Shown: positions 1-64,000 of the stretch, piece after piece
How positions within the stretch are numbered: position 1 is the first letter of the stretch
Layout of the letters: each line of letters begins with the position of its first letter
Source of the DNA: Theocolax elegans
Lineage: Eukaryota > Arthropoda > Insecta > Hymenoptera > Cerocephalidae
Assembly: GCA_026168455.1 (NCBI GenBank)
Contig: CM047427.1
Span: 38,010,905 to 38,074,904 of the forward strand
Reading direction: 5' to 3'
DNA: 64,000 nt
The notes under the pieces: generated by a model
Seen by the model: the letters and a program-made list of their open reading frames with translations, nothing else
Databases searched by the model: none
Told to the model about the DNA's origin: nothing
Position numbers and translations under genes: made by a program

Positions 1-1312
1 ATTTAACTTAATCACAATGTTACTTCTGCTAGATTCGCAGATGTCTTCAGGTGCTAATTTACTGACAAAAAACAATCAATAAAAAGAATAACACAAACAA
101 TTTCTTATATTATTGTTTAAGTTAAGAATAATTTAGAATATTGTTTAAGTTAAGAATAACTTAAACAATATTACAAGATATTGTTTATGTTATTCTTTTT
201 ATTCAATTTTTTTTTAAATTATAAGCCCCCTAAAGGTTGTGTAACTTATTTGAAAACAGATAATTCAAATTTTATTATTTAATAACATTGAAACATTGAA
301 TTATTATTATTAAAACAACTCCAAGTAATTCATATTCAATTCTTTTATAGTAGTATCTGAAGAACATAATAATAGATTTGGCTACATTATTGTCATAACT
401 GCAATGTTATATTATAATTGAATTTAAATAAATCTTGAAAATATAGAATTGTTATTTATATCTATAACAAACATAATCAGAAAATAAATAAATATGAATT
501 TATATAAAAAGTTTGATGACATACAAATAAGTCTCTTTAAGAAAGTTCAATACTCAATTTTTGTTGATTACATAACAAAAAAATAAACTAGTATATGCAT
601 AAATAAGGAAAGAGGCTCTTTTATTTATCCATAATCTGTGTGCTGAATATCAGACTAAAATGGAATTGTTTTTGAGCAATCCCTTACTAAAAATGTCAAG
701 TTTGTGTACCCTGTTAGAAAAAGTTTCACATGTTTGATAAGACTTTTATAGAAAATATAATAATATTTAATTTGATACAAAGGTGCATTTTTTCTTTTTT
801 TTTCCTAAACTGTTTCATTTACAGATATATTGCCAACTATTGTCTCCGTCAATAAGATAATGATTTTGTATATTGACTATGGCACCCTCATAATAGTTAG
901 ATACTGATAGTTTAATCAGGAAAAATGATTATCTTATTTAGAAGAATTCAAGATATCTAATTAATATTTTTTAAATCTTAAATGTACCTAAAATATTTAG
1001 TAACAATGCTAATCAAGAATCAAGATTGTCTCTTTAACTCAGAAACTTTTTATTTCATTTCTTATATTATATTACACACACATTTGAAGCAATAATTATA
1101 TATGACCAAGTAATAGTCCAATAATATACAATTATAAATCTTATACAAATTATAATTAATTAAAACTATTTATACAGTTTTAATAAATTAAATCAAAATA
1201 AAATACTGTTTATTAGTTTTTGTTTGTTTTCCATATAATTTTTATTATACCTATAAACTCAACTAATAATCCCTTTAAAAAATTATATAAGGTTGCAAAT
1301 AAAATATTTACA
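1..1312. other. AT-rich region without a recognised gene
   Basis: This stretch is strongly AT-rich, with short direct and inverted oligo-A/T words such as the TTAAGTTAAGAATAA copies near 118-165. I see no coding frame, RNA gene or element end here, except the degenerate repeat at 541-665 listed separately. Confidence 0.6.
541..665 (+). repeat. Degenerate dispersed repeat, also at 31308-31436
   Basis: Blocks shared in the same order with 31308-31436 are ATACTCAATTTTTG, an AGAGGC-containing block, and CTGTGTGCT followed by AGACTAAAAT. The two copies are well diverged. In the second copy the repeat directly follows a TTAA-flanked MITE and precedes the packaging ATPase frame. The type of element is unknown. 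Confidence 0.45.
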
Positions 1313-1595
1313 TTAACCCTTTCACTGGCGATGTATCATATATGATCAAATTGAATAACTGCTGCATTTTTCAGTCAATTCATTTCAACTTCGGTGTGTA
1401 AGAGTTTTGGGGTTTGCTGATTACAAATCTAAGGTCAGAATTAAAAAATTCAAAATGACGCAAATATAACCATCAAAATCGATTCTGCGTCCCCAAAAGC
1501 CTTATATTCATAGTTAATCGTATAATTTCTTTAGTTTATTGTCCTACCATTTTTGGCACGTACAGTAAGAAAAGCTGCACCAGTGAAAGGGTTAA
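1313..1595. mobile_element. piggyBac-type MITE (TTAA target duplication)
   Basis: The element runs from 1317 to 1591 and is flanked on both sides by TTAA. Its ends are inverted: CCCTTTCACTGG on the left and CCAGTGAAAGGG on the right. TTAA duplication plus CCCTTT ends is the signature of piggyBac-superfamily non-autonomous elements. There is no coding frame, and the length of 275 bp fits a MITE. Confidence 0.75.
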
Positions 1596-2132
1596 TATAA
1601 ATTATGGACTAAAAATGTTTAATTTTTATAATTAATATAAAATAAACTATTTTCATATTGAATTAATTACAAAATAACACGCTACATCAAATTTAATAAA
1701 CATTATCAATATAACTTTCTACTCAATTATTTTTACCTAAATTCATATTTTATTTATATATACATTTAAATATTTCTAAGAAAATAAAGTTTTTATAATA
1801 AAAATATATAATAAAAATCACAGTTATAACATGTTTTGCAGAAATATAATTCTGAATAATATATATATTTGAACTGTTTAAGGTAAACAAAAATAATTTT
1901 ATAGCAGATTATAATATATTACATTTAAACATATTTAATATAATCTTACATTTGAATTGCAGAATATTACAATGTAAGAATCTTATTCACTGAATTTATT
2001 TATTAAATTTGATTGTAGAACTTACTTGCTTTTTGCTCGTTTCAATAAAATATTTGTTAACAACATGATTAACCAAAATATTAACCTCAATTTGTATGGA
2101 ATAGTTAACTGTAATATCAACCCAATTAAAAG
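1596..2132. other. AT-rich region without a recognised gene
   Basis: AT-rich sequence with short TA-rich tracts. I see no frame, RNA or repeat structure worth naming. Confidence 0.55.
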
Positions 2133-3400
2133 AACCACCTTACCCCAACCCACAAAGATTATTTATATACAATAAGAAAAATGCTAATTGACGTATTTTT
2201 AATTGCACTTTCTGAAATAACAGCTATTTTTAATTGAGCCCTCATAGTCTTTTAATAATAAATTAATAAAATAATTCGTCACGAGTAACTTAAAAAACGT
2301 CTAATTCTCGAGAAATATTGAGTTTTTCGTTGTGTAATTACTACTAAAAAATTGAAGCTTATCAATTTTTAATTGGGCCATCGCTAAAATTCCTAAAAAA
2401 TAATATATTTATTTAAAAAATAAAAAAAATATTTTTGATAAATTGTCTGTGCAACACCACCGTACGACGCATGCGCGGATACTTTCGTCCCCATAATTGT
2501 AGCTACATGGAAGGGTACTTATACGGACTACAGTCAAGAACCCCTTTTGGTTTGAAGAATTAGAAACTTCATTGTTTTTGAAATTAAAAAGCGAATTCGG
2601 TTCTTAAAAGCAAGTTCGGACTTAGTCGGATTAAGTCGGTAATGAAAGGGATCGGTTATTTTTAAAAACACAAAGCAAGTTCCACATTTCTTCCGAAAAT
2701 TCCGACAGTATCTACGCATGCGACGTACGGCGGTGACGCACAGTTCATTTATCGATACTGGTTTTCAATTTTTTAAATAAATATATGATTTTTTAGGAAA
2801 TTAGCGATGGCTCAAATAAAAATAGAAAAGGTTCAATTTTTTAGTATTTTTTTTATTCTAGATTTTTGTGCCCTCTTTTTCCTGGCACTTCCTACCGTTT
2901 ATCCCCTGGGGACTTTAACGGTGTCCAGCTACCATTATGTGTAGGTGCTTTATCCCTCCCTTAAAAACCCCACCATCTCGCATTCGCTCGGGGTTATGCC
3001 CGTGAATGAGGGAAACCTATGAAGCAGGGAAAACCTCACCCGAGATGGCCGATGTATTCGAAACTTTCTTTTTGGGTGTCAAAGTCACATTGCGTAGGCC
3101 TTGACACCGAAACCGAATGTTTCACACCTCCCGCTCCCGTTGTGAAGTGTGAAAAAACACCTAACCCGCCACGAAAGCCAAGCGACCGAGGGCGTCACCC
3201 ATCCACTTGGGTACCGCGCTCAATACTGCTTAACTTCTGTGACCGGCCGAGGTGCGTCTCCGCCACTCTGCCATCGCGTCGGTTCAATTTTTTAGTATTA
3301 ATTACACAATGAAAACTCAATATATCTTGAGAAACATACGTTGATTAGCATTTTTTTATTGCATATAAATAATCTTTGCGGGCTGGGGTTAGGAGGGTGT
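2133..3400. mobile_element. Palindromic MITE interrupted by a SINE
   Basis: The left arm (about 2133-2460) is repeated in inverted orientation at about 2700-2848 and 3281-3400. The outer ends read ACCCCAACCCACAAAGATT on the left and, in reverse complement, ACCCCAGCCCGCAAAGATT from the right. The arms share AAAAAATTGAA and AATATTGAGTTTT words. The right arm is split by the SINE at 2849-3280. The superfamily is not clear because I could not fix the target duplication. Confidence 0.6.
2849..3280 (-). mobile_element. SINE with a 5S-rRNA-derived head
   Basis: A 432-bp insertion is flanked by a 19-bp target duplication, GGTTCAATTTTTTAGTATT, at 2830-2848 and 3281-3299. Read on the minus strand, positions 3252-3189 resemble the 5S rRNA internal promoter: AGAAGTTAAGCAG, then GCGCGGTACC, then GTGGATGGGTGAC. 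A unique body follows, ending in an A-rich tail next to the left duplication. Length, target duplication, tail and Pol III head together define a SINE of the 5S-derived (SINE3-like) type. It was mobilised by a LINE in trans. Confidence 0.78.
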
Positions 3401-3689
3401 CAAGGTCGTAGTCTTACTGAAGCCTCAGACGTGAGAATATACCGTAAAGCTTCTGTAGCTCATGAAAATTAGGAACATGATCGAAGAGATGGAGAATGAT
3501 TAATTGCACCAATCAATTCAAATACCCACAAAGCACCCACATGAAAATAACGTAAGCTACTGTCAATATAGACACGCGAGACGGAAATAAAGAAACCGAA
3601 ATAATTCACTCGCAGGTTGAGATAAGTCTCACCCAGATTGTTATTAGCCTAAGTGATCTCGCACTTACAAACCGAAAACTCTCTCTCTT

Positions 3690-4110
3690 ACCAATGTAAC
3701 ACTTATCACAATCAATACAATTTATTTTATAAACAACTCCAGATTTATCATCCTTTCTATCTCTATCCTTACAATTATTAAACAAAAAACTTAAATTATT
3801 AATATTTCTAAAGAAAACTTGAATATCTAGTTTTTTAATTGGTCAAACTAGTAGACATTTGAAAAAGAGAATTTATGAACATAAATATAGTTTGAGGAGT
3901 GTATCTGTCGCATCGGGTTTGAAACAGCATTGTTTAGATTTTGTTCATTCATTTGATTTTAATAATGTAGAAATTTTAGAACAAAATATTATGAATAAAT
4001 TTAAAAGAGAAAGTCTTGAGAATATTCATATATTTAGAAATGATAAGAATGTTAATTTAATGTTAGAGTCAAGTAAATTAAATAAGATTTATCATCCTAT
4101 CTTAACTTAA
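3690..4110 (+). mobile_element. 5'-truncated Penelope-like element with inverted 5' segment (copy 1)
   Basis: The plus-strand frame 3837-4110 encodes the C-terminal part of a PLE GIY-YIG endonuclease: IGQTSRHLKKRI, then SGLKQHCLDFVHSFDF and the NVEILEQ block. The adjacent segment 3690-3836 encodes the residues just upstream (a CIDCDKCYIG block) but on the minus strand. The inverted segment has its 3'-most part outermost, the geometry expected from twin-primed reverse transcription. The reverse transcriptase domain is absent. A hammerhead ribozyme lies about 100 bp downstream, as is usual for PLEs. It is a dead copy. Confidence 0.85.
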
Positions 4111-4213
4111 CTTAGTTTATTGGTGTGAATTTATTTGGGTGTGGGTCCTTGGTGGGTGTGGGGAGGCCTATTTTGAGGGTATAAATATCGGTGTGGAATA
4201 GTGTTTCATTTCA

Positions 4214-4253
4214 GTCCCTGATGAGGAGCAGCAGCGAGCTCGAAACGTCGGAC
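4214..4253 (+). ncRNA. Hammerhead ribozyme (type I, PLE-associated)
   Basis: The core is complete. Stem I is GTCC (4214-4217) with GGAC (4250-4253). CTGATGA is at 4218-4224. Stem II is GAGC (4226-4229) with GCTC (4238-4241) around an 8-nt loop. GAAAC is at 4242-4246 and the cleavage triplet GTC at 4247-4249. Stem III is reduced to almost nothing, as is known for PLE hammerheads, which are thought to work best as dimers in tandem pLTRs. The same motif recurs at 43660-43699. Confidence 0.85.
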
Positions 4254-4470
4254 AACATATTTGGGGTGAGTAGATTTTTGGTGCAGGGGGGCAGTCAGAT
4301 TGCTTTATTAATAATTTATTTTATTTTCAGTTAGAGTTTTTAATTTTTTATATTTAATTTTTATTTTTATTTTTATAGATTCTTCGGGGGTGATTATAAG
4401 TAGGGGCAATCTGACTGCTCATATATTTAATTTGTTATTGACTGTAAGACCGATAAAAATATTAATTAAT
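4254..4470. repeat. PLE 3' region joined to LINE 3' end (shared with 43700-43912)
   Basis: Sequence after the hammerhead contains an inverted pair, GCAGTCAGATTGC near 4288 and GCAATCTGACTGC near 4407. It then runs without a break into the 3' end of the minus-strand LINE. The same PLE-to-LINE junction is found at 43700-43912. Either the LINE end is part of the PLE's own 3' sequence, or one copy carried flanking LINE DNA to the second site. Confidence 0.55.
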
Positions 4471-7070
4471 TTAGTAATAGCTAAGTACTGAACTCTGTTT
4501 AAAAAAGGCATAATTTCAAAATTCGCATACTCGCCAGCGATGTGGTCGCTTTTCCTTTTCCCAGAGATGAACCGAAGAGAGGCATTCATGGCACGAAGCA
4601 TTCTGAGAGAGAGCTCACCAGTAAGACCAAAGAATAATGGAGCGCAATAGTCAAAGTGAGATAAAACGAGATACCTGGCCAGCAAGGTCTTCACAAAACG
4701 GGGCATAGCATCCGCGTTGTGTTTTAGCCGGCTTATGGAGGCGAAACTCCTAGAAGAAATGACCTGCGTTTGATTAACAAAAGTCAAAGTAGGGTCAATG
4801 ACTACGCCAAAGAGTTTTACCTTATTACAAAAATCAATGGTGGAGGTTTCCAGAGTTAAGAGAGGTAGAGTATCTCGATCCAATCTACTGACATAGCCTC
4901 GGCTGCCGACCCACATAGCCCTGGTCTTGTTAGCATTGACAGGCAGACTGTTTGAAGACGACCAACCAAGCACATTTGCCAAGTCTTGGTTGACTTTTTG
5001 GATTGCATCAGAGCAGTTACGATAAGGACATGAAAAATATATACAGAAGTCGTCCGCGTATAAATGGTACTTACAATATTCTAAGCAGCGTGGGAGGTCA
5101 TTAATGAATAACATGAAAAGTAATGGTCCCAGTAAAGAGCCCTGCGAAACTCCGGCCAGGCGCCTTAAACTACTTGAGGAGCGACCACTGGGGCAAACAA
5201 CCGTTTGAGTTCGATCATTTAAGAAGGATTGAATCCAATCCACTGCAGGGGTAGAAAAACCGTACAATTTAAGTTTACAGCACAGCAAATCAAAGTCCAC
5301 CCTGTCAAAGGCCTGCTTGAAGTCAATTGAGACGATCAGAGAGACCATGTCGTCGTCAACAGCCTTGCGAAGAACATCAGTGATTTTTATAAGTGCAGTG
5401 GCTGCACTATGATTCTTCCTAAGCCCGGATTGAAACTCGTCTATGATGTTAAATGCAGTAATATAAGATTCGATCTGACTACATCCAACAGCTTCTAACA
5501 ACTTTGAAGGGGTACAGAGGATGCTTATTGGGCGGAGGTCTTGGGGATTGACTGCATTCTTTACCTTAGGAATAGGCCGGACAATCGCATGCTTCCAGAA
5601 ACTTGGAAAGATTCCTGATTGGAGAGAGTGATCGAAAATATTAAGTAAAATAGGCGTCGTGATGCTAAGAGAGTCAACTAGAATGGTACGTGAGATACCA
5701 TCATGGCCAGATGTGTTTGAACGTAGACGTTGTAGAGCCAAAAAAATGATTCTAAGCTGATGTGCGAGAAATAAAAACGTGTATCTGGATTTATAACTGG
5801 GCCCTGAAGGAGGGAAGACTTATTAGAAACTTGATCACCTATGTAATATCCATTAAGAATGTCCGGGGACACAGGAAGAGTCGCGGTAGTTAAAGTAGGA
5901 CCCTTTACACCTAGTTGATCTACAACTTTCCAAATCGCCTTGCTGTTGTTGCACGAACGAAATTTAGTACAAAAGTAATGGAACCTGGCATTCCTGATAA
6001 CAGACTTAACTCTATTTCGCAGGCGATTGAAGACGAGACGGAGACTAGACAACCTATAACGTTTATAATTCCGGTAAGCTTTATCGCGCGCAAAGATGAG
6101 ACTCTTGATTTCGTCAGTTATCCAATCAGGAGACCTTTTACGCTGGGTGATGTTAACCAACGGAGCATGCAAACTATAAGTTTCGATAAGCATGGAAGAA
6201 AAAGATTGAACCTTTCTGTCCACAGATAATTCCCGGGGATCAAGATCTCTCAAAAAGTCCACCAATTTCAAATTACGGAGCGAACGGAACGATAAAGTAT
6301 GGCAACTTGTATTTGATACGTCAAGAGCTAGCCGAACACATAAAGCATCATGCTTAGAAACAGCAGGCAAAATCAGCTGTTCATAAGCGCTAACAGTATC
6401 GAGATCCTGAACACATATATAATCAATAGTGGACTCTGAGTTATCAGTATGATGAGTGGCTGAGAAAGGGACGACGCAAAGGCCCAAAGCTGACAATGAA
6501 GTCATCATGACATTTCGAGGTGTCGAAGGGACATTCCAATCAATATTTAGATCGCCAAGCATTACTAAGCAATCGAAGCGCGAAGAACAATTAAGAATGG
6601 CCACTTCAACCTCGGACCAGAAACCTGCCTTCGGTGGATTATATACGATAACAAATAAAAAAAATGCAATGTTTGATTACGATCTCTACAAGCAAAAATT
6701 CAGGTTTTTTCGCGTAAAAGTTAACATAATAGGAGAAGGCAACTACTCTTGAGCGAAACATCGAGCTAACATAAAGCCCAACACCTCCTCTACTCTTACC
6801 AGTGACAATCCTGTCATTGCGATGAAAATTACAATTAGAAATATTAATCAAACTACGGTCAGAATGATCTTTTAGCCAGGTCTCGCTAACTCCAAAAACA
6901 TGAAAGGAGCGCTGGCGGATGAAGCATTCATTGTCAATATAATGCGCACACAATGATTGAGCATTGACATGGCCGATGGTTAAATTATCCATAATTAATA
7001 CACGAGATTTTACGCTCGATACGCTTACGAAGCAACGGGCACTTAGTTTTATCGACAGCAGCGTGAGCAA
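4419..7070 (-). pseudogene. LINE ORF2: endonuclease plus reverse transcriptase (jockey-like), decayed
   Basis: This is the replication protein of a non-LTR retrotransposon: an APE-type endonuclease nicks the target and the reverse transcriptase copies the RNA. Pieces in order from the 5' end are 7070-6639 (GHVNAQSL, VSETWL), 6604-5678 (GDLNIDW, SKHDALC) and 5741-4419 (SIDFKQAFD, GVSQGSLLGPLLF and the catalytic YADD). The RT block is a long open frame of 440 residues, while the endonuclease is broken by frameshifts near 6600-6640 and the linker near 5680-5740. The family resembles jockey/CR1 RTs. The 3' end abuts a PLE tail. Confidence 0.9.
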
Positions 7071-8333
7071 AATTGGCTAGATTAGCGTCGCTGCAATTTT
7101 TGCATTTTAAGTGCTTTTTGTCTTTGCAGTCCGTGGGGAAGTGTTCCCCAGCACAAAAAGAGCAGCATTATTGAACTTTGCAGTCCGCTGCTACATGACC
7201 GAAGCCAAAGCAGTTAAAACATTGCGTAATAGAAACATAATCATCGATTCTACAGCGAAGCCAATTAACGGTTACCGATTTGCGCTTAAGAAGCTGCGTG
7301 CGAACGACAGGATCGACCTCAATGATGCAGGAGCGAAACTTATTATTGCGAGCAGGATACAAAAATACACTACACGGAGGTCTAAATTAGTGCGATCCGG
7401 GAAATTTTGTTCGGCTATGCATTTCGCGATAACATCACCTGTTAAATCAACAGGCAGGTCATGTACAATTAGTCGTGGAGATATCTTAACGTCAGGTTTA
7501 ACCTCCAAACAAACAGACGCCAAAGCTTTGCTTTTATTAAGTGTATCGCAATTTATACCCTCCCTCTCTATGATTACCGATTTACTCGGACCGTAATAAA
7601 CTCGATTAACGCGCATTTTAAGTTTTACAGGGTCGATTGATTTTACAAGAGCATCCTTTGTCGCCGCAGACGATTGATAGTCGTTTGTATGCGCCTCTGT
7701 CGAATCGATAATGACTCTGTTACACGTATTGATAGGCAATGTTTTACAGTGAAGAAGCGAGACGGTATTAGATGTATCGCGCACATTGATATGAGCCTTA
7801 ACCGCGTTCGCATACGAGGCTGTCGGATCATCTGATCCGCGCGCCGTCAAGATGTTTGCAGCGTTATTAATATTTACACAAACATTTAACAATTATGCCT
7901 TACATTCGCGTAACACACTACAGGGTAAGCTACTCATATACGAGTTTGCTATAAGGCTAAACGCATCACAGATTTCCGATACGGAAGATTGCGCCTTTCT
8001 TATATCACCCGTCTTACCAGAACCCAACTGTAGAGCTATTTCTTCACGAAAAATGCCAACCTTAGTTATAAGCAATTCGACGTCGTCGGAAGTAAGAGCG
8101 GGAGCATTGCTATCTATCGGCTCACCATCGCCGTCTCGTCGACGCTTAGGCGACACGACTTCAGGCAGGTAGGCGAGGCCAATAGACGGAAACAACCGAG
8201 TCAGGCCGAGAGAGAAACACCAAACGCCGAAGACAAGTAGTGGGATGTCGTCGAGCACACGCACACAATTGAGAAAGTCCCTCACCGACGAGTAAATGGC
8301 GTCAACAGCAGGTGTGTAATGACGAAATTGCAA
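7040..8333 (-). pseudogene. LINE ORF1 (gag-like, CCHC knuckle), decayed
   Basis: Overlapping frames at 8333-7893, 7892-7272 and 7362-7168 together make a gag-like nucleic-acid-binding protein upstream of the ORF2 pieces. The recognisable part is the CCHC knuckle CFNCFGFGHVAADC near 7185-7230. Such proteins coat LINE RNA and have chaperone activity. The frame changes show decay. A (GA)n run at 8514-8561 marks the probable 5' boundary. The assignment rests on the knuckle and position; the N-terminal part has no motif I recognise. Confidence 0.75.
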
Positions 8334-8509
8334 AGCAGTTAGATCGTTCTAGATCCAATATGCAAGCATCAACTGAGATGCAAGCTTGGCTAAGGCTTCT
8401 GGACCCATATGCAAACGAGTAACTGCAAAAAGAAGCACTTAAGAGTGCACAATAACATATTAATACGACTGCCAGATAGGAGCCGATAAGAAACTCGACC
8501 AAACGTACT

Positions 8510-8562
<53 letters not shown>

Positions 8563-9131
8563 ATCTAACGAACAATATAATATAATCGAATATTATATTA
8601 ATTCGTTACAATAAATATATATATATATATATATATACAGGGTGTCCCAATTTAAGTAACGGATGAGAATATCTCAAAAAATATTGGAGATAGAAAAAAA
8701 CTTTCTATACAAAAGTTGTAAGGTTTTTAAGAGGCCAACTGACGGTGATATTAGCCATAACCTGAGGTCAAGGGTTAAGGTCATTTGAAGGACAAAAGGT
8801 TTTTTTCAAATAGGAATCACTACTTTTGACCTCGGAAATGGAAAGGGCGGGAAATTTTACGTTCAGTATGATCTTGGCCAAGGTTATGGTCAAGGTCATG
8901 GTCAGGATCAAAACAGTAAACGCGTACAGACCTTACGAAAAAAGCCAACCCTACACAAATATTGAGATGCAGGAGCTGTAGGGTTGCAAGAAAGCCAACT
9001 AACGGTATCCTTGACCGTCACCTTAAGGACAAAGGTCAAGGTCATGTGTTAGGAATTTTAAGATCTCAACCAACACTCGCTCTCAGCCTTACCCAGGATT
9101 AACGACGTGGACGTGGCGAGTTTCTAATCCC

Positions 9132-9134
9132 TCT

Positions 9135-9228
<94 letters not shown>
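9132..9228. repeat. (GT)n microsatellite inside the mariner element
   Basis: About 45 GT units lie directly inside the left inverted repeat. The right side has only a short CA-rich counterpart near 10654-10670, so the tract expanded after insertion. Confidence 0.9.
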
Positions 9229-9233
<5 letters not shown>

Positions 9234-9399
9234 CGTAAAATTTTTTTGCGAAATTATACTAAAATTATTTAGTAGCTACTTTGCTTTAAGTGTAAAAAAC
9301 TAAAAAAATAAGAACATACAGTCAGTGCATAATTCACAACCTTGCTTTAGTTGACCTGATTGAAATAAGATCATTCATCCGTCAGCCCCTTAGTATATA

Positions 9400-10464
9400 A
9401 TGCCTGATTATACCTCCAATGAAATAGTAGATATTAATCTTGCGCTTGGAGAATGCCATGGTAATTATGCTCAAGCAGCAAGAATATACCGTAATCGTTT
9501 TCCTAATAGAAGACATCCAAACGATCGTACCATTGCGAGACTTGTAGGGCGTCAACGACATAGACCACTTGGTCCGCGAGTAAGACGGAGAAATAATGTA
9601 CCAGAAAGGGATCATCCACATGTACTTGCAGTATTAGGTTTGGTAGCAATTGACCCCCACATTAGTACTCGAGCAATTGGAAGACAATTAGGTATTACAA
9701 AATCCACGGTGCACCGAATTCTGAGAGTTCACAGATTCCATCCTTACCACGTAACATTGACACAACAGTTACTTGCTGGGGACTTTGAACGAAGGCGCCA
9801 GTTTTGTGCGTGGGCACAAATGATAATACAAGGAGATCCAGAATTTTTTAATTACGTCCTATTTAGTGATGAAGCTACTTTTCATAATACTGGTCAACTT
9901 AACAGGCACAATTGCCATTACTGGTCTGTCGAAAATCCACATTGGCTTCAACAAGTGAATCATCAGCAACGTTGGAGTTTGACCGTGTGGTGCGGTATTA
10001 TAAATATAAACTTAATTGGTTCGTATTTCTTCCAAAGACATGTAAATCGCCACAACTATTTACGGTTTTTGAGAAATGATTTACCGGTCTTACTTGAAAA
10101 TGTTGATCTGCACACAAGACAACGCATGTGGTTTCAGCACGATGGTGCACCTGCTCATTTTGCCAGAATAGTTCGTGACTATCTGAACGTCAGATTCACT
10201 AATCGATGGATAGGACGTAGTGGATTTGAAGAATGGTGTCTGAGATCTCCAGATTTGACCAGCTTGAATTTCTTTTTGTGGGGTTATCTGAAAAATATTG
10301 TCTACGCTAAAGTACCCACTACAAGAGAAAATATGATGAACCGCATAACACTTGCATGTCGCAACATTCCAAGAATCGCTCTTCTAGCCACTATTAGAAG
10401 TTTTCAAAATCGAGTTCAGTTATGCCTTGATAATAATGGGCTATTGTTTGAACATCTTATTTGA
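9400..10464 (+). CDS. mariner-like transposase, intact frame
   Basis: This 354-residue DDE/D transposase excises the element and reinserts it at TA. The N-terminus (about 1-130) holds two helix-turn-helix units: NYAQAARIYRNRFPNRR and the region around ISTRAIGRQLGITKSTV. Catalytic acidic residues are visible in FSDEATFHN (first Asp), FQHDGAPAH (second Asp) and RSPDLTSLNFFLWG (third Asp), with 36 residues between the last two. Hymenopteran and other insect genomes carry many such proteins. The usual PP before RSPD is replaced by CL, and a normally conserved Pro-Leu after SPDLT reads SL, so activity may be reduced. No internal stop is present. Confidence 0.92.
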   Translation: MPDYTSNEIVDINLALGECHGNYAQAARIYRNRFPNRRHPNDRTIARLVGRQRHRPLGPRVRRRNNVPERDHPHVLAVLGLVAIDPHISTRAIGRQLGITKSTVHRILRVHRFHPYHVTLTQQLLAGDFERRRQFCAWAQMIIQGDPEFFNYVLFSDEATFHNTGQLNRHNCHYWSVENPHWLQQVNHQQRWSLTVWCGIININLIGSYFFQRHVNRHNYLRFLRNDLPVLLENVDLHTRQRMWFQHDGAPAHFARIVRDYLNVRFTNRWIGRSGFEEWCLRSPDLTSLNFFLWGYLKNIVYAKVPTTRENMMNRITLACRNIPRIALLATIRSFQNRVQLCLDNNGLLFEHLI

Positions 10465-10548
10465 TGAATTTCCTGATCAAAACGTCTTTAAAATCAGATT
10501 AGATAACTTACCCTTAGAAGAACTATCGCCTTGCCTTGAGTGTCTGGT

Positions 10549-10640
10549 AAAACCACACCTTGCCTTAAGTGGCTGGGACAACTATCGCCTTGCCTTAAGT
10601 GGCTGGGACAACTATCGCCTTGCCTTGAGTGGCTAGGACA
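10549..10640. repeat. 30-bp tandem repeat, three units
   Basis: The unit contains GGCTGGGACAACTATCGCC followed by TTGCCTTAAGT. It lies between the transposase stop codon and the right inverted repeat of the mariner element. Confidence 0.85.
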
Positions 10641-11169
10641 ACTATACGCCGATACACACACACGCACACAAAGGGATTAGAAACTCGCCACGTCCACGTC
10701 GTTAATCCTGGGTAAGGCTGAGAGCGAGTGATGGTTGAGATCTTCAAATTCCTAACACATGACCTTGACCTTTGTCCTTGAGGTGACGGTCAAGGATACC
10801 GTTAGTTGGCTTTCTTGCAACCCTACAGCTCCTGCATCTCAATAATTGTGTAGGGTTGGCTTTTTTCGTAAGGTCTGTTCGCGTTTACTGTTTTGATCCT
10901 GACCATGACCTTGACCATAACCTTGGCCAAGATCATACTGAACGTAAAATTTCCCGCCCTTTCCATTTCCGAGGTCAAAAGTAGTGATTCCTATTTGAAA
11001 AAAACATTTTGTCCTTCAAATGACCTTAACCCTTGACCTCAGGTTATGGCTAATATCACCGTCAGTTGGCCCCTTAAAAACCTTACAACTTTTGTATAGA
11101 AAGTTTTTTTTTATCTCCAATATTTTTTGAGATATTCTCATCCGTTATTTAAAATGGGACACCCTGTAT

Positions 11170-11410
11170 ATATTAAGTTTACGCTTACTTGTGGCTATGT
11201 ATAACGCTGGGCAGTCCCCACATGGTATCTTATATACAATATTACAAATTTCATTCTTTACTGTTTTATCTTTACCTAATTTAATAATCCTGTGAAATTT
11301 CTTAATAGTGCGATTAATCAATAGAAAATCATGTTTCTTAATAAATACGTTCAGTTTAGGGGTTAATCCCTTTATGAATGGGAAATATCGGGGGATTATG
11401 TGGCGCACGG
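11170..11410 (-). pseudogene. Penelope-like element fragment (linker and GIY-YIG start)
   Basis: The minus-strand frame reads FPFIKGLTPKLNVFIKKH, then NEICNIVYKIPCGDCPALYI. That is the segment between reverse transcriptase and GIY-YIG endonuclease in PLEs, with its CxxC pair. It stops at the TA next to the mariner end. Sequence beyond about 11410 is unrelated, so this is a short remnant. Confidence 0.75.
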
Positions 11411-12300
11411 AGGTGGCCTGATATACGAGAGAAGTCTCGGCTCGTTTGGCCCCGCAATATGTTCGCTCTTTTCTTATTTTGATACGTTTCGCGCGTGTGT
11501 TGTACGTATACGCGTTGTGTACATGTACTGTATGTATATATGTACGCACTTATATATGTATGTGTCGAATATATTGTTGGCGGCTAGACGTCGTTGGGAT
11601 ATAAATATCATTTACGATATTATGTATTCAATCTCACTAGTGTACAGGACTCCCTTCGGGGAGGTCCTCGTTTTTGATATGTTAAGTGGAGGGTTTTGTG
11701 CGGTGGTAAAAACCTTTTAATTGTTATATATCATTTTTTCTTTAGTTTATATTCAGTTTTTAATATTTATTTTAATTGACAGTTGCGTGCGATATCGATA
11801 GAGAAGTTTATGTTCATCCAATATGTAAATTAATACCTCTGCGCTTTTTTATTGGTAAGATTGTGTTGTGCGTTAATTTATCAATTTTATTATGTTATAT
11901 TTGCAATTTGAATTTTAAAAGTGGTTTTTTTTCGTTGTTTTTGTATAGCCTTGAAAAGGGACGGCTACTGTTTTGATTACTCATAATCAAAGCTGTTTAA
12001 TATAAGAAAAAGAGGGTGGTTCGAGGACAATGAGGTATCGTGCAACTTAATACTAAAATAAAACACAGTAATTAACGTTAACAGAAGAAAATAGAATATT
12101 TATTAAAAGACAAAATACTGGCTTTAAAAAACCCCAGATTAAGTGGGGAAAAAGCCTTAGTATTATTTAATTGATTATAATAAGTATAAATTGACATGAA
12201 AAAGATAAACATTAACTTGATAATTAAACTATTGATAATTACATTATAAAATAACCGTTTCAAAACAACTTCGGAAACTTAATGTGTATTATCCTTAAAT
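11411..12300. other. Region without a recognised gene
   Basis: Mixed AT-rich sequence with short open frames on both strands. None shows a motif or a convincing composition. I see nothing else. Confidence 0.5.
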
Positions 12301-12309
12301 TATACCTAT

Positions 12310-12960
12310 TCAAGCGGTACCGCTGTCGCCAATGAATCCGAAGGCGCTACTCGTGGGCCGCTGGTCCTCGCTGTGTTACGGTGGTTCGTCGCTCAGGAGA
12401 TCCGTCACTTTGGATAACGTCCTGAGCGAGTGTCGACTTCGGGTTCCCCTCTTGGAACTTACCGAAAGCCGGCCACAAGGAAACTAGTTCCGTAAACCTG
12501 GGGTTAGCAGTTGTACAACTATCGCCGAACCCTGCCCAATTTGGGGTTAGCAGCTGCACAACTATCGCCTAACCCAATCACAACGTGAAGCTATATGCTC
12601 ACAGACACAAGGATCAGAACAAACGGCCCCACACGATATCGTTAACACTCGCGATGCAATCCGTACCACACACTCAGACGCCCGGCCAAAAACGTTCGTC
12701 GACTCCCGTAGGTAGCACCCGAAGCTTCCACCGACGCACGAACCGATCACCTCGAACGCACGAGCGTAAATGCCGAATGACGTTCAAGTCGCAACTCAAT
12801 CGTCCTAACTGCACCAGAAAGGAGGGTGGGGGCGTAATGCTCTTTTGGACCCCGTACGTACTAATATACGAAGTATATCGACGACCTGTCATACCTCGGA
12901 ACTCATGATGCTACCTATGGTCAAGACCCGAGCGGGATTTCCCGGGTGACGCGCCACTGA
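12310..12960. other. GC-richer block with a short direct repeat, possible retroelement remnant
   Basis: This block is much richer in GC and CpG than its surroundings. It contains two copies of GGGGTTAGCAG followed by ACAACTATCGCC (near 12500 and 12543). The texture resembles the LTR-like blocks at 15.0-18.1 kb, but no TG..CA ends or target duplication were found. No protein motif was recognised. Confidence 0.35.
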
Positions 12961-13255
12961 TGTTTATTAGCGGTAATAAAATCATCCGTGCAAGAATACC
13001 GAAATATGAGACATTAATTATTCACGAATTGGAAAATCCCGAAGCCCGCTTGTACCTGCCTGTTTAAGCATGTCCTAACTCGAATTGAGCGAAACCTTGC
13101 ACATTTTAATGGAAATATTATTATTACGTTCAAAAATACGCGACGCGCCGAACTAGAGACGATATAGAAAATAAATATACTATTTCCCGCGATTCAAAGC
13201 GCATATTGGCGCGAACAGCTACAATACGTCCGAAACGTCGGCAATTAATAAAAAT

Positions 13256-14073
13256 TTGTGTTCGTGGAGATCAATAAACCCTTATTTTTTATTAAGTATG
13301 TATTTATTAGAAACAGAACGTTATTTAAGGAATGAATTTGTTTATAATAATCAAAATGAAAATATGGGCTCTGTAACTAAAGGGAAAAATAAATTGGATG
13401 TAATTATAAATCAAAACGCAAATTTTAAAAGAGGGTGCAAATTACGAATTACGGGAGAAATGGAAGAAACAGGTTTTTATTTATATGCTGCTAAAATATT
13501 ATAAATACTTCTCTTAAAATTAATACAAACATTTATTTATTTAAGTTATAAATTAATTTTAGGAGGTGAAGTTTTATTTAGATCCATTTAAAATAATCCA
13601 AAATTTTAATAAGTAGTTAATAATTACTACAATTTAGTAAATATATGCACTTTACTATTGTAAGTAATTTAATTTTTCATTAACACTTAATTATTAAAAT
13701 ATAACTTTAAGCATTATAAGAATTCATACAATTTAAAATTTACAGTTAATATTGAATATGCCTCAATTTTTTTTATTTTTTTTATTATTATTCCTATTCT
13801 GAATTTATTACACTAAATTTTGGCAAAAATTTTTATTTATAAATTATAATCATATTTAAAAAAAAGCTAAGTTTTTTGTATAAAACTAACACACTATAAC
13901 GGTATCTTCAAGGTATTATGTAAAAAATCTGTTCAATTTATAAGGTGTGCATGGTAGTGAAAAAAAATACAATTCGAAACATTATTTTAAATAAATTAAT
14001 TACAAAAAATTTTTTTCGAAATTAAAAGAAGGGGGTGGAGCACGAAGCGCGCAGGGTGGCGGAGCCCCCCTAG
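13256..14073 (+). mobile_element. Helitron-like non-autonomous element, copy 1 (5' part missing)
   Basis: This segment matches 45386-46916 apart from an insertion in that copy. It ends with a GC-rich hairpin remnant (GGGTGGCGGAGCCCCCC) and CTAG followed by T, then (TA)n. A 3' hairpin with CTRR and insertion before T are Helitron features, although here the hairpin touches the CTAG instead of standing some bases before it. The assignment is therefore tentative. Confidence 0.4.
13296..13504 (+). CDS. Small protein with an OB-fold-like pattern, in the Helitron-like repeat
   Basis: This is a 69-codon frame from the ATG at 13296. I do not recognise the family with certainty. The C-terminal half (GSVTKGKNKLDVIINQNANF, then RGCKLRITGEMEE and LYAAKIL) alternates as expected of OB-fold strands in RPA-like single-strand DNA-binding proteins, which some Helitrons carry. 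The second copy at 45386-45595 has stops in the same frame. It may be the tail of a longer protein whose upstream part is gone. Confidence 0.3.
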
Positions 14074-14096
14074 TATATAAATATATATATATATAT

Positions 14097-14941
14097 GGGA
14101 GATTCCATGTGAAGTGATCCAGTTAAAAAATAAAATTTACTCAATATTATTAGTATAAATTTACCTCAATATTACTAAAATATACTATTTATTATTAGTT
14201 ACTGATACTTTTATTCGATTATTAAATTAATATTTAATTATTATTTAATTTTATTGATATTATTAAAAAGTTTCAGGTATAACTACTTATACCTACTGTT
14301 TTGTATTTGTAAGCAACTTAGAAATTAAAAAGTATCAGTGACTAATAATAAATAGTATATTTTAGTAATATTGAGGAATAATAGTGCCATATTGTTTGAA
14401 TGCAAGTATACGGTTAGTCTGTTATTTCATAAAATGCATTCGCTCTCTTTTTTTAAGAAATTTGCCTAAAAACACCATAACTTTGTCTGAAATGCTCTGC
14501 CGCACTCAAACTTTGCATTATTTTGAAGGTAATTAATCATCGATGAATTAGATTTTTGGATGGATAAAATATTTTTGATCGTACAACCCTTTTTTTACTA
14601 TAAAGGTTTTTATTGATTATAACTATATTCAAAGTTTTAAAATAATATAAATGAAATATTTCAACTGATTCTTCTTATTAATAAACTTTTAAATTAATAA
14701 ACTTTTTCAAATTTAATGTATATAAGAAAAAATTGTTAGATTTTGAGTTATTAAGTGATAAAAATGGCCAAAAAGTCGATTTTTTCAAAAAATTCGATTT
14801 TTTGATTGGCTACAGCTTTGGTACTAATTGTAATTCAGGTCTAAAAATTTAGCTACACACAATTCAAGTAGTTTTTTACTGATTCCATACATTAAAACAA
14901 AATTTTATTTTTTAACTGGATCACTTCACATGGAATCTCCC
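14097..14941. mobile_element. Palindromic (TA)n-inserted element, family B copy 1
   Basis: The ends are inverted: GGGAGATTCCATGTGAAGTG on the left and its complement on the right, followed inward by ATCCAGTTAAAAAATAAAA. It sits inside (TA)n. The right arm matches both arms of the longer copy at 46954-48313, while the left arm here is shortened. There is no convincing coding frame. Confidence 0.75.
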
Positions 14942-14949
14942 ATATATAT

Positions 14950-15961
14950 TGTAACGGTAAGGTATTGCTTACGTTACCGTTTGACGAATTCGAGCAACAC
15001 GAGCGAACAGTATCGTAATGTTCGCATCGGCTCGGGCCGGCGAGATTCGGCTCGGTTCGGATCGTCGTGGCTACACGGGCGAGATCGACTTTGCGTGCGA
15101 AAGATTCGCGCACGCTCAGAGAGGAGAGTGAAAGCCGCCTTCACACGCGACAGGTTTGTTCCCCCGCGTCACGTGTTCTAAGTTTGCCGTGCTGTATTTT
15201 ACCATGTGTTTCGTTTGTGTATTTCGACTGCAGGCCGATCCTGCATTTACAGTGAGTGTTGCAATACCGTGAATCGACCTGCAGTTACACAACCTCAGTG
15301 CACAGGCGAACGGACTACTAGTCCCATACCGCAGCGAGAGTTAGAGAGAGAGAGAGAGAGAAAGTGAGCGAACGATCGGCTGGTCGTTGTTGACCAACGA
15401 CTAGGGCAACTAATAAAGTAATTGGTACCACTTCACGCGATCGTATTTTATTCATTAATTGCGTTATACCAGTCCCGTTGACTGAGTATACAATTTTAGT
15501 TCGCGATATTTTCCCCCCTCTCTCTACAAGTCGACCGTTTACCGACTTGTAATAATAGCGTAGACCTCGGCTACGATTAGAGGTTATGCTTGTTATTTAT
15601 TTTTATATTGATTTCAAGAAATTCATTTTTATTAACACAAAATCAATCCGGTATTCGAGAATTGAATTTAACCTACGTCCGATTTCTTCCGTGATCCTTA
15701 GAGCTCGTATAGTTCTGGTTGACAAGTGCTCGACGCAATATCCCTGTTTCGCGGTCAATTTTAGATTTGATTTTTAGCTAGTTGTTATCTGAAACCAGAC
15801 CTCGGTTTCAGGCTAACACTTGACTGATTTGGTAGAGCAAACAGGTAATCGCCGCCGGAACGCTGGAAAAAATACGATTATTTAAATTCGGTAAGTTTAA
15901 CTGTACCGCTGAGCAGCCGCGATAATAAAATAAACATCCGTGCGGCAACCAAACTGTTACA
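14950..15961 (+). mobile_element. Solo LTR candidate 1
   Basis: A 1,012-bp block begins TGTAACGG and ends CTGTTACA, with TATAT on both sides. It is GC- and CpG-rich against an AT-rich background and contains an AATAAA-type signal near 15413 (CTAATAAAGT). TG..CA ends with short inverted repeats, 5-bp flank duplication and a polyadenylation signal point to a solo LTR, probably of a Gypsy-type element. No internal retroelement genes are next to it. Confidence 0.65.
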
Positions 15962-15977
15962 ATATATATACATATAT

Positions 15978-17025
15978 TGTGACATGGTATTCGCGAACCC
16001 GGTACACATAATTATTTTTAATAATTAAAATTAACCGTTGGGCCGCGTTGCCCAATACCGTGCACACAATTAATTTATTTGTTTTTCCGAACTGCGGCTG
16101 TCGCCAGGAACGCGAGTTCGCTGGGACGAACGGTGTGGAGGATTCGGGCAATCTTCCTTGCCTCGACACGATTATTTTAAATTAAGAAGGGATGTCGGCG
16201 GGAGCGGGGAGAAATAATAATTACACTCACAATTAAAATAAAAATGAATAAACCATTTATTCCATTAATTTAACATTTGGCCATCTAGGCCTCGTGCTGC
16301 GACAATGTTACTTTCGCGCGGGCGGAAGTATCGGGAGTCAACCGGATCGAGATCCTCGCCTGCGGTTGACTCGATCCCGATCTCCGCTATTCGGGCAGCG
16401 GCGTACCCGAATACACTCCCGAGCTCACACACTCAAACACTCGGGAAGGGGGGGGGGGGGACGCGCGGTAGTATGAATAAAAACTTACCGGGATGCGCCC
16501 CGTGAATGGCCCAGCCGATCCGTGTCCCTTTGGCCTCCTGGGCAACGGAGGACCAACGTCGGCTGTGGTGTTGGAGAGGTGGCCCTTTGCCGCGGCGAGT
16601 GCCTCGCGAACCGCGTCCGCACTCACTCACACACTTCCCGTCCTACTCACACACCAAATGTCACCCGCGGCTAACCTCGCAAGGATAATCCGGGTTCCGA
16701 CGGCTTTTGCGCCTCACGCGCCTTGACTTAGCCGTAAACACTATAACGATCACACCGCATTTAGTTCGTCCGCCTCGAGCGGCGGATCGGGACGTACTGA
16801 TTAGGCAATGGCCTAATTTTCCGAAAAAGGGATGAGAGTGGGAAACACACACGCACTTTCGCGCTCTCATCCCTACGTACTATTGTGCGCATAATTGTAC
16901 ATTAGTACAAAAACAAACAAGTGTCGTCGGTTGGCCTTGACATACGAAAGGCTCCGACGACTTACAATTCGCGAATTTAAATATTCTATTCGTCGTGAAC
17001 AGATTGTGTGACGATTTCCGTCACA
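15978..17025. mobile_element. Solo LTR candidate 2
   Basis: A 1,048-bp block starts TGTGACATGG and ends TTCCGTCACA, between two (TA)n tracts. It carries AATAAA words near 16247 and 16470. It is 16 bp from LTR candidate 1 but is not the same sequence, so the two are not a pair from one element. The strand is uncertain. Confidence 0.6.
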
Positions 17026-17044
17026 ATATATATATATATATATG

Positions 17045-17556
17045 TGGAGTGGTTCTCTGTGAAATCGAAGATGAAAAAAATTTATATCGCTATAACTGTG
17101 GGAACATGTTTTAGAGGTATCCAGTAATTCTCCTGAATTTTTCCAGATTTTTTGGTGCCATTATCAACTTTTCATTACAAATACTTTTAAAGACATAAAT
17201 GTATGCTGTCACACTCTTGTAAGCCATTTAAACCTTAAATAGTGAAAATCAGCAATTCTGCTCCGGACTCTGGTAACTTAAAAGTATTTTTAATGAAAAG
17301 TTCGGAAAATTTTACAAAAAAAGTCATACTTATGTTTTTAGTGAAAAATGCATCCCCTGGGAGCTAAAAATTCATGAAAATGGGCATATAATGCAAAAAA
17401 GTGCTAAAATGTCCACTTTGACTCTCTGTAACTTAAAATAATGGCCCAGAAAAAATCTGAAAAAATTCAGGAGAACTACTGGATACCTCTAAAACATATT
17501 CCCACAGTTATAGGAATATTTATTTTTTTCATCTTCGATCTCACAGAGAACCACCC
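17045..17556. mobile_element. Palindromic (TA)n-inserted element, family A short copy
   Basis: Inverted ends contain GTGGTTCTCTGTGA and ATCGAAGATGAAAAAAAT. The arms continue with GTGGGAACATGTTTTAGAGG and ATCCAGTA. It is a shortened version of the 1.65-kb copy at 61407-63055, retaining parts of both arms. Confidence 0.75.
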
Positions 17557-17584
<28 letters not shown>

Positions 17585-17587
<3 letters not shown>

Positions 17588-18126
17588 GACGAGTGACGAT
17601 ATGGAGAGTCACTCGAGATGTTTCTCGGTCGCTTGGCTCGTACGGCCGTCGGATGGGACTGAGCAGGGGCGGTGGGAGGAGGGACGGTAGAGAGTCGGAG
17701 AGATTCATTCTCTCGTGTGTCGTGGAACTAAGAGGTACCCTCAGAGAGCTCCCGACGAGAACAGATCGGTCGAAGGAAAGGAGGCACCCCGAGTCATCAG
17801 AGGAGCACAAGTAAGACGCTTCTCGTTCTTTAACCCTATTATCGGGGAACCGTCCGGAAAGGCCAACGATCTCGTATAATCCGCGCGCTCTCTTCATGCC
17901 GCTACTTCGCATCCGCATACCATTTAGTTTTGATCGTGTCTCAACCGGTCGTGCGTTTGCGTACGCCTACTAGTATTCGCGCGTTGTTATTTGTGTAATT
18001 CTGTGAAGTTTCAAATAAAGGATTAATCAATTTCATTTTTCGGCTCTCACTTATCCAGATTTCTCGTATTACCCCTGGACTCCCACTCCCTGATCCGGGA
18101 CGCAGACGAGCTCGCGGTACTCGTCA
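17585..18126 (+). mobile_element. LTR-like block 3
   Basis: It begins TGTGACGAGTGACG directly after (TA)n and ends near ACTCGTCAC. The first and last bases are near-complementary, but the final CA is not clear. It contains a polyadenylation signal (CAAATAAAGG at 18014). It is GC-rich like LTR candidates 1 and 2. It may be an LTR truncated at its 3' end. Confidence 0.45.
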
Positions 18127-19310
18127 CTGATATTAAGATATTAAACTAGAAAGAGAATTAACAAGGATTTTTAATCATTTGTTGAGGAAATCGGAGAACT
18201 GGAGTAACGAAGAAAAAAATAAACAAAAAGGAGAACAACACAACCATACCACTACCACTGTCTAATCCTGTTCCTACGTGGATCTTGTACCATCCCCCGA
18301 CGGCCTGATGATAATGGACAAAGACAGTGACGACGATGATGATCTTGGAACTCGCGCAGTCACTAAACTCGGCAAAAACTGTCCATATTCAAATTGAAGA
18401 ATAGATGCCGCCATGCTTGCGTGCAGCATATCCTGCCGTCCGCTAGTACATTTTGGTCGCCGCTGTAGAGGGTGACGAATCCTGTTGCTCTTACTTATGC
18501 ACGCCGCGGCGCATGGTGGCGCACCGAGAAGGGGGCACGACGGAACGAGTGGGAAAAGGCCACATGTAACATGTGCGTACGAGAGAGAAAGCACTTCCAC
18601 CTGTTGCATTAGTGGAGGCACAATGTCTGTTCCTCAGCGAAATAGAGTTATTTTGCTATCCCGTCACTGATTAGATAAAGAATAGGGCGGGTATAGTTGG
18701 CGCGGACAGTGGTATTATTTCTTTACGTCTGGAATCGAAGAGATGTTATTGGTAAAAGAAATAAGGAAGAAGACGACAATTCTACGAGCCTCGATCGCCA
18801 TTCGTAGCCGGTCCGTCAAATAAAATAGTACACTCGTTTTCAACATCATATTTCTTTTACAAATTTTCGTGTAAAATAATAGGTAGATTATTAGTTAACC
18901 CGTTCTTCGAAGAAGGAGATTTTCTATTCAGAAAGTGGGCTATACGGCCACTAAGATTATTCGTAATCGTGTCGAAGGAGAAACCGGGGATTTCTTGCAG
19001 GTCGCATAAAGCCTCCCTGCGAGACCTTACCACCATTTTCGGCACGTGACGCGGAATTATTGAATATTTGGTAGTGTCGCGTCATTATAGACGCAACGTA
19101 CACACATGCGCGTACATATACACACACATACGCACACACGTGCGCAAGCATTTTATACTCAAAGTAGGATGTCCTCGTCAAGACAGGAAACGCCTTAAAA
19201 AATTCTAGCCAATAACTTAATTAGAACATGCATGACAAAGAATAAATTAATTAAGTAAATGTACAATGATGTAACCAAATCTGATTGGTCAAGAGGAACC
19301 AAAACTCTAC
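18127..19310. other. Region without a recognised gene
   Basis: Mixed-composition sequence with short open frames on both strands, none with a motif. A CA-rich stretch lies at 19098-19145. Confidence 0.45.
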
Positions 19311-19425
19311 CCCAAACCCTTGATATAAATAGGGATGTCGCGCCAGGGGTGTGTGCTCTTGCTCTTTAGTCCTTTCTCAAGTAAGGTAAAATCCTGTATC
19401 CAAAATTTAACGCGAAATAAAGCAA
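19311..19425 (+). promoter_or_regulatory. Possible LTR-type promoter and polyadenylation signal
   Basis: GATATAAATAG at 19320-19330 is followed within about 100 bp by CGAAATAAAGC near 19413. A CCAAT-like GATTGGTC lies upstream. TATA box and AATAAA this close together is typical of a retroelement LTR R region. I could not find the LTR ends, so the call is weak. Confidence 0.35.
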
Positions 19426-19861
19426 GAAAATCGAAAGTGATTGTTCAGTATCTTTAAACCTTTAAACACCAGTCATTTTCCTATCCCTTTTAAAATCCCA
19501 ATTAGTCTATACCGCATTTCTATTGTAAGGGACTCTTTGCATCGAGGTTCAACGAGAGCGAGAAAGGCAGCTGAGCAGTTGCAGCCACCGGTCAGCCGTA
19601 GATCTCCCGCCCGATAAGGTTGGTTGTTTTCCTTACCTCGCCTTCACTCATTGTTGCACCTCGGGGAACCCATGCACGTAAATTTCGGAAGGGTCTATGA
19701 CCTGTGCTATACCGAGGAGTATTGCCACCCATCCTTGACGCTATATGCGTACTAAAACGGGGAACTTCTATTTTTAATTGAAATTCAGTCCATTTAATTT
19801 TTCTGCTTTACGTCTACCCTAGGACGTAACAGTAGTAATGTTCGTGGTTATCGGAAAAAAT

Positions 19862-20095
19862 TCTTGTGAGATCTCACGCGAGAAATTAAAAAAAAAATCA
19901 TAAATATGTCTGAATCGCTTTAAAACCTTCATTTTTGAGCTTATCTGGGGGGTGTTATCACTAATAAAGTGACCCCCTATACTATTAAATTGATTTCTTA
20001 TTTTTTTGGAAGTTTGAGCAGTGTTCTCATTGAAAAGTCACATGAGATTTTGGCATGAGATCTCACGTGAGATTTTGTATTAGGGTAAGACATTT
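19862..20095 (+). repeat. CTCACGTGAG repeat, single arm
   Basis: This is one arm of the palindromic element at 20524-20992. It begins with GAGATCTCAC, contains a GGTGTTATCACT block, and ends GAGATCTCACGTGAGATTTT. It stands alone and in the same orientation as the right arm of the full copy. Confidence 0.7.
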
Positions 20096-20523
20096 ATTCA
20101 ACTTTTAGATAAATAGGCTTTCTACGCTGCTTTTCAATATTGTTTATAGACGTTGTTTCACTGTTAGTTTCCACCCATCGCGGCAACTTATAAAGTATTA
20201 GCGGACCACGTTGCAGCAACCTTCATAACAATGTTGGAATATTGCTGGAATAACGTTGCCACAACGTTGTGTGCTAGTAAGGATATGATGCTACATTGAT
20301 TCATCATTGATTTGACACTGATTCTGAACTGATACAACTCTAAATTTAAAATTTTAATTTTTAAAGTCATATTACTTTTTTTTATAATAATTAATTCAAA
20401 ATTGATTCAATACTGATTCAGTAATCATACAGCATTAATTCATTACTCATTTTTCATTGTTTCAGCAAAAATGAGTTTTGCGTTTTGGTGCGAGCTTATA
20501 CTACTGAGTCAGTATTGATTCTG
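20096..20523. other. AT-rich spacer without a gene
   Basis: Repetitive GATTCAATACTGATTCA-type words occur around 20400-20530. No frame or RNA is recognised. Confidence 0.4.
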
Positions 20524-20992
20524 ATCAATACCCTAACACAAAATCTCACGTGAGATCTCATGCCAAAATCGCATCCGACTTTTCACTCGGACCGCTGCTT
20601 AAACTTCTCAAATAATAGGAAATCAATTTATGAATATTGTGAGTCACTTACTAAGTGATAACAACCCCCAAATAAGTCCAAAAATCGAGGTTTGAAAGCG
20701 TTTCAGACATATTTTCGATTTTTAGAAATTTCTCACATGAGATCTCACGTGAGAAATTTTCAACGATCGAAAATATTTGTAAAAATCGAAAATATGCTTA
20801 AAACGCTTTGAAATCTTGATTTTTGAACTCATCTGGGAGGTGTTATCACTTAATAAGTGACTCACCATATACATAAATTGATTTCCTATTATTTGAGAAG
20901 TTTAAGCAGCGGTCCGGGTGAAAAGTGGGATGAGATTTTGGCATGAGATCTCACGTGAGTTCTCACGTGAGATTTTGTAATATGGTATCAAT
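20524..20992. mobile_element. Palindromic element built of two CTCACGTGAG arms
   Basis: The left arm (20524-20755) and right arm (20745-20992) are inverted copies. Both ends contain ACAAAATCTCACGTGAG and the centre contains GAGATCTCACGTGAG. It has no coding frame. The short CTCACGTGAG palindrome occurs at both ends and at the centre, so one element carries at least four copies of it. Confidence 0.65.
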
Positions 20993-23508
20993 ATATATTA
21001 TTTATTGAGTCCATACTGATTTCAGCACAGAATCAATACTGATTGATTCAATAAGAACTTTTTTGATGGGGAACTGTTTAATTCAATTATTAACACATTA
21101 TTTCAGTTAGTTACACGTATATATTGTTATAAACAATTACCTGCATTAAGATTTTTCCGCTAGAGCTTATATCTTCTTAAATCTGTTTTTTGGAATAATT
21201 CTATAAAAATATCTATTATCAATTTGCATTAATTTTTATACGCAATCGATTTCTGTAATTAGTTTTTTCCAATTAATATCCTGGGTGCTAACTTCATAAA
21301 ACCGTAGCGATGGAAAAAACGAATGCAGAATTGAAATTACCCTATATCTTATATCTTAATTACGAAAACTTCGCGTAGTTAATACCGCTGATAGAAAATG
21401 AAGTTGTTCATTATTTTAATAGTGGATTACAAATACTATAGACACTCATCGGCACCTATTTAATTTTTTAATTATTTTTTTAAATGGATGCATGCGCAGA
21501 CATTATTTATGCATTCATACGCGGATTCGATTTGTGAACAGGTAAATAGCGTAAATCGATATTTATAAAATCTCGGTGTATACTTCCAACTGCTTTATTC
21601 CTTTTTCATTTCATTTTTGTTGAGGTGTGTATTGACTTTTAAGTTTAGCACGTGTATTGCTGCTGAGATCGTTCGTGACCATATTTGGAATATAAATTTT
21701 TTATCTATCATTATAAAGCAGAAAGTTCGAATAGCTTTGTAGTTTAGTAAAGAATTTACTCATATTTTTGACAATGTTTGAATCAGCAGCCAGTCCAATC
21801 GTTGTTTTAAGTAAATACAAACCAAAGTTAATAATATACGTTATAATTCTTTTACATGTTTTATTTTTTAGGTCAAAATACCAAACGTGATTCCGGTAAA
21901 AAAGTACAGAAAGAAAACATTCACGCAGGAAAGGTAAAACTATTTCAATCGATTTATGGTTTATGATTTTTATTTGATACTCTAACATATTTTTAACTCA
22001 ATTTGTATTTTAATTTGTGAATACTTTTTATGAATATTTTTATCAAATATTTTGACCAAAAATATTTTGTTGTAAATTATATCAGTTTATATTTATTACC
22101 TGGTTTAGTTAAATGTCAGTGGTAATTTAAATATTTAAATATATTTTAAATATATTTTAAATTAAATATTTAAAATATTAAGAACTGCAATGTTGATATA
22201 GTACTAACAATGAATGTTATATAATCTTTTTATTTAATATCTTAAGTATAGATAGTGAAACTACAATATTCCTGGCATTGCTTTTTTACAAAATTTCAAA
22301 TATATTAGATACGATAAATGTAAACAAATATACCTCTTGTAGTACTTTGTTGCTGCCTCATGTTTACTCTGTACTGAATGTACAGGTAGATTATTTCTAA
22401 AGACTAGATTGATATCAAATACTTTTATTATTTAATAATAGGTACTTTACAATATTGTTATTTATATTATGGTATTCAAGATTTATTAACAAATTTGCAA
22501 TAATAATTTTTAATTGGAAAAGTAAATTAATTTTTTATTTTAAAATTTAAAGTAAAAATAAATACAGCAACTGATATATTACTTTTTATTGTTGCTATAA
22601 AATTGTTATTTACAATGTATTTTAAAAGTTTAAAAACAAATTGAAATTTTAGATTTATGTACATATATTGTAACTTTGACAATCAATAACTAAAGAAGCA
22701 ATAATCTTTGAAATTGTTTAAAAAAATTTATGTAATTGAGTTATTGTAAAAAAAGTTCATTAATTTATACTCTTTTATTTTTCATCTGTTTTTAAATTTT
22801 ATTGATTTTAGAATGACTTGATTATATAATATGATAATATAATTATTATAATATATTACAATTATTATAGAATTATTGAATGGTGCAAGTATGAGTACAT
22901 AAGTCTTTACATACAGCTAACTGACCCCTCATGTTATTGCTTTCGAATGTATTATTTATTTTTATGTTATCTATCAAAATTCACTTTATTTATCTTAAGT
23001 TTAGAAATTTTTTTTTGTTCGTTCACGCATAATAAAAAAAAGTCATCATATTTCATTCATTTCGAAATCTTTGAATTTTTGAAACATTATTTTGAATAAT
23101 GTGTATCCCTTTTCGAATAATCTAAAATAATAATTTTTAATGAATCAACTATGCTTACAATTCTGATTTAAAATATTATATCAAAGCACTAAGCATTGCT
23201 ATATGACTACAAGAATAAAAAAAATATTAATAAGAAAACCAAAATATTATAAATATAGATTTTATTTCTATATTTGTTGAATTGCATAAATCGTTGGACA
23301 TTTTACTCAGAATGGTTGATTTGTTTGAATTGTTTTAACTTTTACTTATTAAAGAGAGAACTGTTTAAAATCAATTTTATTATATATAATAGTTTTTGAT
23401 GTGTATATTTCAATTATCACAGATTTTGTTATTTTTAATATAATTTTGATTAAGTTATTAAGTGTTATATTGGACATACATATGTTTCATCCTTGTTCTT
23501 ATCTATTA
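20993..23508. other. AT-rich region without a recognised gene
   Basis: Very AT-rich. Short open frames (for example 21701-21988 on the minus strand) have low-complexity composition and no motif. I see no element ends or RNA genes. Confidence 0.5.
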
Positions 23509-23719
23509 AGAGGATGCCGAACAGGCATGCTTACCAACTTTTACAGATTCAAACTTTACAACGCGAATTTTTAATTTTTTAAAATTTTATGAGTTGTCCC
23601 CGCTAGCTTTTATCAAAACCTAGTGGGGACAACTCATAAAGTTACAAAAAAATATAAACTCCCGTTGTAAAGTTTGAATCCATAAATGTCGGTAAGCGTG
23701 CCTGTTCGGCGTCCTCTTA
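23507..23719. mobile_element. Short palindromic MITE with TA target duplication
   Basis: The 209-bp element at 23509-23717 is flanked by TA. The arms AGAGGATGCCGAACAGGC and GCCTGTTCGGCGTCCTCT are near-perfect inverted repeats, and the pairing continues through AACTTTACAACG. The centre has a second hairpin of ATGAGTTGTCCCC with its complement. TA target and terminal AGAGG suggest a Tc1/mariner-type MITE. Confidence 0.7.
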
Positions 23720-24837
23720 TATGTTATGAATTCTTTGTTTAAATCACTTGTACACCTTTACATGTATGTTTTTGATGTTTTAATGTAATAAAAACAATGT
23801 TGAATTATATATTATCGTTGATACTTAACCTTTAAACTGCACTTCAGAGTTAGATTTTGTCTATTATCGAAAACAGATTTGATTTTTAGATTTATGTCCA
23901 TAAAATATTTATAAGTGAAATAACATAAAGATTTGTATAATATCGATTCATAATAAATGACATAAAACAATGAGTTTTGTTTTATTATATGTTTTATATT
24001 ACACACACGTGAATTTGTACTTTAGGTATGATCAATGTAATCAAGTTAATTAGATTATCTAAGTACACGTTTCAGAGACATATTTGTTCTCATCTTCAGG
24101 TGCTACGTTTTATTATTAATAATTAATAAATACATTGTAAAAGTAGAATTTTGTTTCAAATTTTATTAACCCATTAAAAAAACAAAAGATCAAAACATGT
24201 TTTTGTAGGTAATGTTAGTTGTTATATCAGTTTCTGAAGTCAGTTTGAATGAATGACCCTTCGGAAAGTTTTTACACTTGAGAAACCCCATGGTATCCTA
24301 TTGGACTGTGAAAAATATTTTCCCGGTATTGATATATATTTGACAATACCCATGTGAACACTATACAGTTTGAAGAGCATGTACATACTGGGAATGATAT
24401 CGCGATAACCCCACATAATACAGCCTTGTTCAACATAAATTTCATCTTCCCAGTTTTAACTCTGTAACGCATCTGACACTCCTGTGACTGTAAGTCAGTC
24501 CTTGTATGCAAATTTATCCACTTGTTGTAATATAGGGTCTTTCAGTGTATCGGTCATAATTAAATTTAACTCTACACAAATCATATCAGTGACAAAATTT
24601 AAATGCGAATATTGGCTATTAACCCGCAGTTCGTACGACTCTTTGAAGTTATCTACTAGATTTCATGATAATGACTCAGCTACGGAATTTTTACTTATTT
24701 AATCTGTTGAATCGTAAAATTGTAACCTGACAAAAACACTGTCCATTTTTGTACTCTTGCCGCTATCATATTATAAGCCCTTTTTAGACCTAAAAATAAA
24801 AGTTAACGGTTTATGGCCGTGGTACCAGACATACTGG
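23720..24837. other. AT-rich region without a recognised gene
   Basis: No coding frame with a motif. The frames at 23812-24006 and 24272-24702 look like chance openings. Confidence 0.45.
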
Positions 24838-25471
24838 TAAATACGTAATTTTGTTACGTAACAAAAGCACGTACCAAAATTACGTACCAAAAGTACGTAT
24901 TGTTACATGCTAAATTCGAACATTTTGTTACGTACATATTGGCGCGTAGATTTGGCACGTAATTTTATTACGTACTTTTGGTACATAACTTTTCTTTTCT
25001 TTTTCGTTTGCTTAACGTCGTTCTCACACTGATGCGTATCATCAGCGACCAAAGAGGTATGTGCGATATCTTTTGTAAAAGCATACTTATTGAAAATACA
25101 CTAATCAATCGGCAGACGCAATAAGGGCACGAGCCGGCATCTCCGCGGATTAAGCTTTACGGACCAAGCGTAACAGTTAAAAGATGTTTTTTTAATATTT
25201 TTATTGAGTTACGTACCTGAAGTACGTAATTGAGTTACGTACCTGCAGTACGTAAATGAGTTACGTACCTGAAGTACGTAATAGTATTACGTGCAGAAGT
25301 ATCATCAGTGTGTGAGCGACGTTAAGCAAAAAAAAAAAAAAAGAAAAGAAAAGTTATGTACCAAAAGTACGTAATAAAATTACGTGCCAAAACTACGCGC
25401 CAATATGTACGTAACAAAATGTAATACGTACTTTTGGTACGTGCTTTTGTTATGTAACAAAATTACGTATT
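24838..25471. mobile_element. Palindromic element dense in TACGTA words
   Basis: The left arm (24838-25045) and right arm (25295-25471) are inverted copies. Both are packed with TTACGTAAC, ACGTACC and AGTACGTA words. The inner part holds about three 28-30-bp direct units of GAGTTACGTACCTGAAGTAC type (25205-25285). There is no coding frame and the target duplication was not determined. Confidence 0.65.
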
Positions 25472-25479
25472 TATTTTCA

Positions 25480-26129
25480 TTACTCATTACCAAATATATT
25501 ATTGATAAATGTTGTCATCAAGACACATAAATTAGTCGGTAAAACAATGTAGATTGTTTATACGTACTTGGTGAAGTGGAATAACAATTAATTTACAATA
25601 TTACTATGAAAAAGTTGTGTTTAAATAAATAGCGTAAGCTGTATATTGGGTTTGATATACTGGGAACTTGAGTAGAGTGGAATGATGATGTGAATTTTTC
25701 TATCGGTGATACAGCTTACTTAAATATAGTTTGTATCAGTAAAGCTACTATATTTTTATTATTTTTGTCACAGATAATTTCTGAATTTCCTTTAATATAT
25801 GGTAATGTTTAATATATTCAGCCTATCAAATATAATAAATTAGTACTAATATTAACTCTTTCCAACACTTACTTTTTGTCAAATTTAATTATATTTATCA
25901 CTGATAAACCAATTCACATCATTATTATAATGTACTCAAGCTCTCAGTATATTCAACCCAGTATATACACCTTACACTATTTATTTAAACACAACTTTTT
26001 CATAGTAATTTTGTAAAGTAATTATTATTTCACTTCACCAAGTATATATAAACAATCTACACTATTTTACCAACTAATTTATGTGTCTTAAAGACAATAT
26101 TTATCAATATTTTATTCGGCAATGAGTAA
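25480..26129. mobile_element. Palindromic element next to the TACGTA element
   Basis: The ends TTACTCATTACC and GGCAATGAGTAA are inverted. The arms of about 225 bp (25480-25705 and 25905-26129) pair through ACACATAAATTAGT and AACAATCTACA blocks. There is no coding frame. Confidence 0.6.
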
Positions 26130-26877
26130 AACACTATAAACTGTTTACCAAGACTCGAATAAGCCAACTTGTCAGCCTATAATGTGTAATCTTGTTGATG
26201 TAATATTATCCTATAATAAGGTAGCTTGAAGAGAAAATACTTTTATACATTTCCATGATTTAATAAACAATTTGTATTAAAAGCTAAGTAGCAATAATAT
26301 TGAAATGAGGATTTGTAACATTTCAGCGGGTTCAGAAATATTAAAAGTTCCATACAACGTAACAATGAAAAATTAATCTTTTTAATCAATCTTTTGCTTG
26401 TAACGTCATGTGCAACTGGGTATTAGTGATATTAACTAGATATAATTAATACTACATTAAATTATGATTAGAAAAATTTCATTTAATGATAATTCATTAT
26501 CTTTGTCTATATTTTATGAAAGTATTATATGGTGTGACAGGGAACATTGATAGAAATATTGCCTAATTTTTTTCTTCAAATATTATTTAAATGAATTAGT
26601 AGAAAATGGTCAATTTATTAATTTTTTATATGAACATCAATTAAACAAATACATACAAAGAAATAATCTTACCCTTAGTACGACGATGCTGCGTACAAAT
26701 GTGGTGTATTATCTATGTGCTTATTTACATCTATATCTATAATTACAAAACTGCAACAACAACAGAAACTATAAAACTATAAAAACGACTGTAACTATAA
26801 AACAATAAACACAACAATAACAATAAAATTATACCAACAACTATAACTATAAAACTATAAAAACCACTATAGTAGAT
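26130..26877. other. AT-rich region without a recognised gene
   Basis: Simple AACTATAAAAC-type repeats occupy 26750-26870. Nothing else was recognised. Confidence 0.5.
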
Positions 26878-27410
26878 AAGCTATGGCGGTTCTGGATCAT
26901 ATGGCGGTTCTGTATCACACGTCCTTGATACAGAATCGCCATATGATCTAGAACCGCCATAGGGTTTTCGGGTAGAGAAAGCCCTGTTGATCTAGAACCG
27001 CTGTGATCTAGAACCGCCATAGTGTTTAGAGAGAGAGAGAGGTTTTTACAAGAATGTAGAACCATTGTAAAACTCTACTCTACTACTATTAAACTTTTAA
27101 AACTGATGATCTAGAACCGCCATAAGGTTTTCCGGTAGAGAAAGCCTTGTTGATCTAGAACCGCCATAGGGTTTAGAGAGAGAGAGAGGTTTCTACCAGC
27201 ATGTAGAAACTCTACTACTACTACTACTACTACTATTTTTTTTTGGTGTCCCCTACCCCTCTTATTGGTGATCCAGAAGCGCCATAGGGGTGGGGGGTAT
27301 CCCCTCTCCCATTGATCCAGAAGCGCCATAGGGGTGGGGGTATCCCCTCTCCCAGTGATCCAGAAGCGCCATAGGGGTGGGGGGTATCCCCTCTCCCAGT
27401 GATACATAAG
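26878..27410. repeat. Repeat cluster with a 21-bp core, both orientations
   Basis: The core TGATCTAGAACCGCCATAGG and the variant TGATCCAGAAGCGCCATAGG occur about nine times. At 26881-26910 two further copies are inverted. At 27268-27400 three units of about 44 bp add GGTGGGGGGTATCCCCTCTC. Two longer units around 26950-27190 also share a GTAGAGAAAGCC block and a (GA)n run. The cluster sits at the left edge of the Polinton gene block and may be part of its terminal repeat or replication region. This is inferred from position only. Confidence 0.6.
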
Positions 27411-27430
27411 CGCTACATAGTTCTGCTTAT

Positions 27431-27604
27431 TTACTTCTTACTATTATTAAACGTTTTGTAGCCCTTTGCTTTAGGGCAAGACATTGTGTTTGATGAAAAC
27501 GTTTCTTTAGAATATGTTTTCCATTTCGATGGAGTCGTCTTTTCCTTTTTCTCTTCATTCTCTAAGAGGGGAGGAAGACGAACTGCACTGTTGCTAGGAC
27601 CCAT
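27431..27604 (-). CDS. Microprotein 3 of the MG family, 57 aa
   Basis: I do not recognise a known family. The ATG at 27604 is chosen because it lies about 40 nt below a TATA box (27636-27648) and aligns with the starts of the two neighbours. The protein begins MGPSNSAVRLPPLLENEEKK and is otherwise basic and Ser/Thr/Lys-rich. Gly2 and Ser6 fit an N-myristoylation signal; Cys4 of the two siblings is replaced by Ser. It is the most diverged of the three tandem copies. The function is unknown; membrane targeting is an inference from the N-terminus. Confidence 0.5.
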   Translation of the reverse strand: MGPSNSAVRLPPLLENEEKKEKTTPSKWKTYSKETFSSNTMSCPKAKGYKTFNNSKK

Positions 27605-27635
27605 GATGGAATGATGGAAGTTGATGATATTGTTG

Positions 27636-27648
27636 GTATTTATACTTT
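27636..27648 (-). promoter_or_regulatory. TATA box of microprotein 3
   Basis: On the minus strand this reads AAAGTATAAATACC, about 40 nt before the ATG. The leader contains CCATCATTCCATC directly before the start, matching the leader of microprotein 2. Confidence 0.6.
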
Positions 27649-27706
27649 TAAGGGAAGGGTGGAGGCCCCAACCAACGCCTCCATCTGTGAGGTACACCGC
27701 TTATCA

Positions 27707-27859
27707 TTACCTCTCCATTTCTTTCTTTTCATCGATTCCGATATTTGTTAAACATGTTCGTCGTTCTAATTTTTGATTGTTAACGATCGACTTACCTAAA
27801 TATTTTTCTTTGATGTCTAAGTAAGGAAGCAGTTGAAGTATCTTGTTGCACAGCCCCAT
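27707..27859 (-). CDS. Microprotein 2 of the MG family, 50 aa
   Basis: The protein starts MGLCNKILQLLPYLDIKEKY and continues with a basic region containing NNQKLERRTCLTNI. Gly2 with Cys4 is the pattern of dual N-myristoylation and palmitoylation signals, followed by a short hydrophobic LLPYL segment. Microprotein 1 shares the plan residue by residue (MGLC, LLPxLD, QKL-R-T-LxNI). The gene has its own TATA box at 27891-27903, with spacing to the ATG like that of microprotein 3. No larger frame or partner is visible. The family is unknown to me. Confidence 0.55.
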   Translation of the reverse strand: MGLCNKILQLLPYLDIKEKYLGKSIVNNQKLERRTCLTNIGIDEKKEMER

Positions 27860-27890
27860 GATGAAATGATGAGTCAATAACTTTGTGAGC

Positions 27891-27903
27891 ATTTATATAT
27901 CTT
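27891..27903 (-). promoter_or_regulatory. TATA box of microprotein 2
   Basis: The minus strand reads GATATATAAATGC. A TCATCATTTC initiator-like block lies about 31 nt downstream, just before the ATG at 27859. Confidence 0.65.
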
Positions 27904-27906
27904 CCT

Positions 27907-28059
27907 CTAGATACCATCTATTTCGTCATAAATGTAAGCACCTGCTTTAATGTTTGCTAATCGTGTCTCTCTTTTTAATTTTTGAAGACGTTTATTTGGT
28001 CGTATACTTTTCTTATCCAAGCAAGGTAGCAAACGAAGAATAATGCTGCACAGTCCCAT
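27907..28059 (-). CDS. Microprotein 1 of the MG family, 50 aa
   Basis: It starts MGLCSIILRLLPCLDKKSIR, then a basic stretch with QKLKRETRLANI and an acidic end. Gly2/Cys4 again fit a double lipidation signal. The leader is about 19 nt shorter than in the sibling genes: the ATG at 28059 is only about 12 nt from the TATA box (28071-28083). A transcript starting at the usual distance would miss this ATG, so the leader probably suffered a deletion. The TATA box overlaps the last codons of the upstream CxxH..C..C gene, showing tight packing. Confidence 0.5.
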   Translation of the reverse strand: MGLCSIILRLLPCLDKKSIRPNKRLQKLKRETRLANIKAGAYIYDEIDGI

Positions 28060-28070
28060 GATGAAATATG

Positions 28071-28083
28071 CATTTATATATCT
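28071..28083 (-). promoter_or_regulatory. TATA box of microprotein 1
   Basis: The minus strand reads GATATATAAATGC, identical to the box of microprotein 2. The spacing to the start codon is shortened. Confidence 0.6.
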
Positions 28084-28565
28084 TCCCATTCCATGATAGA
28101 TTCATTTATATAAAATTGACGCATCAACTTCACATTATGCAAGGTACAAATAATTTTGCATGCATTATTGTGATTGGAACAGACTGTTGCTAACTTAGGA
28201 TGGTCATAGGTTTGGTAACCCCATTCGTCGATATCACTGACTGGAATGTGGAAACGTCCAAGCTACTCTTTTCTCAAACCACCAATGACGAAAATACGAT
28301 CAGCGTTGTGCAACCGGTCTCGAATAATATTCCCAATTTCTGTGTAGTCGAGATCTCCAGAGTTCCAAGTTAGACCGTGGTAGCAGAGTTCAAACCACAA
28401 ATTCTTATGTCTATATTTCTGAGATAGTTTGTTCCAGGGAAATGGTGCTTTGAAGAGAAACAGTTCAGGTTGAGCGTCACCGGTGAGAGGATAAATTGCT
28501 AGCTCCTTCAGAACGAAATCGTTGCCTGGCTTCCGAAATCCTTGAACGTCTACTGCGTACTCCAT
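28074..28565 (-). pseudogene. CxxH..C..C accessory protein, left copy, one in-frame TAG
   Basis: The frame opens at the ATG of 28565 (MEYAVDVQGF) and stays open to 28074, except for one TAG at 28263-28265. The first 100 residues hold DVQGF, LKELAIYPL, LFLFKAPFPWNKL, CYHGLTWNSGDLDY and RIFVIGGL blocks. After the stop the frame continues into a Cys/His cluster (CSNHNNAC, then IIC). The right copy at 40566-41215 has the same order of blocks and is split by an intron at the point where this one has the TAG. I recall similar unnamed proteins in arthropod genomes. The D..KE pattern near the start could belong to an RNase H-like fold, but this is not shown. A TATA box lies about 40 nt upstream. Confidence 0.55.
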
Positions 28566-28602
28566 CTGGACAACGTATGAGACGTTGCAGGAAAGAAGTC
28601 TG

Positions 28603-28611
28603 ATTTATAAA
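28603..28611 (-). promoter_or_regulatory. TATA box of the left CxxH..C..C gene
   Basis: TTTATAAATC on the minus strand, about 40 nt before the ATG at 28565. Confidence 0.55.
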
Positions 28612-28673
28612 CTCCCCCCACTACTAACTCCTCCCTCCACTACTAACTCCCCCCCCACTACTACCCCCACTTC

Positions 28674-29913
28674 TTAAACGAGCTTGTTCACATCACTGCT
28701 AGCTGGATTATATTGTACAATGCGATCATGTAAAATCAAACAATATGCTGAAGTTCCAGCTGGAAAGTTGTTTCTCGACTCGAATTCTCAACGCACATCC
28801 ACTGGAGCGCTCTTTAACGATTCATTCTGTTTTGTTCAATCGATTACGATCAGTGGCATGTCATTCAGGTAATATAATTTTTTCAACATTGGTTCCGGAT
28901 CTTTACCGTAGTAAGAATTTTGAAAGTTGGTGTACATATCATACAAAATAGCATATTGATTATGAGTTACATCGAGATTTAGATTACCATATGGATAGTA
29001 TTGTGAATTGAGAAAAAGTTTTACATTAGTAATATTGCAGTGATCAAATTGACTAGCATTAGCCGTTTTTTGATTTTTACGATTGGTTTGAAAACCTAAA
29101 ATAACAAATCTAGGTTTTTCTAATGAATTGGATGTTTTTACAGTCCAAACATGTCTCGAGGTTGTTGGAAGAAGTGGATACTCGTACAATTCCCACGTTC
29201 GAAAACTCATGGATATCGCTCTATCTTTTCCAACGAAGTCGAGTAATCGAACTTTACGAGTATTTGATGGAATTACGTATGGCATGAGCCACTCGATCCT
29301 CGTTAAATTAATTTTAAAGTTTTCATACACTTCTCTGTTTTCCACACGTGTGGCAGTTTGAACAACAGCATTTAAATCATTCCTTGACCTCGTGAGGATA
29401 AGTTCATGTTTTGCGTTGATTACTATTTTACGATAATCTTCGGTAAAACCTAGAATCATACTTAAGGGAATAGAAACGTCAAAGTAGCCATCATTATTGT
29501 TAATTCTTTGCGTCTCCTCTATGTCTATCCATCCAGCCATTCTCAAGCATTAAAGTCTGACTGGGGTTGAATGATATCCAACCTTTCATTAGACTTGATA
29601 AACCCACATTTTTACTCTTATCTATTTCTATTGCATTTAATTCGTATCTTACTTCTTCAAATAAATGGCAAATAGCATTGTTTACTAAATGTGTATGCTA
29701 TGTAACTGAATTGTCTGATTTGAGCAGTCGTCCACAGATATGTAGAGAGCTGTGTGATGGTAAAAGACATAAGTCTTGATGTTGAATGGATATGCGAATT
29801 TCATCACTATTGTTGTAATTAGATGTAGTATACGGTTGATGTGCGTGAATTTCATAGTGCGCTACAGATTCGTCAAAGACGACTGGCGACTGTATGTTTA
29901 GAATCTCTTCCAT
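28674..29913 (-). pseudogene. Polinton major capsid protein (double jelly-roll), broken
   Basis: This is the major virion shell protein of Polinton/adintovirus-type elements. The N-terminal part is open from the ATG at 29913 to 29698 (EILNIQSPVVFDESVAHYEI, NDEIRI and QHQDLCLLPS blocks). A middle part of about 50 codons lies in another frame between 29697 and 29547 (a FEEVRYELN block). The C-terminal part is open 29546-28836 (IEWLMPYVIPS, ISMSFRTWELYE and FVILGFQTNR blocks). After a TGA at 28836 the frame continues through one more stop to a terminal TAA at 28674. The total, about 410 codons, fits the family. There are two frame changes and two nonsense codons, so no full protein can be made. 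The penton candidate is next upstream, as in related elements. Confidence 0.85.
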
Positions 29914-29943
29914 TTCGCTGAAAGCAGAAGAATAGAATACACG

Positions 29944-30033
29944 TTATTTTCCACCAAGAACAACTCGTATGCCTAGACTTTTTAGGAACTCTATGTTTCG
30001 ACGTGTTAGCGCTGTGACTGTCCGTCGTTGACT
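29944..30033 (-). other. Short basic reading frame before the capsid gene, no start codon
   Basis: Downstream of a TATA box and a TCAGTC initiator, one frame reads QRRTVTALTRRNIEF, then LKSLGIRVVLGGK and a stop at 29944. The basic and amphipathic composition recalls small core or condensing peptides of related viruses. There is no ATG in this frame after the predicted transcription start, so it is either dead or just leader sequence of the capsid gene. Confidence is low. Confidence 0.25.
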
Positions 30034-30067
30034 GATGGATTGTGCGCATGTTTTTTTGTTTATATAG
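30030..30067 (-). promoter_or_regulatory. TATA box and TCAGT initiator of the capsid transcript
   Basis: TATATA at 30061-30066 is followed on the minus strand by ATCAGTCAACG. The initiator A falls at 30033, 31 nt from the TATA box. This is the standard arthropod core promoter geometry. Confidence 0.7.
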
Positions 30068-30092
30068 TTTCTACGTTCATATACTATTCCCA

Positions 30093-30779
30093 TTATAACT
30101 GTTTAAGATGTAATCTAATCGTTATTATTTCTTCACGAAAATTAACTATGTCTCCGTCCTGATCAATTATACGAGTTTCTAAATGATCTATACACTGGAC
30201 ATTAACTGGAAGATAAATAACGTTAGAAGGAACTTCAATGATTTTATATCCTGGAGGAACTACTGGAAAAAACTCGTGAATTGTATGGACTTTCTGCCCG
30301 TTTATATATGCTCCTGATGTAATATTACACTCGACTCTCAAAGAGTTGACTTTTAAAATGGTTACCGGTAAATCAGAACTGTGAGAAACGTTTGCTTCTA
30401 AAATACGTGGAGTAAAGCCTAAGAAACGTCCAATAGAATCATGATGATTAAAGTTTATTGGCTCAGAACACTTGATTACACTACGTAGTGTATTATTATT
30501 AGGCTTTACACTGATGGTGATGTTATCGTGAGAAAGTCTCTTGCGAAGGTACTTATCGATATCCTCGATTTCGTAACTACCTATAGGTATACTGATGGTC
30601 TTTTCACCTACATAAAACTTATTATTATTATTATCAATGTTGGGAATTGAATTGAATGTTAAAAGTTCTACCAAACCAAGAACATAATGTTTATTTGGAG
30701 AAAGTTCTATCGGTGGAAAATATTGCGCTTCAAGAATCGAAGAAGTACCAGAAAGTGTTAGAGTTAATGAATCTTCCAT
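30093..30779 (-). CDS. Penton / minor capsid candidate, intact 228-aa frame
   Basis: This is an open frame of 228 residues starting MEDSLTLTLSGTSSILEAQY and ending in IITIRLHLKQL. It lies between the major capsid gene and the packaging ATPase, on the capsid strand. Length, beta-rich alternating composition and position match the single jelly-roll penton (minor capsid) proteins of Polintons, which occupy virion vertices. I identify it by context and general resemblance, without a diagnostic motif. No stop or frameshift is present, unlike most neighbours. Its upstream region was replaced: a TTAA-type MITE begins 11 bp before the ATG, so its promoter is gone or displaced. Confidence 0.6.
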   Translation of the reverse strand: MEDSLTLTLSGTSSILEAQYFPPIELSPNKHYVLGLVELLTFNSIPNIDNNNNKFYVGEKTISIPIGSYEIEDIDKYLRKRLSHDNITISVKPNNNTLRSVIKCSEPINFNHHDSIGRFLGFTPRILEANVSHSSDLPVTILKVNSLRVECNITSGAYINGQKVHTIHEFFPVVPPGYKIIEVPSNVIYLPVNVQCIDHLETRIIDQDGDIVNFREEIITIRLHLKQL

Positions 30780-30785
30780 GACTGT

Positions 30786-31307
30786 TTAAGGGGATGTCGG
30801 AGCTATAGCCTCCATCAAAAGCCGCTCGATCTCACGGCTTCGAATGGCGCTGTAGTCAGGTGTCGATTTCTACGATAAACGTACTTAAAACATAAATTAT
30901 AAATTTTGCAACTACTTAGAGCAGTTGAAAGATACTTTCCCCCCTAGCTATAACTAAAATTAAGGTAATTGTAATATTACTCTTGGCAGCAAATGTTTAT
31001 TTTTTTAAAGAAATGTTAAATATGTTGCGTGTAGCATTACGGCAGATATAGATTTATTGAATATGAGACGTATTTCACATTTCTTTAAAAAAATAAACAT
31101 TTGCTGCCAAGAGTAATATTATAATTATCTTAAGTTTAGTCATAGCTAGGGGGGAAAGTATCTTTCAACAGCTCTATGTAGCTGTAAAATTTATAATTTA
31201 TGTTTTAAGTACGTTTATCGTAGAAATCGACACCTGACTACAGCGCCATTCGAAGCCGTGAGATCGAGCGGCTTTTGATGGAGGCTATAGCTCCGACATC
31301 CCCTTAA
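30786..31307. mobile_element. Palindromic MITE at TTAA, between penton and ATPase genes
   Basis: The element at 30790-31303 (514 bp) is flanked by TTAA. The inverted arms of about 220 bp begin GGGGATGTCGGAGCTATAGCC. The arms are over 90% alike, so insertion is much younger than the Polinton. It separates the divergent penton and ATPase genes and removes their shared upstream region. It has no coding capacity. Confidence 0.85.
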
Positions 31308-31436
31308 GGGGGTTCCATACTCAATTTTTGATGATTAATTAATAAAATAGTAAAACAGTATGTGAAAAAATAAGAGAAGAGGCGCCTTCGTTTATTGACA
31401 ATCTAACTGTGTGCTAAATTTTAGATTAAAATATTA
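31308..31436. repeat. Degenerate dispersed repeat before the ATPase frame
   Basis: It is related to 541-665 (shared ATACTCAATTTTTG, GAGGC and CTGTGTGCT blocks in order). It lies between the MITE and the ATPase frame and may have displaced the ATPase start codon. Confidence 0.45.
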
Positions 31437-32099
31437 TTGCGTTTTCAGCAGCAGCAAGATTCAAGACCAAAGAGACATGGCAATTTGCTTCCAGATAGCA
31501 TAAGATCTATATTTTGCGGTCCATCAAATTGTGGTAAAACTAATAGTTTATTTGCTCTTATAACTCACCCTAATGGAATTAGATTTGAAAATGTATATGT
31601 CTATTCAAAGTCGTTAAACCAGCCAAAATATGAAATGCTGAAAGATTTATTAAATCCTATAGACGGTATACAGTACTTTCCGTTTAGTGAGCATGATGCA
31701 GTAGTGGATCCAGATAACGCACTTCCAAATTCTATTATGATCTTTGATGACATTGCTTGCGAGAAGCAAGATAATGTTAGATCATTTTTTTGCATGGGTA
31801 GACATAAAAAGGTTGATTGTTTCTATTTATGTCAAACGTATACTCGAATTCCTAAACATCTCGTTAGAGATAATGTTAATTTATTAGCTTTATTTCGTCA
31901 AGATGATTTGAATTTAAAACATGTTTATGACGATCACGTTAACTCTGATATGAGCTATCTTCAATTTAAGGAGCTGTGTTCAAAATGTTGGAAAGACGAC
32001 AAGTATGGGTTTTTAGTGATTGACAAAGACAGAACAATCAATGACGGAAGATATAGAAAAGGATTTGATTGTTTTGCTATAAATATAACAAGTGCGTAA
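31437..32099 (+). CDS. Polinton packaging ATPase (A32 / FtsK-HerA type)
   Basis: This ATPase pumps the genome into the capsid. The 220-residue frame has a Walker A motif GPSNCGKT (about residues 29-36) and a Walker B motif IMIFDDI (about 100-106). A further conserved stretch is FYLCQTYTRIPKHLVRDN with its sensor-type polar residue. The length is near that of the family. No ATG lies in frame at the 5' end, and the frame opens from TTG. The repeat and MITE directly upstream have probably cut away the first few codons and the promoter. Otherwise it is intact. The DUF8207-like gene follows 40 bp downstream on the same strand. Confidence 0.9.
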   Translation: MRFQQQQDSRPKRHGNLLPDSIRSIFCGPSNCGKTNSLFALITHPNGIRFENVYVYSKSLNQPKYEMLKDLLNPIDGIQYFPFSEHDAVVDPDNALPNSIMIFDDIACEKQDNVRSFFCMGRHKKVDCFYLCQTYTRIPKHLVRDNVNLLALFRQDDLNLKHVYDDHVNSDMSYLQFKELCSKCWKDDKYGFLVIDKDRTINDGRYRKGFDCFAINITSA

Positions 32100-32139
32100 G
32101 TAATAACAATAGTTTTCCTTTGAATGTTAAACTGTCAAC

Positions 32140-33075
32140 ATGAATGACATTCAACGAGAAAAAAGTGTTCTTCAAAAATTAGTAAAGGCTCAAGAAGCTA
32201 TTAAATATAAATACAGATTGTTAAAGTATGGTAAAGATATAATAGATAAAACATTGAATGAAACTTTTAAACCAATTGTTGATCCTCTCCAGAAAATTCT
32301 TAGTGAAACTAAGAAAAAAAATAACTATGTTATACCGAGACACTTAAAACGCAAACATGACGAAGAGATTGCCGATCATTTTAATACTAGCAATACAGAC
32401 AATGTATCCACTGATGGCAGTATCGTCACAGTGCGACCTTATGAAAGTATTTCTGAAATAAGTGATGATGATGATGATGTAATTCCCACTGACAATAAGT
32501 ATAGAAAAATGCTTAATCAAAATGATAAAAACAATTTGGACAAAATTTATGGAGTACGCATTGAAGATGGTAGATTTATGATTGGCAGCTGACCGATAGA
32601 GTTTCGACAGAATACAGTATATTTAAATCATGTAATTTATCCGCAAACAAATGGATTAATGGAACTGTTATTTACCAAAAATCCTAATCAAAGTCTCATC
32701 AATAATGTTGATCTACAAAACTATCGTAACATTCTGGATGCATGTAGCGCGCATAAGAAAAAATTTAGTAAGGATGAACTAGTGCGAATGCATAAAAGTA
32801 ATAAGTTCAATAATATTATTGCACCTATGTTTAATCTCATCAACAAACCTACGGTTGGAAAGGGTATCACTGACAAATCCTTCCATTCACTGCCTCGATA
32901 CAAAATTGCTCGAAGGAACATATCTTTTACAGATTATGTCTACTGGGATGATCCAAATGAACTGGTTGACCGACTTCGCTTATTGATAGCGGAAAGATCA
33001 GCTGGAAATAATAGCCATACTAATGAAATTCACTCGATTATTGACGAACTGAGAGAATCGGGCTATATATACTAA
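32140..33075 (+). pseudogene. DUF8207-like Polinton protein with one in-frame TGA
   Basis: The ATG at 32140 opens a frame that is interrupted only by TGA at 32590-32592 and then continues in phase to 33075, about 311 codons in all. The N-terminal half is coiled-coil-like (REKSVLQKLVKAQEAIKYKY), with an acidic SDDDDD stretch. The C-terminal half holds ISFTDYVYWDDPNELVDRL and LIAERSAGN, which I recognise as the DUF8207 pattern found beside Polinton genes in arthropods. The role is unknown, possibly a virion or core protein given its place in the ATPase-integrase cluster. One point mutation accounts for all visible damage. Confidence 0.75.
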
Positions 33076-33103
33076 AATAACTTGATTTCTTATCATTTAC
33101 AAT

Positions 33104-33451
33104 ATGAGCATCGATGTGTTTGGACGTAAACTAGGTAGGACAGAGGCTACTCGAGGTCCGCCTGGTACTGGATATAAACTTACATCTGATGGTCAATATG
33201 ACATGGAGAATAAAAAGCTGTGTAATCTAGCCCCACCTACTGAGTCTAATGATGCAGTAAATCTAGAAACATTACAAACCTTAGTTCATGTACAAATTAC
33301 TAATATATTGGAAATTATTGCCAGGCTAAGAAGTGAAATTAATGATTTGGATGCTATGGTAGAAGCACATAGAGATGAAACTGATGCATTGGTAAAAACT
33401 TTAAAAGATGAAATACAAAACATAAAACTTCATTTCCATCTAGATGATTGA
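33104..33451 (+). CDS. Fibre-like coiled-coil protein, intact 115 aa
   Basis: The protein starts MSIDVFGRKLGRTEATRGPP and has a GPPGTGYKLTSDGQYDMENK stretch, then LCNLAPPTESNDAVNLETLQ. A long heptad-rich helix (about 55-110) ends LHFHLDD. A Gly-Pro-Pro turn, the N-K-L-x-N-L-x-x-P-x-x-x-N-D-A-V-N block and a coiled coil resemble the trimeric shafts of phage tail fibres, where P-x-x-x-x-D-A-V-x-K is common. I infer a trimeric virion spike or attachment protein; this is not proven. The gene is 28 bp after the DUF8207-like gene, and its stop overlaps the region just before the integrase start. Confidence 0.45.
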   Translation: MSIDVFGRKLGRTEATRGPPGTGYKLTSDGQYDMENKKLCNLAPPTESNDAVNLETLQTLVHVQITNILEIIARLRSEINDLDAMVEAHRDETDALVKTLKDEIQNIKLHFHLDD

Positions 33452-33456
33452 TTATA

Positions 33457-34367
33457 ATGGATCATCAAAAGCAAGCAGTGATTGATGAACTTCACAAACC
33501 AGCGAGACGTAACTATCCTCGTCGAAAGTTTAAAATTCTTGATTTGAATGAAACATGGCAAGCCGACCTCGTTGAGATGATACCTTACGCTAAGGAGAAT
33601 AAAGGGTATAGGTATATTGACAGCCATAGATGTTTTCTCAAAATATGCTTGGGCTGTAAAGAGAAAAACTGGAGAGGATGTTACTACTGCTATGAACAGT
33701 ATATTGACTAAAGATCATATACCAACAAACCTTCAGATTGATAGAGGCAAGGAATTTTACAATATCAAGTTTCAAAATCTTATGCAAAAACATAAGATCA
33801 ACCTGTATTCCACATTCAGCAACCTCAAAGCATCCATATGTGAACGTTTCAATCGAACACTGGAAAATGCCATGTGGAAAAAATTTAGTTTACGTGGAAA
33901 CTATAAATGGTTAGATATTTTACCAGAATTATTAGCAGATTACAATAATCATAAGCATAGAACCATCGGCATGAAACCTAAAGATGTATCAACAGCTAAC
34001 AGTCCTAGTACAGAAAAGATTTGCTCAGAAAGAAAAATCTAAAAATAAATCAAAATTTAAAATAAATGATAGAGTTCGAGTTAGTCATGTTAAACAAATG
34101 TTTGAGAAAGGATACATACCGAATTGGTCAACTGAGATATTTACAATCACTAGAGTTGCAGCTACAAATCCAACAACATATCATTTGAAAGATTATCGAG
34201 ATCAACCCATTGCTGGTAGTTTTTATGAAGAGGAACTACTGAAAGTGAAGTATCCAGATGTTTACCTAGTGGAGAAAGTTCTAAGGAGACGTAGAAATGA
34301 AGTATTTGTAAAGTGGCTTGGATTTGATCATTCTCATAATAGTTGGATTAGTAAAACAAATTTATAA
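33457..34367 (+). pseudogene. Polinton retroviral-type integrase with chromodomain, frameshifted
   Basis: The integrase inserts the element's DNA into the host genome. Three frames carry consecutive parts: 33457-33620 (TWQADLVEM, first catalytic Asp), about 33617-34005 (TAIDVFSKYAW, LQIDRGKEFYN with the second Asp, SICERFNRTLENAMW with the Glu) and about 34005-34367. The last part has an SH3-like RVRVSHVK block and a chromodomain, YLVEKVLRRR then VFVKWLGFDHSHNSWI. A C-terminal chromodomain is known in Polinton integrases and is thought to guide target choice. Two frameshifts (near 33617 and 34005) inactivate it. The end of the frame is 26 bp from a family C repeat fragment. Confidence 0.9.
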
Positions 34368-34393
34368 GAAAAGTCTTGACATCCTATACATAT

Positions 34394-34548
34394 GGGCTAT
34401 TTCACGTCAAGTGGTACGATGAAAATTTTAAATCGCTCCAAAATTTGAAAACAGGCTGGAAATATCTTTCAGAAAATAGAAAAAAATTTTTAGATGTTAA
34501 AAATAATTTGCCTAAGAGTTATTCCACCATGAAAAATGGAAATTTTTT
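34394..34548 (+). mobile_element. Fragment of a family C (TA)n-associated repeat
   Basis: It begins GGGCTATTTCACGTCAAGTG and matches one end of the copies at 58797-59291 and 60784-61276. Only about 155 bp are present. It separates the integrase from the polymerase C-terminus and may have removed the last polymerase codons. Confidence 0.8.
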
Positions 34549-35979
34549 TTCCCCACCCCGGTTCGGCAACTCGATGGTTGTTGTAATATAAGTGGGAAGC
34601 TCAGCATTCGGAGTAGGGATGCTATAGTGTCCCCAAGGGAGAGTATCAGTCATTCCTACCTGCAGGTAGCGCTTATCATCCTGGGCACTGAGAGCGATTT
34701 TTGATTCTCTCTCGGTATGTAAAATATGCTTACGAGATCTAATATTTCTTTGTTCTCGTATCAAACAATTATTTTGATGAAGACAGCTAACGTAATCATC
34801 GAAATTAATGGTTGCTTTTACAACAGATGTTTTGACACCTTTAGCCTTCTTGATAGGTTTATTATTTTGAACTCTCGCGCTATACATTTTACTTCTCAGT
34901 CCAATAAACTCCAACATTATCTCACCGTTGCATTCATCCTTCATTAAACCAACAATCTTTTTATTCATGCGTGGCATATTAAACTGATTGTCATCTGCAT
35001 AAGCAGACGTGTCAAATTCATGAATATCATGTTTCATAACTTCATACATATTTACATCTGTCACCTCATACACCAAACTGTCTGTATCAGTATACAGAAG
35101 TTTACATTTGTCTCCAATACCATTTAACATCATTTAATCATAATGAAACCGGTATACGAGGGTCTTGGATAAGTCTAGAACTGTTAGTCCAACGTATATT
35201 GGTTTCTTGATGCACACTTCTGTTCGCATCATTTGAATTGCAACCAAGTTTTCATCAAAAATATCACAACTATGAAAATTTGGGCGAGATATAAGAGCTT
35301 TTGCACCGTATCGTCCTTTCCACTTATTGACCAATTTAATATCCACATGTTTACGTTCATTCTCCATTGTTTTGCCATACACAGCATTATTGAACAATTT
35401 AAACAGCATTTTCTCAAAGTCATTCTTGGCATGCTTCCTTTTTTCACTGTTTTATTTTTTCAACCATGCACACTGATCAAATTGAAGAGCTCGATGTACT
35501 TTCTTCAGGATGAGTCCATGCTTTAATGCCTGTTTGAGAGTTCTATAATGTATGACATAATGTTCTTTAGAATGCAATGTAGTCATTAATTTTTTCTGAC
35601 GAGATCCTGGAGCAGCTACGTGTTCTGCACAAAATGGTAAATCCTTATGGATATCATGAAGATGTTCAGGATATTCAAGATCCACTTCAAGGATATAACC
35701 GCGGGGAGAATCATCGGAAACTTCAAAAAAGTTTGGAATGTCAACAATTTGTACCCATTTGAATCCACCGTACGGTAACGATTCTGTCATGGCCCATCCA
35801 TACAGGTTATTAACATCATAGTACATGAGGTACTTTTCATTCTCGTCGGATCTATAACCTTCGTTCATATACTTATTGTTGGCTTTAGCGTAACGATTGC
35901 AGCACTGACTAATTCCTCCTCTTATACCACGTTCAATAAACATAAGCATATCTACATCAGTCAATAACTCCAATTTAAC

Positions 35980-36049
35980 CTGTTTAATAAAAGATTTCAT
36001 TTGATATTTATGATAAAGTAAAATAATAATTAAAGACATATTTATTTAC
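35980..36049 (-). other. Spliceosomal intron 2 of the polymerase, 70 bp
   Basis: The donor on the minus strand is GAG|GTAAATAAAT and the acceptor is ATTAAACAG|GTTAAA. The intron is phase 0. Seventy bases is not a multiple of three, and removing them brings the frames on both sides into one. The interior is AT-rich with a pyrimidine run. Confidence 0.85.
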
Positions 36050-36722
36050 CTCAATGTACTTGAGCATTGCATCCCACGTTAATCCTGGAGTTATATAGTA
36101 ATGCGCAGGATCTAAACCGTAAGCCTCAATACAGTTTGATCTAAAATTTTCAAATACTTCAGTGTACAGCAAAATGTCTGTTTTGAGATATAGATCAGAG
36201 TACTGCCCAAGAGTTTGTATATTAAACGTTTGCCACACTTTCTTTGCATGTTCATAATCCTCGTTGCAAATATCAGCATTATATAAACTGCTATAAAAAT
36301 CAGCTTTCGATGGTAGCCTATCATCCTTCAGCTTTTCGAACGAGGAAACATAATCGTATGGAAAAACTCCTTTCCTTTTTAAAAGAATGATCTGTTCACG
36401 AGTAAATCTATCGTCTAACTGAAAAATTTTCTCTAATCTGTCAAGACTTTCCAAATATGATGACAGCTTATCTAGAGATGAAGCCATAAATCTAAACGAG
36501 TCTATGAACCGTAGATTGATCTCAGTGCCTTCTATATACTTTGTAAATGATATGTATTTCTCTTTTGTTTGTGGAAGTATGCTTACTCGACCTGGAAAAG
36601 ACGTTGCTAACTCCTTAATAAACAAATGAGCGTCATAACCGCTCAGATTGTGGAAAACCACAGGTATTGTCCGCGAATCTTGATAATTAATATTACAAGC
36701 ATTATGAGCAGGACCTCGATAC

Positions 36723-36789
36723 CTAAAAGAATAAAGAAAATAAAAATTATTTGACCACAATGTTGTAGAAAAAGAAATTTCATACTTAC
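36723..36789 (-). other. Spliceosomal intron 1 of the polymerase, 67 bp
   Basis: The donor is GGAAA|GTAAGTATG, a perfect consensus, and the acceptor is TTATTCTTTTAG|GTATCG. The intron is phase 2. It lies within the Cys/His knuckle region between Exo I and Exo II, and removal restores family-typical residues on both sides. Confidence 0.88.
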
Positions 36790-36854
36790 TTTCCGGTAAA
36801 GTGACAATGATCTCTAACTTTTTTATCTTGTGACGTAAAAGGCTTTTCACATAT

Positions 36855-37717
36855 CGTCGCCTCCGAATAAAAACATTCTAACTCAGAAATCGCTTGGAAA
36901 ATACGTTAACTCAGAATTCGCTTGGAGAACACGTTAACTCAGATATCGCTTGGAGAACACGTTAACTCAGAATTCGCTTGGAGAACACGTCAACTCAAAA
37001 ATCGCTTGGAAAACACGTTAACTCAGAATTCGATTGGAGAACACGTTAACTCAGAAATCGCTTGGAGAACATGTTAACTCAGAAATCGCTTGGAAAACAC
37101 GTTAACTCAAAATTCGCTTGGACAACACGTTAACTCAAAAATCGCTTGGAGAAGACTTTAACTCAAAAGTTGCTTGGAGAACACGTTAATTCAGAGGATG
37201 ATTTTTGGCGCCTCGATTTAAGTTGGCACCACTGCCAAAAATTTTTAACAGTTCAAGAATAAATAAAAAAACTTTCATATATTTATACACGTATTTTTTT
37301 TTTAATTTATCTAAGCGTTCTTATTATACACTAATGCGTTCTCCTAAAAAAGGTGGAAAATTCATTAAATATTTAAGAAAATCGTAGAAATTAGTGTTTT
37401 CGATAACTTTTGAAATCGATATGTATACGGGCTCTCCATAAATGTGTAAAAGTACATAAATTTATTTCTACTATAAAATATAGTACACAGGTGTATATTC
37501 TCTCAGATAAAAGTTGTCGCCTCAGCATAAGCGAGGATAATAATATAATTCATTTGAGGGGATTATCGGATATTACTCCAGAAGTGTAAATAAAACTATT
37601 CACCCTGTTCACTTTGATAATAGCTTACTTAATTATATGAATTTCTAAATTGATTCAATGCTGCTAAATTTTGTATTAATTAACTTAAATAATGAATTTA
37701 ATTTTGACTTAATTATA

Positions 37718-37778
<61 letters not shown>

Positions 37779-38517
37779 AAGTATACTTTGCATCGCAAGA
37801 GGGAACACAGTTGAACTTTCTCCCATACAAAATATTTTTTAGATAATCGCTAAAACTAAACAAAGTAAATTTTTTAATATTTATATTAAAAACAATATAA
37901 TTATGAAATAATGCAATTTCATAAAAATAAAGTACCAATACATCACAATATCAATTCTTTCAAATATTTATTCTACGATTTATAGTAGAAATAAATTTAT
38001 GTACTTTTACACATTTATGGAGAGCCCGTATACATATCGATTTCAAAAGTTATCGAAAACACTAATTTCTACGATTTTCTTAAATATTTAAAGAATTTTC
38101 CACCTTTTTTAGGAGAACGCGTTAGTGTATAATAAGAACGCTTAGATAAATTAAAAAAAAAATACGTGTATAAATATATGAAAGTTTTTTTATTTATTCT
38201 TGAACTGTTAAAAATTTTTGGCAGTGGTGCCAACTTAAATCGAGGCGCCAAAAATCATCCTCTGAATTAACGTGTTCTCCAAGCAACTTTTGAGTTAACA
38301 TGTTCTCCAAGCGATTTCTGAGTTAACGTGTTCTCCAAGCGATTTCTGAGTTAACGTGTTTTCCAAGCGATTTTTGAGTTGACGTGTTCTCCAAGCGAAT
38401 TCTGAGTTAACGTGTTCTCCAAGCAATTTCTGAGTTAACGTGTTCTCCAAGCGAATTCTGAGTTAACGTATTTTCCAAGCGATTTTTGAGTTAGAATGTT
38501 TTTATTCGGAGGCGACG
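36855..38517. mobile_element. Foldback element with tandem repeats in its arms, inside the polymerase gene
   Basis: The 1,663-bp element is flanked by ATAT (36851-36854 and 38518-38521). It begins CGTCGCCTCCGAATAAAAAC and ends with the complement. Each arm starts with tandem units of about 28 bp, AACTCAGAATTCGCTTGGAG plus AACACGTT, roughly 11 on the left and 9 on the right. About 280 bp of near-identical inner arm follow. Both inner arms contain the same 60-codon frame (37205-37387 plus, 38069-38251 minus), of unknown meaning. The centre holds (TA)n(TG)n at 37722-37777. Tandemly repeated arms recall Drosophila FB and Galileo elements. Confidence 0.85.
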
Positions 38518-40389
38518 ATATATAACATGATTTAGCTCTGGCAAATTCAGCTTTCTCTTGTAAAGATAAGTCTCTCATACTTTTAGGATTCTTATTTAGT
38601 CTTTCCATTTCCAAAGCAAGAGCATTGAGATTTTGTACAAACCACTTAGCTGGAGTTTCATCTCCTGGTTGAAGTTGTCTATAGCTCTTATAAATTGATC
38701 GTTTATCATCAAAGCTACATTTCATGAAAAATCCAACACTATACGCTTCATGACGTTGATATGCACGTTTTTCATTAACTGTTGGTTTTAAAAAGCACTC
38801 AAAATCTCCATAGACTATGAAGGGAACTCTATTTTTATAATTAAAGTTTTTAAATTTAAGAATATTTTGTTTCTCTTGAGGAAGCACAATTTTACATTTA
38901 TTCACTTTTTCGCAATCAGTAGTATGAGTTGATAATTTATCAGCAGTCCAAAAGTAATGAAGACAGCGATCACATATGTATGCTTTATGTCGGCGAACAG
39001 ATAATTGATTTCTGACCAGTCTAGAAAGATCTTTTATCCAAACATAATGAAATTTATGATTTTCAGCAAAGTTATCATCATCATCAACAAATTTTTCTTC
39101 TTCTTCTTCTTCATCCACATACTGATTCTCAAGAAGAAGCAGATTAACGTGTTTATTTTTTTTCTCGGTTGTTAAATGTCGTGGTAAAACTTTATATATT
39201 GTACCTGTCTCTTTTAAAAAATAAACATTGACAGAGATGTCATTCTGTTTTTCAAATATACTAACTTGTCTCACATTAACTGGAAAATCAATACCTTTGA
39301 AATTTAACTCATGTTCATATTGTGTATAGCTTGAGACGCCATTAGTGTTACAATTAACTGGATGCAATGCTGATAATAGAGCCCACTTGAAACATTTATT
39401 GTCTTTATTCGCAACATTTACACAAGCTTTCTTTTTCACAAGGAAAGGTGGTAAATCAATGAAGGAGCTTCCTCTCATAGGATTAAACTTACATATTTTA
39501 ATAGTTAAGTTTAAAATAGCTCGTAAAGTCTAACCAGAATCTTTCTCTTGGAATTCCTCAATGTCAATGCTAATAGGTTGATGAATGTTCAACATAAACC
39601 ACTCTTTCAAGTCTGTAGTGGAAAAGATTGGCATAGACTTTGTGTTAAAATACTTAATCTCATTAGCCTCTTCATGGCTCTTTATAATCGCAAATTCTGC
39701 TGCCTACACTGCATCAATTTTTATAGCAGCATTGTCTTCGAGTATCTGATTTATTTTTTTAATAAACAAAGGCAGAACATTATTCATAAAACTTGAAAAA
39801 TCTAAGTGTTTACGGTTTGTAACAACAACTGTCTTAATTCGATTTTCAAAAGCACTATCAACATCATCCCTAGTTATTGTTGATGTATCTGTAGTATGAA
39901 TATTAGCTTCTTTCTCTAGTTCTATGATTGGTTCAACAACAGGCGCAATACCAGATCCGGCAACAAGAGCATCTTCGTGAACGTCAGAACTTGTATGTTC
40001 ACTAGGTGTAGGAAAAACTTCAAACACATGCACAGAGCCTTGAAATAATTGTATAACACTTTTAATAACTCCTATTGCAGCTTCAAGTTTTCTTTTCTCT
40101 CCTACACTTAAACCAGGAGTACGTGCATATAATTGAGCTGCTGTCAATGCTAATGTTCCAAGGTTTAACCAGCGTTTTATATCATTAGCATTGGCTACAC
40201 CAAGGAAAACAGCATGGTATGATTCCCACAACTTATTGGCTGTATCCTTGTAATATTGAGCCGTATACATAATGATGATAGTTTTTAATTAAGTTTCATG
40301 CTTTATGAGAATAAAATCTAACAATATTACTTTTTCTTCAGAGGAGCGATTTAGTATTCTACTTAGACTCAAGAGAGCTTTAGTTGAAC

Positions 40390-40426
40390 TGTGTCACTCT
40401 CGACAAAGTGTCTCATTTTTATATGC
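40390..40426 (-). promoter_or_regulatory. TATA box and initiator of the polymerase gene
   Basis: GCATATAAAAATG on the minus strand is followed by ACACAGTTCAA with the initiator A near 40390, about 33 nt from the TATA box. The leader to the ATG at 40270 is about 120 nt. It is divergent to the promoter at 40528. Confidence 0.65.
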
Positions 40427-40527
40427 ATTTTAAAGCATTCTCATTGGCTGATAAATTCAGGTGGGGGTAAATACATTTGATTGGTTTAGAAATAAAAGAG
40501 GGGGAATCTTCAGCCCTCCAGCGATCG

Positions 40528-40562
40528 TATAAAATACGGCCCAACCGTTGCCTAGTTCAATC
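40528..40562 (+). promoter_or_regulatory. TATA box and initiator of the right CxxH..C..C gene
   Basis: TATAAAA at 40528-40534 and TCAATC at 40557-40562; the initiator A at 40559 is 31 nt from the box. Confidence 0.6.
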
Positions 40563-40565
40563 ATC

Positions 40566-41215
40566 AAGGTTTCAAGATCACAGTAAATGAATTCGTCTAC
40601 AAAGAGGTAGCCATTATACCTCTAGAGGAAGATGCAATACCTTCAGTATTTCTCTTCAAGCCACCTCATCCTTGGGAGCAATTGCTAGAGAAGAGTAAAT
40701 GTGAAAATAGTTGGCTTGAAAGAAATTATCATGGAATATTATGGAGAAGTGGTACAATACCATATGAGGAAGTCGGTAGAACAATTCGAACCATCGTTGA
40801 AAATTCACAAGTGTACATCAAGGGACTTAAAAAATCAAAATGGTTGAAAAGAATTTTAGCTGAAGAGTAAGCATTTTTCTATTTTTTAAATTGAGATCCT
40901 CTAGTGTAAATTTTAAAGAGTATATTAGTGTACAAAATGTACAGAGCAAGTGTAGTTGAAGAACTATCACGCATTAATGCACACTCTGGTACACTTTTGC
41001 ACATTTTATTATTTATATCACTAGGGGCAATATCAAATATCAGCTTATTATTATTATTATTAAATTTCCATAGATCAGTTCAAAACATTGAAGACCTTGG
41101 ATGTCCATCTCTCAAAAATCTGCCCATGGAGACTGCATCGTGCTCAAAACATACAGAATGCATGTATCCAAAGTGTGCTCTTCCAAATGCTCTCGCCATG
41201 AAGCAATGGTTGTAA
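40566..41215 (+). pseudogene. CxxH..C..C accessory protein, right copy, with intron and no start codon
   Basis: This is a paralogue of 28074-28565 in opposite orientation at the other end of the Polinton block. Exon 1 (40566-40866) carries QGFKITVNEFVYKEVAIIPL, LFKPPHPWEQL, NYHGILWRSG and VYIKGLKKS. Exon 2 (41074-41215) carries NIEDLGCPSLKNL and the cluster CSKHTECMYPKC, and ends at TAA. No ATG precedes QGF in frame: the region between the initiator (40559) and QGF is about 8 nt, compared with a longer leader and 21 coding bases in the left copy. A deletion of the start is likely. Function is unknown; the CxxH-x2-3-C-x3-4-C cluster suggests metal binding. Confidence 0.55.
40867..41073 (+). 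other. Intron of the right CxxH..C..C gene, 207 bp
   Basis: Donor GAAGA|GTAAGC, acceptor AATTTCCATAG|ATCAG preceded by a long T/A-rich run. Splicing keeps the frame and joins the two blocks in the same order as in the intronless left copy. Confidence 0.78.
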
Positions 41216-41279
41216 ATCATTCTATGCCTTTATAAAAGAAAATATAACAAAAAGTATTAAATTGTAAATACATTAAATA

Positions 41280-41910
41280 TTAAACTATAAGTGTTTAAAT
41301 CAATTTTGTGTTATTTACAATATTTTTCATTTTTCAACATTTTTACCAACTGTTTTGGAATAAAAGCAATCAAAAAAATTTTAATTAAGTTTTTCTTACT
41401 TTTTTATACATTTAAAGTTGTGTACAAATGTTAGACCTAAGTATACAAGAAGTTGAAAATTAATTGACACTTGTAAAATCGCCAGATTCAATTTATTTAC
41501 ATTATACATATTCTAATTGTTTTAATGTTAATGTAATTACATTAAACAATTAAGTTTAATGTAATATACATTATAAATACTTAACAATAAGTATTTAATT
41601 GAATTTTATGTGTTTTTGTAAGGTTTTAGATTTTTCAACAACTTTTACCAACAGATTTTGAAAAATAAGCAATCAATAACTTTTATTTCATTTCTTTCTT
41701 ACTTATTTTTCACATTGTAAGTTGTGTGCAAAATTTTAGACCACTATGTGCACTAGAAGTTGAAAAATTATAACCCAACCAAAAAAGTCAATTTTTTAAC
41801 ATTATACTTATTCAAATTGTTTTAATGTTAATGTAATTGCATTAAACACTTAAGTTTAATGTAATATACATTATAAAGACTTAACAATAAGTATTTAATT
41901 GAATTTTGTG
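41280..41910. repeat. Direct tandem repeat of about 310-bp units
   Basis: Two units (about 41280-41605 and 41606-41910) share TTTAAGTTGTGT-like, ATTGTTTTAATGTTAATG and AAGTTTAATGTAATATACA blocks in order. They lie between the right CxxH..C..C gene and the stem-loop gene. They are very AT-rich with no frame. By position they could be a terminal or origin-type repeat, but nothing in the sequence proves this. Confidence 0.65.
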
Positions 41911-42028
41911 GGTGTGTGTGTTTAATTTACCCAGCTGGAAAGGTATATAAGTAGGAATTATGAAGGTTGTGTTTTTTTCTTTATTACAAAAATGGAATAA
42001 ATTGTTCCAAACGTTTGAATGCTTTGGT

Positions 42029-42044
42029 GGCCCTGAAAAGGGCC
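42029..42044 (-). terminator. Histone-type mRNA 3' stem-loop
   Basis: The minus strand reads GGCCCTTTTCAGGGCC followed by ACCAAAG. All 16 positions fit the metazoan replication-dependent histone consensus GGYYYUUYUNARRRCC, and the 3' flank ACCA also fits. It lies 21 nt after the stop codon of the acidic protein gene on the same strand, the distance seen in histone genes. In histone mRNAs this element is bound by SLBP and replaces the poly(A) tail. No histone gene is nearby. Confidence 0.82.
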
Positions 42045-42065
42045 GATTGATTTTAAATATTAAAT

Positions 42066-42590
42066 TTATTCTGAGTCGGAATATGACAGTCGACGACAGC
42101 ACTTCTTTTTAACTGCTCTCTTCGGCGTTGCATTACACTCTATCTTTATGCTTCTCTTATTTAATGTTGGTGTAACTGCAGTTGGTGATGTGTCACTAGA
42201 GTCTGTTATATGAACTATTTCCAGCTCAATTTTAACTTCCGGACTTTCTACTACTGGTTGAGGATTGGGAGGAATATTCTCGATATTCTCAATATTCTCG
42301 ATAACCATCACTTCATCGTCCTCTTGCTTTTGCAAATGTTGCATCTCTATCTCATCTCTGTTTATCTCTACATAATATCCAAGAGGATTGTAGAGATAAA
42401 CAGGTGGCGAAATGGGAGATGTAGTATTTGCAAAAGAAAGAGGAGGAGTCTGTGGTGATATATCGGGAACATCGGGAAGTATCTCAAGATCCTCATCTTC
42501 CAGTAGCGGAAATTCCGGAAATGGCAATTGAGCGAGGTAATTCATCTCGATGTCTAAATTCTGCTCGATAAGGCTTAAAAAGTCTTCCAT
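42066..42590 (-). CDS. Acidic 174-aa protein with histone-type 3' end
   Basis: I do not recognise the family. The protein begins MEDFLSLIEQNLDIEMNYLA. It is Pro/Glu/Asp-rich through about residue 110, with a stretch of ENIEN repeats (about 98-108), then VKIELE and IKIE motifs that fit SUMO-acceptor sites. It ends in a basic tail KRAVKKKCCRR, a likely nuclear localisation signal. An acidic domain plus NLS suggests a transcriptional regulator or scaffold; this is inference. It has a TATA box (42627-42635), TCAGTC initiator (+1 at about 42600), a 10-nt leader and a histone stem-loop after the stop. A basic protein gene diverges from about 200 bp upstream. The frame is intact. Confidence 0.65.
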   Translation of the reverse strand: MEDFLSLIEQNLDIEMNYLAQLPFPEFPLLEDEDLEILPDVPDISPQTPPLSFANTTSPISPPVYLYNPLGYYVEINRDEIEMQHLQKQEDDEVMVIENIENIENIPPNPQPVVESPEVKIELEIVHITDSSDTSPTAVTPTLNKRSIKIECNATPKRAVKKKCCRRLSYSDSE

Positions 42591-42596
42591 GTCGTC

Positions 42597-42635
42597 GACT
42601 GATGAACGATACCAAAATACGCTCTCATTTATATA
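42597..42635 (-). promoter_or_regulatory. TATA box and TCAGT initiator of the acidic gene
   Basis: CTATATAAATGAG on the minus strand, then TTCATCAGTCGACGAC with the initiator A at 42600, about 33 nt away. The ATG follows after 10 nt. Confidence 0.78.
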
Positions 42636-42783
42636 GTCGCCGACAAGTCATAGTTGCACGCGATTGGTCAGTGAGTTTGGGTAGGGGATTGTACATTTTG
42701 ATTACTAGCGGCGCGGCGGCTAGACGCGGTCGAACAGGGATTGGTTGATGTGGTCGTAGTGGGATGCGTTTATCCACAGCACG

Positions 42784-42819
42784 TATAAATAAATGACTCG
42801 CGGACTTGCGCGTATCACT
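42784..42819 (+). promoter_or_regulatory. TATA box and initiator of the divergent basic gene
   Basis: TATAAAT at 42784-42790 and TATCACTT at 42812-42819, initiator A near 42816. The first ATG (42827) follows within about 11 nt, the same short-leader layout as the acidic gene. Confidence 0.65.
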
Positions 42820-42826
42820 TCCCGAC

Positions 42827-43308
42827 ATGAATGCCGAGAAGAAACACCGGCAACGGGGTAGGCGAGGGGTAAACGGGTGCGTCAGATGGAGGCTTCGCGT
42901 GCTTGGTATAGTGCCAACCATCCTCCACTTCATGTAACGCCAAATCCTCGATTTGTAACTCCGACTCGTCCCTTGCATCTTCGCGATTTTGCAGCTGACG
43001 AGAAATCGTCGCTGCGGCGTGAAAGCGAGGTTAAACGGGAACGATTATAATTTCGAGCGAAAAGGCGATACGTGAGGTATATAGCTAAGCTATCGGAGGC
43101 TCAGGTATGCGCTACGCCGCGTCGTCAACATCGGCACTCGTCCCTTCTTTTGCTTCGAAGTCGGTTAGGTGTTAAACGCAAGATATTTCCTTTTCGCGAA
43201 ACAGCAGATGGCGGGAAACTGCCACCGCAGCGCGAAAAGGAAATTAAACGCATTAAACACCGCTTACAACACCGAAGGTTGCGACGCTACTTTTCGTCCG
43301 GAAGAACA
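42827..43308 (+). pseudogene. Arg/Lys-rich protein gene, divergent to the acidic gene, broken
   Basis: Three overlapping frames follow the promoter. From the ATG at 42827 a 36-codon basic peptide (MNAEKKHRQRGRRG start) ends at 42937. From the ATG at 42886 a frame of 54 codons (MEASRAWYSANHPPLHVTPN start) ends at TAA 43048-43050. The same frame continues to about 43308 with Arg-rich sequence (RQHRHSSLLLLRSRLGVKRK, REKEIKRIKHRLQHRRLRRY). I read this as one gene for a very basic, probably nucleic-acid-binding protein, damaged by a stop and perhaps an early frameshift. The part after 43308 is antisense PLE and not part of the gene. Confidence 0.4.
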
Positions 43309-43562
43309 AAATCTAAACAATGCTCTTTCAAACCTGATGTGACAGATACACTCCTCAAACTATATTTATGTTCATAAATTCTCTTTTTCAAATAATTTCA
43401 TTCATTTGATTTTAAAAATGTAGAAATTTTAGAACAAAATATTATGAATAAATTTAAAAGAGAAAGTCTTGAGAATATTCATATATTTAAGAATGATAAG
43501 AATGTTAATTTAATGTTTGAGTCAAGTAAATTAAATAAGATTTATCATCCTATCTTAACTTA
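43309..43562 (+). mobile_element. 5'-truncated Penelope-like element with inverted 5' segment (copy 2)
   Basis: The minus-strand piece 43309-43395 encodes the LKKRIYEH to CLDFV part of the GIY-YIG domain. The plus-strand piece from about 43393 encodes the following SFDFKNVEILEQ to HPILT part. As in copy 1, the inverted segment is the one just upstream of the sense segment, with its 3' side outermost. Insertion cut the basic gene at 43308. Confidence 0.85.
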
Positions 43563-43659
43563 GCTTAGTTTATTGGTGTGAATTTATTTAGGGTGGGTCC
43601 GTGGAGTGGGGAGGCTTTTTTGAGGGTTTAAATATCGTGTGGAATAGATTTTCATTTCA

Positions 43660-43699
43660 GTCCCTGATGAGGAGCAGCAGCGAGCTCGAAACGTCGGAC
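43660..43699 (+). ncRNA. Hammerhead ribozyme, second copy
   Basis: Same core as 4214-4253 without change in any paired or catalytic base: GTCC/GGAC stem I, CTGATGA (43664-43670), GAGC/GCTC stem II, GAAAC (43688-43692) and cleavage triplet GTC (43693-43695). Confidence 0.85.
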
Positions 43700-43912
43700 A
43701 TCATATTTGGGGTTAGTAAATTTTTGGTGCAGGAGGGCAGTCAGATTGCTTTATTAATAATCTGTTTTTATGTTTAGTTAGTGTTTTTATTTTTTATATT
43801 TTATATTTTTTATTTTTATTTTTATAGATTCTTCGGGGGTGATTATAAGTAGGGGCAATCTGATTGCCCATATAATTGACTGTAAGACCGATAAAAATAT
43901 TAATTAATTTAT
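43700..43912. repeat. PLE tail joined to LINE 3' end, second copy
   Basis: It matches 4254-4470, including the GCAGTCAGATTGC inverted pair and the first 40-80 bp of the LINE 3' end. It then stops at (TA)n, where a family D element follows. Confidence 0.65.
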
Positions 43913-43922
43913 ATATATATAT

Positions 43923-44716
43923 GGGTTATTCCACGTGAAGCGGTCCGATCAAAATTTTAAAATGAATAAAATTTTGGGTACACATTCAAAATGTTTTTCA
44001 GAATAAAGAAAAAAATTTTTAGGTACTGGAATCTATTTGCTCAAAAGTTATTCTAACCTCAAAAAGTGGATTTTTCCAAGTTTTTTTCAATACCAGCTGG
44101 GTTTACCACTATTTAACTCAAAATCTATCAACTTTTACTATAGAACATTATATGTAACATTCGTTGCTAATTGTGTCTGGAATTTATTCTTCTGGGTTAG
44201 AATTTATAATTTCAAAGTGAATGTTATATAAACTACATGTCAATATTCAACTTGAAAAAAGTGCAAGGCCGCCACAATTGATTTTTTTATACAAAAGTCT
44301 AAAAGAAAGCTTGGAGCAATACCTTTCAAATAGTCTGTAGCATTTTTATGGCCTTCAGTTCTGTAAAAAGTTATGATAATTTAAAAAACACGAAATTTTT
44401 TTAAAAATTTAAATGGGAATTACCATGTCAATTTTTGTGAATTTTTTCTCTTTCTTTAAATTATCATAACTTTTTACAGAACTGAAGGCCATAAAAATGC
44501 TACAGACTATTTGAAAGGTATTGCTCCAGGCTTTCTTTTAAACTTTTGGATAAAAAATTCAATTGTAGCGCACTTACACTTTTTTTAAGTTGAATATTGA
44601 CATGTATTTTATATAACATTTACATTGAAATTAGAAATTCTAACCCAGAAGAATAAATTCCAGACACACTTAGCAACGAATGTTACATATAATGTTCTAT
44701 AGTAAAAGTTATTAGA
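43923..44716. mobile_element. Palindromic (TA)n-inserted element, family D
   Basis: It begins GGGTTATTCCACGTGAAGCG then GTCCGATCAAAATTTT. Arms of about 330 bp pair through AACTTTTTACAGAACTGAAG and GGAATTTATTCTTCTGGGTT blocks. The right arm ends before the terminal sequence, so the right end is truncated. Confidence 0.7.
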
Positions 44717-44860
44717 TTTTTAAGATAATTATATATTTAAGATAAAGATATATATATATATATATGTGTGTATGTGTGGGTGGGTGTGTGTGTGTGTGGG
44801 GGTGTGTGTGTGTTGAGTGTGTGTTTGTGCGCGCGGCGGAATATTTATGTAATATATATA

Positions 44861-45385
44861 TTTTTAAATTGTTTTTTCAAGAATAGATAATATATGTATT
44901 TTTTCCGTGCACAAAAAAATAGTTATGAGTATAACTTGAAAGAATGTGTATTAGTTTACTCATTCCTGATAAAATAAAACTCATAACATTTTTAAATGTG
45001 TACTCAATAATAATAACGGGGCTAAAATTCAATGTAATGCTTTAAATGCAGATACAAAATTTTTCGAAGATAAAATAAATATTAATAAAGTATAACATAC
45101 ACTTTTCCAAATATCTATATGTGATATATTCAATGGGTTAAAAATTAAATACGTTAATTATTGCATTTTTAAGATAATTCTATTACAAACAGTGATGGCA
45201 AAAGAAAATTCAAATTTTATCAGTGGCAATATAAAATACGAATTACATTTGAAAAGATTTTCAAATACTATTAATTTAAAAGCATTTAATTTAAATATTT
45301 TTTAAACTAATATTTCAAAATTGTATGGTTATATAAGTGAGTAGATTATGTATATTTATACAAAACAATATTTTAAATAAAAAAG
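44861..45385. repeat. Repeat E, copy 1
   Basis: It matches 63071-63580 and 63859-64000. Shared blocks include ATGTATTTTTTCCGTGC and GAAAGAATGTGTATTAGTTT. Here it runs directly into the Helitron-like copy 2 and may be its 5' part. No coding frame. Confidence 0.7.
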
Positions 45386-46915
45386 TATGTATTTATTAGA
45401 AACAGAATGTTTTTTAAGGAATGAATTTGATTATAATAATCAAAATAAATATATGGGCTCTGTAACTAAATGAAAAAATAAATTGGATATAATTATGGAT
45501 TAAAACGCAAATTTTGAAAGAGGGTGCAAATGACGAATTACGGGAGAAATGGAAGAAACAGGTTTTGATTTATATGCCGCTAAAATGTTATCAATAATTA
45601 TTTAAAATTAATAAAAAAATTTATTTATTTAAAAAGAAAGTTTTATTACTATTAAAGTACAAAATATTAATGACATATAACTTTTGGCGATGATCCTTCG
45701 TCATTAAATAAATTAATTTTAGGTGGTGAAGTCTATTTAGATCCGTTTAAAATAATCCAAAATTTTAATAAGTTGTTACTTAATACTACAATATACTAAC
45801 AAGGGAAGTACATGACCTCCGGGAAACGGATCTCATCCTAACTTTGGTATGTGTTTTATAATATAAAAATATGAAGAAAGCCAAGTTATCTCTTGCCAAT
45901 GGCCACTTTTATGGAAGTTATTCGACTTCCAATAATAATAGCAGTAAAAATTACTTCCAATTTGGTCGCTTATAACTCAAAAACAAATAAAGATAAACAA
46001 TCGAACCAAAAACCAGAAGAAAGTTGAGTTCAAGTAGATATGGTTTGAAAAAAAAGAAGCTCAAATTGCTTAATTTGAAGCAAAGTTATAAAGAAAATAA
46101 GAAATCGAAGATTATTAGGCCAAAAGAAACAATAAATCTTTCATATTAAATTTTGGCCTAATAATCTTAAATTTCTTATTTTCTTCATAACTTTGCTTCA
46201 AATTAAGCAATTTGAGCTTCTTTTTTTTCAAACCATATCTACTTGAACTCAACTTTCTTCTGGTTTTTAGTTCGATTGTTTATCTTTATTTGTTTTTGAG
46301 TTATAAGCGACCGAATTGGAAGTAATTTTTACTGCTATTATTATTGGATGTCGAATAACTTCCGTAAAAGTGGCGATTGGCAAGAGATATCTTGGCTTTC
46401 TTCATATTTTTATATTATAAAAGACATACCAAAGTTAGGATAAGATCCGTTTCCCGGAGGTCATGTACTTCCCTTGTAAGTATATGCACGTTACTATTTT
46501 TGGTAAGTTAATTTTTCATTAACATTTATAATTATTAAAATAAAAATTTAAGCTTTATAGGAATTCATATAGTTTAAAATTTACAGTTAACATTTAATAT
46601 GTCTCTATTCTTTTTTTTTTTTTATTATTATTTTTATTCTGATTTCATTATACTAAATTTTGGTACAAACTTTTATTTATAAATTATAATCGTATCTAAA
46701 AAAAAAAAATTAAATTTTTGGTATAAAATCCAATGCATTATAACAGTACTTCCAAGGTGTTGTGTGAATCGGTTTAATTTCTAAGGTGTCCATGGTAGTG
46801 AAAACATAATAAAATTTAAAAAATTATTTTAAATAAATTTATTACGAAAAACCTTTTTCGAAATTAAAAATAGGGGATTGGCGCGCGAAGCGCGCAGGGG
46901 GGCGTAGCCCCCCTA

Positions 46916-46916
<1 letters not shown>
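45386..46916 (+). mobile_element. Helitron-like non-autonomous element, copy 2
   Basis: It matches 13256-14073 and is interrupted by a palindrome at 45800-46476. The 3' end has two perfect hairpins, GCGCGCGAAGCGCGC and GGGGGGCGTAGCCCCCC, followed by TAG and T in (TA)n. The small protein frame seen in copy 1 is broken by stops here. Assignment to Helitrons rests on the terminal hairpin and CTAG|T only. Confidence 0.42.
45797..46479. mobile_element. Palindromic element with TAA target duplication
   Basis: The 677-bp element at 45800-46476 is flanked by TAA. Arms of about 330 bp, beginning CAAGGGAAGTACATGACCTC, are over 90% alike and meet around AAAGAAACAATAAATCTTTC. Copy 1 of the host repeat lacks it, which gives an empty-site comparison. 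A three-base TWA target fits PIF/Harbinger elements, but the ends are not diagnostic. Confidence 0.7.
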
Positions 46917-46953
<37 letters not shown>

Positions 46954-46955
<2 letters not shown>

Positions 46956-48313
46956 GATATTCCATGTGAAGTGATCCAGTTAAAAAATAAAATTTTGTTT
47001 TAATGTATGGAATCAGTAAGAAACTACTTGAATAGAGTGTAGCTAAATTTTTTGACCTGAATTACAATTAGTACCAAAGCTGTAGCCAATCAAAAAATCG
47101 AATTTTTTGAAAAAATTGACTTTTTGGCCATTTTTATCACTTAATAACTCAAAATCTAACAATTTTTTCTTATATACATTAAATTTGAAAAAGTTTATTA
47201 ATTTCAAGAAGAATCGGTTGAAATATTTCATTTATATTATTTTAAAACATTGAATATAGTTATAATCAATAAAAACCTTTATAGTAAAAAAAAGGGTTGT
47301 ACGATCAAAAATATTTTATCCATTTAAAAATCTAATTCATCGATGATTAATTACCTTCAAAATAATGCAAAGTTTGAGTGCGGCAGAGCATTTTAGACAA
47401 AGTTATGGTGTTTTCAGGCAAATTTCTTAAAAAAAGAGAGCGAATGCATTTTATGAAGAAAACAGACTAACCATATACTTGCATTCAAACACTATGACAC
47501 TATTATTCCTCAATATTACTAAAATATACTATTTATTGTTAGTTACTGATACTTTTATTTAGTTGTTATTTAAGTCTGATACTTTTAGTTATACCTGTTA
47601 TATAATTGGATTTATTGGAATTATAAAAAGTTTCAGGTATTTATCCAATTATATAACAGGTATAACTGCTTATACCTACTGTTTTGTGTTTGTAAGCAAC
47701 TTAGAGATTAGAATGTATCTGTGACTAACAATAAATAGTATATTTTAGTAATATTGAGGAATAATAGTGCCATATTGTTTGAATGCAAGTATACGGTTAG
47801 TTTGTTTTCTTCATAAAAATGCTTTCGCTCTCTTTTTTTAAGAAATTTGCCTAAAAACATTATAACTTTGTCTGAAATGCTCTGCCGCACTCAAACTTTG
47901 CATTATTTTGAAGGTAATTAATCATCGATGAATTAGATTTTTGGATGCATAAAATATTTTTGATCGTACAACCCTTTTTTTACTATAAAGGTTTTTATTG
48001 ATTATAACTATATTCAATGTTTTAAAATAATATAAATGAAATATTTCAACTGATTCTTCTTGAAATTAATAAACTTTTTCAAATTTAATGTATATAAGAA
48101 AAAATTGTTAGATTTTGAGTTATTAAGTGATAAAAATGGCCAAAAAGTCGATTTTTTCAAAAAATTCGATTTTTTGATTGGCTACAGCTTTGGTACTAAT
48201 TGTAATTCAGGTCTAAAAATTTAGCTACACACAATTCAAGTAGTTTTTTACTGATTCCATACATTAAAACAAAATTTTATTTTTTAACTGGATCACTTCA
48301 CATGGAATCTCCC
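46954..48313. mobile_element. Palindromic (TA)n-inserted element, family B copy 2 (full length)
   Basis: A 1,360-bp palindrome with ends GGGATATTCCATGTGAAGTG and complement, arms over 500 bp. It directly follows the Helitron-like end and a (TA)n tract, the same arrangement as at 14073-14941. Confidence 0.8.
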
Positions 48314-48379
48314 ATATATATATATATATATATATGTGTGCGTGTGTGTTTGTGTGTGTGTGTGTGTGTTTTTTTTTTC

Positions 48380-48968
48380 CGAAGAGGTGGAGAAATGCTT
48401 AATGCACCATGACTGGAGCCATGCGAGACTCCCCGTGTGTGGGACTCTCCTACCGAAGGATGTCGATAGGCATACCCACTAAAACTCCACCTCTTTTCTT
48501 ACCTTTTTGTTCGAATTCTGCGGAACGATCTTAGAACCGCGGTGTTCCCCTCGCTCTTTGGTGCAGCCTTCTGGCGCGCAGGCACTCACGTCCCTTTTCT
48601 GCGATGTCCTCACTCCACCAGATAATCGGTGGGCGGCCGCGAGGGTTAAACTTCACGGCCATAGAGGCATCGCAAACCGCTGTTAAGGCATTCGTGAGGC
48701 TTTGTGCTTTTTTTTCGGCGGTTCCCTCCACTTTGGCCCCTCAAGGGAGGAGAGGAACGTCTCACGATCAAACGTGGCTGGTGCCCATCTCTCTCTTGCT
48801 CCTCTTCCTGCTCTCTATGTCTTCCCGCTGGTCATCTGGAGCTGATACACGAGTGCTTGGTGGACACTACCCGTGTAACGGCCTCTGGAAAACCAACTGC
48901 GTGCGTCCACGCCGCCAGAGGGGGGAACGCCGATGGCTGACAGCGTATGCTTCAGCGTCTCGGTAGGC
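48380..48968 (-). pseudogene. R1-type LINE ORF2 fragment
   Basis: The minus-strand frame contains VCDASM, RPPIIWWSEDIAEKGREC and ARRLHQRAR, the linker between endonuclease and reverse transcriptase in R1-clade LINEs. An endonuclease-end YTG codon group lies near 48869. Only this fragment is present, between (GT)n/(T)n and the plus-strand R1 element. Confidence 0.7.
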
Positions 48969-49457
48969 TAAATCGCAGCAATGGGCATTGGTCGGTTGGA
49001 GAGGTGGCCGGCTGGTGCTAAGACGCAAACTCAGGGTAAACGTATCTGCAAGGGAGGCAGTGAAAACCCATAGCCCGACGGGAAGTACTATGAATACCTG
49101 GATGTAAAGAGGGTACATCATATAAACCGGGAGGTCGGCGTTCGGATCGCCGATCGTGCACGCCCGGACCGCACGATAGTACCAGGGCCCGGGCTTTCTT
49201 CGCCAGTTAGTCAGGCTGCCCTTTAGCAGCGTGTGTAAAAATTAAACTTGCTGAGGTTGCTCCAGGTGGCACCTGGAAGGGAAGCGGCACTCGGAGGTTT
49301 AAATTGTATTTGACGAGGCCACGATACGTTTAAGGCTCACGGTCAAACCCGTCAAAACGACAACTGCTAATGGGTGATCACCGAATAACTTGCTAGAGTT
49401 TACTGCGTTGTGTAATCTAGAGGATGCACAAAGAATACACTAATACAAAAATGAAAA
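48969..49457 (+). other. 5' leader region of the R1-clade LINE
   Basis: GC-richer non-coding sequence between the minus-strand fragment and ORF1. Short open frames have no motif. It is assigned by position as the LINE 5' untranslated region. Confidence 0.45.
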
Positions 49458-50744
49458 ATGAGCAAAATAATTAAACACTTAATGGTGCACAGACAAGAAA
49501 ATACAGGGGTTCCCAACCCCACAGAAACTACAGTATCAGCAACAACAACAAAGGAAAAAAGTACTCATAAGAAAACGGGTAAGCGCGGCCTGTCGTCTTC
49601 CTCGGAGGGGGAGTCGAAGGACCAAAAGAGATATAGGCCAGGGACAAGTAGAAAGGCCGAGAACAGTTCGAGCTCCTCTTCGGAATCAGATATAGAAACA
49701 GAAACTGAGGTCTGTCCTGAATGTAAGAAAGAAAGGCATATATTGGAAACACCAATGTATGTAATGCAACAAATAGAGACGATAAAGAAGTATATCGTCA
49801 AAAAAGACAGCGAGAGAGCGCATACGGCTCTCCACAACATTCATGCGATTATGTCAACTTTTATAGCGAAAAGTGCGTATCTGGAAGGGCAGATAAAATC
49901 GATGAATGAGAGAGAGAAAAGCAATCAAGAGTCGTACGCAGGGGTCGCGAAAAGACTTGTAGCGCCGAAAGAAACGGCAGAACAGGTAAATTTAAAGAAC
50001 CCGAAAAATCACAAGCTAGTGATAAGACCGAAAATCGCTGAATCTTTTAAGACTGAAGAAGAGATGAAACAGAAATTTCAGGCGGACTTCAGGCCGAGAG
50101 TAGAGAAAGTGCAGATAAGAAGCCTACGCACAATTAATAAGGGCTTGTTGATAGAAACGGAGAATGAAGAATCTCTGCAAAAGATTCTCAATAAGAAAGA
50201 ACTAAGGGCAAACTTCGAAATGACGAGACCAACAAAACAGAGATCGAGGTTGATCATTTATGACTGACCTAAGAACATTAATGAGAAAGAAATTGTCGAA
50301 ATTATAGCAGAACAGAATCCATGCACACAAGACGAGGCCAAAAGGCAGATAACCCCGAAATTTAAAACCGGGAAGAAAGAGGGAACTAGGATGAACTGGG
50401 TAGTAGAGGTTACACCGGAAATGAGAAGTAGGTTATTAGAAAAGAGGAGAATATTTGTAGACTACCAATCTTGTAAAGTGCAGGACTTCGTGCTAGTCTC
50501 CAGGTGCTATAAGTGCCAGGGTTACGGACACATAAGTAAAGTATGCCATAACGAGGTGTACTGTTCTCATTGCGCCGAAAAAGGTCACTCTTTTGATAAA
50601 TGCCCGAATAAGAATAGCCAGAAGAAGTGTATTAACTGTGTAAAGGCCAAGAAAAAGTCAGAACACAATGTTCTAGACACAAAATGCCCATGCTATATCA
50701 GGGCATTAGAAAGACTAGTCAATAACACGGATTACGGAGAATAA
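49458..50744 (+). pseudogene. R1-clade LINE ORF1 (gag-like) with one in-frame TGA
   Basis: The ATG at 49458 opens a Ser/Glu/Lys-rich N-terminal region. The frame is interrupted once, by TGA at 50265-50267, and continues to 50744. The C-terminal part has CCHC knuckles typical of R1 gag proteins: CYKCQGYGHISKVC, CSHCAEKGHSFDKC and a shorter KCINC group. The protein binds and packages LINE RNA. ORF2 follows after a 13-bp gap in another frame. Confidence 0.9.
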
Positions 50745-50757
50745 GAACAGGTTATTT

Positions 50758-53700
50758 GTGGCTCAACTTAATGCCAGGCGATCGAGAAGGGTAGTACCCG
50801 AAATCAGGAAAAAAGCGTATGAAAATGGGATACAAGCTTTAATGTTACAAGAGCCGTATACAAGGTCGAATAAAGTGATGGATTACGGAATGGGAATAAG
50901 AATTGTCTCTGGAAAGGAAAACCCATGGGCTGCTATAGCAATAACAGACCCGAACACAGTAGTTTTGCAAATATCAAATCTCTGCATGACACACTTTGCG
51001 GTTGCAGAAGTCTCGATACCATATAAGGTATATCTTATAAGTGGATACTTCCAACTAAAGGATGATATCGAAGTGCATCTTAACACGCTGCAAACAATTA
51101 TTAATGCACTGGAAGGAAAGAACTTTATTATTGGTATCGATTCTAATGCCCGATCAGCCTTATGGGGTCCAGTAGACACAGACGCAAAAGGAGAAAAGCT
51201 AGAAGAGTTTATTATCCAGAATAATTTGTGTGTGATAAATGACCCTAATAGCATAGCAACGGTCGCAAGTGAAGTCGGAGAAGGACACGTAGATGTAACA
51301 ATAGCCTCACCTAATATGATCGAAAGAATACATAACTGGAAAGTTCAAAAGAACTGGACTTCCAGCGATCACAGGACTATAACGTTCGAGATAGGAGAAA
51401 TAGCTGTAAGCGGGAGATACAGAAGCAGCGAAAATATGAGGCGTTACATGATCAGCAAGGCTAATTGGGGTTTATTTGTACACACTCTAAGAGAAAACTG
51501 GAAACCAATTCCGAACTATCGCGATACAGGCTCAACGATCGCCGGCTTGTGAAACATAACCAATGGTATAAGGATGGCATGTGACAAAGCCATACCAACT
51601 AAGAATAAATCAAATAGGAAAGTCCCATGGTGGAACAAAGAACTGACTCAGGCCAAAAAATACACAAACAAACTGAGACGGCAATTTTAAAAGGAAAGAA
51701 ACCCAGAACAAAGGGAATATAAGAAAAGGGTTTATAAGTCGGCCAAGAGACAGTATACAAGACAAATTGACTCGACAAAGACCCATAAATGGGAAGAGTT
51801 CGTAACTAGACAAGGCAATGACAATCCATGGAGTTTACCGTACAAACTGGCCGCCAAAAAGGCAAGGATTAGAGACATCGCAAGTAATATTCTAACAGAT
51901 AGTGGATACACGATGACTTGGGAAGAAACAGCAAAACAGATACTAGACCGACTGTTCCCCGACGATGAAATATACTCAGAGATACAAGAGCAAGCGAATA
52001 TAAGGCTGCAAAACAATAGATATACAGACGAATACAGAGAAACGGAGCAGTTTACAATAACAGAGATGGTACAAGTGGTAAAGAAAATGAAGCCAGGTAA
52101 AGCTCCAGGAATAGACTGTTTCGATCTCACAATAATTAAAAGTACTCTAGAGGTAGTCGGCGAAGATCTGTTGAAGATATACAATAGCTGTTTAAAGTAT
52201 GGCATCTTTCCGGACATGTGGAAAGTTGGAAAGGTCATTACTATAAAAAAAGGAATCGATAAAGATCCAAGTCTCCTAAGCTCGTATAGACCAATATGCC
52301 TTTTATCCATATTAGGCAAAATACTGGAAGGACTGATAATCAGAAAACTGGAAAAAGTAGTGGAACCCAGTCTTTCAGATAAACAATACGGCTTCAGGAA
52401 GAATAGATCCACAGAAGATGCGATAGTCTATGTAGTTAATAAAGTGAAACAATCCAACAAGAAATACGTGATCATAATGTTTCTTGACATAAAGGGAGCA
52501 TTTGATAACATATGGTGGCCGGGAGTACTGGAAAAGCTAAGACACATGAGATGCCCCTGGAGACTGTATGAAATAATTAGGGATTACCTCTGTAATAGGA
52601 AAGTAATTATTTCCGAAGGTGGCAACTTTGCGAGTAAAGATGTGACAAAGGGTTGTCCCCAGGGCTCACTACTGGGGCCGATCCTATGGAACGTAGTGTT
52701 CGACGAAATACTTCACGCATTAGAAAGAGAAGGACATGAGACGATAGCCTATGCAGATGACCAGGCAGTGATAGTAGAAGGAGACTCCAGGAGAGAACTA
52801 GAAATAAGAGGACAAGCTGCAATTGACATGATAGAGAGATGGAGCAAAAAGGTCAAAATGAAACATGCACCAGATAAATGTGGCATGCTCTTAGCCAAGG
52901 GAACATTCCATGAAAAATCTTACCCAGTAATTAAAATAAATGGCAAGAGAATTAAAATACAGGAACCCGTAAAATATCTGGGAGTTTCAGGTGGCAAAGG
53001 CCTAAGTGTGCAGCATCATGACACGGAGATCTCAATGAAAACCAGAGGAATCTTCCAAAGGTTAGCGAGATTAGCTAGAGATGAGTGGGGCTTGGGCTAT
53101 CGTTCTCTGGAAATAATATACAAAGGGGTATATATACCAATTATAACGTACGCAGCAGCAGGATGGTTTAAACTCGCAAATAATATCCAAAAGAAAAAGC
53201 TCATAATGTCACAGAGATTTGCTCTAATGAAAACAACGAGAGCATATAGAACCACTTCGGCTGAGTCCATCACAATGATAACGGATCACTTGCCGATAGA
53301 TCTGGAATGTGAAAAAAGAATAGGAATGTATTACATAAGGAAGAACACGGAATTTAAATACATGGACTATACATACCAGACGGTGGAGAATCCTCTACCA
53401 GGCAATGAATGGAAGAGAAAATATAATGCAAGGTGTGAATTGGACAAGGAATTGAGGAAAGTGTGGCAGTCGACGTGGGATAATTCTATAAAGGGCAGAC
53501 ATACATATGAGATAATGCCAAACGTGGAAGAAAGAAGGAAAAAGACGTGGCTTAAACCGAGCAAGTATCTAATGCAAATTCTTAGTGGACATGGAAGTTT
53601 TCAAACTTTCAGAATGCGATTTAACTTTGTAGAATCAGACCTATGCAGCTGCGGAGAGACAGACTCCCTGGAGCATGTTATATGGAAATGCGTGAAGTAC

Positions 53701-53922
53701 GAACAAATAAGACTAAAACACATGCAGGAGACAGAGGCAGGAATGAGAAACACAAAAGCCTTATTGGAAACAAAGGAAGGGACCGAGAGGCTGACAAGGA
53801 TGACAAAAGAAATCTTACTCGCAAAGGATGCTACGGAAATTCTAGAAAGAGATTTAGTCGTAGACATAGTGGAAACTGAGGAAGAAGTGCAAACAGTAGA
53901 GTTAAGGGAAGAGAATGAGTGA
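50758..53922 (+). pseudogene. R1-clade LINE ORF2: endonuclease and reverse transcriptase, two stops
   Basis: The APE-type endonuclease (50758-51420) shows QLNARRS, LQEPYT, IGIDSNARSALWG and SSDHRTI. The frame is then broken by TGA 51550-51552 and TAA 51688-51690. It is open again from about 51691 to 53922, with AFDNIWW, GCPQGSLLGPILWN and the catalytic YADD. The C-terminus carries CSCGETDSLEHVIWKC, the CCHC motif of R1-clade proteins. The nearby (GT)n, (T)n and (TA)n tracts fit the known preference of several R1-clade families for simple repeats. It is recently dead, with very few lesions. Confidence 0.92.
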
Positions 53923-54028
53923 GTAGGTTAGGGATAGACAATATTCCAGGAAGTAGATAGACAAGAGAAAAAGAGAGAGAAAAAGGAAAAGCATAAGTGA
54001 GAAGGGAATGAAAGTGGTTAGGTTAGAA

Positions 54029-54533
54029 AGATTCACTTGCCGATAGATCTGGAATGTGAAAAAAGAATAGGAATGTATTACATAAGGAAGAACAAGGAAT
54101 TTAAATACATGGACTATACATACCAGACGGTGGAGAATCCTCTACCAGGCAATGAATGGAAGAGAAAATACAATGCAAGGTGTGAATTGGACAAGGAATT
54201 GAGGAAAGTGTGGCAGTCGAGGTGGGATAACTCTATAAAGGGCAGACATACATATGAGATAATGCCAAACGTGGAAGAAAGAAGGAAAAAGACGTGGCTT
54301 AAACCGAGCAAGTATCTAATGCAAATTCTTAGTGGACATGGAAGTTTTCAAACTTTCAGAATGCGATTTAACTTTGTAGAATCAGACCTATGCAGCTGCG
54401 GAGAGACAGACTCCCGGAACATGTTATATGGAAATGCGTGAAGTACGAACAAATAAGACTAAAACACATGCAGGAGACAGAGGCAGGAATGAGAACACAA
54501 AAGCCTTATTGGAAACAAAGGAAGGGACCGAGC
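54029..54533 (+). repeat. Direct duplication of the 3' part of LINE ORF2
   Basis: It repeats 53286-53792 with about 98% identity, including the CCHC region, but a small deletion near 54415 removes bases within the duplicate. It is separated from the original by about 100 bp of 3' sequence. Confidence 0.85.
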
Positions 54534-55260
54534 CTTTGCAACTAACAAATGGAGGTATAGGAAAGGAAGTAGATACAGAGGTAATCAAGATAGCTTATCA
54601 TACTAGACAATAGGTAAACTAACACATTCTATTAGATAGAATATAACTGACGAGAATGAATGACGATGAAAGAGGAAAAAATGGCAATGGAGAGAAAGAA
54701 GAAAGAATGGAGATGAAAGATAAAGTTTAAAAGATAGTGTGAAAGTGTATGAAAGCTAGGGAGAATGAATGGACGCTAGGTAGGAACTCCTTCTTTTATA
54801 AAAGTAGATAGACAGAATAAAACAAGAAACCAAAGTAGGGTAGAAGAAGAAAGAAAAGGAAGAGAGAAGAAGGAAGATATTAGGAAGAAAGAAGAATAGA
54901 GTAGGAAGAGAAGGAAGAGAGAAGAAAGAAGTAGGAAAAATAGAAAGTCCTAGTCCCTAGTTCCCCAAAAATAGAAAAGATAAAATAAAGTAAAAGGAAT
55001 GAAAAATAAAAAATAAAACCGAAGCACAAGAGAGAACATAGAAAGAGTTGAATCGCAAGAAAAGGAAAAGACAAATGCGAACTCTGGAAAGTTCCGTAGT
55101 CCAAAAACCGTAACAGTCTAAGATAAGGAAGACAAGTAGATAGCAAAAAAGACGTGACAAGGACGACCGCCGATATGCCAGAGGCGAGGTACGGCGGCAA
55201 TGATCGATGTGTGAGACATCGATCTAGCTCGGTTTTTTTTTTTTTTTTTTTTTTTATATA
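54534..55260 (+). other. 3' untranslated region of the R1-clade LINE
   Basis: Purine-rich sequence (GAAAGAAGAA-type) running to a T tract at 55232-55254 and (TA)n. No coding frame with a motif. Confidence 0.5.
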
Positions 55261-55261
55261 T

Positions 55262-56650
55262 ATACCCGTGTAACGACTTGGCGGAAACCCGTTCTCAGAT
55301 TTCCTGAGTTGGGGGAGGGTGAGTGACTCGGCCCCCAATTCCGAGAGTCCGATATATACCTCCTACGGTAGTGGAGGAAGAGGATTGCCACAAGTGCGCA
55401 TCAAAATCGAGCTGTTTCGTCCACTGTTTAACTTGCTATATTTGGTTCACTAACACGCTTAGTTTGTCGAAGATATGCTGTTAACGATTATTCTATTCAT
55501 CTGGGCGACTTCGTCAAGGGAGACTCTATCTAGGGATGAAGGGACGGCCGCTAAATCAAAGTAGATACCTTTCGGGGTGTACTACGTGTAGCGTTAAAAT
55601 GCTGAGGCGGGCCTCTCGAGGTCCGTTTTGGGGCACATCCGGACCGAAGTAGTTTCTCATCCAGACGATAAAAGTTGCTGGGATGTCTCACAGAAGGGTG
55701 TCCCTTTCATCAAAAGAGATCCTTATGTATAAAGTTAGTAAGTCGAGTTGTGGTATACTTCCGAACTGAAGACTTTGCATAGGGTGAGATGTTAAACACC
55801 ATAGCGTGCAAACCTTTTGGTTTGTACGCTTTTTTCTCTTTCAAGGGATTTTTCGAATGGTATCCCTTGGAAGGCTTGTGGAAGGATAGTCGAATGTTTT
55901 ATTCTTCACAAGCTATAGCGTACAAGCCAAAAGGCCTTTTGGCTTGTACGCTTTTTTCTCTTTCAGGGGATTTTTCGAATGGTATCCCTTAGAGAGTTTG
56001 TGAAGGGAGTGACAAATGCTTTACCCTTCACGAACGTTCGAATGCTAGGCCACCTACCGCAAAACCTCCCAGGGGATCCGGGGAGTAATAGGAAGATGTG
56101 CTTCGGCATGTCGACAGTTGGACCAGGATGACTTTACTCTGGTACGCAGGGACTGGGAACCGAGCCCAACGTTGGCATACCTCTGAGTGAAAGTGAAACG
56201 CCAGCGTGTCCCCAGTATTGGGTTGGGCTCTGCGGGGTATGCGGTTGCAAGCAGGCTTGACGGGTGAAGCGAAGTTCACCCGGATGCCGCTTATGTTCGA
56301 AAGCGGACGACGGCGGTGAGCTAAACACTGCCGCATTAACACCGAGAATTACGACTCTAGGCTAGCCGTCGCAAGGCGGTGGACCCCCGTAAGGAGTTTC
56401 GGTACACTGTTTTAAGTGGCCTCAGATCGCGGTTAACCGATCCCAAAGGCGACTCTTGACGACTTTCGTAACTTAAAAAAGTTATCGAATTGTCGAATCG
56501 AATTCGAAGCGCTTATGACTACTTAGAACAAAGCTACTTGGATCCTGAGGGGTTGTCAAAGTCGAATGACGGAGGAACCAGGGCGATCAAATACTGTCAG
56601 CTAGACGGTGCAATGTTGCTCTATGGAAAGACTCTAAAACAGTCATAGAA
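55262..56650. other. GC-moderate non-coding region with a direct repeat
   Basis: It begins ACCCGTGTAACG after (TA)n, a word that also marks the truncated ends of R1-type fragments near 48869 and 56653. Two direct units of about 115 bp (55803-55922 and 55923-56035) share TTTGTACGCTTTTTTCTCTTTC-type and TTTTTCGAATGGTATCCC words, and each starts with a hairpin based on AAACC/GGTTT or GCCAAAAGG/CCTTTTGGC. No protein motif was found. It may be the untranslated region of another LINE. Confidence 0.4.
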
Positions 56651-56652
56651 TA

Positions 56653-57149
56653 CATACATACCCGTGTAACGGTCGCTAACTTTCCAGCCGAGTACCCCTC
56701 CCCCATCAATCTAGGATCAACGAAGGTGAGGTCGACTATGGACGACTTGCCGGCTTTGGTGAAAGTCGGGGTTGTCCCTGTGTTAGCGATCTCCAGCCCC
56801 AGTAGAGCGAACGCCTCGAGGAGTGCGCGGCCACGCGCGTTGGTCTTGGCGCTGCCCCAGTCCGTCGCCCAAGCATTGAAGTCCCCACCGATTGCGACCG
56901 GCAGCCGTGAGGACCGAGCACTGGTGACGACTGTATCAAGAGATCTCGCAAGGTCCTCGGTGGAATCGCTGGGCGGGAAATAGCAGCTGTACATGCGTAC
57001 CCCCGCCACCTCCACCCAGGTGAAACTGGGAAGGGGGGCGACCATCTTTCTGAAGAAGTGTATATTTCCACATACCCAGATGGCAGCTGGGACAGCAGGT
57101 CCTGGGCCACAGCACAGTGGTTGATGTTTATTTGGAGCACCTTAATCAT
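56653..57149 (-). pseudogene. R1-type LINE endonuclease fragment (second family)
   Basis: The pieces IKVLQININHCAVAQDLL (from 57149) and then VAIGGDFNAWATDWG and IVDLTFVDPRL (in another frame) belong to an APE-type endonuclease. The fragment stops at the TVTR codons near 56653, so the SDH motif and reverse transcriptase are missing. One frameshift lies near 57045. Confidence 0.8.
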
Positions 57150-58630
57150 TTTTTATGTGTGCTCCTTCCCCATGCGAGGTCTTGGCTTTGGCCTCGCAGT
57201 CCACTTCTTTGTGGCTCTCTTGGCCGCACCGATAGCATTGCGCTGACCGGTCGACTGCGCTCTTGCACTCCCTCGCGATGTGTTCCCATTCGTGGCATCG
57301 GTAGCAGCGCGAGGATACCTCTCGCAGTCGAACTCTGCAATTGACCCATCCGATCCGGAGCTTCCCGTCTTGCAGCAGTTTTTTGGCTGCTACTGCCGGA
57401 AGCTGGATGGTCGCAGCTAGGGTGCCATTGTAGGGCCCCCTGGTTTTAATATTATCCGGGGATACCATATTAAGCCCGATCTTTGCCGCAATCGCGGCCA
57501 CCTCCGTTGTTGTCGTGGACTCGTCCATGTCCCTGATGGTGATAGACACTTTGTGAGTCAGCAGCTGGACCTCTGCTGACCCACTCAGGGTGGACGAGAC
57601 CACTGTCCTCAGCTCCGCCGTTTCCGTTCCGGGTCGCCCCAGTTCGAAGAGGAGCTCCCCAGCCCTGGTGCGTCTGATACGCGTGACCCGTTCTCCTTGT
57701 GTCTTGAGTTCCGGTGCAGCCTTGACCTTCCGGAAAATGTCAGCGTAGGAAGAGCCCCTGCTAGATGTCTTGATCTTGATGGCATCTGGGCGTGGGGGTC
57801 TTTCTCCGGCCTTAGGCTCTGCCGTGCCTTTGGCCGGTTTGCTGGCACGTTACTGCTGTTCTTCTTGCTGCTTCGTCTGGCTGTCCTTCATCTTCTTCTT
57901 CTTCTTGCCCTTCTTCACTACCGTGGCCCAGTCAGGGATCTTTGACTGGTTCCCACCGGTCTCAGGAACGGATGGCGAAGCATCGGCTGGCCCCCCTTTG
58001 TTAGTGGGCTGCTTCGACCCCTTCTTCCTTTTCTCCGGGGGTTGCTGAGGTGGTGAGGGCTTTTCTCTTTACACCGGGCTACTTTGACGCTCTTCAGCGC
58101 GGAAGATGGGCGACGTTTGGCACGTTCCATCCCTACGCGCATCCGCCATTTTAATTTTCGGCGCTGTTGAACACACAGCATTGTTCACCCGCGCGTATTC
58201 ATTGAGAGCTCTGCTGGTTGCTCTCGCCATACTCTTCAGCTCTTTGTGGATGTTGTTCTTATTAAGAACAAACTCCACCACAGTGTCTACCTTCTCACGG
58301 AGACGGAGAAAAGTTCTGTCAGCGTCACTCGACATCCCAGTCGAGCAGCAGGTCACACGTAGCATTAGATGCTACAGAGGCCGAGTGACCAACCTCCGCA
58401 GCACTTACCATTTTAACGGTGTGAGTTTGGTCCCCCCCAAAATCCGTGGGACCAGCACTGACCACCGGGGCTTTCACCCGATCGGAATCAGTGGCGGGAT
58501 ATGACAGGATTGCCATGCCCGCTTGGGGTAGTGTTGTTTTAATCTCACTATCCATACTTGGTTTAATTTCGGGGTGCCTTCCCCTATCTGGTTTTGGTTC
58601 GCCCCGAATATTTGATTTTTTCGGTACCAT
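57142..58630 (-). pseudogene. R1-type LINE ORF1 (gag-like), first copy of the segmental duplication
   Basis: The N-terminus starts at 58630 (MVPKKSNIRGEPKPDRGRHP). Frames shift around 58325, 58069 and 57850-57609. The C-terminal piece (57603-57142) has CCHC knuckles CYRCHEWEHIAREC and CYRCGQESHKEVDC. The 5' end abuts (GT)n at about 58700-58795. GC content is much higher than in the neighbouring AT-rich elements. Confidence 0.85.
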
Positions 58631-58796
58631 CCATATCTGGAAAGCATTCCCCTATCCACCACCTGGGGAGGCGCCACAATGCGGGACCAGCAAACCCGGC
58701 ACGGGTGTGTGTGTGTGAGCGCGCGCGCGCGCGTGCGTGTGTGTGTATGTGTGCGTGCGTGCGCGCGTGTGTGTGTGTGTGTGCGTGTGTGTGTGT

Positions 58797-59291
58797 TATA
58801 CCCTAAAATACATGAAAATTAGTGATTTTATGCTGTTTATGAGGCATAACTTACACCGTCCCGATACAATAATCTAACCGTCGCCATTCGAAAGCTCTCG
58901 AAAAATGTGATCTTTTGAGCTGTGTTAGATCAAAATCGATTGTGGCGTGGTCGCCTTTTTGATATTCAATATTTCCGGACGTTCTATCTCTTCGAGATTT
59001 TAAAATTAAGAATTGTAACCCAGGTAGACAAGTTCTAAAGATTATTTTGAACAAAAGTTGTTTATAATGTTTTTTCAAAAAAATCAATTGATTTTGAGAT
59101 AAATGGCTTTAAATATAGTAATTTCTCTTAAAAAATTGAAAAATTTCCATTTATCATGGTGGAATAACTCCTAGGCATATTCTTGTTAACACTTAAAATT
59201 TTTTTCTATCTTCTGGAAGATATTTCCAGCCTGTTCTCAAATTTTGGAGCGATTTAACAGTTTCATCGTACCACTTGACGTGAAATAGCCC
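58797..59291. mobile_element. Family C (TA)n-associated repeat, copy 1
   Basis: It starts TTATACCCTAAAATACATG after (GT)n and ends in the complement of GGGCTATTTCACGTCAAGTG before (TA)n. It is not palindromic, so it may be one half of a longer element. A partial copy lies at 59372-59689. Confidence 0.75.
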
Positions 59292-59324
<33 letters not shown>

Positions 59325-59329
59325 CGCGG

Positions 59330-59366
<37 letters not shown>

Positions 59367-60060
59367 GTGTGTTATACCCTAAAATACATGAAAATTAGTG
59401 ATTTTATGCTGTTTATGAGGCATAACTTACACCGTCCCGATACAATAATCTAACCGTCGCCATTCGAAAGCTCTCGAAAAATGTGATCTTTTGAGCTGTG
59501 TTAGATCAAAATCGATTGTGGCGTGGTTGCCTTTTTGATATTCAATATTTCCGGACGTTCTATCTCTTCGAGATTTTAAAATTAAGAATTGTAACCCAGG
59601 TAGACAAGTTCTAAAGATTATTTTGAACAAAAGTTGTTTATAATGTTTTTTCAAAAAAATCAATTGATTTTGAGATAAATGGCTTTAAACCTTGTGTCTT
59701 GAGTTCCGGTGCAGCCTTGACCTTCCGGAAAATGTCAGCGTAGGAAGAGCCCCTGCTAGATGTCTTGATCTTGATGGCATCTGGGCGTGGGGGTCTTTCT
59801 CCGGCCTTAGGCTCTGCCGTGCCTTTGGCCGGTTTGCTGGCACGTTACTGCTGTTCTTCTTGCTGCTTCGTCTGGCTGTCCTTCATCTTCTTCTTCTTGC
59901 CCTTCTTCACTACCGTGGCCCAGTCAGGGATCTTTGACTGGTTCCCACCGGTCTCAGGAACGGATGGCGAAGCATCGGCTGGCCCCCCTTTGTTAGTGGG
60001 CTGCTTCGACCCCTTCTTCCTTTTCTCCGGGGGTTGCTGAGGTGGTGAGGGCTTTTCTCT

Positions 60061-60621
60061 TTACACCGGGCTACTTTGACGCTCTTCAGCGCGGAAGATG
60101 GGCGACGTTTGGCACGTTCCATCCCTACGCGCATCCGCCATTTTAATTTTCGGCGCTGTTGAACACACAGCATTGTTCACCCGCGCGTATTCATTGAGAG
60201 CTCTGCTGGTTGCTCTCGCCATACTCTTCAGCTCTTTGTGGATGTTGTTCTTATTAAGAACAAACTCCACCACAGTGTCTACCTTCTCACGGAGACGGAG
60301 AAAAGTTCTGTCAGCGTCACTCGACATCCCAGTCGAGCACAGGTCACACGTAGCATTAGATGCTACAGAGGCCGAGTGACCAACCTCCGCAGCACTTACC
60401 ATTTTAACGGTGTGAGTTTGGTCCCCCCCAAAATCCGTGGGACCAGCACTGACCACCGGGGCTTTCACCCGATCGGAATCAGTGGCGGGATATGACAGGA
60501 TTGCCATGCCCGCTTGGGGTAGTGTTGTTTTAATCTCACTATCCATACTTGGTTTAATTTCGGGGTGCCTTCCCCTATCTGGTTTTGGTTCGCCCCGAAT
60601 ATTTGATTTTTTCGGTACCAT
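60061..60621 (-). pseudogene. R1-type LINE ORF1 N-terminal part, duplicated copy
   Basis: Duplicate of 58069-58630. Here a two-base loss relative to copy 1 near 60340 fuses the two N-terminal frames into one open frame of 186 codons (MVPKKSNIRGEPKPDRGRHP start). This copy may therefore show the ancestral frame better. It is cut off downstream at 59690. Confidence 0.75.
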
Positions 60622-60783
60622 CCATATCTGGAAAGCATTCCCCTATCCACCACCTGGGGAGGCGCCACAATGCGGGACCAGCAAACCCGGCACGGTGTGT
60701 GTGTGAGCGCGCGCGCGCGCGTGCGTGTGTGTGTATGTGTGCGTGCGTGCGCGCGTGTGTGTGTGTGTGTGCGTGTGTGTGTG

Positions 60784-61276
60784 TTATACCCTAAAATACA
60801 TGAAAATTAGTGATTTTATGCTGTTTATGAGGCATAACTTACACCGTCCCGATACAATAATCTAACCGTCGCCATTCGAAAGCTCTCGAAAAATGTGATC
60901 TTTTGAGCTGTGTTAGATCAAAATCGATTGTGGCGTGGTTGCCTTTTTGATATTCATATTTCCGGACGTTCTATCTCTTCGAGATTTTAAAATTAAGAAT
61001 TGTAACCCAGGTAGACAAGTTCTAAAGATTATTTGAACAAAGTTGTTTATAATGTTTTTTTCAAAAAAATCAATTGATTTTGAGATAAATGGCTTTAAAT
61101 ATAGTAATTTCTCTTAAAAAAATTGAAAAATTTCCATTTATCATGGTGGAATAACTCCTAGGCATATTCTTGTTAACACTTAAAATTTTTTTCTATCTTC
61201 TGGAAGATATTCCAGCCTGTTCTCAAATTTTGGAGCGATTTAACATTTTCATCGTACCACTTGACGTGAAATAGCC
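60784..61276. mobile_element. Family C (TA)n-associated repeat, copy in duplication unit 2
   Basis: Nearly identical to 58797-59291, with several single-base losses. Followed by (TA)n and (GT)n. Confidence 0.75.
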
Positions 61277-61313
61277 ATATATATATATATATATATATAA
61301 TATGTGTGTGCGC

Positions 61314-61344
<31 letters not shown>

Positions 61345-61358
61345 CGGCGGAATATTTA

Positions 61359-61406
<48 letters not shown>

Positions 61407-61409
<3 letters not shown>

Positions 61410-63055
61410 TGGTTCTCTGTGACATCGAAGATGAAAAAAATAGATATTGCTATAACTGTGGGAATATGTTTTAGAGGTATCCAGTAGTTCTCCTGAATTT
61501 TTTCAGATTTTTTCTGGCCATTATTTTAAGTTACAGAGAGTCAAAGTTCACATTTTAGCACTTTTTTGCATTATATGCCCATTTTCATGAATTTTTAGCT
61601 CCCAGGGGATGCATTTTTCACTAAAAACATAAGTATGACTTTTTTTGTAAAATTTTCCGAACTTTTCATTAAAAATACTTTAAAGACATAAATGTATGCT
61701 GTCACACTCTTGTAAGCCATTTAAACCTTAAATAGTGAAAATCAGCAATTCTGCTCCGGACTCTGGTAACCTAATACTGTCTAAAAGATGTCTTTTATAG
61801 TCAGAAACTGCCTAAAAATTTTCAGAGTGGGTCTAAATCATTAAGATCACTTATGGTCAAAATATCCGGGAAAAGTGCCCGAAATATTAATAGAAATGTA
61901 TATTTGTTGCCTTATAACGATGAATCTAGTAGCATGATCATTGCAAAAAAAATTTATGCACTTACCTTGGAATGGTAGAAAAGTATCTGCACTTGTTTCA
62001 GTATCCATCTAATCCCCTGTAAGCTGCTAAAAATACAAATATTATTATACAAATGTAAAAAATTATTTTTTAAACATTTATAATGCTGGATTTTTAGTTT
62101 TACATCCCTTACAAGAATTATAATACTAATCTGAAGGATTACTATAAAAGTATCAACATTATTATTATTATTATTCAGCAATACATTGTTTAGAATTCAC
62201 AAACTTGTCACTGTCACGTTATCATATTATTCATTATAATTATATATCCGATTTATTTATATATCTGTTGTATTAAATACGTATATTCAGTTATTGTAAT
62301 AATGATGTTATATATTTATAGTAATCCTTCAGATTAGTATTATAATTCTTGTGAGGGATGTAAAACTAAAAATCCAGCATTATAAATGTTTAAAAAATAA
62401 TTTTTTACATTTGTATAATAATATTTGTATTTTTAGCAGCTTACAGGGGATTAGATGGATACTGAAACAAGTGGAGATACTTTTCTACCATTCCAAGGTA
62501 AGTGCATAAATTTTTTTGCAATGATCATGCTACTAGATTCATCGTTATAAGGCAACAAATATACATTTCTATTAATATTTCGGGCACTTTTCCCGGATAT
62601 TTTGACCATAAGTGATCTTAATGATTTAGACCCACTCAGGAAATTTTTAGGCAGTTTCTGACTATAAAAAGACATCTTTTAGACAGTATTAGGTTACCAG
62701 AGTCCGAAGCAGAATTGCTGATTTTCACTATTTAAGGTTTGAATGGCTTACAAGAGTGTGACAGCATACATTTATGTCTTTAAAAATATTTTTAATGAAA
62801 AGTTCGGAAAATTTACAACAAAAGTCATACTTAGGTTTTTAGTGAAAAATGCATCCCCTGGGAGCTAAAAATTCATGAAAATGGGCATATAATGTAAAAA
62901 AGTGCTAAATGTCAACTTTGACTCTCTGTAACTTAAAATAATGGGCCAGAAAAAATCTGAAAAATTCAGGAGAACTACTGGATACCTCTAAAACATATTC
63001 CCACAGTTATAGCAATATTTATTTTTTTCATCTTCGATGTCACAGAGAACCACCC
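61407..63055. mobile_element. Palindromic (TA)n-inserted element, family A full length
   Basis: A 1,649-bp palindrome with ends GTGGTTCTCTGTGACATCG and complement. The arms of about 790 bp meet near 62220. Both arms contain a frame of about 70 codons (62675-62451 minus, intact; broken by one base in the other arm). Antisense to that frame, both arms contain an exon-like block with an ATG between consensus splice sites. It sits in (TA)n. Confidence 0.8.
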
Positions 63056-63070
63056 ATATATATATATATA

Positions 63071-63580
63071 TTTTAAATTTGTTTATTAAAGAATAGATAT
63101 ATATGTATTTTTTCCGTGCGCAAAAAAAAGTTGTGATAATAACTTGAAAGAATGTGTATTAGTTTACTCATTATTCCTGATAAAACTCATAAAATTTTTA
63201 AACGTGTACTCAATAATAAAAACGGATCTTAAATTTAATGTTTTGTTTTAAAATAAATGCACAATTTTTCGAAGATAAAATAAATTTTAATCAAGTATAA
63301 CATACTCTTTTCCAAATATCCATATGATATATACAATGGGTTAAAAATTAAATACATTAATTATTGCATTTTTAAGATAATTCTATTATAAACAGTAATG
63401 GCAATAGAAAATTCAAATTTTAACAGTGGTAATATAAAATACGAATTACATTTATAAGATTTTCGAAAATTATTAATTTAGGAGCATTTAATTTAAATAT
63501 TTTTTAAATAAAAATTTCAAAATTGTATGGTTATATAAGTGAGTAGATTATGTATATTTATACAAAACAATATTTCAAAT
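63071..63580. repeat. Repeat E, copy 2
   Basis: Matches 44861-45385 across its length with moderate divergence. It is followed by a family A fragment instead of the Helitron-like sequence. Confidence 0.75.
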
Positions 63581-63581
63581 A

Positions 63582-63842
63582 AAAAGTTCGGAAAATTTTA
63601 CAACAAAAGTCATACTTATGTTTTTAGTGAAAAATGCATCCCCTGGGAGCTAAAAATTCATGAAAATGGGCATATAATGTAAAAAAGTGCTAAAATGTCA
63701 ACTTTGACTCTCTGTAACTTAAAATAATGGGCCAGAAAAAATCTGAAAAAATTCAGGAGAACTACTGGATACCTCTAAAACATATTCCCACAGTTATAGC
63801 AATATTTATTTTTTTCATCTTCGATGTCACAGAGAACCACCC
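63582..63842. mobile_element. Family A fragment (right end only)
   Basis: It begins AAAGTTCGGAAAATTTTAC, matching the inner part of the family A right arm, and ends CACAGAGAACCACCC before (TA)n. Confidence 0.8.
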
Positions 63843-63858
63843 ATATATATATATATAT

Positions 63859-64000
63859 TTTAAATTTGTTTATTAAAGAATAGATAATATATGTATTTTT
63901 TCCGTGCGCAAAAAAAAGTTGTGAATATAACTTGAAAGAATGTGTATTAGTTTACTCATTATTCCTGATAAAACTCATAAAATTTTTAAACGTGTACTCA
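63859..64000. repeat. Repeat E, copy 3, cut by the window end
   Basis: The first about 140 bp of repeat E follow the (TA)n after the family A fragment. This repeats the order at 63056-63580, so a tandem A-E arrangement continues past the window. Confidence 0.75.

Follow-up and report, generated by a model that had tools for sequence, protein, structure and literature searches.

The window, which is the whole 64,000-nucleotide stretch of Theocolax elegans DNA analysed here, carries on its minus strand a gene for an acidic protein whose coding frame is followed by a histone-type 3′ stem-loop. This hairpin is a signature of histone mRNAs. The features of the gene are as follows.

42635-42628, minus strand: TATA element TATATAAA, core promoter of the acidic gene
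42604-42591, minus strand: initiator block CATCAGTCGACGAC with TCAGT (42602-42598), core promoter of the acidic gene
42590-42066, minus strand: uninterrupted acidic frame of 174 amino acids, with relatives in the same genome
42044-42029, minus strand: histone-type 3′ stem-loop GGCCCTTTTCAGGGCC between the flanks CAATC and ACCAAA, matched by RF00032 and by pattern
42005..42016, minus strand: candidate histone downstream element AAACGTTTGGAA, starting 13 nt after the stem-loop
41985-41980, minus strand: AATAAA, 44 nt 3′ of the stem-loop, a possible fallback poly(A) signal

The frame of 174 codons begins MEDFLSLIEQNLDIEM..., and 21 nt separate its TAA stop codon (42068-42066, minus strand) from the stem-loop, directly 3′ of which stands ACCAAAGC on the same strand. 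An earlier note on this DNA had described an intact acidic frame of 174 codons with its own TATA and TCAGT initiator and, 21 nt past its stop, a stem-loop followed by ACCA; the coordinates and orientation of these features were confirmed. The core promoter region (42591..42635, minus strand) gives a leader of about 10 nt. It is retained in the related loci L031 and L034 and in part in L032, where L numbers designate loci elsewhere in the same genome. A second AATAAA overlaps the stop codon of the acidic gene and, given such a signal on either side of the hairpin, polyadenylated forms of the mRNA are possible. In addition, an imperfect inverted repeat lies inside the coding frame at 42307-42459, where matches to miRNA families are far under the gathering score.

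A relaxed stem-loop pattern, built from the histone consensus, has a single match in the 64-kb window compared with none in 100 dinucleotide shuffles, which bears out the fit to the metazoan consensus proposed in the earlier note. Under a second-order Markov model, the strict form of the pattern is expected by chance 4e-4 times per window on both strands, and approximately 3e-7 times in the sense orientation no more than 100 nt from a given stop. The Rfam model RF00032 aligns to the stem-loop over its full length (positions 1-46) with an Infernal score of 33.3 bits (E 1.3e-7 in 1 kb). In this covariance-model check, which the note had suggested, the window stem-loop lies 0.7 bits below the gathering score of 34. 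Consequently, a default Rfam scan lists nothing for this hairpin.

The surrounding element

Judged by its gene content, the block that contains the acidic gene is an adintovirus/Polinton-like element. Its other features are listed below.

28836..29540, minus strand: piece of a double-jelly-roll major capsid protein (PF21738, 6.2e-76)
30024..30066, minus strand: promoter-like site, TATATAAA and CATCAGTCAACGAC, upstream of the capsid frame
31635..32099, plus strand: piece of an A32-like packaging ATPase, with 70% identity to 'FtsK [Megastigmus wasp adintovirus]'
33692..34367, plus strand: integrase-like frames with a C-terminal chromodomain (Chromo PF00385, 9.6e-6 on 33984-34367)
34519..39478, minus strand: pieces of DNA polymerase B (PolB; DNA_pol_B_2 at 35452-36039, 2.9e-8), interrupted by inserted repeats
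39530..40288, minus strand: frames p188 and p57 of the element, with synteny in L031-L033 and a p188 piece also in L034
40556..41215, plus strand: convergent element gene (gene40556), with two exons as judged by eye and 47% identity over 92 amino acids to 28263-28565 (minus strand)
42764..43290, plus strand: divergent basic-protein gene, broken by a frame change and one stop

A search of the protein database with the ATPase piece gives 1384 relatives at E 0.001, and among the 120 listed one bears the name Megastigmus wasp adintovirus. A search of the genome contigs with an alignment of this ATPase yielded no relatives, and neither did a search of viral contigs with the acidic, capsid, PolB and ATPase proteins. 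Pfam gives no OTU domain in the N-terminal PolB piece (38435-39478), and no rve match for the core piece of the integrase. The basic gene of the window is without the last 30 of its 206 residues and without a 3′ hairpin. The 28263-28565 (minus strand) and 40556-40870 (plus strand) frames form a related gene pair at the two sides of the element. Near its other side, at 27600-28100 (minus strand), several small frames starting MG.. are each accompanied by a TATA box and start site, as judged by eye.

The promoter-like site upstream of the capsid frame links the acidic gene to this element. Its CATCAGTCAACGAC sequence is identical at 13 of 14 positions to the initiator block of the acidic gene, and this match, together with the conserved gene order described below, indicates that the acidic gene belongs to the element. 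Terminal inverted repeats framing the element were not found, with 25 of 81 inverted-repeat pairs listed, and the ends may have been lost by decay. The interruption of PolB by repeats and the lack of framing terminal repeats make the window element look like a decayed endogenous copy. Further out, the sequence at 43660-43710 (plus strand) resembles a hammerhead ribozyme core; an Rfam search of 43400-43900 gave nothing at E 0.1 for such a core.

Relatives of the element and of the acidic gene

When the window frames were compared with other loci of the genome by tblastn, the order basic gene, acidic gene, hairpin, gene40556, p188 and PolB was recovered in L031 and L034, and the same order from the acidic gene onwards in L032 and L033. 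The acidic-type frame of L033 is short and rich in S and P, and is recognised by its place and composition in the absence of a tblastn match. Identity to the N-terminal PolB piece is 97% in L031, 72% in L034 and 60-64% in L032 and L033, and the acidic protein is 33-41% identical in L032 and L034. The basic gene can also end in the hairpin: it does so 7 nt past the stop in L031, again in L018 and L060, and with one unpaired position in L034. Basic frames in divergent orientation are present in L032 and L033 as well, by eye, and the sequence examined has no hairpin within one mismatch on the basic-gene strand of these two loci.

Loci L001-L070 were selected for holding the hairpin, and the only set of acidic copies chosen independently of it comes from a protein search. 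This search gave 19 matches at 16 loci of the genome, many of them decayed; it misses the most diverged relatives, and L032 and L033 are outside its matches. Flanks were examined at 14 of the 16 loci, including the window, L031 and L034, the other two being fragments without the C-terminus. The hairpin is retained in 10 of the 14 flanks (9 of 13 when the window is excluded), with six fitting the relaxed consensus and four carrying one mismatch. In all four loci without it, the protein match ends before the C-terminus. Three of these flanks read by eye as other element sequence, and that of L081 is unrecognised.

The state of the hairpin follows that of the frame. It is exact at all four uninterrupted full-length acidic frames and at two of the six broken ones, and the four one-mismatch hairpins all stand at frames containing stops. 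The association of an intact frame with an exact hairpin is suggestive only, and makes the hairpin look like a regular part of the acidic gene, with the two decaying together.

The acidic protein

No Pfam family matches the acidic protein at E 0.1, and the proposal that the gene is a histone gene was rejected on this ground. None of 55 word-sharing candidates from the protein database matched at E 10, and the best matches of a PDB search reached only E 0.4. The earlier note had placed a non-histone gene in a Polinton-like block, which agrees with these results and with the presence of capsid, ATPase, PolB and chromodomain sequences. Among the observations that would count against its reading, it had also named homologues that regularly lack the stem-loop and homology to a host histone-cluster gene. 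Within this genome the hairpin is kept in most of the acidic flanks (10/14), and the Pfam and protein-database results give no indication that the gene originated in a histone cluster.

A single-sequence AlphaFold2 model of the protein has a mean pLDDT of 45, and most of the chain is predicted to be disordered. By eye, it contains many S/T-P sites, with a TPKR and an RRL, candidate CDK and cyclin motifs, near the C-terminal end. As a conjecture, such features would suit a cell-cycle regulator. The acidic gene is best read as a gene of the adintovirus/Polinton-like element, with a probable regulatory role.

Genome-wide distribution of the hairpin

The strict pattern occurs at 537 places in the 658-Mb assembly, compared with four for a reversed control. 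On this count and the Markov expectation, a chance origin of the hairpin was rejected. Of the 537 places, 100 were listed, all on C1 and C2, and we read 81 of these, in 70 loci that overlap in some cases; the remaining 19 include several with a TTTTTA loop. Together with the window, the 70 loci give 89 occurrences in 75 distinct contexts. Sorting by crude patterns divides these into 46 Tc1-TIR, 4 famC, 4 famD and 21 other contexts, although three of the latter belong to famC or famD by eye. The families that end in the hairpin in the loci read are the acidic gene, the basic gene, Tc1-like, Tc5-like and mariner-like frames, and histone H1. The hairpin is not peculiar to one gene, as it is also found on the basic gene of the element and on several DNA transposons.

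Among the transposons, each of the two long terminal inverted repeats of the Tc1-like elements in L038 (2800-5083) and L043 (2642-4687) contains the hairpin, which points outwards. In L035 a transposase frame (DDE_3, 6.2e-14; HTH_Tnp_Tc3_2, 1.6e-12) ends 90 nt before the hairpin, which has no long arms around it in the stretch searched. L054 encodes the C-terminal domain of a Tc5 transposase (301-554, minus strand; 2.7e-14), with the hairpin 16 nt past the stop. By eye, its sequence downstream of the hairpin is similar to that in the Tc1 class, and for this reason the two need not be independent. In L039 and L068, a transposase frame is followed by hairpins 22 nt apart, three in L039 (3029-3088) and about five, some of them imperfect, in L068. 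These frames are called mariner-like by eye, and that of L039 has no Pfam match at E 0.01. Two to three tandem hairpins also stand behind acidic S/P-rich genes in L033 (4118-4189) and L070. Finally, the hairpin is present on the two linker histone H1 genes of L047, one recognised by Pfam (4.9e-28) and the other by eye, which serve as a natural positive control.

Two further hairpin-bearing repeat families were noticed, famC (L003, L014, L017, L025, L041) and famD (L004, L008, L012, L013, L062). One member of each was tested for CGT downstream of the hairpin, and both (L017 and L008) have it. In L022 (1501-3016), which like L020 was assigned to no family, the hairpin lies just upstream of p188 and PolB but on the other strand, and no gene was found for it to end. 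A search of viral contigs with the pattern GGCYCTTTTCAGRGCCAC gave no match.

The sequence CAATC before the hairpin and ACAAT or ACCA after it are common to many families. RF00032 gave eight matches over the gathering score, in 7 of the 16 loci submitted; among them are both L031 genes, acidic and basic (35.6 bits for L031), and the acidic gene of L032. None was obtained in the other nine loci, which include the H1 locus L047. In an alignment of 21 hairpins, 99.2% of cells pair, as expected of hairpins selected with a pattern which favours pairing. Changes on both sides occur at two stem pairs; 36 of 500 shuffles reach that number, and 2 of 500 reach the covariation score. Covariation in the stem therefore supports RNA pairing weakly.

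A downstream motif and the host processing factors

Histone cleavage requires a downstream element that pairs with U7. The tetranucleotide ACGT occurs within the first 45 nt after 13 of 20 hairpins, where mononucleotide shuffles give a mean of 2 and a maximum of 6. In 10 of 12 representatives, CGT is found at +5 to +20, compared with a shuffle mean of 0.98, no count as high in 5000 shuffles, and 0 of 12 in an upstream control. This window was fixed after the ACGT result was known, and the 12 representatives are partly dependent, in that they include two acidic types, two H1 genes, and both L054 and Tc1. In these 10 representatives, the CGT stands 7-17 nt 3′ of the hairpin, the distance expected of a site that pairs with U7. 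One of the two H1 genes has the motif, and the basic family lacks it. Where hairpins are in tandem, in L039 and L068, CGT follows the last of them, and the 6-nt gaps between hairpins are too short to hold it.

We predict that the host U7 bears a 5′ end complementary to this downstream motif. A search with the U7 model RF00066 gave no match in the host, and also none in 14 control genomes, and is therefore uninformative. The SLBP RNA-binding domain (PF15247) is present in the host at C3:2631859-2632145 as two pieces over the cut-off, one of them in a stop-containing frame.

Proposed mechanism and alternative explanations

Taken together, the sequence features make it likely that the mRNA of the acidic gene is made by the host histone pre-mRNA processing pathway. 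SLBP would bind the hairpin of the acidic mRNA, and U7 snRNP would pair with the AACGT-containing site approximately 13 nt downstream. Cleavage would then produce a hairpin-ended mRNA lacking a poly(A) tail which, by analogy with histone mRNAs, would be made and be stable mainly in S phase. For the element, the gain would presumably be poly(A)-independent expression in S phase, while DNA replication in the nucleus is available. The same ending appears to be used by the divergent basic gene and by several DNA transposons of this genome. A broader proposal, which we regard as evenly balanced, is that in this host lineage adintovirus-type, Tc1-like, Tc5-like and mariner-like elements took over the histone pre-mRNA pathway, either independently or serially. 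Their regulator and transposase mRNAs would then be free of poly(A) and confined to S phase, timing the replication or transposition of the element to host DNA replication, and tandem hairpins may add to SLBP capture.

The hairpin might instead recruit or titrate SLBP, as a decoy or an aid to translation, on an mRNA that is polyadenylated at the downstream AATAAA. The position of this signal 44 nt past the hairpin is consistent with such a role, and tandem hairpins (three in L039, about five in L068, two to three in L033 and L070) would suit multivalent SLBP binding. We nevertheless find this unlikely, given the CGT at U7 distance in 10 of the 12 representatives and its presence after the last hairpin in L039 and L068, though the gaps of 6 nt leave no room for it between hairpins. 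The repeats would be explained differently by a signal acting in DNA, such as a recombination, replication or transposase site, that merely resembles a histone hairpin. The placement of the hairpin in the long terminal inverted repeats at both ends of L038 and L043 fits this idea, as does the size of the Tc1-TIR class, the largest at 46 of 75 contexts by crude sorting. However, the fit to RF00032 includes the flanks, the hairpins lie in sense orientation just past the stops of different coding genes, the CGT motif follows downstream, an identical 16-mer is found on host H1 genes, and the hairpin of L035 occurs without long arms in the stretch searched. A role in DNA is accordingly highly improbable.

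Copying would account for the similarity between families if a histone 3′ end, once captured by one element, had then passed from element to element with no present function. Indeed, 16-mers are identical across many families, the CAATC and ACAAT or ACCA flanks are shared, and, by eye, the Tc1 class and the Tc5-type L054 have similar downstream flanks. Other flanks are not alike, however, and the exact hairpin stands 21 to 100 nt from the stop in acidic genes whose proteins are only 33-49% identical. In addition, it is exact in the four intact frames and mismatched only in frames with stops. Copying without function is therefore quite unlikely, and a captured origin would in any case be compatible with present function. 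It is very unlikely that the acidic gene is a host gene adjoining the element or domesticated from it, which would not exclude processing by the histone pathway. The acidic frame is intact beside a broken PolB and a broken basic gene, as a host gene might be, but in L031, L032 and L034, as by position in L033, it sits at the same point next to element genes. Moreover, it has an initiator block in common with the capsid-side promoter, and it occurs at 16 genomic loci, many of them decayed.

If processing by the histone pathway is correct, the SLBP/U7 pathway is usable by selfish genes, and these genes offer natural non-histone substrates for testing what the pathway requires. It also suggests a direct route by which elements couple their expression to S phase. 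In insects and other animals, RF00032 matches that lie away from histone clusters would then merit re-examination.

Comparison with known systems

The literature covered, mainly as titles and the beginnings of abstracts with most subscription papers outside coverage, reports neither a transposon nor an adintovirus-type gene with a 3′ end of the histone type. A 2009 paper (PMC2781718), in its accessible part, describes the stem-loop as a feature of histone mRNAs alone and states that direct regulation of other genes had never been ascribed to SLBP. A contact between SLBP and viral RNA is known from SARS-CoV-2 (PMC12166091, in the portion available), but there the RNA is the frameshift element and not an mRNA 3′ end.

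The element itself is like adintoviruses and Polintons (Mavericks) in its double-jelly-roll capsid, A32-like ATPase, PolB, and an integrase end with a chromodomain. It differs in the histone-type 3′ end, which is not reported on genes of these elements in the literature searched, as far as the sources could be accessed. A preprint (PMC11071296), in the text available, describes an adintovirus-type PolB with an N-terminal OTU-like domain and histone-like proteins (Histoid) in adomaviruses; the term 'stem-loop' occurs nowhere in that text.

The closest counterpart of the structure in the window is the 3′ end of metazoan replication-dependent histone mRNAs (RF00032), served by SLBP and U7 snRNP. 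The two share the 16-nt stem-loop, its flanks, the ACCA, a short 3′ UTR, and a candidate element at approximately +13. In contrast, the genes that carry the structure here belong to mobile elements and are not histone genes; it sometimes occurs in tandem, and AATAAA lies nearby.
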